A stretch of DNA of 64,000 bases from Desulfonatronovibrio hydrogenovorans DSM 9292 (GTDB lineage Bacteria > Desulfobacterota > Desulfovibrionia > Desulfovibrionales > Desulfonatronovibrionaceae): the NCBI RefSeq assembly GCF_000686525.1, contig NZ_JMKT01000008.1:1-64000 (forward strand). The letters are read 5' to 3'. Both the position numbers and the translations under genes were made by a program. Below are positions 1 through 64,000 of the stretch, one piece after another (within the stretch, counting starts at the first letter, position 1; the number at the start of each line of letters is the position of its first letter). Under the pieces are notes generated by a model that was given only the letters and a program-made list of their open reading frames with translations, had not been told where the DNA came from and did not search any database.

Positions 1-267
1 TTTGGCTGTCTTCAGGATGCACGCTCTTTTGGCCGTGATTTCTTCTCCTGGTATAACCATGAACATAAACATGTGGGCATAAGCCTTTTAACCCCGGCTC
101 AAGTCCACTATGGTCAGGCTGAACAGGTTATCTCCTCCAGAAATCAAGTTCTGAACAAGGCATATATGAAAAACCCCATGAGGTTCAAATACAGACAACC
201 GCAACATTCCCAGCTTCCTTCTGAGGTTTGGATCAACAAACCCAGTACTAAAGAGAATGTTGCTTAA
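1..267 (+). CDS. IS3-family transposase (OrfB/integrase core), C-terminal fragment
   Basis: The reading frame is open from the first base of the window, so the gene starts outside it; 88 residues are visible. They match the end of the rve integrase core of IS3-family transposases: an F-WYN-x-x-H-x-H segment, then G-I-x-LLTPA-x-VHYG, followed by a basic tail rich in Lys, Pro and Gln. The DDE active site would lie upstream and cannot be checked. It ends about 15 bases before a sequence that looks like the terminal inverted repeat of the element. Family assignment is by motif recognition; whether the copy is intact is unknown. Confidence 0.8.
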   Translation, partial: FGCLQDARSFGRDFFSWYNHEHKHVGISLLTPAQVHYGQAEQVISSRNQVLNKAYMKNPMRFKYRQPQHSQLPSEVWINKPSTKENVA

Positions 268-280
268 ACTATTGTGAAAT

Positions 281-301
281 GTGTCTCACTTTCATTGACA
301 C
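281..301 (+). mobile_element. Probable right end of the IS3-family element
   Basis: GTGTCTCACTTTCATTGACA lies just after the transposase stop. A nearly identical 20-mer recurs at 3615-3634. Its position suits a terminal inverted repeat; the matching left end is outside the window, so the target duplication cannot be read. Confidence 0.5.
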
Positions 302-352
302 GTTCCGCTGGAGGAAACATAATACAAAATACAAAGAAAAAAGACAGTTTTA

Positions 353-411
353 GCCGCTGATAAGAGGTTTCTTTTGCCTTTATCTCCGTCAAGCTATGGA
401 GATCTGGGGTT
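353..411. repeat. CGCTGAT-type hairpin repeat, copy 1 (degenerate)
   Basis: Starts GCCGCTGATAAGAGG and keeps only part of the right arm (GGAGATCTGGGG). It is preceded at 310-352 by the shared leader GGAGGAAACATAATACAAA that also precedes copies 4, 7, 9 and 12. Confidence 0.6.
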
Positions 412-465
412 AAATCTCTTCTGGCTTCATTCTTAAGGCATCAAGGGCAAAGAAAGAAGAATTTT

Positions 466-493
466 GACGCTGATTGGGCTGATTCCCACTGAT
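466..493. repeat. CGCTGAT-type repeat, copy 2 (left arm only)
   Basis: Three CTGAT words spaced about ten bases, preceded by a linker (421-465) that is nearly identical to the one at 5225-5270. The stop codon of the GxxExxY gene begins three bases after it. Confidence 0.7.
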
Positions 494-496
494 AAA

Positions 497-901
497 TCAA
501 AGTTCATCTTCGATCAGGTTGTCAGACATCAGCACCCTTTGCCACTTGAGCTTGTCCGGGTTTCCAAAATTTATCACATAGCCAAGAGCCAGGCCGGTGG
601 CTTTGAGATAATTCAGGACCTGGGACAGGTGTGCATCATGAATTTCTTTTTGAGCCTTAAGTTCAACCAGTATGCGGTCATAACAGATCAGGTCGGCAAC
701 ATATTCATGTGCCAGAGTATGCCCTCGGTAATATACATGCAACGCCTTTTCCGACTCAAAAGGTATACCTTGCTCTGCAAGCTCAATTTTGATGGCATCA
801 TGATAAATGACTTCCAGAAAACCTGGACCAAGTTCATTATATACGTCCATGGCAGCACCAATGATGGCGTAGGATTCCTTTTTGTACAGATAATTAGACA
901 T
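497..901 (-). CDS. GxxExxY protein (PD-(D/E)XK nuclease-like)
   Basis: A 134-residue protein with the signature motif G27-x-x-E30-x-x-Y33 inside a G-P-G-F-L-E run, followed by a nuclease-like core in which Asp70 and E80-L-K82 fit the PD-(D/E)XK pattern. The family (Pfam PDDEXK_3) is common in environmental bacteria; its function is not established. No good ribosome-binding site precedes the ATG. The gene is flanked on both sides by CGCTGAT-type repeats; its stop codon lies three bases from copy 2. Family identity is confident from motifs; nuclease activity and any link to the repeats are inference. Confidence 0.85.
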   Translation of the reverse strand: MSNYLYKKESYAIIGAAMDVYNELGPGFLEVIYHDAIKIELAEQGIPFESEKALHVYYRGHTLAHEYVADLICYDRILVELKAQKEIHDAHLSQVLNYLKATGLALGYVINFGNPDKLKWQRVLMSDNLIEDEL

Positions 902-968
902 GATGTATCTTTATCCGCTAATGGCTTATAAATCAAAATGCAAAGATCAAAGACAATAAGATTTTTTT

Positions 969-1043
969 GCCGCTGATGGCGCTGATTTGCGCTGATAAGA
1001 GATTCTTATTTCTTCCATCTGCGGAGATCTGCGAAATCAGCGG
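969..1043. repeat. CGCTGAT-type hairpin repeat, copy 3 (full)
   Basis: Left arm GCCGCTGATGGCGCTGATTT, about 24 bases of T-rich loop, right arm ATCTGCGGAGATCTGCGAAA followed by TCAGCGG. Nearly identical to copy 12. Confidence 0.75.
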
Positions 1044-1139
1044 TTAAACCTCTTCTGTCCTTAAGATCTTCCGCAGAGCATAAATGCCCTGCTGCTGGAG
1101 GAAACATAATACAAAATACAAAGAAAAAAGACAGTTTTA

Positions 1140-1216
1140 GCCGCTGATTGGGCTGATTCTCGCTGATCAAGAGGTTCTTATTTCTTCCATCTGCGGAGAT
1201 CTGCGAAATCAGCGGC
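1140..1216. repeat. CGCTGAT-type hairpin repeat, copy 4 (full)
   Basis: Same architecture as copy 3, with a GGGCTGATTCTCGCTGAT left arm. It is separated from copy 3 by the linker carrying CTTCCGCAGAGCATAAATG and the GGAGGAAACATAATACAAA leader. Confidence 0.75.
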
Positions 1217-1280
1217 CAGACTCTTCTGCTTTACTCTCCAAGCATCAAGGCAAAGGATAAGAGTTCTTTTGTCGAGCCAT

Positions 1281-2693
1281 TCAGGCAATGGTCGCCAGAT
1301 GCACATTGTCCTGAGATCCAGCCAGATTCATCATGGCTTCTGTAAAGCCGGACTGGCTGAAGAAAACATAGTGCTTCTTGGAAACCTCCGGCAAAATAAC
1401 GCTTTTGGCCTTTTCCTTCAAATGCCAGTAAACATCTGCATCCACAGGTCCTGCAGTATATTTGCACTCACCAAATACAGCATGTTCCAGGTTCTCACTG
1501 ATGCCTAACAGATCTATCTCCACATCCCTGCTCCACCACCTGCCCGCCTGGATCAGCTGAATGTGCGGCAAATCCCCAAGCCCCTGCTGCATAAGCCACT
1601 GCCTGCATATGTCTTCGTACACAAAACTGACATGACTTGACCGGAATTGATCTTTGATCTTTTTAATAACTATTTCAGTATGCTCCATCTCCAGATAGCT
1701 TCTGTAGGGATGAACAAACTTGAACCAGAAGCTGATAAAATTGTCTGTAATCCGGTACAGGCCTTTTTTGCTTTTTTCCGGATTCTTTTCCGTGACCGGA
1801 ACTTCTCTGACAATCAGATCCAGTTCCTGCAGAGTTTTGAGATATTTTGTCAGCCCGGACTGGTTAAGACCCAGGGCAGAAGCGATCTTGCCCAGCTTTC
1901 TGTTCCCAGCTGCAATGGTTTTGATCAGGGAAAAATAGGTTCCTGTTTCACCAAATTCTTTTTCCAGTAAAAACACCGGCTCTTCAAATAAAAAACTCTG
2001 CTTGGACAGGATATTTTTTTCCATGGCCTGAAAAATGTCCGGGTCTGGTGAAAACAGTTCAATATATTTGGGCACCCCCCCGGTCACAGCATAGTATTCA
2101 ATAAGGTTGATGTCCTCGGACTGCCTGAAAAAAAGTCCATAATCCTGAAACCCGATCTGATCCAGCCTGATCTGCCCGGTCCGTCTGCCATACAGCGGAC
2201 TGGAATAGGAGAGGGTCTGCTCGACCATCATGCCCACGAGAGAACCGCAGAGAATGACCATGACCCTGGACTCGGCCAGCATCTGATCCCAGATTTTTTG
2301 AAAAATCGAAGGAAAGGATACCCTGGCCTTTCCCAGGTATTGAAACTCATCAATGGCAATAATCTTCTTTTTATCCGGCTGATGCTTGTTAAGTACGGAA
2401 AAGATCTCATCCCATTCCAGCAGGACATCTTTTTTCAACAAGGGATTATGGGTGAAATCCGAGACTGCGTGCTGGAAATTCCTCCTGTTTTCCCGCTCTG
2501 ATTCTTCTGTAGCCACAAAATAAAAAACATTCTTTTCCTGAATGAACTGCTTGATCAGGGTGGTTTTTCCTATCCTTCGACGACCATAAAGGATTACCAA
2601 CGAGGCCCTGTCCTGGGCAAACTCATCCTCAAGAAATTGAATTTCCTTGTTTCTGCCAACAAAATGAGTCATGTCAAAACCATACTCACCCAC
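1281..2693 (-). CDS. AAA ATPase with C-terminal DUF234 / PD-(D/E)XK-like domain
   Basis: A 470-residue protein. A VGR-x-KE box is followed by Walker A GRRRIGKTT near residue 40 and Walker B IAIDEFQYL near residue 115, typical of the archaeal-type ATPase family (PF01637). A winged-helix region (about 270-320) follows, and the C-terminal DUF234 region contains an E-I-D-L-L ... G-E-C-K-Y pattern, as in PD-(D/E)XK nucleases. Such ATPases are frequent in accessory DNA and their roles are mostly unknown. The GTG start at 2693 has a weak AGGGG; the ATG seven codons in (2672) is the alternative. It sits between repeat copies, has no visible operon partner, and is intact. Confidence 0.85.
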   Translation of the reverse strand: MGEYGFDMTHFVGRNKEIQFLEDEFAQDRASLVILYGRRRIGKTTLIKQFIQEKNVFYFVATEESERENRRNFQHAVSDFTHNPLLKKDVLLEWDEIFSVLNKHQPDKKKIIAIDEFQYLGKARVSFPSIFQKIWDQMLAESRVMVILCGSLVGMMVEQTLSYSSPLYGRRTGQIRLDQIGFQDYGLFFRQSEDINLIEYYAVTGGVPKYIELFSPDPDIFQAMEKNILSKQSFLFEEPVFLLEKEFGETGTYFSLIKTIAAGNRKLGKIASALGLNQSGLTKYLKTLQELDLIVREVPVTEKNPEKSKKGLYRITDNFISFWFKFVHPYRSYLEMEHTEIVIKKIKDQFRSSHVSFVYEDICRQWLMQQGLGDLPHIQLIQAGRWWSRDVEIDLLGISENLEHAVFGECKYTAGPVDADVYWHLKEKAKSVILPEVSKKHYVFFSQSGFTEAMMNLAGSQDNVHLATIA

Positions 2694-3070
2694 ATTGCCC
2701 CTGTCAATTATTATAATTTAATTTATTATAATGAAATTTATCTTTACCGGTGTTGGGCTGGATCGACTCTTGCCTTGGTAAAAAAAGCTCGGTTCCTGAG
2801 CATAGGGATACGTCCAGCCAGCCGCAGCTGCCAGGAATGGTGGTTTTCATGGTCAGACCTACAGGCCCTCAGGGCAGGTCCAAAATACTTTGGCACCCCC
2901 ATGAAATCCCCTGGAGGGGACTCCGGCTCCATTAAGGTGACCATAGGGTGACCCCAAGTGGTTCCGTATCAGTGCCCGGTGACAGCTGCGCCTCACACTG
3001 CTAAACAAGGCCTGCTCAAGGCTGCTACTCATGCCAAAGGCAAGGCGTCTTGAAATATTTGGCAGATAAT
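2694..3070. other. Gene-free stretch upstream of the ATPase gene
   Basis: AT-rich just before the ATPase start (2708-2745), then about 300 bases of mixed composition. Short open frames on both strands lack ribosome-binding sites and recognisable domains. I see no RNA gene or repeat unit here until 3081. Confidence 0.4.
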
Positions 3071-3080
3071 GGAACCTCTT

Positions 3081-3107
3081 ATCAGCGTCAATCAGCGTGA
3101 TCTGCGG
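3081..3107. repeat. CGCTGAT-type repeat, copy 5 (inverted arm)
   Basis: ATCAGCGTCAATCAGCGTGA followed by TCTGCGG: the complementary-strand form of the arm, with no partner arm immediately upstream. The same form recurs in copies 8 and 11. Confidence 0.65.
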
Positions 3108-3197
3108 TTAAACCTCTTCTGTCCTTGAAATCTTCCGCAGAGCATAGGTGCCCTGCTGCCGGGAATAGGAAAAAAGCAAAGAGCAAAGAAATTTTTT

Positions 3198-3225
3198 GCC
3201 GCTGATGGCGCTGATTCCCGCTGAT
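3198..3225. repeat. CGCTGAT-type repeat, copy 6 (left arm only)
   Basis: GCCGCTGATGGCGCTGATTC plus CCGCTGAT; no right arm follows. The following sequence to 3310 has no recognised feature. Confidence 0.65.
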
Positions 3226-3310
3226 CATCCTTATTTCCTATGAGGATTTCCTAATACCAGTCCACTGGGTAAAAATTATGATTTTAATAGATAAAAAACC
3301 AACAAAAAAA

Positions 3311-3392
3311 CTTGTCTTTGTAACTCATTTTTCTTGTCTTTGTAACTGCCAATTACTTGTCTTTGTAACTCCTCTGTCTTTGTCTTTGTAAC
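3311..3392. repeat. Four iterons of CTTGTCTTTGTAACT, 22-23 bp period
   Basis: CTTGTCTTTGTAACT occurs exactly at 3311-3325, 3333-3347 and 3356-3370. A fourth, slightly changed copy ending TTGTCTTTGTAAC is at 3379-3392. The starts are 22 to 23 bp apart, about two helical turns, so all copies face the same side of the DNA. This layout is typical of iterons at plasmid-type replication origins or of multi-site operators. No Rep gene is seen nearby. Confidence 0.75.
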
Positions 3393-3398
3393 ATAACC

Positions 3399-3447
3399 GT
3401 TTGGCTAAAAAATTAGAAAAACTGAAATCTCTTATTTTTTGCCAAAC
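3399..3447. repeat. Inverted repeat in AT-rich DNA next to the iterons
   Basis: GTTTGGC-T-AAAAAA (3399-3412) pairs with TTTTTTGCCAAAC (3435-3447), 13 base pairs with one bulged T and a 22-base loop. It lies between the iterons and a strongly AT-rich stretch that continues to about 3600. It could be part of an origin-like or operator region. Confidence 0.55.
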
Positions 3448-3614
3448 AAAAATTACTTTTTGAGCCACAAAATTTGCATCAACTATGATGGTCTAAATTG
3501 GTTCATTGTGCTTATAGCATAGTATTTAATGTGTAAACTAAAAATTTGAAATGGTTTATAATATGTTCATAAAATCCACTTTAACCGCCCTTGCTTAAAT
3601 TCTCACATGGTCAA

Positions 3615-3634
3615 TGTCTCACTCTCATTGACAC
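3615..3634 (+). mobile_element. Solitary IS end, copy of the one at 281-301
   Basis: TGTCTCACTCTCATTGACAC differs by one base from the end downstream of the transposase fragment. No transposase remnant is visible upstream. As at 281-301, the repeat leader GCTGGAGGAAACATAATACA starts a few bases further on. Confidence 0.45.
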
Positions 3635-3678
3635 AGAGGGCTGGAGGAAACATAATACAAAGAAATAAGACAGTTTTA

Positions 3679-3756
3679 GCCGCTGATCAAACTGATCTAC
3701 GCTGATAGGAGAATTCCTTCTGGCCTTTATCAGGGTCAGCCTGTGAGATCAGCGGC
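3679..3756. repeat. CGCTGAT-type hairpin repeat, copy 7 (diverged)
   Basis: Left arm GCCGCTGATCAAACTGATCT, loop containing CTTCTGGCCTTTATCAGGGT, right arm ending GATCAGCGGCC. It follows the IS end and the shared leader. Confidence 0.65.
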
Positions 3757-3801
3757 CAGCTTCTTCTGTATTGGCATGGGGGTCAGACCCGCATAAGCTA
3801 C

Positions 3802-4347
3802 TCATTTACCTTTCTTCTTGATCGTATGCTTGAACTTGAGCACCGCGAAGTTCAGCTCAACGACTGTTTCCGTATCCGTTGTCTGGAGTTCATCGTCAAG
3901 AATCTCGGCAATGATTTCTCCGCTTTTACGCATCAGGGACTGCTGTTCGGCCTTGTCCTGAACAGAGGAAAGGGTCTTGATGTTCCGGGAGAATTCCCTG
4001 ATCTTGGCAAAAGTTTCAATGATGGCGAACGTTGTCTGGACTGCTTTGGGGCTTTTCAGAATCGTGGCCAGCATGTACAGGCCTTTTTCGGTAAAAGCCT
4101 TGGGCGGTACTGATGAGTGCTTAAGGCGTTTGAACCGGTCGAAATTTTCGACCAGTTCACTTTTCTCTTTGTGGGACAGCTCAGTGATGTAGTCCAAAGG
4201 AAAGCGGTCGGGATTATTCTTGACAGCCTCGTTGATCCGTTTGGTCTCCACGCCGTAGAGTTCCGCCAGATCACTGTCCAAAATGACCTTGACACCCCGG
4301 ATTTCCAAAACTTTCGATTCAACGTGCTCGAATTTTACCATGTCCAT
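3802..4347 (-). CDS. ORF6N (KilA-N-like) domain protein
   Basis: About 181 residues when started at the ATG at 4347, which has AGAAGGA six bases upstream; an earlier in-frame ATG at 4380 has no such site. The N-terminal 90 residues show the ORF6N pattern: V-x-x-IRGVKVILDSDLAELYGV, then TKRINEAVKNNPDRFP, then a K-AFTEKG-LYMLATIL segment. The rest is helical and probably coiled coil. ORF6N is a DNA-binding domain of phage antirepressors that also occurs in many chromosomal proteins of unknown role. It stands alone between repeat copies 7 and 8. No phage structural gene is near, so a prophage origin is not supported. Confidence 0.85.
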   Translation of the reverse strand: MDMVKFEHVESKVLEIRGVKVILDSDLAELYGVETKRINEAVKNNPDRFPLDYITELSHKEKSELVENFDRFKRLKHSSVPPKAFTEKGLYMLATILKSPKAVQTTFAIIETFAKIREFSRNIKTLSSVQDKAEQQSLMRKSGEIIAEILDDELQTTDTETVVELNFAVLKFKHTIKKKGK

Positions 4348-4430
4348 GCTGATTCCTTCTATGTTAACTCTGCTGCTCAAAGGCTATTGCAGGTTCGGCC
4401 TGAGATGCATTCCCTCTGGCCTTTACCAGG

Positions 4431-4451
4431 GTCAATCAGCGTGATCAGCGG
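4431..4451. repeat. CGCTGAT-type repeat, copy 8 (inverted arm)
   Basis: GTCAATCAGCGTGATCAGCG plus G, followed by the GTTAAACCTCTTCTGTCCTT linker shared with copies 3, 5 and 12. Confidence 0.6.
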
Positions 4452-4543
4452 TTAAACCTCTTCTGTCCTTGAGATCTTCCACAGAGCATAGATGCCTTGC
4501 TGCTGCTGGAGGAAACATAATACAAAGAAATAAGACAGTTCTA

Positions 4544-4620
4544 GCCGCTGATGGCGCTGATTCCCGCTGATAAGAGGTTCTTATCTCTTCCATCTGCGGA
4601 GATCTGCGAGATCTGCGGCC
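4544..4620. repeat. CGCTGAT-type hairpin repeat, copy 9 (full)
   Basis: GCCGCTGATGGCGCTGATTC start, ATCTGCGGAGATCTGCGAGA right arm, ending TCTGCGGCC. It follows the GGAGGAAACATAATACAAA leader. Confidence 0.75.
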
Positions 4621-4674
4621 AAGTCTCTTCTGGCTTCATTCTTGAGGCATCACGGGCAAAGAGTAAGATTTTTT

Positions 4675-4752
4675 GCCGCTGATCGCGCTGATTCTCGCTG
4701 ATCAAGAGGTTGCTTGTGCCTTTGTCAGCATCAATATGTCGAGACCTGCGGC
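4675..4752. repeat. CGCTGAT-type hairpin repeat, copy 10
   Basis: The left arm GCCGCTGATCGCGCTGATTC is full; the right part carries CAGCATCAATATGTCGAGAC and ends CTGCGGCC. It looks identical to copy 13 along its whole length, so one is a recent duplicate of the other. Confidence 0.75.
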
Positions 4753-4855
4753 CAGACTCTTCTGGCTTCATTCTTAACACACTGAACAGAAAGAAAAAGA
4801 GCTATAATCTCTGACAGCACTGACCTGTAACGATCAGGATATTTTAGTTATTCTT

Positions 4856-4882
4856 ATCAGCGTCAATCAGCGTGATCAGCGG
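4856..4882. repeat. CGCTGAT-type repeat, copy 11 (inverted arm)
   Basis: ATCAGCGTCAATCAGCGTGA followed by TCAGCGG; nearly the same as copy 5. Confidence 0.65.
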
Positions 4883-4980
4883 TTAAATCTCTTCTGGCTT
4901 GAGATCTTCCGCAGAGCATAGGTGTCCTGCTGCCGCTGGAGGAAACATAATACAAAATACAAAGAAAAAAGACAGTTTTA

Positions 4981-5055
4981 GCCGCTGATGGCGCTGATTT
5001 GCGCTGATAAGAGATTCTTATTTCTTCCATCTGCGGAAATCTGCGAGATCAGCGG
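4981..5055. repeat. CGCTGAT-type hairpin repeat, copy 12 (full)
   Basis: Nearly the same as copy 3 (only one or two changes in the right arm). It is preceded by the complete leader and followed by the GTTAAACCTCTTCTG linker. Confidence 0.75.
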
Positions 5056-5138
5056 TTAAACCTCTTCTGCCTTGAAATCTTCCGCAGAGCATAGATGCCC
5101 TGCTGCCGAGGATGAAGACATAAAGCAAAAGCATTTTT

Positions 5139-5217
5139 GCCGCTGATCGCGCTGATTCTCGCTGATCAAGAGGTTGCTTGTGCCTTTGTCAGCATCAATA
5201 TGTCGAGACCTGCGGCC
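5139..5217. repeat. CGCTGAT-type hairpin repeat, copy 13
   Basis: Duplicate of copy 10, but with different flanking linkers: CTTTACTCTCCAAGCATCAA follows here, as after copy 4. Confidence 0.75.
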
Positions 5218-5270
5218 GGAACCTTCTGGCTTTACTCTCCAAGCATCAAGGGCAAAGAAAGAAGAATTTT

Positions 5271-5298
5271 GACGCTGATTGGGCTGATTCTCACTGAT
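5271..5298. repeat. CGCTGAT-type repeat, copy 14 (left arm only)
   Basis: Differs from copy 2 by a single base (TTCTCACTGAT instead of TTCCCACTGAT), and the preceding 40 bases match too. It ends the dense repeat cluster; the polysaccharide genes begin after it. Confidence 0.7.
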
Positions 5299-5368
5299 AA
5301 AAGGACTGTATTTCTTCCAGAACAATTTTCCAGACCAAAGAACCAGTTTTCAGGCCGGATAAGCCAGG

Positions 5369-7054
5369 CTAGAACATCAGTACCACAAGGGCTGCCACAA
5401 GAAAGACCATGAATTTTTTGTAAAAATGAGAATTCCTGCGCAGATATGCCCTGTTGAGCAGGAACAGAGGAAATGTCTGAAAAAAGGCAAGCTGCATCAG
5501 TCTTCTGAATTCCTGGTCTACATATACTGTGTAGTGCAGGATGATGGGAGCGGTCAGGGCCATGCCCAGCAGAAGGATCTCAAGACTTCCCGGCCAGAGC
5601 ACCCTGAGTCGCCTGGTGAACATGACCCTGGCTCCGACCAGGACCAGGGCAGCGCCGGAAAGGACTGACATTGCCGGGGTAAACCAGGTCCCAGGACCAA
5701 ATGCAAGATTCAGAACCAGGATCAGAGTGTAGGTCAGAAAAAAAAGGACTGCATGATTGATCCCGGCCTTGGCTGTGTTCCCTCTCCAGGAAAAAAACAG
5801 CAGACCAAAGAGGATGGTGAAGACAATATAGTATTTCAGTTCCAGGGCCAGGCCAGGGGCTGCCAGGCACAACCCGAACAAAACACTCCAGAAGATCAGA
5901 TAAAGGAGCCTGCTGTTCCGGGAAGTCCAGCCCATGACCTTTCTGCCTATTCTGGATGCCGGGGCAAGCCGCAAAATAAGAGTCAGCTTTCTGTTCTGAT
6001 TAACACTTAGCTTTTCCACCAGGTAAAGGACCAGATACAAAAATCCATAAATGCCCAGCACCAGGTAGAACTGACTCCATTCAGGCCAGGGCCTGACAAA
6101 CCAGGCCAGGATGCCCATGCCGAACATCAGGGCGTAGATACTGCTGACCGTAAGCTGATGGCTGAGTCCCATCTTCAGGAGGCGGTGATGAAGATGTTCC
6201 CGGTCCGGCCGGACCGGGCTGCGTCCCTGCAGAATCCTCCTGAACATCACATACAGGGTATCGGCCACAGGCAAACTCAGGATGATCAGGGCGGTCACCG
6301 GGCCGTAGTCATAAATGGCAGATGCCCCCTGCCCCTGAGTCAGGACGACGGCTGTACAGGCCATGACAAAACCGAGCAAAAGGCTCCCTGAATCGCCCAT
6401 GAACAGCCTGGCCGGATGGGTGTTGAAGCGGAGAAACCCCAGAATTGTACCCAGAAGGGCAACCAGAATCACCAGGTAATTCCAGTTTTCCTGGGCATAG
6501 GCAAAGGGAATAAAAAAGATGCAGGCAATGCCGGCCAGACCCGCAGCCAGGCCGTCCAGGCCGTCGGACAGGTTAAAGGCATTAATAACACCGGTCATGG
6601 CTACTATGGTCAGCGCAGGAGAGAACCATCCCGTTGCAATGGAGCCTGTTCCCAGGATGTCCCCCAGATTGGTCACTGTTTTGCCGCTGAGAAGCATGAA
6701 TACACTAACCGCAGCCACCTGCAGCAGAAACTTGCTCCTGGGCGATATTCCGGACCGGTCATCCATGACTCCGGCCAGAAAGACCAGGCCGGCCCCGCAG
6801 ATAAAGGCCGCCCCATGGGAGTCCCACCTGAAAAAAAAGACCAGGATGGGGAAAAAGGCGGCTGCCATGGCCAGACCGCCCAGGCGGGGAACGCAGCCCC
6901 TATGGACCCTTCTGGAGCAGGGTCTGTCAATTGCGTTCATTTTTCTAGCCACCCGGACCGATACAGGACTAAGGACAAGGGTCAGGCAGAGGCTTGAAAA
7001 AAAGACAACTGTCAGGGCAACTGCGCCAGGCAGGGACTGGACCTGGTCAATCAC
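5369..7054 (-). CDS. WecA/MraY-like undecaprenyl-phosphate glycosyl-1-phosphate transferase
   Basis: A 561-residue polytopic membrane protein of glycosyltransferase family 4. It would transfer a sugar-1-phosphate (usually GlcNAc-1-P) to undecaprenyl phosphate, the first step of surface polysaccharide synthesis. Visible motifs: D98-D99-R (Mg site), NAFNLSDGLDGL at 158-169, F-MGDSGS at 218-224, and DREHLHHR at 284-291, all typical of WecA. The normal family length is about 350 residues; here about 200 extra residues with further hydrophobic segments follow, resembling an additional membrane domain of unknown role. It is on the same strand as, but about 560 bp from, the Wzz-like gene. Substrate specificity cannot be read from the sequence. 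Confidence 0.9.
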   Translation of the reverse strand: MIDQVQSLPGAVALTVVFFSSLCLTLVLSPVSVRVARKMNAIDRPCSRRVHRGCVPRLGGLAMAAAFFPILVFFFRWDSHGAAFICGAGLVFLAGVMDDRSGISPRSKFLLQVAAVSVFMLLSGKTVTNLGDILGTGSIATGWFSPALTIVAMTGVINAFNLSDGLDGLAAGLAGIACIFFIPFAYAQENWNYLVILVALLGTILGFLRFNTHPARLFMGDSGSLLLGFVMACTAVVLTQGQGASAIYDYGPVTALIILSLPVADTLYVMFRRILQGRSPVRPDREHLHHRLLKMGLSHQLTVSSIYALMFGMGILAWFVRPWPEWSQFYLVLGIYGFLYLVLYLVEKLSVNQNRKLTLILRLAPASRIGRKVMGWTSRNSRLLYLIFWSVLFGLCLAAPGLALELKYYIVFTILFGLLFFSWRGNTAKAGINHAVLFFLTYTLILVLNLAFGPGTWFTPAMSVLSGAALVLVGARVMFTRRLRVLWPGSLEILLLGMALTAPIILHYTVYVDQEFRRLMQLAFFQTFPLFLLNRAYLRRNSHFYKKFMVFLVAALVVLMF

Positions 7055-7383
7055 GGCTTTCGCTTCCCTGTCTGAGCTGGAAAACGTACTGCCAGGACCA
7101 TATCTTAAGCCTTCCTAAGACAAATGACTTTTGTGTTCCCAACATAGCCATTGCATATTTCATCTTAAGTGTGATTACAATGGACCAGGAACCTAAATTT
7201 TGGCTTATCCCTCTCCACCGGATGATCAGGGACAGACCAGAGCAGGAAAATTAAAAAGTACCAAAGTACCAAGATCCAGGTCTTTCATACATCCAGGGGC
7301 CTGGACAAGGCAGACATCCTGAAGAGGAAGGCTTGATTTCTCAAGACATAAAAGACAGGGAAAAAGAGATTTTAACCTTTCTT
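7055..7383. other. Gene-free stretch before the WecA-like gene
   Basis: No convincing open frame, RNA gene or strong promoter seen; it is the likely 5' region of the minus-strand transferase gene. It is followed by two more repeat arms. Confidence 0.35.
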
Positions 7384-7412
7384 ATCAGCAAAGATCTGCG
7401 TGATCTGCAGCC
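7384..7412. repeat. CGCTGAT-type repeat, copy 15 (inverted arm, diverged)
   Basis: ATCAGCAAAGATCTGCGTGA followed by TCTGCAGCC. An outlying member of the family, followed by the GGCTTCGTTCTTAACACATC linker. Confidence 0.55.
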
Positions 7413-7467
7413 GGATTTTTCTGGGGCTTCGTTCTTAACACATCAAAGACAAAGAAAAGAGTTTCTT

Positions 7468-7496
7468 GCCGCTGACTGCCCTGATTCACGCTGATA
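7468..7496. repeat. CGCTGAT-type repeat, copy 16 (left arm)
   Basis: GCCGCTGACTGCCCTGATTC followed by ACGCTGAT; no right arm follows. This is the last copy seen in the window. Confidence 0.6.
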
Positions 7497-7616
7497 AGAA
7501 GGCTAATTATTCTGGTTCCTGGACATTAATCAGTGGTTTTGACCAAAACCCACGGCTAACGTCGAAGGGCCCAGTCTTTTCAGCCGGCCAGGCAGAATAA
7601 AAACCTGGACCCTGGT

Positions 7617-8468
7617 TTAAGGCCCGTCCTTGATTCTCTTTCGGGCATTGGACACGAACTCAGCCAGAAAGACCCCGAAAATGCCCAGCATCCCGCCTAA
7701 AACCATGGACAACGCCAGGACAAGATGGACCCTTGGACTAACTGGCTGCTCTGGATAACCCGGCATGGTCAGGACAAGACTGGGGTAAGCGCGAACTGGA
7801 TCCAGACCCAGTTCAAAATTCACCTGTAACCCGTTCAGGCTGCTCAGCTCTGTTAGCAGACGGCTCTTTTCCAGGTAGGCCAGAGTTGCTTCCGGACCTG
7901 AGAGCGATCCAAACTCAGCAATGGAGTCCAGCATTTCCTGGACCAGCAGGATCTGCTGGCGAACAAAATCCAGCCTCTCCCTGTGAGGCTTTATAAGGCG
8001 GTCAAAGATATCCTGATGCTCTTCAAGGGTCTGATTCAATAAGCTCTGGATCAGCTGATACACCTGGTCCTGATCCCTTCCCTGCACCTTGATGGCAAAA
8101 TTATTCCTGCTTCTGCCTTCCAGACCGGCAGAAGCCAGAAAAGCCTTTTCCATGGCCAGCCCAGAGGCAGACTCTGCAAGCCGGGAAGAGAGCTTGACCC
8201 CGTCTTCCATCAGGGTCACACCCCCTGACTGACCAGCAAAAAATTTTTCATCAATCTGGCCGATCATGATTCTGGCTTCTGCTTCATAAATCCTGGGCGC
8301 AGCAGCCAGGTATGCCCCGGCCCCTGCAACAGCCAGGACAAAGATCATGACTCCCAGCCACCTCCTGCGCCATAACACCATGACCAGCTCCATCAGGTCG
8401 ATTTCATCATCATAACTGACTGGTCCTGAGTTTTCCTTACATGTCATCCGAGTTCCCGATTTTTCCAT
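7617..8468 (-). CDS. Wzz-type polysaccharide chain-length determinant
   Basis: A 283-residue protein with the Wzz topology: a short cytoplasmic start containing D-D-E-I-D-L-M-E-L, a first membrane segment near 36-55, a periplasmic part rich in helices (about 60-245), then P-G-Y-P-E-Q-P-V-S-P just before a second membrane segment near 250-272 and a basic end. This Pro-rich motif before the second segment is typical of the family. Members regulate the chain length of O-antigen or exopolysaccharide; this one lacks a BY-kinase domain. The ATG has AGGAG five bases upstream. It lies between the WecA-like gene and the divergent sugar dehydrogenase, which supports the role. Confidence 0.85.
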   Translation of the reverse strand: MEKSGTRMTCKENSGPVSYDDEIDLMELVMVLWRRRWLGVMIFVLAVAGAGAYLAAAPRIYEAEARIMIGQIDEKFFAGQSGGVTLMEDGVKLSSRLAESASGLAMEKAFLASAGLEGRSRNNFAIKVQGRDQDQVYQLIQSLLNQTLEEHQDIFDRLIKPHRERLDFVRQQILLVQEMLDSIAEFGSLSGPEATLAYLEKSRLLTELSSLNGLQVNFELGLDPVRAYPSLVLTMPGYPEQPVSPRVHLVLALSMVLGGMLGIFGVFLAEFVSNARKRIKDGP

Positions 8469-9262
8469 TCCTGCTCCTGATTTGGCAGCAAGTTACAGTC
8501 CCGGCATCATTCAGAACTGTTTGCCAGCCTGTCTCTAGTCTTGACCAAAAAATTTAAACGTAATTTTAAGCAAAGAGTCCTCTCTGTTGCGTAAAGAACC
8601 CTCTTATTTGACCTGTCCAGGCTTGGGGCTGCAGGACAGAAAAAATAAAAACCCGGGAAAGAGATATAGTATTCATATCCATCAAGCCGGGGTATATAGA
8701 ACAACCTGCTCGCCTCAGGGAAGAGGCCCTAATTTCATTCCTGCAACCAGTGGGAATGAAAAAATACCTTTTCCCGGTCTCTGTGGCGAGAGAAATCCCA
8801 ACCAAGCCGTTTGTATGATTTTAGGCTTTACTTCCCTGGCATGAACATGTGAATCCCAGGAGCCTTGTTTAAAAATATTCAAGTTTTTTTTCAAGCAGTA
8901 TTCAGCCGTTATAGTTTCGCTCTGACCTCTTTTCACCCATCTGTACCCTATCACTGGACAGATGGGGTTTCTACCGGTTCAGATGGATGCCGGGTTCACA
9001 ATGACAAAGAAAAATCGCTTCAATTCAGGATCAAAATTCCCTGGGTTCAGGACCAAGAAGGACATCTCAAGAGCCATTTGTTAAGTAGCATGAAATTCGG
9101 GCCAATGTATGGCACAAGCCTAAGCCCCATTACCCGAGCCATCAGTTCACTCTTTATTCTTGTACAATCAGGTCATTTTTATTATGAGCATCCTAGTTGA
9201 ATGACTAAAGCTGATCATCAGGTCTCTTTTTTGCCGATACATCAAGAAAAGGAATAATCGCC
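8469..9262. other. Long intergenic region between divergent polysaccharide genes
   Basis: About 790 bp between the Wzz-like gene and the sugar dehydrogenase. It must hold both promoters, but I see no clear -35/-10 pair. The only structure noted is an inverted repeat TTTCATTCC (8733-8741) / GGAATGAAA (8753-8761). Short open frames on both strands lack ribosome-binding sites and domains. No riboswitch consensus was recognised. Confidence 0.4.
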
Positions 9263-10567
9263 ATGAAACATGAACTCCTGGAAAAGCTGAACAGCGGTCA
9301 GGCCAAGATCGGGATCATCGGCCTGGGTTATGTGGGACTGCCCCTGGCTCTTCGCTACCTGGAAGTGGGATATCCGGTCCTGGGGCTGGACATAGACCAG
9401 AACAAGGTGGACATGATCCTGGAGGGTCAGAGCTATATCAAGCACATCCCGGCCCAGCCCATTGCCAGGGCGGTCCAGGCCGGAACCCTTGAGGTCTCCA
9501 CCGACTTTTCCAGGGCTGCAGAGGCTGACGCCCTGATCCTTTGCGTACCCACCCCCCTGGACAAGCACCGGGAGCCGGATTTAAGTTATGTTATTTCTTC
9601 CATGGAGGAGATCCTGCCCCACTTAAGGCATGAACAGGTCATTTCCCTGGAGTCCACCACCTATCCCGGGACCACTGAAGAAGAACTGAGACCCCGGCTG
9701 GAGCAGATGGGCTTTGTGGTGGGGCAGAACATCTATCTGGTCTATTCTCCGGAACGCGAGGACCCGGGCAACCCGGACTTCAACACCCGGACCATCCCCA
9801 AGGTCTGCGGCGGTTCCACTGTGGACTGCCTGGAAGTGGGCCTGGCCCTGTACGGCAAGGTCATTGACCGGGTCATTCCGGTCTCTTCCACTGGCACGGC
9901 AGAAGCAGTCAAGCTCATGGAAAACATTTTCAGAAGCGTGAATATCGCCCTGGTCAATGAGCTTAAGACAGCCTTCATGAAGATGGACATCGACATCTTT
10001 GAGGTGGTCAGGGCCGCTTCCACCAAGCCCTTTGGATACATGCCCTTTTATCCTGGACCAGGCCTTGGCGGACATTGTATACCCATTGACCCCTTTTATC
10101 TGACCTGGAAGGCCAGGGAGTATGATGTGGCCACCAGGTTCATTGAACTGGCCGGTGAAATCAACACCTCCATGCCCTACTTCGTAGTCCAGAGGGCCTC
10201 GGAAGTGCTTAATGAAAATGCAAAACCCCTGAAAAACTCCCGCATTCTGCTCATGGGCCTGGCCTACAAGGCCAATGTAGATGATGACCGTGAGTCCCCC
10301 ACCTACCGGATCATGGAACTCCTGGAACAAAAGGGAGCAGAAGTCTTCTACAACGACCCCTTTGTCCCGGTAATAAAGCCGTCCAGGGAATACGCCCGTT
10401 ATGCAGGACGAAAATCCGTGCCTGTGGACATCAGCGGATACGACCTGATCATTCTATGTACTGCCCATGACCAGTACCGGGACATCCAGGCCACCAGTTT
10501 CAAGACCCCGGTCCTGGACACCAGAGGCTTTTTCCAGGAAATACCCGGCCTGATCTTCAGGGCCTAG
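9263..10567 (+). CDS. Nucleotide-sugar 6-dehydrogenase (WbpA/WecC type)
   Basis: A 434-residue NAD-dependent enzyme that oxidises a UDP-sugar at C6 to the uronic acid. The N-terminal Rossmann motif IGIIGLGYVGLPLA is at about 16-29; the catalytic cysteine is Cys272 in GLGGHCIPIDPFYL, and GLAYKANVDDDRESP near 330 begins the C-terminal domain. The KANVDD pattern points to the UDP-GlcNAc/UDP-ManNAc dehydrogenase branch rather than UDP-glucose dehydrogenase; this is inference. It starts about 800 bp from the divergent Wzz-like gene and is followed 14 bases later by the APS kinase, so the two are probably co-transcribed. Confidence 0.9.
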   Translation: MKHELLEKLNSGQAKIGIIGLGYVGLPLALRYLEVGYPVLGLDIDQNKVDMILEGQSYIKHIPAQPIARAVQAGTLEVSTDFSRAAEADALILCVPTPLDKHREPDLSYVISSMEEILPHLRHEQVISLESTTYPGTTEEELRPRLEQMGFVVGQNIYLVYSPEREDPGNPDFNTRTIPKVCGGSTVDCLEVGLALYGKVIDRVIPVSSTGTAEAVKLMENIFRSVNIALVNELKTAFMKMDIDIFEVVRAASTKPFGYMPFYPGPGLGGHCIPIDPFYLTWKAREYDVATRFIELAGEINTSMPYFVVQRASEVLNENAKPLKNSRILLMGLAYKANVDDDRESPTYRIMELLEQKGAEVFYNDPFVPVIKPSREYARYAGRKSVPVDISGYDLIILCTAHDQYRDIQATSFKTPVLDTRGFFQEIPGLIFRA

Positions 10568-10581
10568 CAGGAGGCAGAATC

Positions 10582-11214
10582 TTGAAGTGTCCCAACACCG
10601 TCCCTTACCGGGGAAATATCAATTGCAGCCGCAGGGAGGATCTGCTTAACCAGAAAAGCATGGTCCTGTGGTTCACCGGCCTGTCCGGATCAGGCAAATC
10701 CACCATTGCCCATGCAGTTGAGGAAAGGCTGCACCAGCTGGGCCGGCTGACCTATGTCTTTGACGGAGACAATGTCCGCCAGGGGCTTTGCAGTGACCTG
10801 AGTTTTTCCCCTGAGGGCCGGGCTGAGAACCTGCGCCGCATTTCCGAGATGGTCAAGCTCTTTCTGGATGCCGGAATCATCTGCCTGACCGCCTTTATCT
10901 CGCCTTTGCAGGCAGACCGGGACCGCTGCAAAAGCCTGATCAATTGTGCCAAGTTCTTTGAAGTCTATGTCAAATGTCCCCTGGAAGTCTGTGAACAGCG
11001 GGATGTCAAAGGACTCTACAAGCTGGCCAGGCAGGGCAAGATTAAAAACTACACCGGCATTTCAGCTCCTTATGAAGAGCCGGATAGCCCGGACCTGATT
11101 CTGGAAACCCATAACTGCTCCCTGGATGAGTGCGTGGATCAGGTGGTGAACTTTGTGCTTAACGCCCAGGACAGCCCTGGATCCGGAAATCAGGGGCAGC
11201 CAGCCGAACTCTGA
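10582..11214 (+). CDS. cysC: Adenylylsulfate (APS) kinase
   Basis: A 210-residue kinase making PAPS from APS and ATP. The P-loop GLSGSGKST is at 33-41, then FDGDNVRQGLCSDLSFSPEG, an ENLRRI-x-E motif, an ICLTAFISP strand and KGLYKLARQGKIKNYTGI, all characteristic of CysC. The start is a TTG with AGGAGG seven bases upstream. It follows the sugar dehydrogenase directly, and its end overlaps the convergent kinase gene by 25 bases. Dissimilatory sulfate reduction uses APS itself, so PAPS here could serve sulfation, for example of the polysaccharide; no sulfotransferase is visible in the window. Confidence 0.93.
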   Translation: MKCPNTVPYRGNINCSRREDLLNQKSMVLWFTGLSGSGKSTIAHAVEERLHQLGRLTYVFDGDNVRQGLCSDLSFSPEGRAENLRRISEMVKLFLDAGIICLTAFISPLQADRDRCKSLINCAKFFEVYVKCPLEVCEQRDVKGLYKLARQGKIKNYTGISAPYEEPDSPDLILETHNCSLDECVDQVVNFVLNAQDSPGSGNQGQPAEL

Positions 11215-14000
11215 TCCCTGACCACCCTGCGGATGACCCTGATCAGCTCTGTCAATGGATAGGGTTTGGCCAGGACCTCCACAAAGCCGTATTCCAGATA
11301 TCCAGCCATGACCGGATCATGACTGTACCCGCTGGATACCACTGCCTTGACCCCCGGATCCATCTCCTTGAGCCTGGTCATGGCTTCCAGTCCTCCCATA
11401 CCCCCCGGGACCGTCAGATCCATGATCACCACCTGATAAGACCGGCCCTGGTTCAGGGCTGCTTCATACTTTTCCACAGCCTCCAGTCCATGGGCTGCCA
11501 CATCTACTTCAAACCCTTCAGCCTGCAGCAGTTCCTGCACAGACTCCCTGATCATCTCCTCATCATCCATGAACAGGACCCGGGCCGTAGTATCCTTCAT
11601 ATCCTGGTCATCCAGCCCTGGTTCCTGGATTTCCGGGCCAACCCCGGCAGGAAGATACAGGGTAAAGGTTGCTCCCCGGCCCTGTTCAGACCAGACCCGG
11701 ACATGGCCGTCATGCTGCTTGACAATGGAGTAGACAATGGACAGGCCCAGGCCTGTGCCAGTGGCCCTGGTGGTGAAATAGGGGTCAAATATCTTGGAAA
11801 GATTAACCTCCGGAATACCCTCACCACTGTCTGTCAGAGACAGAGTCACATACCTGCCGGGCTTCAGAGGGATATCCTTTTGGGTTCCGGTCAGATCCAG
11901 ATTGGTCCCCTGAACCTGGATGGCTCCGCCATCTTCCATGGCCTGGACCGAATTAAGGACCAGATTGTTGATAACCTGGCTGATCTGGCCTGGATCAACA
12001 TGAACCATCCACAGATCCTCGGGCAGGGTGAAATCCGGCTTGACCCTGGTCCCGGCCAGAATGAACTCTACTGATGAACGGACCAGATCTCCCGGAGAAA
12101 CCCAGCGCCTGACCGGAGCACCGCCTTTGGCAAAGGTCAAAAGCTGCCTGGTCAGATCACTGGCCCGCAAGCAGGCCTTTTCAGCCTGATCAAGTTTGGC
12201 CAGGGTATTTTCCAGTCCATGGGGCAGATGAATCCTGGCCAGATTGATGTGACTGCCGATGGCTGTGAGGATGTTGTTGAAGTCATGGGCCAGTCCCCCG
12301 GCAATCAGACCCAGAGACTCCAGCTTCTGGATCTTCAGCATGTCCTGTTCCATTTTGCGCTGTCCAGACACATCCCTGATGATCAGGATGCTCCCTTTGA
12401 TATCTCCCTGAAAATCTCTGATAGGGGCACAACTGATGGCCACAAAGACCTCTTGACCGTCCTGATGGATGATCCTGGTGTTTCCAGCCATCTGAACCAC
12501 ATCGCCTGCGGCCAGGGCCTGAAGGGCCGGGTTTTCAACAGGCTGGCCGGCATCGACGTCCAGGGTCTGCAGGACTTCTTCCAGGTCCCGGTCTTCTGAG
12601 TCAGCCTTTGTGACCCCGATGATCTCTTCAGCCGCCGGGTTGATCAGCACCACCCTGGCCCGGATGTCCGTGACTATGACCCCGTCCCCGATGGAGCGCA
12701 GGGTAACGTCCAGCTGCTCCTTTTCCATGGCCAGCCTGGCCTCTGTCCGCTGCCGTTCCAGAACTTCCTGCTTCAGCGCCCTGTTTTTATCCAGAATCTC
12801 CCGGGTCCGGTTGATTACGGTTTCTTCAAGCTCCCGGTTGAATTCCTCAAGCCTGATCCTGTTCTCTTCCAGTCTGGCTGAATATCGATTTTTCTCTTCA
12901 ATGGCCCGGTTCAGGTCCTGATGCTTTTTTTCCAGTCTGGAGGTCATTTCATTAAAGGCTCCGGCCAACTCACCCAGCTCGTCCTTCCTGTTGATGTCCA
13001 CCCTCTGGTGCAGATCACCCTGGGCCACGGAACCAACACTGCTGGTCAATCTTCTTAGCGGGTTGATAAATGAAGCGGCTGTGACAAAACCCATGAGCAG
13101 GGCCACACCAAAGGCGGCCATGGAACTCAGGGTAATAAACCTGATTCCTTGAGATATGTTCTGGCTGATTATGGACGGGTCCAGGCTTACAGCCAGCAGG
13201 GCCAGGGATTCATCCTGGCTGCTTTTCAGGTCTGAATAGGCTACGGCCAGTTGGCTGCCGGCCAGCTGTTTGTAAAAAGGCCCCCTGTTTCGGTCCAGGG
13301 CAGACTGATCTGGTTCATCCCTCCAGAACCGGGTCACAAAAACACCCTGCTCATCCTGGAGGGTGCTGACCATCAGGCCCTGTCCGGACAGAGGAATGAT
13401 GCTCAAATCCGTCAGAACCTGCTCCTTGATTGACTGCAGAAACCGGACCGTCACCGGAAAGGTGACCACCACCGCTCCCACGGGTTCCATGGTCCCGGGC
13501 TCAATCACTGGAACTGCGGACTGGACAGCCAGGCCCTTGCCCAGCAGACGCAGATCGGTCTGGACATTGAGTTCCAGGACCTCCTTGAGCAAGGGATCAG
13601 CCCTGGACAGAAAATATTCATCAATACCTGCCTGCTGAGCAAAACTCCGGCCCAGAAGAGCCCTGTCCCTGTCAAACACTTCCACCAGGCCCAAAAACCA
13701 GAAATCCCGGGAGGCATCCAGGAAACCCTGAATCTCTTCCTCAGGCATGGTTCTGACAATTGTCGCCAGATGCTGGGCCAGGGTTTCAGCCTGTCTGATA
13801 TGCCTGATCAGAACCAGCTCAGCCTTGTGCAGGGAATTGAGCAGGTCCTGGTGCAGCACCTCCCGGTCCCGCTCTACATACATGTGCATGCTCCCCAGGC
13901 TGACCAGGGCCATGGGGATGATAACAGCCAGCACCAGGGTGATGGACAGCCTGGTCCGAATGGACAGCCTCCTGGAGTATTTCCAAAAATCCCTGATCAC
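11190..14000 (-). CDS. Hybrid sensor histidine kinase with Cache-like sensor, HAMP, PAS and receiver
   Basis: A 936-residue membrane sensor. The order is: membrane segment near 20-42, a large periplasmic region (about 43-285) that looks like a double Cache domain, second membrane segment near 290-312, HAMP (about 313-365, with QRVDINRKDELGELAGAFNEM), coiled coil, PAS (about 430-545), HisKA with His572 in AGGLAHDFNN, HATPase with N-box and a DSGEGIPE loop, then a C-terminal receiver with phospho-acceptor Asp861 in VVIMDLTVPG. It starts two bases after the stop of the upstream binding-protein gene, so it is the last gene of the cluster. The ligand is unknown. Confidence 0.9.
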   Translation of the reverse strand: MIRDFWKYSRRLSIRTRLSITLVLAVIIPMALVSLGSMHMYVERDREVLHQDLLNSLHKAELVLIRHIRQAETLAQHLATIVRTMPEEEIQGFLDASRDFWFLGLVEVFDRDRALLGRSFAQQAGIDEYFLSRADPLLKEVLELNVQTDLRLLGKGLAVQSAVPVIEPGTMEPVGAVVVTFPVTVRFLQSIKEQVLTDLSIIPLSGQGLMVSTLQDEQGVFVTRFWRDEPDQSALDRNRGPFYKQLAGSQLAVAYSDLKSSQDESLALLAVSLDPSIISQNISQGIRFITLSSMAAFGVALLMGFVTAASFINPLRRLTSSVGSVAQGDLHQRVDINRKDELGELAGAFNEMTSRLEKKHQDLNRAIEEKNRYSARLEENRIRLEEFNRELEETVINRTREILDKNRALKQEVLERQRTEARLAMEKEQLDVTLRSIGDGVIVTDIRARVVLINPAAEEIIGVTKADSEDRDLEEVLQTLDVDAGQPVENPALQALAAGDVVQMAGNTRIIHQDGQEVFVAISCAPIRDFQGDIKGSILIIRDVSGQRKMEQDMLKIQKLESLGLIAGGLAHDFNNILTAIGSHINLARIHLPHGLENTLAKLDQAEKACLRASDLTRQLLTFAKGGAPVRRWVSPGDLVRSSVEFILAGTRVKPDFTLPEDLWMVHVDPGQISQVINNLVLNSVQAMEDGGAIQVQGTNLDLTGTQKDIPLKPGRYVTLSLTDSGEGIPEVNLSKIFDPYFTTRATGTGLGLSIVYSIVKQHDGHVRVWSEQGRGATFTLYLPAGVGPEIQEPGLDDQDMKDTTARVLFMDDEEMIRESVQELLQAEGFEVDVAAHGLEAVEKYEAALNQGRSYQVVIMDLTVPGGMGGLEAMTRLKEMDPGVKAVVSSGYSHDPVMAGYLEYGFVEVLAKPYPLTELIRVIRRVVRDQSSAGCP

Positions 14001-14002
14001 CC

Positions 14003-15586
14003 TTACTCTCCAACCGGCTTGATTGCTGCAGAATGGAGCCGCAGAATGCCATTGGGCTGGACAATGATCCCTGTCACGTTTCCGTGGGCAGCCACTACCA
14101 GGTTGGGATGGGCCAGGGGAATCAGGGGAATTTCCTGGCTGATCAATTCCTGCATGGCGTAAAGGAGCTGGGTTCGTTCCCCCGAGTCCAGACTGGCCCT
14201 GGCCTGATCCAGCAGTCTTCCCATTACAGGGCTTTGCCAGAAGGTGACATTGGTGGCCCTGCCTGGCGTGGTATTGTCCGGACCCAGGTTTGAATCCAGA
14301 AAATGAACTGGATCCCCTGTCTGGGGACTCCAGCCCAGCAGGGCCAGGTCATGCCTGCCTTCAACTATGCCCTGCACAAAAGACACCCAGTCCATGGCCA
14401 TGATCTGGACCTGAATTCCGGATTCAGCCAGGCCTGCCTTAATAAGCCTGGCCGCTTCCACCGGCCTGGGCAGATACGGTCTGGCCGAATCCATGACCCA
14501 CAGATTAGCCTTAAAACTCCCTGGCAGTCCTGCCTCCATCAGGAGTTCCCGGGCCCCGGCCGGATCATACCCGTTGCCCTCCAGATCCTGGCGGAAGCCC
14601 TCCATGGACGGGGGAAGCAGTCCAGAGGCAGGAACTCCGTGGCCCTGATAAAGGTATTTAACCAGGCCCTCCTTATTGATGGACCGGCTTATGGACCTGC
14701 GCACCAGGATATTGTCCAGGGGCGGCCTGTCAACATTCATGACCAGAAAGGATGTGCTCATGCCGGGTCTGGTGAACAGACGGATATCCGCCAGCCTGGT
14801 CAGGCGGGGCATATCTGTAGGTTCGATTCCGTCCAGCACGTGGATATCCTGGTTTTTAAAGGCCAGGAAACGATCCATGTTGTCCGGAAAAAATCTGTAC
14901 ACTACCCGGTCCAGGATGGGAGCCGGACCCCAAAAGGATGGATTTTTTTCCAGGATGACCTCCCCCCTGTCCAGGCCGTGGACATGCCTGAAGGGGCCGG
15001 TGCCCACGGGACTGGAGCCGAAGTCCGGGCCATGTTTCTCCACAGCCCCGGGACTGACCATGGCAGTCCCGGGATGAGCCAGATCGCTTAACACCGAGTC
15101 TGACGGATCATGGAACTCCAGGAGCAGAGTCAGCCGGTCCAGGACATTGATCCTCTGGATGTTTTTTCTGATTCCAGCCTCCAGGGCTGAGTCTTCCAGA
15201 AAATAAGGATGGTTCGGATCTGTCAGTCTGGCCAGGGAAAAGGCTGCAGCTTCAGCGTCAAACTCTGTTCCGTCATGAAAAAAAACTCCCGGCCGCAGAA
15301 AAAATATCCAGCTCCCCTTTTCTGGAGTGACAGCCCAGGACTGGGCCAGCCCCGGCTCCAGCCCTGTCCCGTTGTCCTCAACCCTGACCAGGGTTTCAAA
15401 AATATGGCTGCTGATCTGGGAGGACTCCCTGTCTCTGGCCAGGGCCGGGTCCAGGCTGACGGGCCGGACGCTCCTGCCCATGATCAGGGTCTGCTGGGGA
15501 TCAGACCCGGCCTGAACCGGCAAAGCCGGCAGGACCAGGAACATGCAGAGGATCCATACAGCTGAATTCTTTTTCAATGGTCTCAC
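14003..15586 (-). CDS. Peptide/nickel-type ABC solute-binding protein B (SBP_bac_5)
   Basis: About 527 residues, a family-5 periplasmic binding protein (DppA/OppA/NikA fold). A signal peptide is visible: LKKNSAVWILCMFLVLPALP then VQA-G. The conserved features SLDPALARD, WIFFLRPGVFFHDGTEFDAEA, PVGTGPF and NLGPDNTTPGRATN fit the family. The open frame extends further upstream, but GTG at 15586, or TTG three codons later, places the start right after the stop of the previous gene (15591) and next to the signal peptide. No permease or ATPase gene is adjacent; it sits between binding protein A and a hybrid kinase, so a sensory rather than transport role is possible (inference). Confidence 0.88.
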   Translation of the reverse strand: MRPLKKNSAVWILCMFLVLPALPVQAGSDPQQTLIMGRSVRPVSLDPALARDRESSQISSHIFETLVRVEDNGTGLEPGLAQSWAVTPEKGSWIFFLRPGVFFHDGTEFDAEAAAFSLARLTDPNHPYFLEDSALEAGIRKNIQRINVLDRLTLLLEFHDPSDSVLSDLAHPGTAMVSPGAVEKHGPDFGSSPVGTGPFRHVHGLDRGEVILEKNPSFWGPAPILDRVVYRFFPDNMDRFLAFKNQDIHVLDGIEPTDMPRLTRLADIRLFTRPGMSTSFLVMNVDRPPLDNILVRRSISRSINKEGLVKYLYQGHGVPASGLLPPSMEGFRQDLEGNGYDPAGARELLMEAGLPGSFKANLWVMDSARPYLPRPVEAARLIKAGLAESGIQVQIMAMDWVSFVQGIVEGRHDLALLGWSPQTGDPVHFLDSNLGPDNTTPGRATNVTFWQSPVMGRLLDQARASLDSGERTQLLYAMQELISQEIPLIPLAHPNLVVAAHGNVTGIIVQPNGILRLHSAAIKPVGE

Positions 15587-15590
15587 CTGC

Positions 15591-17162
15591 TCACCGGTCA
15601 AGCCAGGCCTGGTAGTAGCGGTGCACCCCGGTGGGATGATAAACAATGTCCCTGGCCTCGGACCTTCTGGCCAGGACCTGGCGGGCATAAGCCAGGGGAA
15701 CCCACGGGGCCTTTCTGTGGATTACTTCCTGCAATTCCCTGTAGTATCCGGCCCGGATCTCCATATCCATATCTTCTCTGGCCAGGGCCATGAGTTCCTG
15801 AGCCCTGGAATCCTCAAAAAAGGAAATATTGCTGGCCCTGGGCGGGACAGCATTACGGGCGTCAAAAAGGTTGTAAAAGAAATTGTCCGGATCCCCTGTG
15901 CCGATCCAGCCCAGCAGGGCCAGGTCATGCTCTCCATTGTACAGTCTGGCCAGATACTCGCTCCAGTCAAAGGTCCTGATCTCGGCCCTGATCCCCACCA
16001 CGTCCAGGTTGGCCTGGATAACCCGGGCGGTCCTTTCCGGATCAGGCATATAGGGCCGGGCCGTTCTGGTGGTCCAGATGGTTGTGGCAAATCCCTTTTC
16101 CAGGCCTGCCTGGGCCAGAAGAAGCCCGGCCTTTTCCGGATCATGCTCCCAATCCCGGATCTGGTGGTTGTATCCCCACATGGTGGGAGGTATAGGATTC
16201 CGGGCCGGTTCGCCCAGGTCCCGGAACAAAAGCCTGACCAGGGCCTGCTTGTTGATTGAGTGATTGACAGCCTGCCTGACCAGGGGATTGCTCCAGGGAT
16301 GCCTGGACGTATTCATGGCCAGATAACCCACGTTCAGCCCGGTAACATAGTCCAGCTCAAGGTCTGGCCTTCTTGTCAGATCCTGGACATCTTCAGGATT
16401 AATTCCGTCCATGCAGTGGACGCTTCCGGTTTTCAGAGCCAGAAGGCGATCCCTGTTATCGGGCATGACCAGGAAAACCACCTGATCAAGATAAGGCCTG
16501 CCCCTCCAGTAATCCGGGTTCCGGCTCAGGGTGATTCTTTTGCCCTGTTCCCAGTCCTGGAACACGAACGGACCTGTGCCCACTGGGTGGCGGTAAAATT
16601 CATCTCCCAGTTTTTCTACGGCTAACGGGCTGACAATAAAAGATGAATGCCTGGCCAGAAGATCCAGAAACGGAGCATATGGACGGTTCAGAGTCACCCT
16701 GACTGTTTTTTCATCCAGAGCCTTGACCCTGCTCACCACCTCCCAGGCAGTATCCATGCGCTGGAAGTCTTCACTGAAATAGGGATGCTCAGGATCAATC
16801 TTGCGCAAAAAGGAAAATTCCACAGCCCGGGCATTGAAATCAGACCCGTCGTGAAAGCGGACTCCGGAGCGCAGGTGAAAGATCCATTCCAGATTGTCCG
16901 GAGATCTTTCCCATTTTTCTGCCAGGGCCGGCTCAACCGCTGTCGAGTGGTTGGCATAGCGGACCAGACCGTCAAAAATGTTTTCAATGACCATGGCTGA
17001 CTCATTGTCCAGGAACCTGGCCGGATCCAGATAAGTAGAATCCGCACTCCTGGCAATGATCATGGTGCCTCCGGGCCTGGGCTTGTCACCGGCCAGAACC
17101 CAGGATCCCAGAAGCCCGACCAAAAAAACATGGACCATCAGTTGAAATATGATTTTTTTCAT
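15591..17162 (-). CDS. Peptide/nickel-type ABC solute-binding protein A (SBP_bac_5)
   Basis: A 523-residue family-5 solute-binding protein. The signal peptide is MKKIIFQLMVHVFLVGLLGS then WVLA-G. Family features: STYLDPARFLDNES, WIFHLRSGVRFHDGSDFNAR, PVGTGPFVFQDW and LLGWIGTGDPDNFFYNLF. It is similar in length and layout to its neighbour B; the two look like paralogues from a duplication. It lies 27 bp downstream of a hybrid kinase gene and five bp upstream of gene B. As with B, no transport partners are nearby. The ligand cannot be predicted; peptides, nickel chelates and sugars are all possible in this family. Confidence 0.9.
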   Translation of the reverse strand: MKKIIFQLMVHVFLVGLLGSWVLAGDKPRPGGTMIIARSADSTYLDPARFLDNESAMVIENIFDGLVRYANHSTAVEPALAEKWERSPDNLEWIFHLRSGVRFHDGSDFNARAVEFSFLRKIDPEHPYFSEDFQRMDTAWEVVSRVKALDEKTVRVTLNRPYAPFLDLLARHSSFIVSPLAVEKLGDEFYRHPVGTGPFVFQDWEQGKRITLSRNPDYWRGRPYLDQVVFLVMPDNRDRLLALKTGSVHCMDGINPEDVQDLTRRPDLELDYVTGLNVGYLAMNTSRHPWSNPLVRQAVNHSINKQALVRLLFRDLGEPARNPIPPTMWGYNHQIRDWEHDPEKAGLLLAQAGLEKGFATTIWTTRTARPYMPDPERTARVIQANLDVVGIRAEIRTFDWSEYLARLYNGEHDLALLGWIGTGDPDNFFYNLFDARNAVPPRASNISFFEDSRAQELMALAREDMDMEIRAGYYRELQEVIHRKAPWVPLAYARQVLARRSEARDIVYHPTGVHRYYQAWLDR

Positions 17163-17189
17163 AGCCAGACCATATAAACCCGTTTTAGT

Positions 17190-20100
17190 TCAACTTGCAA
17201 CAACCCCTGATGCGTCAGCAAGTTTACCCCCCAGCCGACTGACAATTCTTTCCAGGTCCCGGAACAAAACAGGTTTGGCCAGATATTCGTCCATGCCTGC
17301 CTCCAGAAATCTCTCCCTGTCTCCGGCCATGACATGAGCTGTCAGGGCCACAATGGGCACCCGGGCTTTACCAGAAGGGTTTTGTTCCCTGATCCTTCTG
17401 GTGGCTTCCACCCCGTCCATGACCGGCATTTGTACATCCATCAGGATCAGATCAAAGTCCTTTTCCTGCAAAGACTTTAGCACTTCCACTCCGGTCCGGG
17501 CCAGACTGACCCGGTGACCGGCCTTTTCCAGGAATATTTTAAGGGCTGCCTGGTTGGCCGGGTCGTCCTCAGCCAGGAGGATATCAAACTTTGAACCAGC
17601 CTTAATGGTTTTTGTTTCCAAACCTAAATCCATTTCCTGTCTGCCAGCGGGTCTGTCAAACCCCAGGACAACATGAAAAGTACTTCCCTGGCCCGGGCTG
17701 CTCTCCAGGCACATATTGCCCTGCATCAGCCTGACCAGCCGTCTGACTATGGCCAGGCCCAGTCCTGCTCCCTGGTAGCGTCTGGTATGGGAACCGTCTG
17801 CCTGGACAAAGGGCGAAAACAGCCTGTCCACCATGTGTTCGGGAATGCCCGGGCCTGTGTCTTTGATGCTGAACATGAGTCGCAGATCCCGGCCTCTGGC
17901 CGGGGACAGGGCCTGGATCATCAGCTCGACTCTGCCCTGATCCGTGAACTTGATTGCGTTGCCCACCAGGTTGAAGAGAATCTGGCGGATCCTGGTCTCG
18001 TCTCCCAGGACTTCCTCCGGAACCAGAGGGTCAATCTGAAAATCAAGCTCAAGGCCTTTTTCCCTGGCCGCGACTTTAAACAGGTCCGTCATGGAATCCA
18101 GGACATCCCTGATCCTGAAATGAGCTTCCACCAGTTCCATCATCCCGGCTTCCACCCTGGAGATATCCAGAATATCCGACAAAAGTCTGTTCAGCCTGGA
18201 TGCGGACTGGACAGCCAACAAGGCGTACTGCTCCTGTTCCAAATCCAGGCTGGAGTCCCTGAGCAGCTGCAGCATGCCCATGATCCCGTTCAGGGGCGTC
18301 CTGATCTCATGGCTCATATTGGCCAGAAACTCGGACTTGGCCAGGTTGGCTGCTTCAGCTTCCTCCTTGGCCCTGACCAGGGACTCCTGGTTCATCTTGC
18401 TCTGGGTGATGTCTTCCCGGATCAAAATCCCCCCGGCTACCGTGCCATTCTGAATGACAGGCACTCCCCGGATGCTGATCCAGCCGGAACCACCGCAGGC
18501 AAACTCAGGTATATAGACTTCACTCCGGTCATAGCTTTCTCCCTCCAGGATCTTCATGACCTCTCCGGCAATACCCGCCCTGACCAGGCCGGGCAGCTGA
18601 TCAATGGACCGGCCCAGAAAAAAAGACTTGTCCAGACATCCTTTGGACAACTTCTCCAGATGCCATTCATTGACAAAACTCACCCGGCCCTGAGGGTCAA
18701 AGAGCATTATGGAGATTGGACATTTTTCCGCCAGGGTCTTGAACCTGGCCTCTCTTTCCCGCACAGCAGCCTCGGTCTGCTTGCGGAGCATGGCCTCTCC
18801 AATCCGGCCGGCAATGTCCTCCAGGGCGTAAATGGCTTCGCTGCTGAACTGGCCTGTTTTATGGTGGTTGACCTGGAGAATTCCGACCACTTCGGTTTTT
18901 CTGCGGATGGGCACCAGAGCCACTGATCCGTACCCAAAATGGACGCACTGGTTTCTGGGCCTTGATCTGGGATCTTCTGTTTCAGGCAGGTTGAGCACTG
19001 CAAAAGAGTCATTGGTCCAGCAGGTTCCCCTGGAGGTGAGCATGGGATTGGAAGAGACCTTCTGTCCGCCGATAACCAGGCCGCAAGTACACTCAAGATC
19101 CGGGGATCCGTCCGGGTTGCGACAGATGTCTCCGGATCCATCCCTGGTCAACAGGGAGTTTTCTTTTTGCAAAAATTCCCGGGAAAAACCCAGGTGAACC
19201 AGATAGGGATAGTCCTCACCCTGCTGAAGGCGGATACCTGCTGCATCACATCCTGTGATTTCCTTGACTGCAGCAATGATCTTTTGCAGTGAATCTTCCA
19301 GGCTGGAAGGCTGGTTCAACAGTTCCAGCACCCGGCTGGTCAGATCCCGGTAGGCCTGGGCCTGCTTCTGCCAGGTAATGTCCCGGCACAGTCCCATGAA
19401 ACGGTCTCCGCGAATGGCCACTGCTTTCAAGGCCACCTGGATATCCCTGCCATCCTTTGTCCGGATAATGGTTTCCATCTCCCTGGTCCCTTTATCCTTG
19501 AGCGAGCCCAGGATGGCTGAAGCCTGACCGGGTCTGGTGGGCGAGGAAAGATCATGGATACTCATGCTCAGAAGCTCATCCCTGGCATATCCGGTCATCT
19601 GACAGGCAGCAGGATTAACATCAATATAATTGCCTGATCCATCAGTAATGAATATGCCCAGGGGTGCGTTTTCCACGTAAACCCGGTATTTCTCTTCCGA
19701 CTCCTTGAGAGCTTCCCTGTCCCTTTCTCTGGAAAGCCTCCTGGCCATCAGGGTTCCCAGAAAGGCGGTTGCAGGAGGATAAATAAGCAGCACTGGCAGG
19801 GCTATGCCGGACAGGACCGGTCCAGCGATCTCTCTGGGCAGGGTCAGCATCAGGACCAGCATCAGGACATGAACCACCAGGCCGAACAAGTACAGTCCGG
19901 CCCAGGAAAGTCTTTCCAGGGAAGTCTTTTGCCTGTAGCGCCAGGCCAGGCCGACCCCTCCCGAACTCAGGATCACCAGGAGTCCTGTGACCACCCCTTC
20001 TCCCCCCTGAAAAACCCGGAAAACCGCTGCCATGAACATGGTGATCAAGGTTGGAATGGTCCCGAAAAAAAGACCGCTGATACTGATCAGGATGGAGCGG

Positions 20101-20306
20101 GTGTCAAAGACCACTCCGGGCAGCATGGGCCAGGCCGAAGCCATGAGCAGGATGCAGATCCCGCCAAGGGCCAGTCCTACCATCACTTTATGCAGTATGG
20201 TCCGGCCCGGACGCCAGCTCAGGGCAAAGAAGTCAAACAACAGAGCCGCCGCCAGAAGCAGGGCCGCATTCTGTACCAGACCGCCGAGACTGCCGGCTAA
20301 ATCCAT
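17190..20306 (-). CDS. Hybrid sensor histidine kinase with 5TM-LYT, PAS, GAF, PAS and receiver
   Basis: A 1038-residue kinase. The first 190 residues have about six hydrophobic segments and match the 5TM receptor type of LytS-like proteins ([20 protein letters not shown] is typical). Then come PAS (about 205-320), GAF (about 340-510) with a Cys-containing E-C-T-C-G loop, a second PAS (about 520-640), HisKA with His666 in [13 protein letters not shown], HATPase with DTGPGIPE, and a receiver with Asp957 in [13 protein letters not shown]. The ATG has GGAGGG about six bases upstream. It is the second gene of the kinase/binding-protein cluster. The signal is unknown. Confidence 0.9.
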
Positions 20307-20363
20307 TATTTTCCCTCCACCGGGTATTTAGGCTGGCGGACAGACCTGGGTTTCATGAAGGTA

Positions 20364-22868
20364 TCATCCCTGTTTTGACCTGTGTCTGGCCAGCGTCCGG
20401 ATAAGATCTTCCATTTTCAGAGGCTTGGAAAGGTAGTCATCCATTCCGGCCTGCAGAAACCTTTCTCTGTCCCCCACCATGGCGTGAGCAGTCAGGGCGA
20501 TGATGGGCACATTCTTTTTATTTCCTGGAAAGGAAGATTCCCTGATGATTCTGGTGGCTTCCAAACCATCCATTTCCGGCATATTAACGTCCATGAGGAT
20601 CAGATCAAAGTCCCCTTCTTCCATGGCTTTCAAGGCCTGAAAACCGTTTTCCACCACCTGGACTGCATGTCCGGCTTTTTCCAGGAGGGTCCTGATCATG
20701 AATCGGTTGACCGGATCGTCTTCAGCCACAAGGATCCGGCTCCCCGGATCCAGAACCGGATCATTTTTGGCCTGGATCTGCTCCGGCAGGCAGGACATGG
20801 CAGGACGTACCGGGATCATGACCCTGATCAGGGTTCCCTTTCCCGGTTCACTCTCCAGGGAGATGTCCCCTTGCATCAGGTCCACCAGGCGCTGGACAAT
20901 GGCCAGGCCCAGGCCCACCCCCTGATGCCTGCGGGACAGCGAACCCTCCACCTGGAAAAAAGAGCTGAAAATCCGGTCCTGCTCATGCTCAGGGATGCCA
21001 ATCCCTGTGTCCCGGATATTGAACCTGACCATCAGCCTGTGGTTCTCAGTCCGATCCACCATCTGGACCTCCAGGGAAACTCCACCCTGATCCGTAAACT
21101 TGACCGCATTGCCCACCAGGTTGAACAGAATCTGCCTGATCCTGGCCTCGTCACCCCTGATTATTTCCGGCAGATTCCGGTCCATATGGTGGCGGATTGC
21201 AATGCCTTTTTCCCTGCAGACCACATGAAACAGCTCAGGAACCGATCTGACCAGGTCGTGGAGGTTGAAATCCTGCTCCAAAATCTCCAGCTTGCCTGCC
21301 TCCACCTTGGAAATATCCAGGATATCAGACAACAGCCTGGTCAGCCTGTCTACGGATTCCACTGCCAGGGAAACAAACTCATCTTGTTCCTGATCCAGAG
21401 AAGTGGACCTGAGCAGCTGCATCATCCCCATGATTCCATTCAAGGGTGTCCTGATCTCGTGACTCATATTGGCCAGAAACTCGGACTTGGCCCGGTTGGC
21501 TGCTTCAGCCTCTTTTTTGGCCTGCAGTATTTTGTCTTCAGCTTCTTTTCTGACCGTGATGTCGGAAAAAATGCATGCAAACCTGCCTGGAGACGGACAA
21601 AACGCAGTGACCTCAAAATAGCAATCCAGTTCACCGGAAAAGTTCTCAAAGGACATGCCCTTGCCGGTCAGCGCAACCCGGCCGTAGCGGTCGATCCAGT
21701 CAGCTTCCGTGCCTGGCAGAACCTCCAGGACTGTCCTGCCCACAACATCTCCGGCCTTGAGTCTGGTCAACCTCTCAAAAGCGGGATTCACATCCAGAAA
21801 ACGGTAGTCCACGGGCCGGCCCTGTTCATCGCAGATTATCTCGTGCAGGGCAAAGCCGTCCAGCATTTCGTTAAAAAGGGACTTATAGCTTTTTTCAGCC
21901 TTGGTCCGCTGGACCATTTCCTTTTGAAGCTCACTGTTCATCCTGCTCAGTTCTCTGGTCCGGTCAAGAACCCTTGCCTCCAGCTCCCTGCGTTCGGCCA
22001 GAAGCCTGTCAGACATGGTGTTAAAGGCCTTGACCATTTCTGCCAGTTCCCGGCCTATGGGAAGATCAATCCTTTGTCCCAGACAGCCAGGATCCTGAGC
22101 AATATTCCAGGCCTTGGCCCTGATTGCAGCCAGGGGTCTGAACAGGCTGCGCCTGCTCAGAACAGTTATTGAAAAATAAAGTCCAGTCAGGATGATTCCC
22201 ATGACTGCAGCCAGCAGCCAGGAAAGCTGATTAGCGGTACTGTAGGCATCACCCAGGGGAATGCGTATGGAAGAAGCTGAGACCACTTCTCCCGGAAATC
22301 TGTTAAAGCTCCTGGAAGGGCCATAGATCTCCACCAGTTCCCTGGGCGCATATTCAGGCAGACTGTGACAGGACAGGCACGACTCTTCCATGACCTCTCC
22401 CCGGCGCAGAACCGTGAAATAGGGCTGGTCATCAAAGTACCGGATCATGGAGGTGAACTGCAGTCCCGGGTCCTGATTCAGGTCCCTGATGAACTGCTTT
22501 TCAAGTGCATCAGCCTCATTATCCGGATGCCTGGCATTGATGGCTGCTTCTTTGTAGTAGAGCCGGGCATCGCTCAGATCTTTGTAGTATAGGTCCATTT
22601 CCCTGACTGCAAAAGTCGAGGACATCCAGACCGGTTCAAATCGGTCAGGGTCACCATCCCTGGCGGAAGACTCAAACAGGAACGGCTTGAGCTGATCTGT
22701 GAAATAGGAGTGGACTGCCAGCCTGCTGTTCAGGATGATGGCGGCCTTGTCCCTGGCTTCGCTCAAGGCGTGTTTCTTCATCTGCCAGTTGACAAACAGG
22801 ATCATCACCAGTCCGGCCAGGACAAAAATGACCCCGATCATCAGAGATAAACGGCTGCTGATGCTCAT
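20364..22868 (-). CDS. Hybrid sensor kinase with periplasmic Tll0287-like c-heme domain
   Basis: An 834-residue kinase. A first membrane segment (about 8-28) is followed by a periplasmic Tll0287-like domain (DUF3365) containing the heme c motif Cys164-x-x-Cys167-His168, a second segment near 215-238, HAMP (about 240-295), PAS (about 325-435), HisKA with His470 in [13 protein letters not shown], HATPase with [12 protein letters not shown] and a receiver with Asp760 in [13 protein letters not shown]. Such heme domains are thought to sense redox state or gases. The ATG has GGAGA six bases upstream. It is first in the minus-strand cluster; its kinase core resembles that of the next gene, suggesting duplication. 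Confidence 0.9.
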
Positions 22869-23258
22869 CAGGTTCTCCGGCTGAAAAAATGATCAAAAAA
22901 CATCACAATAATTCCTGGCCCTGAATATGCCTGACCAGGGAAGGCTCAATTCAGAGCACTTTTAACAACCATTACAGAAATACCCTTAAGAAGCAATATG
23001 CACACTTTAACAACATCCAAAGGTGGCCTGACCCAGCTTTGATCCATTCGGCTGAACCGTGCAAACAATTTGAACAGGCTGTTGGCTTAAAGAAAAGAAT
23101 ATCCAGACCCGGACTGGGCAGGACCCAGGGCTTAAGGCAGGCCAGAAAAAAGAAAATGCAGCGTTTTTGAAAAAGGGGAAGGGAAATGTCTTAAGCTCTA
23201 GCCCGGCCTGATGGTGTGAATGGTTTAATGCTTTGTTCTCTGGCAGGCAGGACAGGGC
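22869..23258. other. Gene-free stretch upstream of the kinase cluster
   Basis: About 390 bp expected to hold the promoter of the minus-strand kinase cluster. No convincing -35/-10 pair or structured RNA was recognised. The open frame that crosses it from 23378 is a product of the tRNA-derived repeat and lacks support. Confidence 0.35.
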
Positions 23259-23289
23259 AAAAAAAAGCCCCCAGATCTCTCTGGGGGCT
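23259..23289 (-). terminator. Intrinsic terminator of the distal tRNA-derived unit
   Basis: AGCCCCCAGA, loop GAGA, TCTGGGGGCT, then eight T on the minus strand. It is a copy of the tRNA-Asn terminator with compensatory changes in the stem (AGA/TCT instead of AAA/TTT). Confidence 0.85.
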
Positions 23290-23297
23290 GTGATTTC

Positions 23298-23376
23298 TGG
23301 CTCCCCGGGACGGACTCGAATCACGCCAGGGCGTGACAAGCCGCCAATCACGCCAGGGGCGTGATTAACAGCCACC
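23298..23376 (-). pseudogene. Altered 3' half of tRNA-Asn, distal copy, with two hairpin insertions
   Basis: On the minus strand the copy reads GTGGCTGTTAA (anticodon arm), then a palindrome TCACGCCCCTGGCGTGA in place of CCACTAGG, then TTGGCGG, then an insertion CTTGTCACGCCCTGGCGTGA, then the rest of the T arm, the acceptor strand and CCA. The 5' half is absent and replaced by the GIY-YIG gene. It cannot fold as a tRNA. The TAA inside the anticodon loop is the stop codon of the GIY-YIG gene. Confidence 0.85.
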
Positions 23377-23619
23377 ACCTTCCAAAAACCTGCCTATGCC
23401 CCGTTTTTTGATCTTGCGCTCGATCTGAATGGCCTCGGACCGGCTGGAAACCAAAGTACTCCAGACCAGATCCCAAGGACCCTTGTGACGTTTGGTGGTC
23501 AGAGTCAGGTTTTGTTCACCGGAATTGTGCTGGGCAATACGCCTGGTTAGGTCTTCTGTCTGGCCGCAATAATAACGTCCTGTTGACCTGCTTTGCAAAA
23601 TATATACGGTAAACGCCAT
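23365..23619 (-). CDS. GIY-YIG domain protein fused to a tRNA-Asn copy
   Basis: An 84-residue single-domain GIY-YIG protein. V-Y-I-L at 5-8 and Y-Y-C-G at 16-19 form the GIY-YIG motif; Arg26 and Arg27 follow in TEDLTRRIAQHNSG, and the downstream Glu is in the IQIERKIKK helix. Length and order match small UvrC-like GIY-YIG ORFs. No ribosome-binding site is visible before the ATG, which follows a terminator T-run closely. The last codons and stop (GGTGGCTGTTAA) are tRNA-Asn anticodon-arm sequence, so gene and tRNA fragment form one unit. Nuclease activity is expected from the family; a homing-like role is inference. Confidence 0.85.
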   Translation of the reverse strand: MAFTVYILQSRSTGRYYCGQTEDLTRRIAQHNSGEQNLTLTTKRHKGPWDLVWSTLVSSRSEAIQIERKIKKRGIGRFLEGGGC

Positions 23620-23625
23620 ACAAAC

Positions 23626-23654
23626 AAAAAAGCCCCCAGATTTCTCTGGGGGCT
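23626..23654 (-). terminator. Intrinsic terminator of the proximal tRNA-derived unit
   Basis: AGCCCCCAGA / TCTGGGGGCT stem with a GAAA loop and a T-run on the minus strand; second copy of the tRNA-Asn terminator. The GIY-YIG start codon lies only a few bases beyond it. Confidence 0.85.
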
Positions 23655-23662
23655 GTGATTTC

Positions 23663-23740
23663 TGGCTCCCCGGGACGGACTCGAATCACGCCAGGGCGCG
23701 ACAAGCCGCCAATCACGCCAGGGGCGTGATTAACAGCCAC
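23663..23740 (-). pseudogene. Altered 3' half of tRNA-Asn, proximal copy, with two hairpin insertions
   Basis: The same structure as the distal copy: GTGGCTGTTAA, palindrome replacing the variable region, TTGGCGG, second hairpin, then the tRNA 3' end with CCA. One base in the second hairpin is changed (GGCGCGA for GGCGTGA on the plus strand). Confidence 0.85.
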
Positions 23741-23787
23741 TAACCTCCCTCAGAGATCAGCTTCTGACAAAATATATCCTGGTAAAG
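23741..23787 (-). pseudogene. Deletion remnant of a GIY-YIG gene
   Basis: Between the tRNA-Asn terminator and the proximal tRNA copy the minus strand reads CTTTACCAGGATATATTTTG, which aligns with the start of the intact GIY-YIG gene (GTTTACCGTATATATTTTGC), and then GAGGTTAGTGGCTGTTAA, which aligns with its end. About 200 bases of the middle are missing and the frame is broken. Confidence 0.65.
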
Positions 23788-23816
23788 TAAAAAGCCCCCA
23801 AATCTCTTTGGGGGCT
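23788..23816 (-). terminator. Intrinsic terminator of tRNA-Asn
   Basis: AGCCCCCAAA, loop GAGA, TTTGGGGGCT followed by T4-5 on the minus strand, nine bases after the encoded CCA. Confidence 0.9.
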
Positions 23817-23824
23817 GTGATTTC

Positions 23825-23900
23825 TGGCTCCCCGGGACGGACTCGAACCGCCAACCTAGTGGTTAACAGCCACCCGCTCTGCCGATTGAGCTACCGGGGA
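23825..23900 (-). tRNA. tRNA-Asn (GTT)
   Basis: 76 bases including an encoded CCA. The acceptor stem TCCCCGG/CCGGGGA pairs fully, with discriminator G. The D arm is GCTC-AATCGGCA-GAGC, the anticodon arm GGTGG-CTGTTAA-CCACT has anticodon GTT, and the T arm contains TTCGAGT. It lies downstream of the betaine transporter operon with its own likely promoter, and is followed by terminator and tRNA-derived tandem units. Confidence 0.97.
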
Positions 23901-23951
23901 ACATCTTGAGTAATCTTCCGCAAGGCTGTGAATACCGAGCGGAAGTGCAGA

Positions 23952-23980
23952 TGTTTATGTTAGTTTGATCTGGAAGTCAA
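23952..23980 (-). promoter_or_regulatory. Probable sigma-70 promoter of tRNA-Asn
   Basis: On the minus strand TTGACT (23975-23980), 17-base spacer, TAAACA (23952-23957), placed about 50 bases before the mature tRNA 5' end. Confidence 0.5.
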
Positions 23981-24006
23981 TACTTTTTATTGACCTGCCT
24001 GACCTG

Positions 24007-24861
24007 CTATCTGCCAAGCCACTGGTTGACCAGTTCAGGGTTGTCGCTGATGAAGGTCTTGGCGCTTTCATAAGGATCAGCACCCCTCTCCTGGTTCATG
24101 ACCATAACTGTGGCCATCTGCTCCTGGGTCCAGTAGAAATTATCCAGGAAGCTGTATACTTCGGGCATATCGTCACTTAAGCCCTGGCGGACGATGGTGG
24201 CGATATGTTCTTCTTCACCGTAGACGCCCTTGGGATCATCCAGGTATTTCAGGCTCCAGCGGCCGAACTTCCAGTGAGGGGACCAGCCGGTCACAGCCAC
24301 CCACTCCTCATTCTGGATGGCGTCCTGCAGAGCAGCAGCCATGGTGGCACCGCTGCCTTCCACCAGTTCGATATTGTTCAGCCCGTAATCCACAATGGCT
24401 TCCTCGGTCCTGGACATGATGCCTGCTCCGGGATCAATGCCCACAATCCTGCCCCTGAACTTGTCAGCATTGGCATTCATCTCCTCAATGGAGCTGATGG
24501 TGACGTAGTCAGGGACCACCAGGCCGATCTTGGCACCATGGGCCAGGGGACCGAGATTCTCAAACCTGCCTTCCAGCTGTTCAAAGTACCCGGCATGGGT
24601 CACCGGCAGCCAGGCAGTCACCATCCCGTCTGCATCCCCGGTTGCCACAGCCTGCCACATGGCAGCCGCACCCACAGGCAGAACCTCGACATTGTATCCC
24701 AGTTCTTCCTGCAGAACAGCCTGTACAACATAAGTGCTGGCCACAGCGCAGTCCCACTCAACATAAGTCAGGGTGATATTACCTCTGGCCTCGGCCTTGG
24801 CCGGTGAAAAACCTACAAGTAACGCCAGCATGGAAAATACCAGCAATCCTTTCTTAAACAT
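24007..24861 (-). CDS. proX: Glycine betaine/proline ABC transporter, substrate-binding protein
   Basis: A 284-residue OpuAC/ProX-family protein with a signal peptide (MFKKGLLVFSMLALLVGFSP, cleavage after AKA). The mature part starts ITLTYVEWDCAVASTYVVQA; W-x-A-V-A-T-G-D-A-D and TAWLPVTHAGYFEQ are typical, as are GSGATMAAAL and VTGWSPHWKFGRW, which supply aromatic residues for a quaternary-ammonium cage. It captures osmoprotectants in the periplasm for ProW/ProV. It is the third gene of the operon, 29 bp after proW. Specificity (betaine, proline betaine or choline) is not decided by sequence alone. Confidence 0.9.
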   Translation of the reverse strand: MFKKGLLVFSMLALLVGFSPAKAEARGNITLTYVEWDCAVASTYVVQAVLQEELGYNVEVLPVGAAAMWQAVATGDADGMVTAWLPVTHAGYFEQLEGRFENLGPLAHGAKIGLVVPDYVTISSIEEMNANADKFRGRIVGIDPGAGIMSRTEEAIVDYGLNNIELVEGSGATMAAALQDAIQNEEWVAVTGWSPHWKFGRWSLKYLDDPKGVYGEEEHIATIVRQGLSDDMPEVYSFLDNFYWTQEQMATVMVMNQERGADPYESAKTFISDNPELVNQWLGR

Positions 24862-24890
24862 AACAATCCTCCTGTTTTTTACAATTAATC

Positions 24891-25724
24891 CTATTGCTTG
24901 GCCAGTTTTTGCAAAACACGGTCCAAGACAATGGCCACAATAACAATACCTATGCCGGCCTCAAATCCGGCTCCGGGCTGAAGCCTCTGAATGGCCCGCC
25001 AGACCTCGCCTCCAAGCCCGCGCGCCCCGATCATGGCTGCAATTACAACCATGGACAGAGCCAGCATGATGGTCTGGTTCACCCCGCCCATGATGGTGGT
25101 CTTGGCCAGGGGGAGCTGGATCTTGAAGAGCTTCTGCCAGCGGTCCGCCCCAAAGGCGTCAGCGCATTCCACCAGTTCTCTGGGAACCTGCTTGATGCCC
25201 AGGGTGGTAAATCTGATGGCCGGGGGCATGGAAAAAATCACTGTGGCGAAAATGGCCGCCACCCTGCCCAGCCCGAAAAACGGAATGGCCGGAATAAGGT
25301 AAACAAAAGCCGGCAAAGTCTGCATGAAGTCCAGAATAGGCCGGACCACCTTATATGCATAATTATTCAAGGCACAGAATATCCCGATGGGGATTCCAAT
25401 GGAAATGGCAATGAGGGTGGCCACCAGGACCAGGGACAGGGTGCTGACCGTTGCCGACCACAGTCCCAGATTCCAGATAAGTCCAAGACCCAGAAAGGTG
25501 AACACCGTCACCCCCCGCTGTCTGGTCAGATAAAACACAATACCGGTCATGATCACGATCATCAGTACCGGATGCACTCCCATCATGGCGGTTTCCATGA
25601 CCCTGATGCCCTGATCAGCAACAGCAGAAAAAGCCTTGGTGGCAAAGGCCAGATGAGTGACCAGAAAATCCAGGACCGCTTCTATGCCGTCTCCCAGGGG
25701 TATTCTTGGAAGTTCGAGATTCAT
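24891..25724 (-). CDS. proW: Glycine betaine/proline ABC transporter, permease
   Basis: A 277-residue inner-membrane permease with about six to seven hydrophobic segments. The EAA-like loop is seen as VECADAFGADRWQKLFKIQLPLA, and LPAFVYLIPAIPFFGLG and PPAIRFTTLGIKQVP are typical of ProW/OpuAB. The ATG overlaps the stop of proV by four bases (ATGA), and GGAGG lies within the end of proV, so translation is coupled. Partner of the ProV ATPase and the ProX binding protein in osmoprotectant uptake. Confidence 0.92.
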   Translation of the reverse strand: MNLELPRIPLGDGIEAVLDFLVTHLAFATKAFSAVADQGIRVMETAMMGVHPVLMIVIMTGIVFYLTRQRGVTVFTFLGLGLIWNLGLWSATVSTLSLVLVATLIAISIGIPIGIFCALNNYAYKVVRPILDFMQTLPAFVYLIPAIPFFGLGRVAAIFATVIFSMPPAIRFTTLGIKQVPRELVECADAFGADRWQKLFKIQLPLAKTTIMGGVNQTIMLALSMVVIAAMIGARGLGGEVWRAIQRLQPGAGFEAGIGIVIVAIVLDRVLQKLAKQ

Positions 25725-26914
25725 ATGTTTCCTCCCCGCTCGGCAATGGCCGCCATCAGAATACCTTTGACGATGATGCCTTTCAATTTGTTGTTTTCAT
25801 CCACCACAGCCACAGGATAAGAAATATCCTGCATGACCGCGAAAAGGTCCGAGGCTGAGGTGTCCGGGCTGACCGTTGAAATATCCCGGTGGATTACTGA
25901 GTCCAGATTTTTTTCACCCTTTTCAATGAGCTTGGCCACTTCATTGGCAAAGACAATCCCCTGCAGGCTGTTGTCCTTGTCCAGAACAAAAAGGGATGCA
26001 ATGGCGTTGTTCTTCATCTTGCGCATGGCCGTCCTGGGACCGTCGGCAGTCAGATAGGCCACGTCCTGGGATTTTTTCATGATGGTTTCTGCAGTCAGGA
26101 CCTTGGTGATGTCCACTTCTTCAACAAATTTGGCTACATATTCATTGGAAGGGTTCATGAGGATGTCTTCAGGCGTTCCGATCTGGACCACGGCCCCGTC
26201 CTTCATGAGCACAATCCGGTCACCCAGCTTCAGGGCCTCATCCAGATCGTGGCTGATAAAGACAATGGTCTTGCGCATGGTCTGCTGCAGGCTGATGAGC
26301 TCATCCTGCATATCCCTCCTGATAAGGGGGTCCAGGGCGCTGAATGCCTCATCCATGAGCAGGATGTCCGGATCCAGAGCCAGGGCCCTGGCTAGACCAA
26401 CCCGCTGCTGCATCCCCCCGGAAAGCTCAGATGGAAACTTTTCTCCCCAGCCTTTGAGACCTACCAGTTCCAGAGCCTGTTCTGCTTTTTCCCGGCGCAA
26501 GCCCTGCTCAGCTCCCTGGATTTCCAGGCCGAATTCCACATTATGAATTACTGTTCGATGGGGAAACAGGGCGAAATTCTGAAAAACCATTCCAAACTTC
26601 TCCCGTCTGAACTGACGAAGCTGGTCTTTGCTCAGCTTGCGCACATCCTGGCCATCCACCAGAATCTCGCCTGAAGTAGGCTCAAAAAGCCTGTTTATGC
26701 AGCGCACCAGGGTGGACTTTCCGCTTCCGGACAGGCCCATGACAACGACTATTTCACCTTCCTTGACGTCAAAGGAGGCATTATTGACTCCAACCACAGC
26801 CCCTGTCTTGGCCTGGATCTGATCCTTGGACTGGCCGTCCTTGAGCATGGCCAGGGCCTTTTTCGGGCTGTCACCAAAGATCTTGCATACATTCTTGAGT
26901 ACAATTTTTTCCAT
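25721..26914 (-). CDS. proV: Glycine betaine/proline ABC transporter, ATPase with CBS pair
   Basis: A 397-residue ATPase. Walker A GLSGSGKST is at 60-68, the signature LSGGMQQRVGLARAL near 164, Walker B ILLMDEAFSALD follows, then the switch His in FISHDLDEAL. Two CBS domains occupy about 275-395, as in OpuA, where they respond to ionic strength. First gene of the proVWX operon, with AGGA seven bases before the ATG and a good sigma-70 promoter about 55 bp upstream. Regulation by osmolarity is expected from the family but not shown by the sequence. Confidence 0.95.
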   Translation of the reverse strand: MEKIVLKNVCKIFGDSPKKALAMLKDGQSKDQIQAKTGAVVGVNNASFDVKEGEIVVVMGLSGSGKSTLVRCINRLFEPTSGEILVDGQDVRKLSKDQLRQFRREKFGMVFQNFALFPHRTVIHNVEFGLEIQGAEQGLRREKAEQALELVGLKGWGEKFPSELSGGMQQRVGLARALALDPDILLMDEAFSALDPLIRRDMQDELISLQQTMRKTIVFISHDLDEALKLGDRIVLMKDGAVVQIGTPEDILMNPSNEYVAKFVEEVDITKVLTAETIMKKSQDVAYLTADGPRTAMRKMKNNAIASLFVLDKDNSLQGIVFANEVAKLIEKGEKNLDSVIHRDISTVSPDTSASDLFAVMQDISYPVAVVDENNKLKGIIVKGILMAAIAERGGNI

Positions 26915-26969
26915 TAATAATCCTGCTTGTTAAGTGGATGATACATCTTCTCCTAATCTCGATTGTATC

Positions 26970-26997
26970 TGTTTATCATAAAACAGAGTAATGTCAA
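26970..26997 (-). promoter_or_regulatory. Sigma-70-type promoter of proVWX
   Basis: On the minus strand a consensus TTGACA (26992-26997), 16-base spacer and TAAACA (26970-26975), the same -10 variant as proposed for tRNA-Asn. A small symmetric element GATATGTATC lies about 35 bases upstream and might be an operator. Confidence 0.6.
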
Positions 26998-27287
26998 GAA
27001 TCGGTCATCCGACGCTCAATACTCTTGCAAATGATATGTATCACTTTGTGACGGCAATCCCAAATCAATGGTTATTATTGTCTTTTTTCAGCAATACATC
27101 TTCAACAATATAGTACTAATATCCATGATCAACAGTCACACTTTGCCCGGTCAACAACAAATGCTTGTAATTTGAATAACCATCAGCCTCTGAAGCCCGT
27201 ACTGCGTCAAACAGACGCCTGTTTTTGATATTCACTTGGCACAACCCCCAAAATACCCTCGAACAACCCCGGTAAGCCGCCCTTTTC

Positions 27288-27316
27288 TTGACGTCTTGAC
27301 TAAATTTCAATATCTA
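27288..27316 (+). promoter_or_regulatory. Sigma-70-type promoter of the lysS operon
   Basis: TTGACG (27288-27293), exactly 17 bases, TATCTA (27311-27316). The transcript would start about 130 bases before the lysS start codon. Between it and the operator-like element of proV (about 27035) lies DNA in which I recognise nothing. Confidence 0.6.
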
Positions 27317-27450
27317 GTCAGTTTCCTGTCTGGACAGTCTCATCCTGAGCACGGCCCTTGGGAGGTTTTCACAACCCTCCTGCCCAAACTTTACGGCATC
27401 ATGAATCTTCCGGGCGGAAAAAGAACCAGACCTTATTTAAGGATTTCAAG

Positions 27451-28962
27451 TTGAACAAACAAAACCAGAACGATCAAAGCGAAAGCCAGGTTATTCAGCA
27501 TCGCAGACAAAAAGCCAAGTTCCTGGCCGACAACCAGGTCCCTCTTTTCCCTAACACCTTTCGCAAGGACACTGATATCTTTTCAGTCATCTCTGCCAGG
27601 GGGGACGCAAGTGCAGAAGACCTTGAAAAGGATCCAGGGGAGTACAGTGTAGCCGGACGGATCATGGCCCTGCGCTCTTTCGGCAAGGTCACCTTCATCC
27701 ATATCCAGGACCATACCGAAAGAATCCAGGTCTTTGTTCAACGCGATGTTTTGGGCCAGGAACATTACCAGATATTCAAGAAATTCGACATTGGCGACAT
27801 CGTAGGCGTCAAGGGAGGCCTGTTCAGAACCAGGACCGGCGAGCTGACCATCAAGGCTGACCACATCATGCTTCTGTCCAAGTCCTTTCGTCCCCTGCCG
27901 GAAAAGTATCACGGCCTGAAGGACGTTGAAACCAGGTATCGCCAGAGATATGTGGACCTGCTGGTCAATCCGGATGCCAAAAGAATTTTTTCGGCCAGAA
28001 CCAGGATAGTCCGGTTCATAAGGGAATTCCTGGATCAAAAGGGATTCATGGAGGTGGAGACCCCCATGATGCAGGCCATACCCGGCGGAGCAACAGCCCG
28101 GCCCTTTCACACCCACCATAACGCCCTGGATATGAAACTTTACCTGCGTATCGCGCCTGAGCTGTACCTGAAAAGACTCCTGGTGGGCGGTTTTGAAAAA
28201 GTCTATGAAATAAACCGCAATTTTCGCAATGAAGGGATCTCCACCCGGCACAATCCTGAATTCACCATGCTTGAATTTTACTGGGCCTATGTGGATTTCC
28301 AGGAACTCATGGCTTTTACCGAGGAGATGTTCTCTTCCCTGGCCATGCATATGTTCGGCCAGACCAGAATCATTTATCAGGAGAACACCATTGACCTGAC
28401 CCCCCCCTGGACCAAGTTGTCATTCCACGAGTCCCTGGAAAAGATCGGCGGACTGGCCAGGGAAGACTTCCAGGACCCGGAAAAGGCCACCCGCCTGGTC
28501 AAAAATCTTGGCGAAAGCGTCCAGACCGGGGAAAAACTTGGCAAAATCCAGGCCAAGCTTTTCGACATCCTGGTGGAGCCAAAGCTGGTCCAGCCCCATT
28601 TTATATACCACTACCCCACGGACATATCGCCTTTGTCCAGAAAAAACGAACAAGACCCCTCCATCACTGACCGCTTTGAACTGTTCATCACGGGCCGGGA
28701 AATGGCCAATGCCTTTTCCGAACTCAATGACCCCATGGATCAGAGGGAACGGTTTGAGGACCAGGTTCTGGAAAAGGAAGCTGGAGACGACGAAGCCCAT
28801 TTCATGGATGAGGATTATGTCCGGGCCCTGGAGTACGGAATGCCTCCGGCTGGTGGCGAAGGCATCGGTATTGACCGGCTGGTCATGCTCTTTACTGATT
28901 CACCATCCATCCGGGAGGTGATCCTCTTTCCCCTTCTCCGGCCGGAGGTGTCAACCGGTTGA
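27451..28962 (+). CDS. lysS: Lysyl-tRNA synthetase (class II)
   Basis: About 503 residues from a TTG start with AAGGA eight bases upstream; the frame is open 31 codons further, but that stretch is not like the family. The N-terminal OB fold (about 55-160, with YSVAGRIMALRSFGKVTF) binds tRNA; the class II core has motif 2 FRNEGISTRHNPEFTMLEFY and motif 3 GEGIGIDRLVMLF near the end. Normal length. It charges tRNA-Lys. It is the first gene of a long operon and overlaps lolC by one base, an order typical of Desulfovibrio-type genomes. Confidence 0.96.
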   Translation: MNKQNQNDQSESQVIQHRRQKAKFLADNQVPLFPNTFRKDTDIFSVISARGDASAEDLEKDPGEYSVAGRIMALRSFGKVTFIHIQDHTERIQVFVQRDVLGQEHYQIFKKFDIGDIVGVKGGLFRTRTGELTIKADHIMLLSKSFRPLPEKYHGLKDVETRYRQRYVDLLVNPDAKRIFSARTRIVRFIREFLDQKGFMEVETPMMQAIPGGATARPFHTHHNALDMKLYLRIAPELYLKRLLVGGFEKVYEINRNFRNEGISTRHNPEFTMLEFYWAYVDFQELMAFTEEMFSSLAMHMFGQTRIIYQENTIDLTPPWTKLSFHESLEKIGGLAREDFQDPEKATRLVKNLGESVQTGEKLGKIQAKLFDILVEPKLVQPHFIYHYPTDISPLSRKNEQDPSITDRFELFITGREMANAFSELNDPMDQRERFEDQVLEKEAGDDEAHFMDEDYVRALEYGMPPAGGEGIGIDRLVMLFTDSPSIREVILFPLLRPEVSTG

Positions 28963-30191
28963 TGACTTTTGAGTTTTTCATCGCCCTGCGCTATCTAAGG
29001 GCCAAAAGAGAACAGGCCTTTATTTCAGTCATTTCCCTTGTATCCATACTGGGGGTAGCCCTGGGTGTGGCCTCACTGATCATTGTCCTGGGAGTGATGA
29101 ACGGATTCAGCCAAAACCTGAGGGACAAGATCCTGGGTATTAATGCCCACGTGCTGGTGGGCAGCTATACCGGAGGAATCCCTGATTATTTCCACCTGGC
29201 CGGCGAGCTGGAAGAGATCCCTGGTGTCAGGGGAGTCGCCCCCTTTATCTATACTGAAGTCATGCTAAGTTCACCCGGTGGGGTCAAGGGCGTGGTCCTG
29301 AGGGGCATTGACCCTCAGCAGGCCTCCAATGTCCTGTCCCTGGACCGGGAGATGATATCCGGACGGGTCCAGGATCTGGAAGAGGAAAGGGATTTTCCCG
29401 GGATCATCATTGGCCGGGAACTGGCCACAGGAGTAGGGGTGGGCCGGGGGGACACCGTGAACATCCTTTCTCCTTCCGGGGGCAGGTCTTCAGCTGGATT
29501 CACCCCCACGGTCAGCACTTTTGAGGTCCGGGGAATATTCAGGACTGGAATGTATGAATACGACAGCTCCTTTGGATATACCTCCATATCTGCAGCCCAG
29601 TCCATTCTGGGCTTCAGAGAAGATCTGGTCACCGGGCTGGAGCTGCGGGTTTTTGATGCTGACCAGGCCCACGTGGCAGCCGGACGGGTTGGAGAATTTC
29701 TGGGCGGATATCCGTTTTATGTACGCCATTGGATGGAAATGAATCAGAACCTGTTTGCAGCCCTGAAACTGGAAAAAATCGCCATGGGAGTGATTCTGGC
29801 CATGATCGTGCTGGTGGGTTCCTTCAGCATCATCACCGCCCTGGTCATGCTGGTCATGGAAAAGACCCGGGATATTGCAGTGATGATGTCCATGGGGGCC
29901 ACCAGGGCCACCATCCGCAGGATATTCATCATCTTAGGGATGATGATCGGGACCGTAGGCACTGCCCTGGGATTTGCATTTGGTCTGGGAATAAGTCACT
30001 TACTGAAAAAATACCAGTTCATCCGCCTTCCGGCTGATGTCTACTATCTGGATCATCTGCCGGTTCTTCACCAGACCGGAGATCTGGTTTTAATCGGTCT
30101 GGCCGCCATGCTCCTCTGTTTCATGGCCACCATTTATCCGGCCAGAAAGGCTTCGAACCTGAATCCAGCCGATGCACTGCGATATGAATAA
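28962..30191 (+). CDS. lolC: Lipoprotein-releasing ABC transporter, permease (LolC/E)
   Basis: About 409 residues. The first membrane segment follows FFIALRYLRAKREQAFISVI, a typical LolC/E start, then a periplasmic domain (about 45-265) and three membrane segments near the end with MEKTRDIAVMMSMGATRATI, and a C-terminal YPARKASNLNPADALRYE. With LolD it extracts lipoproteins from the inner membrane. A single LolC/E-type permease is present, so the complex is probably a homodimer here. The ATG overlaps the lysS stop (TGATG) and the end overlaps lolD. Confidence 0.93.
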   Translation: MTFEFFIALRYLRAKREQAFISVISLVSILGVALGVASLIIVLGVMNGFSQNLRDKILGINAHVLVGSYTGGIPDYFHLAGELEEIPGVRGVAPFIYTEVMLSSPGGVKGVVLRGIDPQQASNVLSLDREMISGRVQDLEEERDFPGIIIGRELATGVGVGRGDTVNILSPSGGRSSAGFTPTVSTFEVRGIFRTGMYEYDSSFGYTSISAAQSILGFREDLVTGLELRVFDADQAHVAAGRVGEFLGGYPFYVRHWMEMNQNLFAALKLEKIAMGVILAMIVLVGSFSIITALVMLVMEKTRDIAVMMSMGATRATIRRIFIILGMMIGTVGTALGFAFGLGISHLLKKYQFIRLPADVYYLDHLPVLHQTGDLVLIGLAAMLLCFMATIYPARKASNLNPADALRYE

Positions 30192-30870
30192 CAATCTGTA
30201 CAAACTGGAAAAAATTTCCAAAACCTTTGCCGGAACTTCTGAACCGGTGCATGTGCTTAAGGATATCGACCTGACCATAGAACCTGGACAGTCCATTGCC
30301 ATCAGAGGGGCTTCCGGGTCGGGCAAAAGTACACTTCTGCACATCCTGGGCACTCTGGACACCCCCACTTCCGGCAGGATATTTCTGGGGGATGCCGAAC
30401 TGACATCCATTTCTCCAGAGGATAAGGCCCTGCTTCGAAGGACCAGGATCGGTTTCATATTCCAGTTTCACCATCTCCTGCCTGAATTCAGCACTGTGGA
30501 AAATGTGTCCCTGCCGGCCATCCTTTCCGGGCTTGACAGGAAAAAAGCCCAGGAAAAAGCCCTGATTGCTCTGGAGCAGGTGGGGCTGGCTGACAAGGCC
30601 GGTCAGGCCGTGACCACTCTGTCCGGCGGAGAATCCCAGAGAGTGGCTATTGCCAGGGCCATTCTTTCCGGACCCAGGGTGCTTCTGGCTGACGAACCCA
30701 CCGGCAACCTTGACGTGGACAGGGGCAGGGAGATAGGAGAACTATTGCTCAGACTGAACCGGGAAATGGCAATGACCCTGGTGGTGGTCACCCACAATCT
30801 TGAACTGGCTTCATTCATGAACCTAAACTATGAACTGAAATCGGGAAAACTATATGTTGTCAACAACTAG
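30184..30870 (+). CDS. lolD: Lipoprotein-releasing ABC transporter, ATPase (LolD)
   Basis: About 228 residues. Walker A GASGSGKST, Q-loop FQFHHLLPEFSTVENV, the signature LSGGESQRVAIARAI, Walker B LLADEPTGNLD and switch His in VVVTHNLELA are all present. I use the ATG at 30184, which overlaps the end of lolC; an upstream ATG at 30172 has no better ribosome-binding site. Its end overlaps the start of bamA by 17 bases. The FHHLLPEF segment is typical of LolD within the MacB-like ATPases. Confidence 0.94.
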   Translation: MNNNLYKLEKISKTFAGTSEPVHVLKDIDLTIEPGQSIAIRGASGSGKSTLLHILGTLDTPTSGRIFLGDAELTSISPEDKALLRRTRIGFIFQFHHLLPEFSTVENVSLPAILSGLDRKKAQEKALIALEQVGLADKAGQAVTTLSGGESQRVAIARAILSGPRVLLADEPTGNLDVDRGREIGELLLRLNREMAMTLVVVTHNLELASFMNLNYELKSGKLYVVNN

Positions 30871-33526
30871 GCTCTTGCCGTCTTTATTTTTTTTCTTCCT
30901 GGTGTGGGGGCTTTGGGCGGTTTCCTTTGCCAGTCCGGCCATTTCCGCCCAGAAAACCGCTGTTTTGCCCTTTGAGATCAACGCCCCGGAAGACCTGGCC
31001 TACCTTGATACCGGACTGCCCACCATGCTCATCAACTCCCTCCGGGACAAAGGGCTGGAAGTAAACGACCTGGAAAGGGTCAAAAATGTCATCACCAGAG
31101 AAGAGATCGAATATCTTGATGTATCAACCTCCAGAAGACTGGCCCTGATGCTGGACAGCAGATATGCTGTCTACGGAAGCTTCAGCCAGGTGGAGGAATA
31201 CATAAGCCTAGACGTCCGACTGGTGGACGGATTCGGTGAAAAAGAAACCGTTCCCTTTTACATAGTCAAGGAAGGGGTCATCAATATCCTGCCTGCAGTG
31301 GAAGAACTGGCCCAGAGAATATACAATGAACTCCTGCAGGAGGACCGCATCGCCAGCATCAACATCCAGGGAATCAACATCCTGGATCCCGACGTGGTTC
31401 TGCTCCGCCTGGGGATGCAGGAAGGGGACATCTTTGAGCCGGAAATGCTTAACCAGGAACTAAGAAGGATTTTTGATCTGGGCTACTTCGACGACGTCCA
31501 CCTGGAAGTAAGTGATACTCCCCAGGGCAAGGAAGTGACCATCATCGTGGATGAAAAGCCGCTGATTCAGAACATCAACATCCAGGGAGCAGACAAGGTC
31601 AAGGAAAAAGACATCCGGGAAGCCCTGACCACCAGGACCGGAACCGTTGTCAACCCAAGGATCATCAGCGAGGACCTGGGCCGGATCAGGGAACTGTACC
31701 GGGGCAAGGGCTATTACAACGCCACTGTGGATTACAATGTCACTTCCATAGATGACCGCACTGCCAACTTAAATGTCCGCATTGAAGAGGGCAACCGACT
31801 CTTTGTCCGGGGGATCGAGATCCAGGGGGCGGAAAGCATCAGTCAAAGGCAGCTGCGCAAAGAAATGGCCCTGAAAAGAAGGGGCATGTTTTCCTGGCTC
31901 ACCGGCCGGGGCATCCTCAGGGAAGAGCTTTTGGACCGGGACGCTGCAGCCATTGAAGCCCACTACGCCAACCAGGGTTTCATTGACGCCCGGGTGGGCC
32001 AGCCTGTGGTCAACTATGAGGAGGACGGGATCTATCTTGTTTTTCACGTGGAAGAAGGACCCAGGTACAAAGCCGGGACAGTGGACTTCCGCGGCGACCT
32101 TTTGGTCAGCGTGGAAGAGCTGCTGGAAGTAACCAGGGTGGACGATCTGGGCAGAGAAGGAAAGTATTTTGACCGGTCAGCCATGCATGGCGACATCCAG
32201 AACCTGGCTGATTTCTACACTGACTTTGGCTACGCCTTTGCTGAAGCAGACGTGGATATGGATGTGGACACGGAAAATCGGGTGGTCAATGTGACCTACA
32301 TCCTGGACAAGAGTGACAAAATCTATATCCGCAGGGTCCGCATCGAAGGCAACGACAAGACCAGGGACAATGTTATTCGAAGGGAGATGAGGCTATCCGA
32401 CGGCGACCTGTTCAGCGGCACAGCCCTGCGCAGGTCCAACGAACGCCTGAACCGGCTTGACTACTTTGAAACCGTTGAGATTGAACCTGTACCCACAGAA
32501 TCCGATGAAGAGCTGGACCTGGTGGTCCGGGTGGCTGAGCAGCCCACTGGAATCCTTTCAGCCGGGGCTGGCTACTCTTCATATGACCGGGTATTTTTCA
32601 CAGGCATGATCCAGCAGCGCAACCTCTTTGGAAAAGGCTACAGCCTGGGCTTCAGCGGATCATTCGGTCGAAGAACCACCAGTTATGACCTGAGTTTCTG
32701 GAACCCCTATTTCCGGGATTCCAACCTGGGCCTGGGTGGTGACCTGTACTGGATCGACGACGAATACTTCACCTATGACAAGAAAACCAGGGGCGGCAGA
32801 GTCAGGTTTTCCTACCCTCTGGGTGAATACACCAATCTTTACTGGCACTACCGCCTGGACAAGTCCACCATTGACAACCTTTCCAGAAATGTACACCGGG
32901 ATATCCGCGAGCTGAAGGGTGACCGCTGGGCCAGCTCGGTTTATGTGGCTGCGTCCAGGGATACCACTGACAGGAGAATGAATCCCTCCAGGGGAACCAT
33001 AAACACCTTGTCTGTGGAGCATGCCGGGGGAATCATCGGCGGAGATGACAACTTTGTAAAATACATCTACAAATCTGATTACTACCGCCCCCTGTTCTGG
33101 CGGACAGTTTTTCACTGGCGCGGTCAGGCCGGTTACATCATGAAGAATACCAGTGAAAAAATACCCAATTATGAATTGTTTGCCCTGGGTGGAATAAACA
33201 GCGTTCGCGGCTACTCAGCCAGGAAAATTGCACCCAGGTATGAGGATAACGAGGTCAAGGGCGGGGATAAGCATTTTTTCACCAACTTTGAACTCATTTT
33301 CCCATTGAATGAGGATATCGGCCTCATGGGGCTGGTCTTTTTTGACGCCGGTGAGGTCTGGGATGTTGGGGAACGGGTTGACTTTGACCTGTATAAAAGT
33401 GTGGGAACCGGTATAAGATGGTATTCCCCCCTGGGTCCCATCAGGGTGGAATACGGCTACGGACTTGACCGGCTGGATGGGAAAAGGCATAGCAGAGTGG
33501 AGTTCAGTGTTGGACAGATTTTTTAG
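30854..33526 (+). CDS. bamA: Outer-membrane protein assembly factor BamA with extra N-terminal domain
   Basis: An 890-residue Omp85 protein. After a signal peptide (about 1-32) comes a region of about 130 residues (TAVLPFEINAPEDLAYLDTG onward) that is not a POTRA domain but resembles TolB N-terminal/FlgO-like folds. POTRA repeats follow from about 165 to 560 (repeated I-x-I-x-G ... V segments), then the 16-strand barrel to the C-terminal Phe. The L6 signature VRGY is at 784-787. Usual BamA length is about 800. It inserts beta-barrel proteins and is essential. It lies between lolD and skp, a normal context. Confidence 0.95.
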   Translation: MLSTTRLLPSLFFFFLVWGLWAVSFASPAISAQKTAVLPFEINAPEDLAYLDTGLPTMLINSLRDKGLEVNDLERVKNVITREEIEYLDVSTSRRLALMLDSRYAVYGSFSQVEEYISLDVRLVDGFGEKETVPFYIVKEGVINILPAVEELAQRIYNELLQEDRIASINIQGINILDPDVVLLRLGMQEGDIFEPEMLNQELRRIFDLGYFDDVHLEVSDTPQGKEVTIIVDEKPLIQNINIQGADKVKEKDIREALTTRTGTVVNPRIISEDLGRIRELYRGKGYYNATVDYNVTSIDDRTANLNVRIEEGNRLFVRGIEIQGAESISQRQLRKEMALKRRGMFSWLTGRGILREELLDRDAAAIEAHYANQGFIDARVGQPVVNYEEDGIYLVFHVEEGPRYKAGTVDFRGDLLVSVEELLEVTRVDDLGREGKYFDRSAMHGDIQNLADFYTDFGYAFAEADVDMDVDTENRVVNVTYILDKSDKIYIRRVRIEGNDKTRDNVIRREMRLSDGDLFSGTALRRSNERLNRLDYFETVEIEPVPTESDEELDLVVRVAEQPTGILSAGAGYSSYDRVFFTGMIQQRNLFGKGYSLGFSGSFGRRTTSYDLSFWNPYFRDSNLGLGGDLYWIDDEYFTYDKKTRGGRVRFSYPLGEYTNLYWHYRLDKSTIDNLSRNVHRDIRELKGDRWASSVYVAASRDTTDRRMNPSRGTINTLSVEHAGGIIGGDDNFVKYIYKSDYYRPLFWRTVFHWRGQAGYIMKNTSEKIPNYELFALGGINSVRGYSARKIAPRYEDNEVKGGDKHFFTNFELIFPLNEDIGLMGLVFFDAGEVWDVGERVDFDLYKSVGTGIRWYSPLGPIRVEYGYGLDRLDGKRHSRVEFSVGQIF

Positions 33527-33673
33527 GATGCTTAGACTAATTCCGGGCGCCTAAGATTAACCGGCCAGCTTTCCCAAAGCTCCAGCTTCCAACCAGGCAT
33601 AAGCTGGGGCCTTGAAAACCCGGTCCCAGGCCAGACTCAATAAATTGATCAACAACCTATCAGGGAGAATAAA

Positions 33674-34192
33674 ATGAGAAAAATCGGAATCTTTTTCATG
33701 GCCTTTATCCTGTTTTCCGGCCCAGCCTGGGCTGAAGACAAAATGGCCTACGTGGAAGTCCAGAGGGTTCTGGAAACTTCAGAGCCGGGCAGGGCCGCCC
33801 TGGGCACCCTTACCCAGAGATTCGAAGACATGCGGGCGGAACTTGACCGGGAAAGGGCTGACCTGGAAAGGCTGCGTCAGGAAATGCAGCAGCAAAGCCT
33901 GGTCCTCAGTCAGGACGCCCAGCAGGATCTTGAATCCGAACTCAGGGCCAAGGTCAGGGAATTTCAGGAAATGTTTCAGGCCTATCAGGCCAGGATGCAG
34001 CAGGAAGAGCAGGAACTGTCTGATCCTATCATTGACGTGCTTTTTGACGTCATCAATGACTATGGGGAAAAAGAGGGCTACACCATTATTTTTGACGCCC
34101 AGTCCAGCGGGATCATCTATGCTTCCGACGCCCTGAACATCACAGAGACCATAATTGAAGAACTGAACAAGGCCTGGGCAGCTAAAAATTAA
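33674..34192 (+). CDS. skp: Periplasmic chaperone Skp/OmpH
   Basis: A 172-residue protein with a signal peptide (MRKIGIFFMAFILFSGPAWA then E). The mature start KMAYVEVQRVLETSEPGRAA and the long charged coiled coil (about 45-130, ELDRERADLERLRQEMQQ) are typical, and the C-terminal strand YTIIFDAQSSGIIYASDAL closes the trimer body. It escorts unfolded outer-membrane proteins to BamA, encoded just upstream. A GGGAGAATAAA site lies before the ATG. Confidence 0.92.
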   Translation: MRKIGIFFMAFILFSGPAWAEDKMAYVEVQRVLETSEPGRAALGTLTQRFEDMRAELDRERADLERLRQEMQQQSLVLSQDAQQDLESELRAKVREFQEMFQAYQARMQQEEQELSDPIIDVLFDVINDYGEKEGYTIIFDAQSSGIIYASDALNITETIIEELNKAWAAKN

Positions 34193-34260
34193 TCCCGGCA
34201 GGTAACAGGATTTTCACTACTGAATCATTACCGCCCCAGGGCGGGATAAAGGGGAGCTAC

Positions 34261-35295
34261 ATGCTGCTTTCAGAGCTGGCCCAAAAGCTGGGTCTGGAAT
34301 TCACTGGACAAGACTTCCTGGTCCAGGGGGTCAGTACCCTGGACCAGGCTGGACCGGATCAGATTTCTTTTCTGGCCAATCCAAAATATGTCCATCTTCT
34401 GGAAAAATCCCAGGCAGGGGCAGTGATCCTGGAAAAAGAACACGCCTTAAAAGTCCGGACCGCTCTCATCAGCCCCAATCCATACCTGGACTTTGCCCGG
34501 ACTGTAAAAATGTTTGACCGGCCCCAGGGACTGGAACAGGACTGTTCCAGCCAGGCCTATATCCATGAATCTGCCTTTATTGATCCATCGGCCATCATCC
34601 ACCCCATGGCCTTTATCGGTCCCGGGGCAGTGGTGGGCAAAAACACCAGGGTATTTCCCTTTGTCCATGTCGGAGAAAGGGCGGTCATCGGCCAGGACTG
34701 CATCATTTACCCCAACGTCAGCATCATGTCCGACACAGTCATTGGAAACCGGGTCATCATCCATTCCGGGGCAGTTATTGGCTCAGACGGTTTCGGCTTT
34801 GTCCAGAACGGTCAGGTCAGGGAAAAGATCCCTCAGGTGGGTGTGGCTGTCATCGAGGATGATGTTGAAATAGGGGCCTGCACTACCATTGACCGGGCCA
34901 CCCTGGGCAAAACTGTGGTCGGCAGAGGAACCAAAATCGACAACCTGGTCCAGGTGGCTCACAATGTCTGCATTGGAGAAAACAGTGTCATTGTCTCCCA
35001 GGTGGGGATCTCCGGCAGCTCAAAACTGGGCAGAAACGTCATCCTGGGCGGACAGGTTGGCGTGGCCGGGCACCTGGAAATTGGAGACAATGTGCGCATC
35101 GCAGCCAAGTCCGGGGTAGGCAAGTCCATTCCAGCGGATACCGACTGCGGCGGCATCCCTGCCATGGACCATGGATCATTTCTGAAAAACGCCGTCCTCA
35201 TGCCCAGGCTGCCCCAGATGTTCAAACGGGTCAAAAAGATAGAAAACCAACTTAAAACAATCCAAGAAAGACTTGATCAAGGAGAAGACCGGTGA
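34261..35295 (+). CDS. lpxD: UDP-3-O-(3-hydroxyacyl)glucosamine N-acyltransferase
   Basis: A 344-residue trimeric acyltransferase of lipid A synthesis. The N-terminal uridine-binding part (about 1-100, LLSELAQKLGLEFTGQD and ISFLANPKYVHLL) is followed by hexapeptide repeats (about 105-300, for example IHPMAFIGPGAVVGKNTRVF) and a C-terminal helix. The catalytic His is in NLVQVAHNVCIGENS. GGGGAG lies a few bases before the ATG. It overlaps fabZ by four bases. Confidence 0.95.
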   Translation: MLLSELAQKLGLEFTGQDFLVQGVSTLDQAGPDQISFLANPKYVHLLEKSQAGAVILEKEHALKVRTALISPNPYLDFARTVKMFDRPQGLEQDCSSQAYIHESAFIDPSAIIHPMAFIGPGAVVGKNTRVFPFVHVGERAVIGQDCIIYPNVSIMSDTVIGNRVIIHSGAVIGSDGFGFVQNGQVREKIPQVGVAVIEDDVEIGACTTIDRATLGKTVVGRGTKIDNLVQVAHNVCIGENSVIVSQVGISGSSKLGRNVILGGQVGVAGHLEIGDNVRIAAKSGVGKSIPADTDCGGIPAMDHGSFLKNAVLMPRLPQMFKRVKKIENQLKTIQERLDQGEDR

Positions 35296-35756
35296 AACCT
35301 CCGATCCAGGGTGAAATAGTCAGCAGGGACATTCTGGACCTGCTTCCCCACAGGTATCCTTTTCTGCTGGTGGACCGGGTTCTGGAATTCGAACCCTTCA
35401 AATACATCAAGGCTGTTAAAAACATCACCCTGAATGAACCTCATTTTCAGGGACACTTTCCCATGTATCCGGTCATGCCCGGGGTTCTGATCCTGGAGTC
35501 CATGGCCCAGACCGGCGGAATACTGGTGGTCAAAAGCGTCCAGGAAAAAATGGACGGCAAGATCTTTCTCTTTGCCGGCCTGGACAAGGTCCGTTTTCGC
35601 AGGCCGGTTTTTCCCGGGGACACCATGATCCTGGAAATTGAATATGAACGGCACAAGCTGAATCTCTGGAAGATGCAGGGCAGGGCTTCAGTGGACAACA
35701 AAGTGGTGGCCCAGGGCATACTCTCGGCAGCCATCGTAGACAGGGAAGATCAGTAG
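35292..35756 (+). CDS. fabZ: 3-hydroxyacyl-ACP dehydratase FabZ
   Basis: A 154-residue hot-dog fold enzyme. LPHRYPFLLVDRVLEF and the active-site region EPHFQGHFPMYPVMPGVLIL followed by ESMAQTGG give the catalytic His and Glu. It dehydrates beta-hydroxyacyl-ACP and competes with LpxA/LpxD for substrate. It overlaps lpxD (ATGA-type) and lpxA (TAGTG), so the three are translationally coupled. Confidence 0.95.
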   Translation: MKPPIQGEIVSRDILDLLPHRYPFLLVDRVLEFEPFKYIKAVKNITLNEPHFQGHFPMYPVMPGVLILESMAQTGGILVVKSVQEKMDGKIFLFAGLDKVRFRRPVFPGDTMILEIEYERHKLNLWKMQGRASVDNKVVAQGILSAAIVDREDQ

Positions 35757-36565
35757 TGGCTACAGAGATTCATCCAACCGCAATTGTTGATCCCACGTCT
35801 GAACTTGGTGTAGACGTGATCATCGGCCCGTACACCATTATTGAAGCCAGCACCCAGCTTGGGGACGGAACCAGGGTGGACGCCTTTGCCCAGGTCAAAA
35901 AATTCACTTCCCTGGGCCGGAACAACCATATTTATTCATATGCCTGCATTGGGGAAGCACCCCAGGACATTAAATACCAGGGTCAGGAAACCTGGCTCAG
36001 ACTGGGAGACAACAATAAGGTCCGGGAATACGCTACCCTGAACCGGGGAACACCCGACGGCAGAGGAGTGACCCGAATCGGCTCCAACTGCTTTTTAATG
36101 GCCTACACCCATGTGGCCCACGACTGCATCCTGGAAGACAATGTGATCATGGCCAACAGCGCCACCCTGGCCGGACATGTTCATCTCGGTCAAAGATCTG
36201 TGGTGGGAGGGTTGTGTGCTGTACATCAGTTCGTGCGCATCGGAGAATACGCTTTTATCGGGGGGAAAAGCGGAGTGGCCCAGGACGTGCCTCCCTACAT
36301 GCTGGTGGCTGGGGAACGGGCCAAAATCTACGGTCCCAACCTCATCGGTATGCGCAGGGCCGGGTTTGACCGCCATGAAACCTCAGCCGTGAAAAAGACC
36401 TTTCATTTGATCTGGGGCTCGGGCCTGTCCAGGGACCAGGCCATTGAACAGGTTCTTCAAGATTTTGGACAGTTTAGGACAGTGCAGAAGCTGGTGGATT
36501 TTCTGAAGTCCAGCTCCAGGGGGATCGTATCCAGAGACAAGTCCAGGAAGGATGATGGAGACTAA
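35756..36565 (+). CDS. lpxA: UDP-N-acetylglucosamine acyltransferase
   Basis: A 269-residue hexapeptide-repeat enzyme catalysing the first step of lipid A synthesis. IHPTAIVDPTSELGVDVIIG starts the left-handed helix; the catalytic His lies in YTHVAHDCILEDNVIM, and the C-terminal helical part (about 190-265) contains NLIGMRRAGFDRHE. The start is a GTG overlapping the fabZ stop. Normal length; the end overlaps lpxI by 14 bases. Confidence 0.96.
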   Translation: MATEIHPTAIVDPTSELGVDVIIGPYTIIEASTQLGDGTRVDAFAQVKKFTSLGRNNHIYSYACIGEAPQDIKYQGQETWLRLGDNNKVREYATLNRGTPDGRGVTRIGSNCFLMAYTHVAHDCILEDNVIMANSATLAGHVHLGQRSVVGGLCAVHQFVRIGEYAFIGGKSGVAQDVPPYMLVAGERAKIYGPNLIGMRRAGFDRHETSAVKKTFHLIWGSGLSRDQAIEQVLQDFGQFRTVQKLVDFLKSSSRGIVSRDKSRKDDGD

Positions 36566-37391
36566 GACCCTGGGTCTTATTGCCGGGGGAGGCCAGTTTC
36601 CTCTTCTGGTGCTAAAAGGTGCTCAGCAGCAGGGCTATACAGTTGCTGCAGTGGGTTTTGATAAAGAAACTTCCCCAGCTGTTGACCAGGCAGCTGACCA
36701 GTCAATCCGCATCAAACTGGGCCAGCTCGGAAAAATGATCAAGTTCCTGGCAGGCCAAAAGGTCACAGAGGTCGTTTTTGCCGGTCCCATCAACAAGCCC
36801 GGGGCCTTTGACATCCGGCCGGACCTCAGGGCCATTAAGCTCCTGCTGAATCTTGGCAGCCGCAACGACAACTCTCTTCTTTCAGCCGTGGCCAGGGAGC
36901 TGGAAAAAGAAAATCTAAAAATAGTTTCTGCTTTGAACTTCGTGCCGGACCTGGTCTCACCTTCGGGTGTCCTGACCCGCAGAAAACCTTCCCAGGGCGA
37001 AAATCAGGACATAATTTTTGGCTGGCCATTGATCAAAAAAATCGGGTCCATGGACATCGGCCAGTGTCTGGTGGTCAAGGAAAGGGTGGTGGTGGCAGTG
37101 GAGGCCATAGAGGGAACCGATGCAACCATTCTCAGGGGAGGGGAACTGGCCAGGGAGGGATTTACGGTAATCAAGACCTTTAAACCCGGTCAGGACAACC
37201 GCATCGACCTTCCAGCCCTGGGTCTGGGAACCATTGAAACCATGATTCGGGCCGGTGCTTCATGTCTGGCCTATGAATCCGGGAACAGCCTTTTCTTTGA
37301 CCGGACAGAAGCCATCCGACTGGCTGACAGGCATAAAATCGCTGTGGTGGGGATAAGTTCTGATCAGCCAGGAGCCATGGCCGGGTCCTGA
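36552..37391 (+). CDS. lpxI: UDP-2,3-diacylglucosamine pyrophosphatase LpxI
   Basis: A 279-residue protein of the LpxI (DUF1009) family: GLIAGGGQFPLLVLKGAQ at the start, VVFAGPINKPGAF near 75, and the C-terminal domain with SMDIGQCLVVKERVVVAVEA and IEGTDATILRGGEL, where the DIGQ and EGTD segments form the active site. LpxI replaces LpxH in many alpha- and deltaproteobacteria. It is the last gene of the operon; its TGA abuts the stop of the convergent MerR-like gene, the two stops forming the palindrome CTGATCAG. Confidence 0.94.
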   Translation: MMETKTLGLIAGGGQFPLLVLKGAQQQGYTVAAVGFDKETSPAVDQAADQSIRIKLGQLGKMIKFLAGQKVTEVVFAGPINKPGAFDIRPDLRAIKLLLNLGSRNDNSLLSAVARELEKENLKIVSALNFVPDLVSPSGVLTRRKPSQGENQDIIFGWPLIKKIGSMDIGQCLVVKERVVVAVEAIEGTDATILRGGELAREGFTVIKTFKPGQDNRIDLPALGLGTIETMIRAGASCLAYESGNSLFFDRTEAIRLADRHKIAVVGISSDQPGAMAGS

Positions 37392-38066
37392 TCAGGATTC
37401 CAGGTCTTTGCCAAGGCCCAGCTTTTCTCCGGCGGTCTGCAGAACAGCCCGCTTGGTCCAGAACTGACACTTTTTCAATTCTTTTTTCAGCTCTCCCAGC
37501 TCCTTTTCCAGACGAATTTCCAGGTCTGCCTGTCTTTTTTTGATCTGGTCCAGTTCTGCTTCAAGATTCAATTCTCCTGGCTGCTTGTACCCCAGCCGCT
37601 TCTGCTCCTTCCACAGCAGAACCAGGGCCTTCTTCATCCTGGCGCAGCCTTTTTGCATCTGGCCCAGCTCCTGCCTGAAGCCCCGCTCAAGTTTGATGGC
37701 TTGGGCCATTTTTTCCAGGGCCATGGCCTGACTGGAGATGATCGCACCGGGAAAAGAAGGCTCTGGTTCGCTGTATATATCCGGCACCGGGCCGGATATG
37801 AACTGTTCCTGCCTGTACACGCCTGCAGGCTGCCGGGTAAATTTCTCCTCCAGCACAGCCTGAATCTGCTCCGATGAAAGACCCTGCTCAAGTCCCTGGG
37901 CAATTTTCTCAAAGACGTCCATTGCTGCCGGCAGAAACCTTTTTCTCCGGCCCGATCCCACTGAAGGAAGATAGCTTTGAAACTTGTCCCGGTAATAACG
38001 GACATTGCTTTCAGGCAGGTTTATCCTGCGGGCGATTTCCTTGATGGTCAGCAGATCATCAGCCAT
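37392..38066 (-). CDS. MerR-type helix-turn-helix protein
   Basis: A 224-residue protein. Residues 6-70 form a MerR HTH (LTIKEIARRINLPESNVRYY then RDKF and a wing with GSGRRKRF), followed by a helical part SSEQIQAVLEEKF. From about 110 on the sequence is predicted helical and charged, with a likely coiled coil (about 150-205, LDQIKKRQADLEIRLEKELG). No effector-binding cysteines are visible. It is convergent with lpxI and divergent from the rod-like gene at 38242. The target is unknown. Confidence 0.8.
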   Translation of the reverse strand: MADDLLTIKEIARRINLPESNVRYYRDKFQSYLPSVGSGRRKRFLPAAMDVFEKIAQGLEQGLSSEQIQAVLEEKFTRQPAGVYRQEQFISGPVPDIYSEPEPSFPGAIISSQAMALEKMAQAIKLERGFRQELGQMQKGCARMKKALVLLWKEQKRLGYKQPGELNLEAELDQIKKRQADLEIRLEKELGELKKELKKCQFWTKRAVLQTAGEKLGLGKDLES

Positions 38067-38241
38067 AAATCCCTGGACCTCTGCTTGATGGATTGCATTG
38101 CAGGCCGGCGCACAAAAAAGATGTACCGCTGGAGTCAGGCTTTCTTGCCATACCTGCAGTTTATGATTACAGTAAGTAGCAAATCTTTACCCAAAAAGCC
38201 ATGCCTGGCTTGAAGCAAAAAAACCGGCAGGGAGGCGGACG

Positions 38242-38622
38242 ATGCAACCCATATTCAGTGCAGGGGCCATGAAAACCTTTGCCCAGTCCCACAATCTGAC
38301 TGCTCACAACCTGGCCAATCTGAATACAGACGGGTTCAAAGCCAGGGAACTGCACCTGGAAACCGGACCTGACGGAAAAGGGGTCGAACCTGCAGGCGTA
38401 TTTGAGGACCAGACTCCTGGGCCGGCCATCCAGAAGCAGGAATTGGTGGAGAATGATCAGGAAAGGATGGAGCAGCAGGAAATCGTGGCCGAAGCAAGCA
38501 ATACAGAGCCGGCCAGGGAAATCGTCCGGATGATTGCTGATGAACAGGCTTTTCAGGCCAATGCCCAGGTGGTCAGGACCTATGACCGGCTGGCAGGGAA
38601 TATTATTGACATCCTGGTCTGA
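38242..38622 (+). CDS. Small flagellar basal-body rod-like protein
   Basis: A 126-residue protein with the two ends typical of rod proteins (FlgB/FlgC/FlgG): an N-terminal helix with NLTAHNLANLNTDGFKARE, and a C-terminal EIVRMIADEQAFQANAQVVR followed by TYDRLAGNIIDIL. The middle is short and rich in Gln and Glu. GGGAGG lies six bases before the ATG. No other flagellar gene is near. It may be a specialised rod or hook-associated part, or an exported paralogue; family membership is clear from both terminal motifs, the exact role is not. Confidence 0.8.
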   Translation: MQPIFSAGAMKTFAQSHNLTAHNLANLNTDGFKARELHLETGPDGKGVEPAGVFEDQTPGPAIQKQELVENDQERMEQQEIVAEASNTEPAREIVRMIADEQAFQANAQVVRTYDRLAGNIIDILV

Positions 38623-38667
38623 CCAGGATGGCCGGGAAACTTTTTTTCAGCCCTTTTCAGGCCGACC

Positions 38668-40098
38668 TCAAACCCTTTCTCTGAATCCGTTGGAATCAAT
38701 TTCCAGCCGGCGCAATATTTTCTGCAGGGCAACCCTGCTCATTCCGGCCAGCTTGGCTGCGTGGGAAATATTCCCTGAAGTCTTGGACAAAATTTCCCGG
38801 ACATAGTTCTCAGTAAACTGGTTGACTACCCTGGACTTGGCTTCAGCATAGAGTTCAGCCCCATCCAGACCAGACAGTCCATTGCTGGATGACCGGGAAT
38901 GATTCTGGTTGTCCACTGCCTGCAGGGTTGCCATATCCACCTGGTCCCCGGCAGAAAAGACCACCATCCTTCGGACAAAATTCTGCAGCTCCCGGACATT
39001 GCCGGGCCATTCCCGGCGCATCAGGGAGTCCAGAACAGGGGTGGAAATTTTTCTTGGTTCCGAACCAAGCTCTTCTGCAACTTTTCTGTTGAAATGATGG
39101 ACCAGAAGGGGAATGTCTTCCATGATCTCCCGCAGAGGGGGGGTGGAAACACTGACCACATTCAGCCGGTAAAACAGGTCCTCCCGGAAGCTCTTGTCTT
39201 TTATCTTTTCCTCGAGATCCTGATTAGTTGTGGAAAGAATTCTGGCATCCACCCGGAGGTTTCTGCTGCTGCCCAGCGGTCTTATCTCCTGCTCCTGCAG
39301 GGCTCTCAGGAGCTTGGTCTGAATGGTCACCGGGATATCGGCTATTTCATCCAAAAGCAGGCTTGACCCGCTGGCCTCCACGAAAAGCCCCTTGTGGTCC
39401 TTAAGGGCTCCGGTAAACGAGCCTTTTTTATGTCCGAAAAGCTCGCTTTCCAGAAGGTGTTCAGGTATGGCCGGGCAATTGACCGTAACCAGAGGTCTGT
39501 CGCTTCTGCTGCTAAGGGAATGGATGGCCCTGGCCACCAGTTCCTTTCCTGTGCCTGACTCTCCTCGGATCAGAACAGAATAATCGGTATGGGCCAGAGA
39601 TTGGATGGTTTCGTACAGCCTTTTCATGGGTGGGGTCTGCCCCACAAAGTCCTCAAATACCGATTTCTCGGATATTTTCTTTCTGAGGTCCATGTTCTCC
39701 CGGATCAGGGAGCTCCTTTCCAGGCCCTTTTTGATATGTCTGACCAGATCCGGGATATCAAAGGGCTTGGTTATGAAATCGTAGGCCCCCATTTTTATGG
39801 CCTGAACAGCTGTTTCAATGCTGCCGTAGGCGGTCATCATGACTATGGTTGCATCCGGATCCACCTGCTTGACCTTTTCAAGGAGCTCGATGCCGTCCAT
39901 TTCAGGCATGCGCACGTCCATCAGAATCAGGTCGAACTGATTCTGCCTGATCAGCTCCAAAGCCTTGATGGGGTTGGACGAGACCTTGATCTCGGTTTGA
40001 TCCAGCTCATAGGGCAGTATTCTTTTCAGCCCGTCAAGCATGTCCTTTTCATCATCCACGATGAGCATGTTCAGTTCCTGCATAACCTTATACCTCAT
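38668..40098 (-). CDS. Sigma-54-dependent response regulator (NtrC family)
   Basis: A 476-residue activator. The receiver has the acidic pair in IVDDEKDM, phospho-acceptor Asp61 in LILMDVRMPEMDG and the conserved Lys in FITKPFD. The AAA+ domain has Walker A GESGTGKE (179-186), the sigma-54-contacting loop as GSFTGA (226-231; usually GAFTGA) and the R-fingers region. A Fis-type HTH ends the protein (about 430-470, NISHAAKLAGMSRVALQKIL). It overlaps the sensor kinase gene by one base (TAATG). The likely target is the divergent YeiH-type gene, whose promoter region carries matching sites (inference). Confidence 0.93.
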   Translation of the reverse strand: MRYKVMQELNMLIVDDEKDMLDGLKRILPYELDQTEIKVSSNPIKALELIRQNQFDLILMDVRMPEMDGIELLEKVKQVDPDATIVMMTAYGSIETAVQAIKMGAYDFITKPFDIPDLVRHIKKGLERSSLIRENMDLRKKISEKSVFEDFVGQTPPMKRLYETIQSLAHTDYSVLIRGESGTGKELVARAIHSLSSRSDRPLVTVNCPAIPEHLLESELFGHKKGSFTGALKDHKGLFVEASGSSLLLDEIADIPVTIQTKLLRALQEQEIRPLGSSRNLRVDARILSTTNQDLEEKIKDKSFREDLFYRLNVVSVSTPPLREIMEDIPLLVHHFNRKVAEELGSEPRKISTPVLDSLMRREWPGNVRELQNFVRRMVVFSAGDQVDMATLQAVDNQNHSRSSSNGLSGLDGAELYAEAKSRVVNQFTENYVREILSKTSGNISHAAKLAGMSRVALQKILRRLEIDSNGFRERV

Positions 40099-42662
40099 TA
40101 ACCTTGTTTGGGGCTGCCAGATACCGGCAGCTTGATCTTGAATTCAGTCCATAGGCCCTGCTCGCTCCTAACCTGGATATCACCGCCATGGTCCTGGATG
40201 ATCCCGTAGCTTACCGACAGGCCCAGTCCCGTGCTTTCTCCGGTCTTCTTGGTACTGAAAAAAGGATCAAATATCTTGTGTCTGACTTCCTGATCCATGC
40301 CCTGGCCACTGTCCCAGAAAGTCACTTCAACTGTATTACCTTCTTCAATATACTGCGATTTTATCCGGATCTCGCCGCTCTTGCCCATGGCCTGGCAGGC
40401 GTTCATGATCAGGTTCACAAAAACCTGTTTCATCTTGTTTTCATTGAAAAATACGTCAGGCATTTCCCTGTCCAGGCTGAGATCAAGACCTATCTTCTGT
40501 TTCTTGAGCTGGTGTTTGAAAATCTGGGTTACCTCTTCAATGGTCCGGTTCAGGGACTGATACTCTTTGGCGCTCTCCTGCCCCCGGGAAAAGTGGAGCA
40601 GGTCGGTGACTATCCGCTTGCAGTTGAGGGTCTGCTTTTCAATGACATGCAGGTCCTTTAGTCCCTGGGGAAAATCAGCCAGCTGCCTTTTCAGCAGTTC
40701 AGAGTAACAAAGGATGATGCCCAGGGGATTGTTTATTTCATGGGCCACTCCTGCAGCCAGCTGACCCATGGCCACCATCTTCTCGGTCTGCTGGATCCTC
40801 TGCTCCACCTTTTTCTGGTCGGTTATATCCCTGGCATACCTGATAATGCTTTCCAGCTCCCCCTGTTCGTTAAGAATGGGATAGAAATGCACCAGATAAA
40901 TCTCTCCTGTTCCGCAGACAGACTCGCTGACAACAGGCCTGCCGGACTGGACAACCTCTTTCAGAGTGCAGTGGGGGCAGGGTTTCCTGAGCCCGGAATG
41001 GGCCTCGTAGCAGGGGATGTCAATAACGTCTTCAGGAGCAACCCGAAACTTCTGCAGGTAGCCTTTGTTGACCATCTTGATCCGGAAATCCTTGTCCAGC
41101 AGGACAACCAGATCAGTTATCCCGTCAAACACCGACTGCAGAAGCTCCTTGCTCTGGATGAGCTTCTGCAGGCCGTTCAGACTTTCAATGGCGATTCCGA
41201 TCTGCCTGCCGATGGAAAGGAGAAGCTCTTTTTGTTCCGAAGATATCTCGGAAAAATCCACCCAGATGAAACTCATCACCCCCAGGACCTTGCCCCGGCA
41301 GTACAGGGGAACATTCAGACAATGGCCGAAGTCAGCGGAACTGAAGCCGTTCATGTCCCCACCCATGGCCTGACACATGGATGTCTGAAAATCCTTCCGG
41401 ACCAGTCCGGTTGCCTGCTTCAGACAGTCTACACCAGAGGGCAGGTCCTGGGCGTTCTGCTGGTATTTGAGTTCAAGAGATCCTGACCTTTCATTGAGCA
41501 GATAGATTCCAACTCCGTTGGCCGGGATAAGAGACAGAGTCCGGCTCAGGGCCTGGGGCCAGATATCGGCCAGTCCCCGGGCCTGGGTAGTCAGCTCGGC
41601 AATGAAATTCAGGGCCTTGAGCTCCTGGTTTCGGGCCAGGACTTTCTCATTGAGAAGCTTTTTTGAATGGCTCAGGGCCTTGGTTCTTTCGGCAACCTTC
41701 ACCTCCAGGTCCTGGGCATGACGCTTGAGTTCCTCCCTGGTCTGCTTGAGGTGGGTGGCCATGGTCTGGGCCGCAGTGGACAGGGTCTCCAGTTCATCAG
41801 CCGACCTGGACTGTCCAAAGATCTCAGGCAGACTCTTTTCCTCCACCTGTTCCTGGAAAAGCCCCAGCACTCCCCGCAGATTGTTGACCACTATCCAGTT
41901 GAAAAAAAAGGTCAAAAGGAGATAAAATACTGACACCCCGAAAAAGACCACCAGAAAAACAGACGTAGCTTTCTCCTGAATGGCCGAAAGGGCGCTCTGG
42001 ACTGGAATGCCCACGGCAATCAATCCGGCCAGCTCACCAGGGTAATGGCCGAAGCCCCGTTCGTCCCCGTATAAAGTGATGAGCTTTTGAGGAGCATCAG
42101 CCGGTTCCCCGTGGCAGGACATGCAGGACTCGTCAAAATAGACCGGTCTGAACCGCATGTACTGGGCCTCACCCTCCATATCCACAAGACCCTGCCAGTT
42201 ATGATCCTGGGCGCTGTCCCTGAAATACTTGATCATGCCCCTTTCCATCTCATCAGCCTCGGAATCAGGGTTTCTGGCATTAATGGAAACCCGGCGATAG
42301 CTGTACTCAGGCAGGTTGACCTTTAATTTGTCCATGACTGCCCGGCCCACATAAGAGGTCGACATGGCCTCAAGCATGAAAAAATCCTGGCCGAAATTTT
42401 CCATCATCCTTGGCCGGAGCTCATCCCGGACATACATCCTGCTGGCTTCAACCGCTGCCATGACCAGCTCGGTCTTGGCATAGGCCGATTCCTCCAGCAG
42501 GCTTTTCTCCCGGTAGTAGATAATAAACGCGCTGATAAAGCAGACAACGATCAGAATAATGGCCGTGCCTATCAGGAATTTGGACCTGAGACTCAGGGAC
42601 AGGCCGGGAAAGTGAGGCCCCTGGCCTTCATTATACGGGCTTAGGGATTTATTTTTATTCAT
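40098..42662 (-). CDS. Sensor histidine kinase with periplasmic Tll0287-like c-heme domain
   Basis: About 854 residues from the ATG at 42662, which has GGAG eight bases upstream (the frame is open 62 codons further, into the regulatory DNA). A first membrane segment near 27-50 is followed by a Tll0287-like domain with heme c motif Cys180-x-x-Cys183-His184, a second segment near 235-258, HAMP-like region, GAF (about 395-520), PAS with a C-x(n)-C-P-H-C cysteine cluster (about 530-610), HisKA with His641 in AAGVAHEINNPLG and HATPase. It has no receiver; it probably phosphorylates the NtrC-type regulator encoded one base downstream. Confidence 0.92.
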   Translation of the reverse strand: MNKNKSLSPYNEGQGPHFPGLSLSLRSKFLIGTAIILIVVCFISAFIIYYREKSLLEESAYAKTELVMAAVEASRMYVRDELRPRMMENFGQDFFMLEAMSTSYVGRAVMDKLKVNLPEYSYRRVSINARNPDSEADEMERGMIKYFRDSAQDHNWQGLVDMEGEAQYMRFRPVYFDESCMSCHGEPADAPQKLITLYGDERGFGHYPGELAGLIAVGIPVQSALSAIQEKATSVFLVVFFGVSVFYLLLTFFFNWIVVNNLRGVLGLFQEQVEEKSLPEIFGQSRSADELETLSTAAQTMATHLKQTREELKRHAQDLEVKVAERTKALSHSKKLLNEKVLARNQELKALNFIAELTTQARGLADIWPQALSRTLSLIPANGVGIYLLNERSGSLELKYQQNAQDLPSGVDCLKQATGLVRKDFQTSMCQAMGGDMNGFSSADFGHCLNVPLYCRGKVLGVMSFIWVDFSEISSEQKELLLSIGRQIGIAIESLNGLQKLIQSKELLQSVFDGITDLVVLLDKDFRIKMVNKGYLQKFRVAPEDVIDIPCYEAHSGLRKPCPHCTLKEVVQSGRPVVSESVCGTGEIYLVHFYPILNEQGELESIIRYARDITDQKKVEQRIQQTEKMVAMGQLAAGVAHEINNPLGIILCYSELLKRQLADFPQGLKDLHVIEKQTLNCKRIVTDLLHFSRGQESAKEYQSLNRTIEEVTQIFKHQLKKQKIGLDLSLDREMPDVFFNENKMKQVFVNLIMNACQAMGKSGEIRIKSQYIEEGNTVEVTFWDSGQGMDQEVRHKIFDPFFSTKKTGESTGLGLSVSYGIIQDHGGDIQVRSEQGLWTEFKIKLPVSGSPKQG

Positions 42663-42725
42663 GATTATCTCCGGATATAATAATGGCTGGAGACTGAAAG
42701 CGTCTCTGTCAGCTGAGCTTTTCCT

Positions 42726-42744
42726 GTCCGGCTCTGAGCCGGAC
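42726..42744. promoter_or_regulatory. Palindrome upstream of the sensor kinase gene
   Basis: GTCCGGCTC-T-GAGCCGGAC, nine perfect base pairs around one base. It lies 64-82 bp before the kinase start, in its probable promoter or leader; an operator or an RNA hairpin are both possible. Confidence 0.55.
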
Positions 42745-42771
42745 GACCAGACCGGACTCGGTGTAATAGAA

Positions 42772-42791
42772 TGTTTGCACCAGTGCAAACA
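42772..42791. promoter_or_regulatory. Probable enhancer (UAS) for the sigma-54 activator
   Basis: TGTTTGCACCAGTGCAAACA is a perfect palindrome (nine-base arms, CA centre), 102 bp upstream of the sigma-54 promoter element. A related half-site GTTTGCGC follows at about 42796. Position and symmetry fit an NtrC-type dimer site. Confidence 0.7.
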
Positions 42792-42893
42792 AAAGTTTGC
42801 GCTCAAAATGATTTTTTTACCCTGGGATCTGACAATATAACATACCATCCTGATTTATATAGAAATATTTTTAAGCCAGCCGCCCTGAAAAAA

Positions 42894-42909
42894 TGGTTCG
42901 TTTTTTGCT
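42894..42909 (+). promoter_or_regulatory. Sigma-54 promoter of the YeiH-type gene
   Basis: TGGTTCGTTTTTTGCT matches TGGCACG-N4-TTGCW with the invariant GG (42895-42896) and GC (42907-42908) separated by exactly ten bases. It lies about 145 bases before the start codon at 43053. Confidence 0.75.
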
Positions 42910-43052
42910 ATTTTTTTCACGTTCATTAATCTCAATCAGCTTGTTCCGGCAAAAGACCTAAACAATCAAATGAGTTATTCATGTCCTGTTGGGTCGTCTC
43001 CCGGAACAACCTGATCCAATTTTTAACCGAAAATCATGTAAAAGGAGTAGTC

Positions 43053-44804
43053 ATGGCTGAAAACACGCAGAAACAACCTGAATACGTAGTAGACCGGGCT
43101 GGATGGGAATGGTCCGAACTCTACAAAAAAGAAGATTGGTGGGCCATCTGGCTGGGCTTCATCATCCTCATTGTGGGTATGCTCATCTTCCTGCCCAGGC
43201 CCCCGGCGGAAATGGATCAGAAGATATCCCAGGCCCAGGCCATTATGCAGGCTGAAGAGGCCAGAACCGGCACTGCCTTTGAAACCATTGAGTGGCACAA
43301 GGCCAACGATACCATGTCCGGGTTGCGGGCCAGGAGCGAACCCCATGGCCGGACCATTGCCAAATGGCTGGGAACTCCGGGCAGGTGGGCCTCCAATCCC
43401 ATGGAAGCCCTGATTCTGACCGAAACCAGAGCAGCTGAGATCCGGGCCAATGCCCAGCCCAGGCATGCCGAGGCCCAGGAAAAGACAGCCACTGCCCTGG
43501 CCAGGGCAGAAGCAGCCCAGGCCGCTGCAGCTGAGGCCAACTTCCAGAACAGTGATCTGAACAAACAGGCAGAAACAGCCATAGCAGAATGGCGTTCCGC
43601 CAGGAGCGCTGAAAGCAGCGCCCGCTCCAGAGCCAATACCCAAGCCTACAACAAGATTCCTCACCTCATTGGGATCATGATCATCTTCATGCTGTTCTTT
43701 GCCTTTGGAACCAGGTTCATGAACATCAACACCTCCAACTTTATCAAAGGGTTTGCCTTTGTCTTCCTGCTGGCCATTGTGGCTGAAGTCATCGGAGGCA
43801 ATTCCACCCTCAGGAGCTGGGGATTCGGACCATTGATCTGGGCCATCCTGGGCGGCATGCTCATTGCCAATACAGTGGGTACGCCGAAGTTTATCCAGGA
43901 CGCAGCCCAGACCGAATACTTCATCAAAACAGGTCTGGTCCTGCTGGGTGCTGAAATTCTGTTCGGCAAGATCCTGGCCATTGGTGTGCCTGGTATCTTT
44001 GTAGCCTGGGTGGTCACTCCAACAGTTTTGATCCTGACCTACATCTTCGGACAAAAGGTTATCAAAATTCCTTCCAAGACCCTGAATATTACTGTGTCGG
44101 CTGATATGTGCGTCTGCGGTGTATCTGCAGCCATTGCTACTGCAGCTGCCTGCCGGGCCACCAAGGAAGAGCTGACCATTGCCATTGGTATGTCCATGCT
44201 CTTTACAGCCGTTATGATGATCGCCCTGCCCACCTTTATTGTTGCCGTTGGTATGCACCCGGTACTGGGTGGAGCCTGGATCGGCGGCACCATTGACTCT
44301 ACAGGCGCGGTTGTGGCAGCTGGAGCATTTCTGGGTGAAACCGGAATGTTTGTTGCGGCCACCATCAAGATGATCCAGAACGTCATGATCGGAGTCATTG
44401 CCTTTGGTGTAGCTGTTTACTGGTGCACCAAGGTGGACTGCGTACCCGGCCAGCAGGTCAGCAAAATGGAAATCTGGTACCGCTTTCCCAAGTTCGTGCT
44501 TGGGTTCCTGGCAGCCTCCATTCTGTTCTCCATCATGCTGGAAGCCATGGGTCCCCGCGGCGACGTAATGCTTGATCAGGGCGTACTGCGCGGGTTCAGC
44601 CGTCCCTTGAGGGAATGGTTCTTTATCCTGGCCTTTGCCTCCATCGGTCTGACCTCTAACTTCAGAGAGATGGCCAAGCACTTCAGAGGCGGCAAGCCGG
44701 TCATCCTCTATGTCTGCGGTCAGAGCCTGAACCTCATCCTGACCCTGACCATGGCCTACATCATGTTCTTCCTCGTATTCCCCGGAATCACCGAGACCCT
44801 GTAG
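43053..44804 (+). CDS. YeiH-family putative sulfate exporter with N-terminal coiled-coil extension
   Basis: About 583 residues from ATG 43053 (AAAGGAG six bases upstream). A first membrane segment near 32-48 is followed by about 130 residues rich in Ala and Glu (for example TATALARAEAAQAAAAEANF), likely a coiled coil outside the membrane. From about 200 on, ten or so membrane segments match the conserved YeiH core (PF03601): WGFGPLIWAILGGMLIANTV, LVLLGAEILFGKI, SADMCVCGVSAAIATAAACR, GGTIDSTGAVVAAGAFLG. The family is annotated as putative sulfate exporters; the substrate here is unproven. Downstream is a small membrane protein gene. The normal family length is about 350. Confidence 0.88.
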   Translation: MAENTQKQPEYVVDRAGWEWSELYKKEDWWAIWLGFIILIVGMLIFLPRPPAEMDQKISQAQAIMQAEEARTGTAFETIEWHKANDTMSGLRARSEPHGRTIAKWLGTPGRWASNPMEALILTETRAAEIRANAQPRHAEAQEKTATALARAEAAQAAAAEANFQNSDLNKQAETAIAEWRSARSAESSARSRANTQAYNKIPHLIGIMIIFMLFFAFGTRFMNINTSNFIKGFAFVFLLAIVAEVIGGNSTLRSWGFGPLIWAILGGMLIANTVGTPKFIQDAAQTEYFIKTGLVLLGAEILFGKILAIGVPGIFVAWVVTPTVLILTYIFGQKVIKIPSKTLNITVSADMCVCGVSAAIATAAACRATKEELTIAIGMSMLFTAVMMIALPTFIVAVGMHPVLGGAWIGGTIDSTGAVVAAGAFLGETGMFVAATIKMIQNVMIGVIAFGVAVYWCTKVDCVPGQQVSKMEIWYRFPKFVLGFLAASILFSIMLEAMGPRGDVMLDQGVLRGFSRPLREWFFILAFASIGLTSNFREMAKHFRGGKPVILYVCGQSLNLILTLTMAYIMFFLVFPGITETL

Positions 44805-44821
44805 GCAATAACTCCAAACCA

Positions 44822-44857
44822 AACCGGGCAGCCCTTGACACCAGGGGCTGCCCGGTT
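44822..44857. terminator. Stem-loop after the YeiH-type gene
   Basis: AACCGGGCAGCCC pairs with GGGCTGCCCGGTT, 13 perfect pairs with a ten-base loop. No T-run follows, so it may act as partial terminator or as a 3' stabiliser between the transporter and the small gene at 45003. Confidence 0.55.
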
Positions 44858-45002
44858 AAAATTTAAGATAAGAAAAATAAACCTGACAGCCTCACTCCGA
44901 AAAACCCCAGGTGGATGAAAACCATACTTTTTCATTTTTTCATCCATCCGGAGTTCTTCGTGAATAAAGCTAGGAACTAAACTTAACTTCAAGGAAAAAA
45001 GA

Positions 45003-45245
45003 ATGACTCAAGCAAAGAAGAAACGCCTGTCCGGCTTTGGTAAACTCCTGGTGGGCATGGCCATGATCTGGATGGTCATGTTCGTGGTCCTGCCCTGGGC
45101 CAAAACCCTGCCGGTCATCAAACCCATCATGGATATAATCACTGAGGCCGACCTTGACGCCAACCAGTACTTCTACACTCAGTCCGAAGAAACTTACCAG
45201 GCTGGCTCACGCATCCAGTTCCGCCTGGAGCAGGCCAGAAAATAA
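45003..45245 (+). CDS. Small single-span membrane protein next to the YeiH-type transporter
   Basis: 80 residues: basic start MTQAKKKRLSGFG, one hydrophobic segment at about 15-32 (LVGMAMIWMVMFVVLPWAK), then a short soluble tail with DANQYFYTQSEETYQAGSRI. AAGGA precedes the ATG. It lies 198 bp after the transporter on the same strand and before a strong terminator, so it can be part of the same transcript. I do not recognise the family; an accessory subunit of the transporter is a guess from context only. Confidence 0.7.
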   Translation: MTQAKKKRLSGFGKLLVGMAMIWMVMFVVLPWAKTLPVIKPIMDIITEADLDANQYFYTQSEETYQAGSRIQFRLEQARK

Positions 45246-45265
45246 TATTTTCCTGCCACACACCC

Positions 45266-45320
45266 CAACACGCAAAAGCCCCGGCTTGATGATTAGATCA
45301 GCCGGGGCTTTTGCGTGTTG
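45266..45320. terminator. Strong bidirectional terminator
   Basis: CAACACGCAAAAGCCCCGGC (45266-45285) pairs perfectly with 45301-45320 over 20 bases, loop 15. The A4 and T4 tracts inside the stem suit termination from both sides, here the small plus-strand gene and the converging minus-strand gene at 45358. Confidence 0.85.
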
Positions 45321-45357
45321 GAACGTTTAGAACCGATCCAAAACCTGTGAGAACCGT

Positions 45358-45954
45358 TTAAAAATACTTTCTGAAATCCTGTTCCCTGAACCTGTCCACG
45401 ATCCCCTCCATCTTCCTGGTAATTTCTTTGGCCCGGTCAGTTGTCTGGAAATGCTTCAGCACATAGCGGTTGACCTCATTTTCAGCCTCGGCCAGCCTGT
45501 TCAGAAAGAGCCGGTAATCTCCGCCCCGGCTGTATCCGCTTTTGAGCAGGGATTCGTAGGTTTTGCCCCGGCCCCCCAGCAGCTTGGCATAGTGTTCAAA
45601 AAGAACTTCTATTTCCTTGAGCTGCTTCTGGCAGACCCGGACTTCCTTGTCATTGGCTGAATCTACCTGGGGAAAGCAAACCTCCAGGGAAAGCTCTTTT
45701 TTCTCCCCGGTCTTCTGCTGTTCAAGGGCCAGGGCCAGAGCTCTGGTCTTGGTGTTCAGATAGTTATTGGCAAAATCATGGATGCTGTTTTTATATTTCT
45801 GAATATTGAACATGTGATAAACAAACAGGATGGGCAGCAGAATCATCCAGACTGATGCTGCTGGCTTGTTGATCATTTCCTTGGCCAGGGAATAGGCAAA
45901 TATCTTTTCCTGATTAAGAATCAGATCGTGTTTTTCATCAAGGGTTAAAGACAA
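45358..45954 (-). CDS. Hypothetical protein with one membrane segment and coiled coil
   Basis: A 198-residue protein of unknown family. A possible membrane segment lies at about 30-50 (PAASVWMILLPILFVYHMF). The rest is helical and charged, with SYxRGGDY near 140 and LAEAENEVNRYVLKHF near 155. Two cysteines occur near 90-105. It starts 12 bases after the stop of the radical SAM gene, so the two form an operon. No catalytic motif is seen; the conserved-looking GGDY segment may help find homologues. Confidence 0.75.
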   Translation of the reverse strand: MSLTLDEKHDLILNQEKIFAYSLAKEMINKPAASVWMILLPILFVYHMFNIQKYKNSIHDFANNYLNTKTRALALALEQQKTGEKKELSLEVCFPQVDSANDKEVRVCQKQLKEIEVLFEHYAKLLGGRGKTYESLLKSGYSRGGDYRLFLNRLAEAENEVNRYVLKHFQTTDRAKEITRKMEGIVDRFREQDFRKYF

Positions 45955-45966
45955 CTTAAACTCTCC

Positions 45967-47046
45967 TTATGATTTATTTTTTGCTTGAGGACCACCCAGG
46001 TCGTCAATGAACCGCTTGGTGCAGTTCAGGCAGGGTTCAACAAGGCTGCCCTGCTCAAACCTTTGGCGAAATTCCTGGTATTCCTGGCCGGTCCATATCC
46101 GGCCCAGATCCTTTTGTCCGATACTCCCGAATTCAAGGGTGGCCAGAGGATGTCTGTTTCCGTTCAGAAATTTGAAGTGGCCATGGGGGGCCAGACCGGC
46201 AAAGTCGGTGTATACGCAAGGTCTGATGGTCCCGTCAACACTCATATAGCAGGCCTTATGAATGTTTTCCGAACAGGCGGATCCATCCAGGTAGGGGTTG
46301 AATAGGTGAAAAAAGATCCTCTCAGGTTCATCAGCTGCTCGTTTCATATCCCTGAGTTCACTTTTCAAGACTGCAAACTCTGGTTTGCTCCCGGCCAGAT
46401 ACATTTCCTTTTCCATCTCAGGACTCAAAGCCAGGGTAAGGCTGCTGACTACAATCTCATCCAGTCCAAGTGAATTGAAAAAACCGGGCATGGCTTCAAG
46501 CTCACCCAGTCCGGACCTGAGGAGCATGTAAGCCAGGTGGATCTGGGGGCCTGAACCGCCCCTGGAAATCCTGACCTTGTGCAGATTTTCAATGGCTGTG
46601 ATCACTTTTTTCAGGCTGGTTCCCGGCCTGATCCGGTTGTTGGCTTCTTCTTGAGAACCGGCCACAGAAAGACAGATCACATCCAGTCCATGGTCAGTCA
46701 GTTTTTTTATGGTGTCCAGATCCAGCAAAGTGGCATTACTGGTCAAGCCGACCCTGGCCCCCTTTTTTTTGACCAGATCGAGCATCTGAAAAAAATCAGG
46801 GTGCAGCAGGGGCTCGCCCCAACCCTGCAGATAAACCAGGCCTATGCTGGAGAAACTAGTAGAAAGGCCTTGAAACACTTTCAGGGGCATATCCTGGCCT
46901 TTCCAGCTCTTTTTCAGCCCGTGGTGCGGACAGTAAACGCAGCTGGCATTGCACCTGGAGGTCACACCCACCTGAATCCAGTCCAGATGGGGACAGGCCC
47001 TGCCCAGAAGTTTATTCAGCAGTTTCATGGTATGATTTATATGCAA
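45967..47046 (-). CDS. Radical SAM / SPASM-like protein
   Basis: A 359-residue radical SAM enzyme. The [4Fe-4S] motif is Cys32-x3-Cys36-x2-Cys39 in TSRCNASCVYCPH, followed by a GWGEPLLHPDF segment (GGE-type) near 97 and strands of the TIM barrel. The C-terminal part has more cysteines, including SVDGTIRPCVY and EPCLNCTKRF, as in SPASM domains that bind auxiliary clusters. Two starts are possible (47046 or 47028), neither with a clear ribosome-binding site. It is divergent from the AOR operon by 174 bp. The substrate is unknown; SPASM proteins often modify peptides or help to mature enzymes. Confidence 0.88.
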   Translation of the reverse strand: MHINHTMKLLNKLLGRACPHLDWIQVGVTSRCNASCVYCPHHGLKKSWKGQDMPLKVFQGLSTSFSSIGLVYLQGWGEPLLHPDFFQMLDLVKKKGARVGLTSNATLLDLDTIKKLTDHGLDVICLSVAGSQEEANNRIRPGTSLKKVITAIENLHKVRISRGGSGPQIHLAYMLLRSGLGELEAMPGFFNSLGLDEIVVSSLTLALSPEMEKEMYLAGSKPEFAVLKSELRDMKRAADEPERIFFHLFNPYLDGSACSENIHKACYMSVDGTIRPCVYTDFAGLAPHGHFKFLNGNRHPLATLEFGSIGQKDLGRIWTGQEYQEFRQRFEQGSLVEPCLNCTKRFIDDLGGPQAKNKS

Positions 47047-47220
47047 ATAATATGCTTTAGGGTCTGCAGTTCAGGCCTGGCTTTCAAGTGTTCAATAAAA
47101 ATCTGCAAAAAGATGGGGCTGGTCCACTTTACATTATGGAAAATATTTTGATAAGTTATTAATGGAGTTCATAAGCAGATATATATTAAAAAAAACATAA
47201 TCAAATCAGGAGGGACATCC

Positions 47221-48960
47221 ATGGCCAGACTTCTTCGCATCAACACCCGAACCAAAAAGGTTACCGAGGATACCCTGGCCGGTGACTATGCCGGTCTGGG
47301 AGGCAGAGGACTCACTTCCCGCATCGTCCGCAAGGAGGTTCCACCGACCTGTCATCCTTTGAGTGCAGCCAACAAGCTCATTGTTGCGCCCGGACTGCTC
47401 ACCGGAACCACTGCAGCCAATACCGGCCGCCTTTCGGTTGGAGGCAAGTCGCCCCTGACAGGAACCATCAAGGAATCCAATGCCGGAGGCACGTTTTCCC
47501 AGAAACTGGCCAGACTGGATATAATGGGACTGGTCCTTGAAGACAAGCCTGACCCTGATGCGGCCTTTCAGGTCATATTCATCAGCAAAAACGGGGTCCA
47601 GCTCACTGAAGTTCCCGAAATTTCCGGCCTGGGAACCTATGACGCCTCAACAAAACTTTTTGAAAAGTTCGGCAGCAAGGTCGGCATCATGGTTATTGGA
47701 CCGGCAGGGGAAAACAGCCGGCTGGCTTCTTCAATCCAGTTCACCGACCCCAAAGGCAATCCCAGCCGGGCTGCAGGCCGGGGAGGCCTGGGCGCCCTCA
47801 TGGGATCCAAAAAAATCAAGGCCATTGTCATCGATTCCCAGGATGCCAAGGCACCTGAGGTGGCAGACAAGGAAGCCTTTAAGGCTGCGGCCAAAAGATG
47901 GGCCGAGATCCTGGTCAGCCATCCCGTGACCGGCCAGGGACTGCCATCATACGGGACTTCGATCCTTATTAACATCATTAACGAAGCCGGCACCCTGCCC
48001 ACCAAGAACTTCCGGGATGGACGCTTTGACAAGGCTGCGGACATCAGCGGAGAAAAAATGGTTGAACTCATAAACCAGAGAAAGGGAGTGGCCAAAGAGG
48101 GATGCCATGCCGGATGCGTTATCCAGTGCTCCCAGAAGTATTGCGATGAAAATGGCCAATACCTGACTTCAGGCTTCGAATATGAAACTGTCTGGGCCTT
48201 TGGCTCCAACCTGCTCATCAGCAACATGGACCATATCGCCCACCTGGACCGGTTATGCGACGATCTCGGACTGGACACCATTGAAACCGGGACCACCGTG
48301 GCCATGGCCATGGAGGCCGGGGTGATCCCCTGGGGTGACGGTCTGGCCGCCATTGACCTGTTGAAAAGAATTTACGATCCCAAGGACTATCTGGGAGCCA
48401 TTATCGGCAATGGCACGGCCTTTACAGCCGAAGCCTTTGGAGTGGACCGGGTTCCGGTGGTCAAGAAACAGTCCCTGCCGGCCTATGACCCCAGGGCTGC
48501 CAAAGGGGTCGGGGTAACCTACGCCACCACACCCATGGGGGCTGATCATACAGCTGGATATGCCATCTGCCAGAATATCCTCAAGGTCGGAGGTGATATT
48601 GATCCCCTGGGCAAGCAGGGCAATGTTGAAGTCTCAAAAAACCTGCAGATCGCAACCGCTGCTGTGGATGCCACCGGATTCTGCCTGTTTGTGGCCTTTG
48701 CCGTGCTGGATACCGACGATGCCCTGGATACCATTGCCAAGCTGATCAGCTCCAGGTTCGGTATCAGTTTTACAGCCGATGACATCGGCAAAACCGGCAT
48801 TGAGATCCTTAAGGACGAATACTCCTTCAACCGGGATGCAGGCTTTACCAAGGCCCATGACCAGCTCCCCGACTTCTTTATCCAGGAAGAACTGCCGCCC
48901 CACAAGGTCAAGTGGGATTTCACGGTTGACGAACTGCAAAAGGCTAAAGTAGAAATCTGA
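47221..48960 (+). CDS. aor: Tungsten-containing aldehyde:ferredoxin oxidoreductase
   Basis: A 579-residue AOR-family enzyme that oxidises aldehydes to acids with ferredoxin, using a tungsten bis-pterin cofactor and one [4Fe-4S] cluster. N-terminal domain: RLLRINTRTKKVT and GGRGLTSRIVRKEVPP; the pterin-binding segments TGRLSVGGKSPLTGTIKESN and AAGRGGLGALMGSKKIKAIV are present. Cluster cysteines: GCHAGCVIQCSQKYC near 297-310 and the distal Cys in ATGFCLFVA near 486. AGGAGGG lies six bases before the ATG. It is first in an operon with MoaD- and ThiF-like genes. In sulfate reducers AOR serves ethanol and aldehyde metabolism. Confidence 0.94.
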   Translation: MARLLRINTRTKKVTEDTLAGDYAGLGGRGLTSRIVRKEVPPTCHPLSAANKLIVAPGLLTGTTAANTGRLSVGGKSPLTGTIKESNAGGTFSQKLARLDIMGLVLEDKPDPDAAFQVIFISKNGVQLTEVPEISGLGTYDASTKLFEKFGSKVGIMVIGPAGENSRLASSIQFTDPKGNPSRAAGRGGLGALMGSKKIKAIVIDSQDAKAPEVADKEAFKAAAKRWAEILVSHPVTGQGLPSYGTSILINIINEAGTLPTKNFRDGRFDKAADISGEKMVELINQRKGVAKEGCHAGCVIQCSQKYCDENGQYLTSGFEYETVWAFGSNLLISNMDHIAHLDRLCDDLGLDTIETGTTVAMAMEAGVIPWGDGLAAIDLLKRIYDPKDYLGAIIGNGTAFTAEAFGVDRVPVVKKQSLPAYDPRAAKGVGVTYATTPMGADHTAGYAICQNILKVGGDIDPLGKQGNVEVSKNLQIATAAVDATGFCLFVAFAVLDTDDALDTIAKLISSRFGISFTADDIGKTGIEILKDEYSFNRDAGFTKAHDQLPDFFIQEELPPHKVKWDFTVDELQKAKVEI

Positions 48961-48968
48961 TCTGGACT

Positions 48969-49000
48969 GGTCCTTTCCCTGCCAAGTCAGGGAAAGGACC
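48969..49000. other. Perfect hairpin between AOR and MoaD-like genes
   Basis: GGTCCTTTCCCTG pairs with CAGGGAAAGGACC, 13 pairs with a CCAAGT loop. No T-run follows. It begins eight bases after the AOR stop and may stabilise the AOR message or reduce read-through into the cofactor genes. Confidence 0.7.
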
Positions 49001-49033
49001 ATGAACAATCCCAGCACATCGGCGGCCCTTTGT

Positions 49034-49258
49034 ATGAAGATCCAAGTCACCTGCTTTGCCACCCTGGCCAGGTATTCCCCTCAAGGGGGTGTTTTGGAGG
49101 TAAATCCCGGAGCCACCCCTCAAGACGTCCTGGATTTGCTTGCAATCCCTGGAAATGAAGTCAAGATCGTTTTTGTCAATGGACAAAACTCCGGCAGAGA
49201 TGTCCTGCTCCAGGAGAATGACCGGGTAGGTATCTTTCCGGCCATTGGAGGCGGCTGA
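49034..49258 (+). CDS. MoaD/ThiS-family sulfur-carrier-like protein
   Basis: 74 residues from ATG 49034 (MKIQVTCFATLARYSP, the usual MoaD start); an ATG at 49001 in the same frame would add 11 residues, but it is part of the hairpin above. The beta-grasp fold is suggested by VLEVNPGATPQDVLDLLAIP and DRVGIFPAIGGG; the C-terminal Gly-Gly needed for thiocarboxylation is present, with one extra Gly. It would supply sulfur to the pterin of the tungsten cofactor. It overlaps or abuts the ThiF-like gene, its activating enzyme. Specialisation for AOR is inferred from the operon. Confidence 0.85.
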   Translation: MKIQVTCFATLARYSPQGGVLEVNPGATPQDVLDLLAIPGNEVKIVFVNGQNSGRDVLLQENDRVGIFPAIGGG

Positions 49259-49262
49259 TCCA

Positions 49263-50102
49263 TTGCCTGACCACAACTTCATCCGCAGATTAAAAGAAAA
49301 ATCCCTGTCCTCTCCGGAGTATCCCTTCAGATTTATTTCCGGATCAGACCTGGCCCGCCTGGCTTCAGACCACCACCTTTCCCTGTGCAGTGCCCAGTCA
49401 ATCTGCCTGAACAATCGGATAAACCTGAAAAGATACCTCAGAAATCACAGTGTCCTGAGCCTGGAAGAGCAGTCGCTGCTAGCCGGTTCCAGAGTCCTGA
49501 TGGTCGGCCTGGGCGGGCTGGGGGGATATGTTCTGGAAATCCTGGCCAGGACCGGGATCGGCAGTTTCATCCTGGCCGATGGAGATCTTTTTGAGGAAAG
49601 CAACCTCAACCGGCAGATCCTGGGCACAACCAGGAGTCTGGGCCATTCCAAGGCTGAGGCTGCCCATGAAAGGCTGGGCCACATAAACCCATTTTGCGAA
49701 TCCAGAATCATTCCCGACTTTGTGTCTGAAGATACTCTGCCTGGACTTTTAAGCCAGGTCGACCTGGTGTTGGACGCCTTAGGCGGCATAAGTTTCAGAC
49801 CAGTCCTTCTAAGGCAGGCCAGTCTTGCCCGGATACCCCTGGTCACCGGCTTTGTGGCCGGAACCACTGGACTTACCTCCACCGTCCTGCCCCAAGGAAA
49901 GTCCCCAGAAGCTTTCTGGCAGGGTCGGGACGACCAGGGGGCAGAAATAACCCTGGGCAACATGGCCACCATTGTCAGCCTGACAGCCTCGATCCAGGCC
50001 CAGGAGGCCATCAGAATCCTGACTGGGAAAAAACCCTGTTTATCAGATAAAGTTCTCCTGGCCGATCTTGAGACCTTGACCTTTGATTTGCTTGAATTGT
50101 AA
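49263..50102 (+). CDS. ThiF/MoeB-family adenylyltransferase (E1-like)
   Basis: About 279 residues from a TTG at 49263 with GGAGG eleven bases upstream; a TTG at 49245 is the alternative. The E1-like core has the ATP loop VGLGGLGG near 85, ILADGDLFEESNLNRQIL with the conserved Asp, Asn and Arg, and VDLVLDALGGISFRPVLL. It lacks the two CxxC zinc pairs of typical MoeB. It would adenylylate the C-terminus of the MoaD-like protein encoded just upstream. The N-terminal 70 residues are not part of the core and are unassigned. Confidence 0.88.
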   Translation: MPDHNFIRRLKEKSLSSPEYPFRFISGSDLARLASDHHLSLCSAQSICLNNRINLKRYLRNHSVLSLEEQSLLAGSRVLMVGLGGLGGYVLEILARTGIGSFILADGDLFEESNLNRQILGTTRSLGHSKAEAAHERLGHINPFCESRIIPDFVSEDTLPGLLSQVDLVLDALGGISFRPVLLRQASLARIPLVTGFVAGTTGLTSTVLPQGKSPEAFWQGRDDQGAEITLGNMATIVSLTASIQAQEAIRILTGKKPCLSDKVLLADLETLTFDLLEL

Positions 50103-50191
50103 GAAAAGCCTCATCATCAGGAGAAAAACAGAGAATCTTAAACTTACGTTTCCGCCTGAGCCTGTAAACCCTTTAACTTTAATCCAGCGAT

Positions 50192-50830
50192 ATGACCTTA
50201 AAAGACAAACAGATAATTGTTCTGGCATCCAGAAACAAAGGTAAAATCCAGGAAATCAGTCAGATCCTTAAATCCGTTCTTCCGGACATCCAGGTCAAGG
50301 GACTTGATGAATTTCCCGGAATCGGAGACATCCCTGAAACCGGGACCACCTTTGAGGAAAATGCCCTGATCAAGGCCAGAACTGTGGCCCGGCTGACCGG
50401 ACTCCCTGCCATTGCAGATGATTCAGGGATTGCTGTCCCGGCCCTGGGTGGTGATCCAGGAGTTTACTCAGCCAGATATGCCGGAGAACAGGCTACCGAC
50501 CAGGAGAACAATCACAAGCTTCTGGAAAAAATGAAGAACACCTCAGGAAAAAACCGTAGAGCCGCTTTTGTCTGTTCCATGGTTGCAGTAACTCCTGATG
50601 ACCACATCCTCTCGGTCCGGGGGGAGTGGCCCGGGCTGATTGCTGAGTCACCCAGGGGCACAATGGGATTCGGCTATGATCCAATTTTTTTTGACCCGGA
50701 ACTGGGTCTGCATGCTGCTGAGATGACCCCGGAACAGAAAAACAGCCGCAGCCACAGAGGAAAGGCCCTTAAGCACCTGGCTGCAGACTGGCCCGGGTTT
50801 GCCCAGAAAATCCAAAAGACTGAAAAATAA
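50192..50830 (+). CDS. rdgB: XTP/dITP pyrophosphatase (RdgB/HAM1)
   Basis: A 212-residue Ham1-like enzyme that removes non-canonical purine triphosphates. Family motifs: IIVLASRNKGKIQEI at the start, ETGTTFEENALIKAR near 50, LPAIADDSGIAVPALGG with the catalytic Asp, GVYSARYAG, and MGFGYDPIFFDPELG followed by KNSRSHRGKAL. Normal length. glmS follows after 21 bp, so they are probably co-transcribed. Confidence 0.95.
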   Translation: MTLKDKQIIVLASRNKGKIQEISQILKSVLPDIQVKGLDEFPGIGDIPETGTTFEENALIKARTVARLTGLPAIADDSGIAVPALGGDPGVYSARYAGEQATDQENNHKLLEKMKNTSGKNRRAAFVCSMVAVTPDDHILSVRGEWPGLIAESPRGTMGFGYDPIFFDPELGLHAAEMTPEQKNSRSHRGKALKHLAADWPGFAQKIQKTEK

Positions 50831-50851
50831 AACTAAAACCAGGAGTTCAAT

Positions 50852-52675
50852 ATGTGCGGAATTATCGCCTATTCCGGCCACAGGCCTGCTGTACCCGTGA
50901 TCATCCAGGGTCTGAAAAGTCTTGAATACCGTGGATACGATTCTTCCGGACTGGCCTTTGTCCACCTGAACCGGATCCACCTCTTCCGGGCCTCAGGCAA
51001 GCTTGAAGCCCTGGAGGCCAGGCTTGACTCCGGTCATGTCATCCATGCCACCTCGGGCATCGGCCATACCCGCTGGGCCACCCACGGCCTGCCCAATGAG
51101 CAAAATGCCCATCCCCACCTGGACGTTAACTCAGACCTGGCCCTGGTCCATAATGGAATAATTGAAAACTTCCAGGAACTCAAAGACATGCTCTCAGGCC
51201 AGGGCTGCACATTCCGCTCTGAAACCGACACCGAAGTCCTGGTCTGTCTGATTTCTTTTGGCCTGTCCCAGAAAGGAGATCTGCGCCAGGCTGTCTCGTG
51301 GGCACTAAGTCAAGTTGAGGGTTCTTACGCCTTTGCCATGATTTCCCGGCACCACCCCGGAACTGTCTGGGCCGCCCGCCAGGCCAGTCCGCTGATCTTC
51401 GGCCTGGGAACCGGGGAAAACTTCATAGCTTCAGATATTCCGGCGTTCCTGCCTTTTACCAGGGATGTGGTCTTCCTGGAAGACAATGAACTGGTGGAAA
51501 TGACTCCGGAAAAATGGACGGTGTTCAATGCCCGCACCCTGGAACCGATTGAGAAAAAGACCCAGACCATTTCCTGGGATGTTCAGGCTGCCAGGAAAGG
51601 TGGATACAAACACTTTATGCTCAAGGAAATCTTTGAGCAGCCCAAGGTTATCCGGGACTGCCTGGCCGGAAGAATCCAGCGCCATAAAAACAGCATTTCC
51701 CTGCCGGAAATAAAGGATCTCCCAATACCATCCAGGCTGCACATTATTGCCTGCGGCACCTCATACCATGCCGGGCTATGGGGAAAGTACCTGCTGGAAG
51801 CTCTGGCCGGGATACCTGTTGATGTGGAAATTGCTTCTGAGTTCAGATATAAACCCCTGGTCCCGGAAAAGGACAAGGTATACCTGACCATAAGCCAGTC
51901 CGGAGAAACCGCTGACACTCTGGCTGCTTTGCGCCTGGTCAGGGAGCATGGATTTCCGGTTCTGGGGCTGTGCAATGTGGTGGGCTCCAGTCTGGCCAGG
52001 GAGGCTGACCATGTCATCTATACCCAGGCTGGACCGGAGATAAGCGTAGCCTCAACCAAGGCCATGTGCAGCCAGCTGGTGCTGATCTTTCTCCTGGCCC
52101 TTTACTGGGCTGAAAAGAAAAGGCTTTTGACCGGAAAAGATCTTGAAAACGCCATTACCACCCTGCTTTCTCTGCCTGAAGCTCTGGAACTGGAGCTCCC
52201 GGATATGAGGGACAGAGCTGCATCCATCTGCAAAGAATACTCAAATGCCCAGAGCTTCTTTTTTTTAGGCCGGGGGCTTTTCTATCCCCTTGCCCTGGAA
52301 GGGGCTTTAAAGTTAAAGGAGATCTCATACATCCACGCTGAAGGCTACGCTGCAGGCGAGCTCAAGCATGGTCCCATAGCCCTTATTGATCCGGAATTCC
52401 CCACTTTTGCCATTGCCCCCTGTGACGGACTTCTGGGTAAGGTCAAGTCCAACCTCAAGGAAATCCAGGCCAGGAAAGGCAGGATCATTGCCTTGACCCA
52501 GCCGGGATCAGGATTAATGGTAGATAATGAGTGGAAAATACCCGGCCAGGAAGGACCTGCCAGCACCTTTTTTATTTTACCGGCCCTGCAGCTGTTTGCC
52601 TATGAAACAGCCGTATATCTGGGCAAGGATGTTGATCAGCCCAGAAATCTGGCCAAGAGTGTAACTGTAGAGTAA
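50852..52675 (+). CDS. glmS: Glutamine:fructose-6-phosphate aminotransferase
   Basis: A 607-residue enzyme making glucosamine-6-phosphate for peptidoglycan and lipid A. The catalytic Cys2 starts the glutaminase domain (MCGIIAYSG, then LEYRGYDSSG, HTRWATHG near 73). Two SIS domains follow from about 285 (ACGTSYHAG, SQSGETADT, HAEGYAAGELKHGPIALI). The C-terminus is DQPRNLAKSVTVE. A GGAG precedes the ATG. Full length. Confidence 0.97.
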   Translation: MCGIIAYSGHRPAVPVIIQGLKSLEYRGYDSSGLAFVHLNRIHLFRASGKLEALEARLDSGHVIHATSGIGHTRWATHGLPNEQNAHPHLDVNSDLALVHNGIIENFQELKDMLSGQGCTFRSETDTEVLVCLISFGLSQKGDLRQAVSWALSQVEGSYAFAMISRHHPGTVWAARQASPLIFGLGTGENFIASDIPAFLPFTRDVVFLEDNELVEMTPEKWTVFNARTLEPIEKKTQTISWDVQAARKGGYKHFMLKEIFEQPKVIRDCLAGRIQRHKNSISLPEIKDLPIPSRLHIIACGTSYHAGLWGKYLLEALAGIPVDVEIASEFRYKPLVPEKDKVYLTISQSGETADTLAALRLVREHGFPVLGLCNVVGSSLAREADHVIYTQAGPEISVASTKAMCSQLVLIFLLALYWAEKKRLLTGKDLENAITTLLSLPEALELELPDMRDRAASICKEYSNAQSFFFLGRGLFYPLALEGALKLKEISYIHAEGYAAGELKHGPIALIDPEFPTFAIAPCDGLLGKVKSNLKEIQARKGRIIALTQPGSGLMVDNEWKIPGQEGPASTFFILPALQLFAYETAVYLGKDVDQPRNLAKSVTVE

Positions 52676-52680
52676 AAATT

Positions 52681-54462
52681 ATGAGATTATTATCCTGCAT
52701 GGCCTTTTTGTTGTTCCTGGCCCTGGTGGGCAACCCGGCCCCGGCCAGTGCATCAGACTATCAAAAAGGGCTGCAGGCCTTTAATGCTCTGCTCAAAAAC
52801 GATGACCGGGCCAAATTCCGGTCTCACTGGCTGGACATAGCAGAGACTTTCACCAAAGCCTACAAAAGCAGCCCCCGGGGTGAGGCTGCCCCAAAGGCCC
52901 TGTTTTATCTTGGAAGAACCTATGAAGAGCTGGGCCAAAGATCCTTTTTAAGGTCGGATTTTGAAAAGGCCGAACAGTACTACACCCAGGTCGTCCGGGA
53001 TTTTCCCTCCCATGCCTGGGCCGATGACGCTCAGTTCAGAAAGGCCGGAATTCATCTCCACCACTTTAATGATTCAGCCCAAGCCTACATCGAATACCTG
53101 CGGGTGGTATATAATTTTCCCCAGGGGGACATGCGGCCCAAAGCTCAGGAGGCTCTCAAAGAGCTCGACCAGGCAAACCTTGAAAAAATCAGAAATGCAA
53201 CTGGTGGTTCTCCGTCCGTTCCCGCACCTGAATCAAGGCAGGATCCCCAGCCCATGGAATCAGCAACCATTCTTGAAGAGCTGCAGGACCAGGCTCCTGC
53301 CCCGGCCCAGGCTTCAACTCCACCGCAAACAGCTGGCAGAGCCGAGCTGGTCAACATCAGGCACTGGAGCAATGATGAATACACCAGAGTGGTGCTGGAT
53401 CTTAATTCCCAGACTAATTATTTTCACAAGCTCTTAAAGCCTGATCCGGAACTGGGCACTCCTCACCGTCTGTTCATCGACCTTGACGACACCCTGGTCT
53501 CCAGGGATTCGCCCAGAGAGGAAAACGTTGCCGACGGGATACTGAGAAGGATTCGGTCGGCCCAATATACCCAGGACAAGTCCAGAGTGGTCCTGGACAT
53601 CCAGGAGCTGGACAACTTCAGGGTGTTTGCCCTGGAAAATCCATTTCGGATTGTGGTGGATGTCTATGCACCGGAAAAAAGAATGCCTGTCCAGACCAGT
53701 ATCGGTCCTCCCCAAGTCAGCCTGGACCCCAAGAGCAGGGAACTTACCGCCCAGAGCCTCATAGAACAGCTTGGACTCAAGGTCCGGACAATCATGATCG
53801 ATCCAGGGCACGGGGGCAAAGACCCCGGCGCAGTTTACAACAATATCAAAGAAAAAGACATTGTCCTGCGCATGTCCAGAATCCTGGGCCAGAAGCTTGA
53901 AGAAAAGGGGTTTAAAGTCCTTTATACCAGGACAACCGATGTTTTTGTCCCCTTGGAAGAAAGAACCGCCATGGCCAATTCTAAAAATGTTGACCTGTTT
54001 ATTTCTGTTCACGCCAATGCCCATCGCAACAGAAATGTCCGGGGGTTTGAAGTTTATTATCTGAACTTTGCTCAGACCCAGGACGCCATGAGGGTTGCAG
54101 CCAGGGAAAACGCCGTCTCAACTCAGAAAATTTCTGATCTTCAGTATATTTTGACTGACCTGATGCTCAGCTCAAAAATCAACGAATCCAGAGAACTGGC
54201 CCACAAGATCCACGGGGTGACCATTGATCATCTCCGTTCCAGGTATTCGGCAGTCAATGACAACGGCATCAGACAAGCCCCTTTTTACGTGCTCATGGGG
54301 GCCAAAATGCCGGCCATCCTTCTGGAAATGGGATACATGACCAATGAACAGGATCTGAAGCTGCTTCTGTCTGACGATTTTTTGCGGCACATGGCCGGGG
54401 GGCTGGTTCAAGGGGTTGTGGCCTACAAGGACAAGATCGAGCAGTTTGCCAGGCTGGACTGA
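52681..54462 (+). CDS. amiC: N-acetylmuramoyl-L-alanine amidase (AmiC type) with N-terminal repeats
   Basis: A 593-residue periplasmic amidase. A signal peptide (about 1-25, ending ASA) is followed by a tetratricopeptide-like region (about 28-165, KALFYLGRTYEELG and QFRKAGIHLHHF), a Pro/Gln-rich linker, an AMIN domain (about 222-340), then Amidase_3 from about 368: TIMIDPGHGGKDPGAV with zinc-binding His377, ERTAMANSKNVDLFISVHAN, and a C-terminal ILLEMGYMTNEQD with the catalytic Glu. It cleaves peptidoglycan cross-bridges at division. It begins five bases after the glmS stop. Confidence 0.93.
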   Translation: MRLLSCMAFLLFLALVGNPAPASASDYQKGLQAFNALLKNDDRAKFRSHWLDIAETFTKAYKSSPRGEAAPKALFYLGRTYEELGQRSFLRSDFEKAEQYYTQVVRDFPSHAWADDAQFRKAGIHLHHFNDSAQAYIEYLRVVYNFPQGDMRPKAQEALKELDQANLEKIRNATGGSPSVPAPESRQDPQPMESATILEELQDQAPAPAQASTPPQTAGRAELVNIRHWSNDEYTRVVLDLNSQTNYFHKLLKPDPELGTPHRLFIDLDDTLVSRDSPREENVADGILRRIRSAQYTQDKSRVVLDIQELDNFRVFALENPFRIVVDVYAPEKRMPVQTSIGPPQVSLDPKSRELTAQSLIEQLGLKVRTIMIDPGHGGKDPGAVYNNIKEKDIVLRMSRILGQKLEEKGFKVLYTRTTDVFVPLEERTAMANSKNVDLFISVHANAHRNRNVRGFEVYYLNFAQTQDAMRVAARENAVSTQKISDLQYILTDLMLSSKINESRELAHKIHGVTIDHLRSRYSAVNDNGIRQAPFYVLMGAKMPAILLEMGYMTNEQDLKLLLSDDFLRHMAGGLVQGVVAYKDKIEQFARLD

Positions 54463-54520
54463 TTCCTTTGTGCTCCTACTGAAAAAACATACTCAGTCAA
54501 ATTCAGGGCTGGATCAAGCT

Positions 54521-55447
54521 TCAGCATTTCCGGTCCTTTCCCTGGGAATGGTTGTCCAGCCCGCCGATCCTGTCTCCATCCCAGGAAGCCCTGTCCTCCA
54601 GGGGCTCAACATGAATGGTGACCTGGGACTTGACCAGCTGCCTTTCAACATCCCTTTCAATTAAACAGCAGACCTTATGAGCCTGGCTGATGGTCTTGTG
54701 ACCGGGCAGAAGCAGGTGGAAATCAATGAAACGTCTGGAACCGGACTTTCTGGATCTGAGCCCGTGATACTCAGCTCCCGGACCGGCATGCTCCCTGATG
54801 GCACTTTCAACTGCCTTCAGCTCATCATCAGGAAGAGAAACATCCATCAGACCCTTCATTGATCGCTTGATCAGGCTGAACCCTGACCGGGTTATATTCA
54901 GGGCCACAAGGATGGCTATTATGGGATCCAGAATGATCCATTCTGGCTTGAGCATTATGATCCCAATGCCTGCAATGACCCCGGCCGAGGTCCAGACATC
55001 AGCCATCAAATGCCTGGCATCCCCTTCCAGGGTTATGGAGTCGAAATGTCTGGCCGCCTTGAGCATCACCCTGGCCACCACCAGGTTGATTAGCCCTGCC
55101 ACCAGGGATATTGCAATGCCCCAGCCAAGGTTCTCCAGAGGGACCGGGCTGAAAAGTCTTCCTGCTGCCGAATACACGATGCTGGCAGCAGCCACCAGGA
55201 TCAAACCACCTTCCAGTCCGCCGGCAAAATACTCGGCCTTGTCGTGTCCATAGTTAAATTTTTGGTTGGCTGGTTTGAATGCTATAGTCAGAGCGACGAC
55301 CGCCACGATGCTGGCAGCCAGGTTGACAAAGGTCTCCATGGCGTCTGAAAGAAGACCTACTGAGCCGGTAATCCAGAAGGCCCCGAATTTGAGACCTAGA
55401 GTTACCAGAGAAGCCAGGACCGATAGTAATGCTACATTTCTGGGCAT
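54521..55447 (-). CDS. Cation diffusion facilitator family transporter
   Basis: A 308-residue CDF transporter with six membrane segments (about 8-210) and a cytoplasmic C-terminal domain (about 215-290). The segment-2 metal site appears as E38-x3-N42 in SDAMETFVNLAAS rather than the D-x3-D of zinc/iron FieF; segment 5 has H-x3-D in HLMADVWTSAG. The C-terminus contains FIDFHLLLPGHKTI and VTIHVEP, common in the family. The altered site hints at another metal (for example manganese or iron), but this is inference. Convergent with amiC. Confidence 0.9.
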   Translation of the reverse strand: MPRNVALLSVLASLVTLGLKFGAFWITGSVGLLSDAMETFVNLAASIVAVVALTIAFKPANQKFNYGHDKAEYFAGGLEGGLILVAAASIVYSAAGRLFSPVPLENLGWGIAISLVAGLINLVVARVMLKAARHFDSITLEGDARHLMADVWTSAGVIAGIGIIMLKPEWIILDPIIAILVALNITRSGFSLIKRSMKGLMDVSLPDDELKAVESAIREHAGPGAEYHGLRSRKSGSRRFIDFHLLLPGHKTISQAHKVCCLIERDVERQLVKSQVTIHVEPLEDRASWDGDRIGGLDNHSQGKDRKC

Positions 55448-55607
55448 TGATATCTACCTTTACAACTTGTTTATCCCGGATTAGACTTAAAAATAAACCG
55501 GCTAAGCCTTAACAGGCACAGGGCAGCCTCTGGGAGAATGGTGCCTGACCAGCCGGCACCACTTTTTTCAGCAACAATACAACCAAAAAACCTGAGTTCT
55601 GAGCATC

Positions 55608-56303
55608 ATGTCCAAGTCCTGGGTTAAATCAAAACTTCCCGAATTTGTCCGGGATGTTCTGCGCGATTTTTGCCTGGTCAGTCAACACCTGTTTTCAGAA
55701 TTTTCCAGGTATGAGCAGACCGGCCAGATCAGTTTCACATTCTTCAAGGACCTCCTGGGGGAGGAGATGAACAAGGGCCAGCTCTGGAGGCTCAAGGATA
55801 CTTCGCACATTCTTTTCAGGTCTGAAGCTCAGCCCGACAGGGTCGGCTTGTACCTGGACTGGTGCATCGGATATATTTTTCACGAATGCATGAAGCTCAG
55901 AGAGGATGCCTATCAGCAGGAAAATTACCGCCCCTGGTTTGAGATGATGCATTCTCAGCCCGCCCTTCCGCCTGAGGAAAAGCTCATCAGTAAAGAACTG
56001 TTTACTGTCCTTGAGCAGACCAATGAAAGCATAGAGCGGGAGGTATCCCGGATCAAATTTATTCTTTTCCACTGCAGACGCCTGTTTGCCATGTTTCTGC
56101 CGGCCCATCAGGACAACCCCCTTCTGGCCAGGTTTCTTTTCGCCCAGGAGTCCCTGGTCAGAGAAGTCTTCAAATCGTCCTACAAAGAACTGATCCAGGC
56201 CATCTATCCTGGCCAGTCCCAAAAAATGTACACCCTTGCTGCCCAGAGCCTTGAGCAGGGGGGGTGGAACAAGGAAGCTGCCCAGGCCCGGAAAAGAGTT
56301 TGA
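55608..56303 (+). CDS. Conserved-looking hypothetical helical protein
   Basis: A 231-residue protein with no recognised domain. It is mostly helical, without signal peptide or membrane segment. Features: FVRDVLRDFCLVSQHLF near 13, FTFFKDLLGEEMNKGQLWRL, and a long C-terminal helical region with FILFHCRRLFAMFLPAHQ. It is divergent from the CDF gene and precedes a LysM lipoprotein gene. The composition is like that of neighbouring core genes, so it is likely native. Function unknown. Confidence 0.75.
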   Translation: MSKSWVKSKLPEFVRDVLRDFCLVSQHLFSEFSRYEQTGQISFTFFKDLLGEEMNKGQLWRLKDTSHILFRSEAQPDRVGLYLDWCIGYIFHECMKLREDAYQQENYRPWFEMMHSQPALPPEEKLISKELFTVLEQTNESIEREVSRIKFILFHCRRLFAMFLPAHQDNPLLARFLFAQESLVREVFKSSYKELIQAIYPGQSQKMYTLAAQSLEQGGWNKEAAQARKRV

Positions 56304-56304
56304 C

Positions 56305-56334
56305 TTGACTTTTTTTAAGAAACATGACTAAAAT
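56305..56334 (+). promoter_or_regulatory. Sigma-70-type promoter of the LysM lipoprotein gene
   Basis: TTGACT (56305-56310), 18-base spacer, TAAAAT (56329-56334), followed by AT-rich DNA and the start codon at 56387. Confidence 0.55.
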
Positions 56335-56386
56335 TAAATTTATAAAATTACGCATTTAACTTTTCAACTTTACAACGGAGGAAGGA

Positions 56387-56875
56387 ATGAAACGCTACTT
56401 GCTCTTGGCAATCCTACTGCTGGCTATGGTCGGCTTTGGTTGCGCCAAAAAACCGGTTACTCCAGAACCGGAACCCCCTAAGGAAGAGGTAAAGGTTGAA
56501 GCTCCGGCTCCAACCCCGGCTCCGGAGCCTACCCCTGCCCCTCAGCCCACAGCCAGAGAGATTTATGAACGGAATTACTCCATGTTGCCCACCAGCCACA
56601 CCGTGGTCAAGGGTGAATGTCTCTGGTGGATTGCTGAGTACCAGCAGATTTATAATGATCCTTTTATGTGGCCTTTGATTTACAAAGCCAACCGGGACAA
56701 GATCAGAAATCCCGACCTGATCTACCCTGGTCAGGTTTTTCAGATTCCCAGAGCCTTTCAGCTGGACGAGGTTAAAGAAAGCCGCAGATCAGCCGGTGCA
56801 CCCAGACCATATCTCCCGCCACAGGCAGCCACACTGCCCGCGGACATAAGGGCTGAACTCGGCTGGAGCTTCTAA
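56387..56875 (+). CDS. LysM-domain lipoprotein
   Basis: 162 residues. The lipoprotein signal ends in the lipobox GFGC (Cys19). A Pro/Glu-rich linker with repeated PAP-type words (about 22-60) precedes a LysM domain (about 70-125: HTVVKGECLWWIAEYQQIYN then DPFMWPLIYKANRDKI and NPDLIYPGQVFQIP). The length of the linker would let it reach from the membrane to peptidoglycan. GGAGGAAGG precedes the ATG. It is followed by a strong terminator, so it is a single-gene transcript. Confidence 0.9.
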   Translation: MKRYLLLAILLLAMVGFGCAKKPVTPEPEPPKEEVKVEAPAPTPAPEPTPAPQPTAREIYERNYSMLPTSHTVVKGECLWWIAEYQQIYNDPFMWPLIYKANRDKIRNPDLIYPGQVFQIPRAFQLDEVKESRRSAGAPRPYLPPQAATLPADIRAELGWSF

Positions 56876-56896
56876 ATCTCAAAAACATTGCCTTTT

Positions 56897-56929
56897 AAAG
56901 CCCCGGCCTCTCGGTCGGGGCTTTTTTTT
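56897..56929 (+). terminator. Intrinsic terminator after the LysM lipoprotein gene
   Basis: AAAGCCCCG / CGGGGCTTT with an inner GCCTCTCGGT loop region and a run of eight T. Confidence 0.9.
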
Positions 56930-57014
56930 ACCTGCCTTCTTTTTTTAATTTCCTTGCTCCGTTTTTCAGGACGCGTTACAAGATTTCACGTTAAATGCCT
57001 GTGGAGGATAATTC

Positions 57015-58850
57015 ATGTTTGATTCTTTATTTCACAGAAACCCGGCTAAGCAGAAGTATTCCATTGATGAAGTGGAAAAGCCTGAGCTTATCCGGGAGCT
57101 CTATCCATACAATAAAATTTGCAGGGTGGCCTTTGATGACTCGTTCATTCTGCCTCACCCTCCAGAAGAAATATTTATAACTGATACAACCTTCCGGGAT
57201 GGTCAGCAGGCCAGGCCTCCTTTTACTGCTGATCAGATAGCAGACACCTACGAACTGATGCACAAGCTTGGCGGGCATTCCGGACTTATCCGTCAGTGTG
57301 AGTTTTTTCTTTACTCGGACAAGGACAAGAGGGCAGTTGAAGCCTGCCTGGAAAAGGGTTTTAAATATCCAGAAGTCACCGGATGGATCAGGGCCAACAA
57401 GGATGACCTCAAACTGGTCCGGGATATGGGGTTAAAGGAAACCGGGATGCTGACCTCGGTTTCTGATTACCATATTTTTTTGAAGCTCGGCAAAACAAGA
57501 AAGCAGGCTGCAGAAGATTATCTGGCTCTGGTAGAGGCGGCCCTTGACTGGGGCATTGTTCCCAGATGCCATTTTGAGGACATCACCAGGGCTGATATCT
57601 ACGGGTTCTGTGTGCCCCTGGCTCAAAAGATGATGGACCTGTCCAGGCAAAAGGGATTGCCGGTCAAAATCAGGCTTTGCGATACTATGGGATACGGTGT
57701 TCCCTATCCGGGTGCGTCCATGCCCAGGAGCGTAGCCAAGATTGTCCGGACCTTCACCCACGAAGCCCAGGTTCCGGCCAAGTGGCTTGAATGGCATGGA
57801 CACAATGATTTTCACAAGGCCCTTATCAATGCTACTACAGCCTGGCTGTACGGATGTTCCGGGGTTAATGCGACCCTTTTCGGGTTTGGGGAAAGAACCG
57901 GCAACGCTCCTCTGGAAGCTTTGATCATTGAATATATTTCCCTTACCGGCAATGATGACGCTGCTTACACTCCGGCCATAACCGAGCTGGCCAAGTATTT
58001 TGAAAAGCATCTTAATGTTGAAATTCCTTCCAATTATCCCTTTGCCGGCCGGGACTTTAACGCCACCAGTGCCGGGATTCACGTTGACGGCCTGCTCAAG
58101 AATGAGGAAATTTACAATATTTTCAACACTAAGCACATCCTGCACAGAACTATCCCCATTATTATCACTGATAAGACCGGCAGGGCTGGGGTGGCTTACT
58201 GGATCAATCACAACCTGAACCTTTCTGATGAACAGAAAGTGGACAAGCGTCACCCTGCTGTGGGCAAGATTTACGACAAAATCATGCGCTCCTACGCCAA
58301 GGGCAGGACAACCAACTATTCCCATGAGGAAATGCAGAAGCTGGTACGCAGGTACCTGCCTGATCTGTTTTCTTCTTCTTTTGATCAGCTCAAGATCCTG
58401 GCTCACAAAGTCCTTGCCAATATCATGCGCGACCTGGCTGCCAAGCCTGAGCTGTCAACCATGGACAAGGACAGGATCGATCTGGTCATGGACGATTTTC
58501 TGAGGGAATTTCCCTTTATCCAGTACATGTACATTACTGACGTTAATGGATGCCTGTTGACCTGGAACGTCAGCGATATTGGAGATCTGTCCAAGTACCG
58601 TCAGGTGCCGGAGCGGGCTGACCTGTCTGATCGGGAATGGTTTCACCGTCCTGTCAAGACTGGAAAACTTCACATAACCGACTTTTATAAATCCTTTTTC
58701 ACTGGAAAGCTTTGTTTGACAGCCTCCATTCCAATATTTACAAAAGATGATGAAATTGTCGGCATACTTGGTGCTGACATTCGATTTGATGAGTTGGTCA
58801 AAATCCAGGAAAGTCTAGCTGATGATCAGGAATTGTTCCTTGATTATTAG
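57015..58850 (+). CDS. Re-citrate synthase / homocitrate synthase-like enzyme with C-terminal Cache domain
   Basis: A 611-residue protein. The first 380 residues are a DRE-TIM metallolyase of the isopropylmalate/homocitrate/Re-citrate synthase group: TDTTFRDGQQARPP with Arg61 and Asp62, the metal site in WHGHND with His261 and His263, and ATLFGFGERTGNAPLEALII. Desulfovibrio species use a Re-type citrate synthase of this group, so that is the best guess. Residues about 500-600 (FIQYMYITDVNGCLLTWN, then DLSDREWFHRPVKTG and TASIPIF, IVGILGADIRFDELVKI) match a Cache/PDC ligand-sensing domain, normally extracytoplasmic. No signal or membrane segment is present. GGAGGAT precedes the ATG. The lipoprotein gene starts nine bases after it. 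Confidence 0.88.
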   Translation: MFDSLFHRNPAKQKYSIDEVEKPELIRELYPYNKICRVAFDDSFILPHPPEEIFITDTTFRDGQQARPPFTADQIADTYELMHKLGGHSGLIRQCEFFLYSDKDKRAVEACLEKGFKYPEVTGWIRANKDDLKLVRDMGLKETGMLTSVSDYHIFLKLGKTRKQAAEDYLALVEAALDWGIVPRCHFEDITRADIYGFCVPLAQKMMDLSRQKGLPVKIRLCDTMGYGVPYPGASMPRSVAKIVRTFTHEAQVPAKWLEWHGHNDFHKALINATTAWLYGCSGVNATLFGFGERTGNAPLEALIIEYISLTGNDDAAYTPAITELAKYFEKHLNVEIPSNYPFAGRDFNATSAGIHVDGLLKNEEIYNIFNTKHILHRTIPIIITDKTGRAGVAYWINHNLNLSDEQKVDKRHPAVGKIYDKIMRSYAKGRTTNYSHEEMQKLVRRYLPDLFSSSFDQLKILAHKVLANIMRDLAAKPELSTMDKDRIDLVMDDFLREFPFIQYMYITDVNGCLLTWNVSDIGDLSKYRQVPERADLSDREWFHRPVKTGKLHITDFYKSFFTGKLCLTASIPIFTKDDEIVGILGADIRFDELVKIQESLADDQELFLDY

Positions 58851-58859
58851 GAGGAAAAA

Positions 58860-59306
58860 ATGTTCAGGAAATTTTCAGTATTGATTTTGGTCTTGCTGGT
58901 GGCTGGATGTGCCAATATGCGCGGTTCTGGACCTGAGCCCTCAGCAGAGCGCTTTGATCCCCCTCCGGCAGAGGAATCTGTATCCCATAGATATTATGAC
59001 TTTGACGACATTCCCATTCCCAATGAGATGAAGATCAGTCCCAGAGATTCCATTTTGTTTGAGTCACAGAATATTCGGGCCGGCATGCTTACTTTTACCG
59101 GCAGAGTGGACAGTGACTCCCTGTTCAACTACTTCCAGGTAAGCATGCAAAACGAGGGGTGGAGACTTCTGAGCTATATCAAGTACGGGAACTACATTCT
59201 TACCTTTGATAAACCTGAAAAGATCTGCATTGTCCGGATTACCGAAAGGCAGTTCAGCTCTGAGCTTCAGATTTGGATTTCACCCAAGATATCCAAAAAT
59301 TTATAG
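58860..59306 (+). CDS. Hypothetical lipoprotein
   Basis: 148 residues with a lipobox VAGC (Cys17) after a hydrophobic start. The mature part has a short Pro-rich linker and a compact domain (about 45-145) with FDDIPIPNEMKISPRDSILF, FNYFQVSMQNEGWRLLSYIK and ERQFSSELQIWISPK. AGGAGGAAA precedes the ATG, and the gene lies nine bases after the citrate-synthase-like gene, so they share a transcript. I do not know the family's function. Confidence 0.82.
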   Translation: MFRKFSVLILVLLVAGCANMRGSGPEPSAERFDPPPAEESVSHRYYDFDDIPIPNEMKISPRDSILFESQNIRAGMLTFTGRVDSDSLFNYFQVSMQNEGWRLLSYIKYGNYILTFDKPEKICIVRITERQFSSELQIWISPKISKNL

Positions 59307-59321
59307 TCCAGAGCAAAAGTT

Positions 59322-60542
59322 ATGCTTCCTGATCATTACCCGCTATTTAGTCTCTTTTCAGGAAAAAGAGTCCACCTGGGACTGACCGGTAGTATAGCTG
59401 CTTACAAGGCTCTGGAGCTCCTGCGCCTGCTGGACAAATCGTCCATTGGTTTCGGTGCAACCCTGACCAGAGCAGGTTCTGAATTCATCAAGCCTTTGAG
59501 CCTTTCAGCCCTTGGCGCAGACCCGGTTCACTCTGGTCAGGATCTGGATCATTACGATCCCTTTTCTCACCTTGCTCCTATGATGTCGGCCCATTGTTTT
59601 GTAATAGCTCCGGCCACAGCTAATATCCTGGCCAAGGCATCCTGCGGCCTGGCTGACGACCTTTTAAGCACCCAGATCCTGGCCTTTGATAAACCTGTTC
59701 TTTTTTGTCCGGCCATGAATCCGGCCATGTGGAGCAACCAGGCTACTGTTGATAATATAACCAGGCTGATCTCCCGGGGCCATGTCATCATCCAGCCTCA
59801 CCAGGGCGTAGTTGCCTGCAAGAGCACTGGACAGGGCAAACTGGCTCCGGTCCCAGTCCTATACTATCAGATCCTCAAATCCCTGGCTGCCCAGGATCTT
59901 GCCGGACACAAGGTCCTGGTAACAGCCGGCCCTACCTGCGAATATTTTGACCGGGTCCGTTTCTTCAGCAACCCGTCAACTGGAAGAATGGGCCTGGCTG
60001 TGGCCCTGGCCTGCTGGATCCGGGGGGCAGAGGTTGATTTCATCCACGGCCCCATGCAGCAGGTTTTTGAACTGCCTGGCTTTCGGGTTCACCAGGTTAC
60101 CACTGCCAGACAGATGCTGGATACATGCACTCCTGTCTGGAAAGACAGCTCCATAGGAATATTCACAGCTGCAGTTTCAGACTTTGCTCCCAGACCCTCT
60201 AAAGAGCCAAAATTCAAGAAGCAGGGCCGCAAGACCCTGACCATGGAAATGGAGGCCACCCCCGATGTTCTGGCTTCCCTTTCTGTTCAGAAAACCGGCC
60301 GCCAGATCCTGGTTGGTTTTGCGGCTGAGGCTGAGGAGCTATTAGCCAATGCCCGTCAAAAACTGGGTGCTAAAAATCTGGATATCATCGTGGCCAATCA
60401 AGTGGGGGCCTTTTCCACGCCTTTTGGCAGCAGCACCAACCAGGTTACTGTGCTTGATTGCCATGGCCGAAACGAGACCTGGCCAGACATGCCAAAGGCC
60501 GATGTAGCTTGGAGGTTGGTGGATTGGATCGTCATGATTTAA
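59322..60542 (+). CDS. coaBC: Phosphopantothenoylcysteine decarboxylase / phosphopantothenate-cysteine ligase
   Basis: A 406-residue bifunctional enzyme of coenzyme A synthesis. The CoaC flavoprotein part (about 1-185) has LGLTGSIAAYKALELLR, the active-site His in FSHLAPMMS, APATANILAKASCGLADDLL, PAMNPAMW and the Cys loop ACKSTGQGKL. The CoaB part follows (VLVTAGPTCEYFDRVRFFSN then PSTGRMG and FTAAVSDFAP). Full length. The next gene overlaps its end by 19 bases. Confidence 0.95.
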   Translation: MLPDHYPLFSLFSGKRVHLGLTGSIAAYKALELLRLLDKSSIGFGATLTRAGSEFIKPLSLSALGADPVHSGQDLDHYDPFSHLAPMMSAHCFVIAPATANILAKASCGLADDLLSTQILAFDKPVLFCPAMNPAMWSNQATVDNITRLISRGHVIIQPHQGVVACKSTGQGKLAPVPVLYYQILKSLAAQDLAGHKVLVTAGPTCEYFDRVRFFSNPSTGRMGLAVALACWIRGAEVDFIHGPMQQVFELPGFRVHQVTTARQMLDTCTPVWKDSSIGIFTAAVSDFAPRPSKEPKFKKQGRKTLTMEMEATPDVLASLSVQKTGRQILVGFAAEAEELLANARQKLGAKNLDIIVANQVGAFSTPFGSSTNQVTVLDCHGRNETWPDMPKADVAWRLVDWIVMI

Positions 60543-61129
60543 ATCTGCAGCAGTTATTGCTGCACCAGATGGGCATTCACCGCATTCTTGCTCTGAAATC
60601 TCCGGACAACGACCAGGTCCGACCTGCTATTGAAGATGCTGCCTGTTCTGATTTTTCCAGTGCAGCTGATGTCCGGAGTACTCCCCAGATCCAGATCCCG
60701 CCTCAGCTGTTCAGATTTCGCAAGCCTGCATATTCAGTCTGGTCGTACCATCAGCTCTCTTTGGACATCTGCAGGGGATTTACAAATCCCAGGTCCGAAT
60801 TAATAAATGAAATGATCAGAGCTTTAAGGTGGGATCCTGGAAAATACACTTTCTGGCCCATGACAAGCATGGACCCAGACTGCTTTGATTCAAATATCGA
60901 GCTTTTCAATCTGGGGCTGCAGAGCATTTGCCCTGTGTATGTGTTTATTTTCGGGCCCAAGGCTTTCCAAACCATGTTTCCAGGCCAGGAGTATGTTTAC
61001 GGCCCTAAAACTTATAAAGATTTCCAGGTCATTGTTCTTCCGGACCTTGATACTCTGCTTCCTGATAATCGCATTTTGAAAAACCTGATCTGGTTCCATT
61101 TAAAAAGAGTTTCGCCTACAACATATTAA
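60524..61129 (+). CDS. Hypothetical protein overlapping coaBC
   Basis: About 201 residues from a TTG at 60524 that has GGAGG eight bases upstream inside coaBC; the frame is open further upstream. No domain is recognised. Features: MGIHRILALKSPDN near the start, a middle rich in aromatics (FRFRKPAYSVWSYHQLSLDI), FNLGLQSICPVYVFIFGPKA, then FQVIVLPDLDTLLPDNRILK, which looks like an alternating beta/alpha fold. No signal peptide. It lies between coaBC and nfeD on one strand. Function unknown. Confidence 0.75.
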   Translation: MDRHDLNLQQLLLHQMGIHRILALKSPDNDQVRPAIEDAACSDFSSAADVRSTPQIQIPPQLFRFRKPAYSVWSYHQLSLDICRGFTNPRSELINEMIRALRWDPGKYTFWPMTSMDPDCFDSNIELFNLGLQSICPVYVFIFGPKAFQTMFPGQEYVYGPKTYKDFQVIVLPDLDTLLPDNRILKNLIWFHLKRVSPTTY

Positions 61130-61144
61130 TAGAGCTGAATCGTT

Positions 61145-62431
61145 ATGAAAAAATACTACATTTTTATCCTGCTTTCTTTTTTTATATTAGCTGCCCAGTC
61201 CCAGTCTGCTGTGGACAGTGGATCCAGGATTCTTTTTGTTGATATCCAGGGACCCATTACTCCTGCTCAGGAGGAACTGCTGCAGGAGTCTCTGACCGAG
61301 GCTGAGCAAGGCAGTTACATCAGCCTGGTTATCAGGCTGGACACCCCGGGAGGACTGGCAGAATCCATGCGCAATATGGTCAAGCTGATGCTTAATGCAG
61401 AAGTGCCAGTTACTGTGTGGGTAGCGCCCTCAGGAGCCAGGGCTGCTTCAGCCGGAGTATTTCTGGTGGCAGCTGCTGATCTTGCTGTCATGAGCCCCCA
61501 GACCACGATAGGCTCTGCATCACCTGTTGATATATCCGGACAGGATCCTGACGAAACCATTTCCAAAAAAATCGTTAATGAGCTGCTCAGCCTGATCCGT
61601 TCAGTTGCTCAGGAAAGAGGTCGCAATGTTGACTGGTACGAAGCAGCTGTTCTTGAAAGTGCCAATCTTGATGCAGAGGAAGCACTCCAGCTTCGGGTGA
61701 TCGATCTTATTGCTGGATCGCAGGAAGACCTTCTGTCTCAAATGGGCAAGCGGGGACTGACTGTTGACGGTCAGGAGTTTTTTTTCGATCCGGCTGAGAT
61801 AGAGGTAGTTACTTTTGAGCCTGGACTTAAGTATAAAATTCTTTCCTGGCTGTTGCACCCTCAGATAGCCTACCTGCTCTTTCTGGCTGGCATGGCTGGT
61901 TTGTTTTTTGAATTTTCCAATCCAGGGGCTATTTTCCCTGGCGTGGTAGGAGCTTTTTGCCTTATTCTGGGTCTCTATTCCCTGTCAGTGTTGCCCACAT
62001 CTGTCACTGGAATTTTATTGCTCATTTTGGGCTTTATTTTTATTATAATAGAAATTAACATACCGACATTCGGGCTGCTTACCCTTGCCGCCCTGATTAG
62101 TTTTTTCTTTGGATCGCTTTTTTTGTTTGACCCCAGTTACCCATATTTTCAGCTTCAGCCCATGACCATACTTCCAGTAATTACCATACTTACCCTTGTC
62201 CTCCTTGCTCTGGCTTTTCTCATAGGCAAGTCCCAGCTGGCTCCCAAGTCTGATGACGCAGGCGTAGTATCCCGGACAGCCAGAATCATTGAGTGGAACG
62301 GAACTCATGGCCAGATTAAGGTTCGCGGAGAAATCTGGAACGCAGCAACTGACCAGGAGTATGATATGCAGCCAGGCCAGGAAGTGACCGTTGACAAAGT
62401 TGAAGGTATGACTGTTTATATCAAGCCGTAA
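61145..62431 (+). CDS. nfeD: NfeD-type membrane serine protease (ClpP class)
   Basis: A 428-residue protein. A signal peptide (about 1-22) leads to a ClpP-like domain (about 27-215: [20 protein letters not shown], then the nucleophile Ser102 in [10 protein letters not shown] and a Lys at about 141-142 as partner). Four to five membrane segments follow (about 230-365), then a C-terminal OB-like NfeD domain (about 370-428). Members cleave stomatin C-termini. A slipin gene follows 20 bp later, the classical NfeD-slipin pair. Confidence 0.92.
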
Positions 62432-62450
62432 CTTTTTTCAGGAGGTTCTC

Positions 62451-63239
62451 ATGCTTACTTATGCCCTTCCCATTGTCATTCTAGTAGTCCTTTTTTTGAT
62501 GAACGCCATTCGTATTTTGAACGAGTACGAGCGGGCAGTTGTTTTCCGACTGGGAAGATTTTTAAGTGTCAAAGGTCCCGGACTCATCATTCTGATCCCT
62601 GTTCTTGATAAGATGGTCCGCACCCAGCTCAGAATCGTCACCCTTGATGTTCCCCACCAGGAGGTCATTACCCAGGATAACGTAAGCATTAAGGTTAGCG
62701 CTGTTGTTTATTACAGAATTGTTGAGCCCAGAAGTTCCATCCTTGAAGTGGAAGACTTTCATTATGCAACTTCTCAGCTGTCTCAGACTACGTTGAGAAG
62801 CGTTTGCGGTGCTGCTGAACTTGATGAAATTCTTTCTCAGCGTGACAAGCTGAACGCCAAAATTCAATCTATTATCGACGACCAGACTGATGCCTGGGGT
62901 GTTAAGGTAACTTCAGTGGAAATCAAGTACATCGATCTACCTCAGGAAATGCAGAGGGCCATGGCCAGACAGGCTGAGGCAGAAAGGGAAAGAAGGGCCA
63001 AGGTAATCGCTGCTGAAGGTGAATACCAGGCTGCTGCCAAGCTGGCTGATGCTGCCAAGATCATCTCAGATTATCCAGCAGCATTACAGCTCAGATATCT
63101 TCAGACCATGCTCCAAATGACTTCTCAGGCCAGCAATTCCACTGTGATTCCCATACCCATTGACATGTTTAACTCACTTAAATCAGTTATGACCGCTGCT
63201 CCTGCCTATGAAACTCAGGCTGCTGACAGGGAAAGCTGA
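62451..63239 (+). CDS. Slipin (SPFH/stomatin family)
   Basis: A 262-residue protein. One N-terminal membrane segment (about 4-22) is followed by the SPFH domain: [40 protein letters not shown], then [20 protein letters not shown] and the coiled coil [19 protein letters not shown]. It forms membrane-microdomain oligomers; with the NfeD protease upstream it is a known pair. AGGAGG lies eight bases before the ATG. Confidence 0.93.
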
Positions 63240-63291
63240 ATCCGGCTAGAGGCCTGCTGATTGTGTTTTCATTTTTTCGGATGGTAATGAA

Positions 63292-63582
63292 ATGGAATTC
63301 AAACAACTCAAAGCAGAACTAGAAATCATTTTTGCCAAAATTACATCAGAACTCGACAACAACAACGTACCGGACATTGTCACACTTCAAGAATTTGTCC
63401 GCCTGGCCAGAATAATGCCCATGCTGGCGGATGATTCCTGGATTGGTGAGTCAGAGGATTTTTCCCACTTGGCCACTCAGCTGCTGCAGTCTGCCAGAAA
63501 CAAGGATTTTCGCACTGCAATTCTTCTGGCAGATGCGCTAAATGATGCTCAGCTGTTCTGCCACAAGTCCTTTCGAAATTAA
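63292..63582 (+). CDS. Small hypothetical protein ending in a Cys-His motif
   Basis: 96 residues, helical, without signal peptide: MEFKQLKAELEIIFAKITSE at the start, IVTLQEFVRLARIMPMLADD in the middle, and LADALNDAQLFCHKSF at the end. The xxxCH ending resembles the XXXCH-type domain proteins of Desulfovibrio; I am not certain of this match. It follows the slipin gene by 52 bp and precedes a perfect hairpin terminator. Confidence 0.75.
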   Translation: MEFKQLKAELEIIFAKITSELDNNNVPDIVTLQEFVRLARIMPMLADDSWIGESEDFSHLATQLLQSARNKDFRTAILLADALNDAQLFCHKSFRN

Positions 63583-63613
63583 AATATGGCGGCACTAAGG
63601 TGCCGCCATATTT
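63582..63613. terminator. Perfect hairpin terminator before parS/parA
   Basis: AAATATGGCGGCAC pairs with GTGCCGCCATATTT over 14 bases with a TAAG loop. It begins on the last base of the preceding stop codon. The T-run is short, so efficiency is uncertain. Confidence 0.7.
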
Positions 63614-63676
63614 CTCATCTCAGACTTCCTTGCTTGTCTTTTTTCCTTTTTTCCCTTAAAAACGACCAACACTTCA

Positions 63677-63692
63677 TGTTTCACGTGAAACA
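63677..63692. promoter_or_regulatory. parS centromere site (ParB binding)
   Basis: TGTTTCACGTGAAACA, a perfect 16-bp palindrome identical to the canonical bacterial chromosomal parS. It ends 25 bases before the parA start codon, so ParB bound there would also cover the parA promoter or leader. Confidence 0.93.
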
Positions 63693-63717
63693 TTTCTTGG
63701 CAGTGCAGGAGGGAAGA

Positions 63718-64000
63718 TTGGAAAACATCATAGCCATAGCTAACCAGAAGGGTGGGGTGGGCAAGACAACCACAGCTGTAAATCTGGCAGCATCTCTGGC
63801 CATCATGGAAAAAAAAGTCCTGCTTATTGATTGTGATCCTCAGGCCAATGCCACCAGCGGGCTGGGGTTTTCAAGAAATGAAGTTGTCCACGGACTCTAC
63901 GAAGGGATGTGCGGCCAGACAAAGCTGGCTGATCTGATTCACGAGACAGAGCTGAAGTACCTTAAATTAATACCTTCATCCCAGAATCTGGTTGGCGCTG
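63718..64000 (+). CDS. parA: Chromosome-partitioning ATPase ParA (Soj), N-terminal part
   Basis: The gene runs off the window; 94 residues are visible from a TTG with AGGAGGG a few bases upstream. The deviant Walker A KGGVGKTT is at about 11-18, then [20 protein letters not shown] and [10 protein letters not shown] (Walker A' region). ParA with ParB and parS segregates the chromosome origin; parB is expected beyond the window. The neighbouring parS site supports the chromosomal Soj type over a plasmid ParA or MinD. Confidence 0.93.

Follow-up and report, generated by a model that had tools for sequence, protein, structure and literature searches.

A candidate minimal mobile element with an Slx1-like GIY-YIG nuclease that may rebuild the bacterial tRNA genes it splits

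tRNA genes are classical landing sites of bacterial mobile DNA, and the known elements that rebuild the tRNA gene are, to our knowledge, kilobases long and use integrases. Classical REPs are moved by RAYT transposases. The tRNA islands of Islander use tyrosine integrases, with subsites in the anticodon loop and the T loop (PMC4383910). A duplicate of the C-terminus of the host gene accompanies the fungal mitochondrial mORFs, i.e., those in atp6 of Allomyces and in atp6, atp9, cox2, and nad3 of Glomus; the displaced native 3′ part stays nearest to that of empty relatives, and the nucleases are mostly LAGLIDADG, that of the Glomus atp9 mORF being GIY-YIG (PMC3630166). SegB of T4/T6 is a free-standing GIY-YIG homing endonuclease encoded next to tRNA genes of the phage; it is reported to cut tRNA-containing DNA and to drive the tandem amplification of a tRNA-segB segment (PMC13096335). 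GIY-YIG homing enzymes are assigned to the UvrC+ lineage, and a prokaryotic Slx1-like GIY-YIG lineage (UPF0213) has been characterized (PMC1564403).

In the 64,000-nucleotide stretch of the Desulfonatronovibrio hydrogenovorans genome that was analyzed in this study (the window), a tRNA-Asn gene is followed by what is, with a probability of about 0.68, a minimal nuclease-driven mobile element of ~315 to 390 bp that would rebuild the tRNA gene split by its own entry. Judged from the sequence, the sole gene of the element is an Slx1-like GIY-YIG nuclease of ~80 residues, and each unit runs from a tRNA 3′ part through its own terminator, the nuclease ORF, and a short tRNA 5′-side fragment to a hairpin. 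Comparison of genomes shows that the element enters the tRNA gene at the anticodon arm or the T arm, that the tRNA is rebuilt with the 3′ part and terminator of the element, the native ones being displaced downstream behind the hairpin, and that the units grow into tandem arrays. Movement would take place through cleavage by the nuclease.

As in mORFs, an endonuclease ORF is found in a conserved gene, a replacement 3′ part is brought along, and the native 3′ part is pushed downstream. The mORFs, however, have a mitochondrial host and a protein gene as the target, whereas the present element targets a bacterial tRNA gene, has a minimal Slx1-like nuclease, carries a terminator, and shows a hairpin in place of a tRNA arm. 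With tRNA islands, the element shares a tRNA that is split and regenerated, a displaced fragment at the far end, the same subsites, occasional tandem arrays, and a strong excess of 3′ over 5′ fragments (PMC4383910). Those islands are much longer and have an integrase gene of their own, whereas the present element is ~350 bp, its displaced fragment bears a hairpin, and only the 84-codon GIY-YIG ORF, with no tyrosine or serine integrase, is found between the tRNA and the distal fragment. Because an integrase is absent and the nuclease falls outside the homing lineage, the element works like mORFs and tRNA islands and belongs to neither. SegB likewise adjoins tRNA genes but is phage borne, leaves the tRNA neither split nor rebuilt, and has no hairpin end. 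In REP/RAYT (TnpA-REP) systems, as here, the nuclease gene lies between short palindromes of a kind dispersed in the genome (a hairpin is 3′ of the gene in most of our loci); the enzyme there is a Y1 HUH transposase, whereas here it is a GIY-YIG protein, and the palindromes (TCMCGC../TCCCGA..) lack the GTAG tag and are tied to tRNA genes. The UPF0213/prokaryotic Slx1-like proteins (PMC1564403; PDB 1zg2 and 1ywl) are the best profile and fold match and are also stand-alone minimal domains, but they are described as repair-type stand-alone genes, and the tRNA link is absent in 22/22 of the other GIY-YIG genes sampled. Among the open-access papers searched, none describes a GIY-YIG element in a bacterial tRNA gene or a link between GIY-YIG and REPs; as far as the searched literature shows, a tRNA-splitting GIY-YIG element is undescribed.

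The whole tRNA-Asn/GIY-YIG array of the window (23259-23900) is on the minus strand (Table 1). By its sequence, it is one complete unit plus one unit with a collapsed ORF behind the intact tRNA-Asn, in agreement with the earlier note, which had described two units, each composed of a GIY-YIG gene (one intact, one of ~47 nt), a tRNA 3′ part, and a terminator. The ends of the 47-nt remnant read TTTACC..ATATATTTTG..AAGC on one side and GAGGGAGGTTAGTGGCTGTTAA on the other, and 123 nt are common to both units at 96% identity. The tRNA-Asn 3′ halves assigned to both units are present but are not plain, since REP-like hairpins replace parts of the anticodon and T arms: the fragments read GTGGCTGTTAA, then TCACGCCCCTGGCGTGA in place of CCACTAGG, and later TCACGCCCTGGCGTGA directly 5′ of TTCGAGTCC. 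The 3′-terminal 23 nt of tRNA-Asn (with CCA) are 100% identical in both fragments, and the alignment score of 23 is far above chance (at most 11 for other isotypes and at most 9 for shuffled sequences). The stop codon TAA of the GIY-YIG ORF is formed by the copied anticodon-loop positions 36 to 38 of fragment 2, and its start codon lies no more than 8 nt past the U tract of terminator 2. Many ORFs of the family, including that of the window (23619), begin a few nucleotides past a terminator U tract without an evident Shine-Dalgarno sequence. The three terminators of the window are members of a 64-nt repeat family with three copies; the compensatory change noted previously consists of a single pair, which is A-T in copy 1 (CCCCCAA..TTGGGGG) and G-C in copies 2 and 3 (CCCCCAG..CTGGGGG). 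One more covarying pair is contributed by the terminators of tRNA-Asn in the same genus (CCCTCAG..CTGAGGG).

Table 1. Features of the tRNA-Asn/GIY-YIG array in the window
Feature	Position	Strand	Basis
Intact tRNA-Asn(GTT), target gene	23825-23900	-	ARAGORN; Rfam RF00005, E = 4e-14
Terminator 1 (stem 23794-23815 + U tract), 3′ of intact tRNA-Asn	23789-23815	-	Sequence
47-nt remnant of first GIY-YIG gene (ORF start and end only)	23742-23788	-	Comparison with intact ORF
tRNA-Asn fragment 1 (GTGGCTGTTAA..., T arm, acceptor, CCA) with two hairpins within	about 23663-23741	-	Sequence
Fragment 1 hairpin TCACGCC/GGCGTGA at the place of the anticodon arm 3′ side	23713-23729	-	Sequence
Fragment 1 hairpin at T arm, one mismatch	23686-23701	-	Sequence
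Terminator 2 (stem 23632-23653 + U tract)	23627-23653	-	Sequence
Intact GIY-YIG nuclease gene, 84 aa, Slx1/UPF0213-like	23365-23619	-	ORF; PF01541, E = 4e-16
tRNA-Asn fragment 2 with two hairpins within	23298-23376	-	Sequence
Fragment 2 hairpin TCACGCC/GGCGTGA at anticodon position	23348-23364	-	Sequence
Fragment 2 hairpin TCACGCC/GGCGTGA directly 5′ of T-loop TTCGAG	23321-23336	-	Sequence
Terminator 3 (stem 23267-23288 + U tract), distal end	23260-23288	-	Sequence

A copy of the upstream tRNA that reaches its final bases is located 3′ of the ORF in 28 loci, and at the left edge of this copy a perfect hairpin (stem of at least 6) is observed in 24 of the 28, compared with 11% at random positions in the same loci. 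The copy begins at recurrent tRNA positions (35, ~43 to 47, or 53 to 60); these lie within the anticodon arm or 3′ of it, or else within the T arm. The 5′-side junction of the fragment varies from tRNA position 1 to the anticodon arm, and the left border is thus not a fixed att-like point. Clean swaps of an arm for a hairpin are frequent and are seen, for example, in tRNA-Arg (L108; AGCA[TCTGCCTTCTAAGCAGA]CGG to AGCA[TCCCGATTTGTAATCGGGA]CGG), tRNA-Ala (L126; GAGCG[CTACGCTGGCAGCGTAG]AGG to GAGCG[TCCCGATGCATCGGGA]AGG), and tRNA-Pro (L115; CATCGCG[CCTCGTTTGGGACGAGG]AGG to CATCGCG[TCACGCTAAAAGCGTGA]AGA).

Several arrangements depart from this layout. Tandem copies of the 5′ half of tRNA-Asn, in units of ~96 to 98 bp, are located upstream of tRNA-Asn in G001 (L157), G005 (L142), and G009 (L144); they have hairpins at the D loop or the anticodon loop and no adjoining GIY-YIG gene. 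The tRNA-Ser locus L124 (~1300-1850) is a mirror image, in which a displaced 5′ half with a palindrome is followed by the GIY-YIG gene and then the intact tRNA. In L097 (~1300-1850), tRNA-Asp fragments with hairpins lie on both sides of the GIY-YIG gene without an intact tRNA, and this is perhaps a unit shifted away from a tRNA. ARAGORN scored the hairpin-bearing fragment of L004 (373-457) as a second tRNA-Asn beside the intact gene, and such fragments are thus a cause of false tRNA annotations.

The catalytic residues of the nuclease (Y6, Y17, G19, R27, H31, E67, and K71) are invariant across 28 members. In a profile search of the PDB, the closest matches were UPF0213 (1zg2; 1.5e-12) and SLX1 (4e-9), and I-TevI reached only 0.019; the best structural matches of the AlphaFold model (pLDDT of 87) were also 1zg2 and Slx1. 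The PF01541 domain, the catalytic residues, and the Slx1-type fold place the 84-residue product in the Slx1/UPF0213 lineage of the GIY-YIG superfamily and, with I-TevI far weaker, outside the UvrC+ homing lineage. Pairwise comparison of the ORFs (NG86) gave a dN far lower than dS wherever dS could be estimated, which indicates purifying selection on the ORFs. Because of the invariant residues, the profile and model matches, and the low dN, the product is a conserved enzyme of the prokaryotic Slx1-like lineage, not of the I-TevI homing lineage, and is presumably active.

The D. hydrogenovorans genome carries one copy of the GIY-YIG gene, and among 61 relatives close homologues were found only in G009, G014, and G018. 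Ten close relatives were picked up in a scan of 84,980 species genomes; they come from Desulfobacterota, Hydrogenedentota, and similar metagenome bins, and nearly all of those with upstream sequence are directly 3′ of tRNA-Asn. The phylum-wide searches covered 395 genomes of the window's phylum, 25 of which gave a match, and 296 Bacteroidota genomes, 80 of which did. A protein tree of 91 GIY-YIG genes comprises an Asn clade, a sister assemblage (mostly Bacteroidota), and other GIY-YIG subfamilies; the tRNA isotype (Asn, Asp, Ala, Val, Arg, or Pro) follows the clade and is clustered on this tree, the forks of which are poorly resolved with 80 aa. A same-strand tRNA is upstream in 47/58 assessable loci of the two clades (Desulfobacterota, Hydrogenedentota, and Bacteroidota), so that in related genomes the gene does lie beside tRNAs, as would be required of a tRNA-targeting element, and not away from them. 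In the Asn clade, the tRNA is tRNA-Asn in 22 of the 27 assessable loci; in the sister assemblage, 25 of 31 are behind Val, Asp, Asn, Arg, Ala, or Pro tRNAs. The other GIY-YIG subfamilies in relatives have no such tRNA (0/22; Fisher 7e-12 for the difference), and a tRNA link for all GIY-YIG genes was therefore rejected. The distance between tRNA and ORF is mostly 11 to 110 nt, up to ~400 nt with intervening units, and the strand is always the same. Ten of the 91 loci are cut off by a contig edge beside the tRNA, as a repeat would give, and tRNA fragments are nonetheless present in four of the loci scored as having none (L038, L085, L091, and L097).

In Pseudomonadota, the nearest genes belong mostly to another GIY-YIG subfamily and have no tRNA. 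Four loci of another subfamily in this phylum (L189, L193, L195, and L198) are located behind tRNA-Leu, tRNA-Ala (two loci), and tRNA-Ser, with long palindromic repeats between the tRNA and the gene (CTTCGCCCTTCGGGCTTCGC in the tRNA-Ala cases); they have no downstream tRNA fragment and were left out of the counts. In L041 (~3200-3400) and L043 (~2800-3400), tRNA-less GIY-YIG genes are located between palindromes with the core TGAGCTTGTCGAA. The 50,697 phage records searched contain no match, a pattern scan of IMG/VR found no relative, and a plasmid search gave four weak matches (38 to 47% identity); phage or plasmid cargo was rejected on these grounds. A group I intron was also rejected, since the Rfam scan found no intron family and the upstream tRNA is complete with its own terminator.

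Occupied and empty sites of the same genus could be compared. For tRNA-Asn, the flanks of G009 (occupied) and G015 (empty) align at 75% over 1.0 kb upstream and 84% over 1.0 kb downstream; in G009, a new terminator follows the intact tRNA-Asn, and the native terminator of the G015 type follows the distal tRNA fragment. For tRNA-Ala, the empty sites of G799, G789, and G474, in the genus of G623, have the native terminator ACCCTTGTAAA..TTTACAAGGGT, which in occupied G623 is located 3′ of the distal fragment; directly after the intact tRNA of G623 comes AAATACCCAAACAG..CTGTTTGGGTATTTT. The latter terminator is common to the elements of G623, G756, and G803; the native tRNA-Ala terminator of G756 has diverged, and G803 has two tandem units. 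Two members of the window's genus, G002 and G004, have the same upstream region and tRNA-Asn but lack the element. In 15/26 loci, the similarity between the proximal and distal terminators does not exceed that of shuffled sequences; in the other 11, including the window, the two are similar. Arrays can be longer: G747 has 5.0 copies of a 315-bp unit (99%) behind tRNA-Asp, and three units are behind tRNA-Arg in G718. Together, the site pairs and the terminators show that a new 3′ end is supplied and the native end displaced, and that the units can also multiply in place. The earlier note had proposed a small mobile element that targets the tRNA, supplies a 3′ half of its own, and displaces the native end; this is supported by G009 and G015 for tRNA-Asn and by G623, G756, and G803 against G799, G789, and G474 for tRNA-Ala. 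Its further claim that insertion occurred at least twice in the window holds as far as the presence of two units; the second may be a tandem amplification. The terminator differences were rejected as proof of two insertions because all three terminators are of one lineage, and duplication in place is thus possible there.

Many host genomes contain scattered palindromes of the same form as the element's hairpin (57 in G009, 60 in G061, and 49 in G062; the reversed pattern, used as the control, gave ~0 matches). In the window's phylum, at least 5 palindromes are found in 20/25 genomes with the nuclease and 42/370 without it (p 1e-13), and in Bacteroidota the medians are 12 and 3, respectively (p 4e-12); this is a correlation among related genomes, in which phylogeny is a confounder, and the thresholds were set post hoc. 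G315 (101) and G371 (122) are rich in palindromes without this subfamily, and in the window genome the matches number only 8, of which at least 5 belong to the element. The idea that AATCACGCC..GGCGTGATT is a repeat abundant in the window genome was rejected, its matches being only the element's own copies. Paired REP-like hairpins, ~47 bp apart within a longer repeat with the ends CAGGCTGTGGATAAAC/GTTTATCCACAGCCTG, were observed in G061 (L050/L064). G206, G299, G315, and G371 have many TCCCGC..GCGGGATT hairpins and no match to this GIY-YIG subfamily; these hairpins may be due to another mobilizer or to a gene since lost.

A mechanism of the following kind can be proposed for the nuclease-driven element. 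The nuclease would nick or break the tRNA gene within its arms; being inverted repeats, these could fold out as hairpins or cruciforms, which would suit a structure-selective enzyme of the Slx1 type. Host recombination across the tRNA sequence would then copy the element in, in a homing-like manner. A hairpin of the same kind as the host's dispersed REP-like palindromes would take the place of the arm in the displaced copy, which would consequently be neither a tRNA nor a fresh target. Against this reading we count the intact tRNA, whose anticodon arm is retained next to the nuclease gene and would have to escape cutting, the variable junction on the 5′ side, and the single lineage of the three terminators in the window. 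A more far-reaching idea, which we hold to be doubtful, is hairpin exchange as a new mode of mobile DNA: the Slx1-like GIY-YIG protein would recognize hairpins, swap the anticodon or T arm of a tRNA gene for its own hairpin end, and spread both itself, within a unit that restores the tRNA, and the dispersed REP-like hairpins of the host, so that GIY-YIG genes would be unrecognized mobilizers of several bacterial palindrome families.

The alternatives differ in what they take to be moved, and by which enzyme. The GIY-YIG protein might chiefly move or exchange short palindromes, tRNA genes being favored because their arms are DNA hairpins that can be swapped for a mobile one. The near-exact replacement of tRNA arms (as in tRNA-Arg, above), the like palindromes dispersed through host genomes, and their greater frequency in hosts of the nuclease would fit such a role; nevertheless, we consider it unlikely and keep it as a rival to the main claim, because the evidence is a correlation confounded by phylogeny with thresholds set after the data were seen, because G315 and G371 are rich in palindromes without the gene, and because the window genome has few copies. 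It is still less likely that a small circle carrying the tRNA 3′ block enters the tRNA gene through a single crossover, in the manner of tyrosine-integrase islands, catalyzed by the GIY-YIG protein or by a host or phage integrase in trans. Repeated integration of a circle would give exact tandem arrays, and the architecture is that of tRNA islands with the same anticodon-loop and T-loop subsites (PMC4383910), but the element, with 84 codons only, has no integrase, and the position of the 5′ junction is variable. GIY-YIG enzymes are nucleases, and we know of no strand-joining activity among them, which also counts against a circle.

In a reading without mobility, tRNA ends would have been duplicated locally in tandem on either side of a resident GIY-YIG gene that serves a housekeeping or RNA function (e.g., cutting of tRNA at the anticodon loop); this could account for the loci, including the window, in which the proximal and distal terminators are alike. 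This explanation is very improbable, being largely refuted by the empty sites in the same genus; the unrelated terminators in 15/26 loci, the patchy presence of the gene (25/395 and 80/296 genomes), and the switches of tRNA isotype on the protein tree also argue against it. That the arrays are assembly artifacts is scarcely credible. Although 10/91 loci break off at a contig end next to the tRNA repeat and metagenome bins make up many of the records, the copies have diverged in sequence, and the loci occur inside long contigs (the window contig C8, 737 kb; G747 C1, 3.86 Mb; G803 C1) of many independent assemblies. The tRNA fragments are thus not peculiar to one strain, the outcome that would have spoken for an artifact, but recur in dozens of unrelated assemblies.

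On the preferred reading of a nuclease-driven element, one 80-residue nuclease and ~350 bp would reach the same outcome as the integrase-bearing elements, across three or more phyla and six or more tRNA isotypes. The element would rank among the smallest self-contained tRNA-targeting elements and would be a bacterial counterpart of the mitochondrial mORFs. It would offer a tractable system for insertion driven by a nuclease alone and would account for some of the tRNA fragments called by gene finders in the neighborhood of tRNA genes, such as that of L004. Through the link with hairpins, the origin of some REP-like palindromes would become testable.
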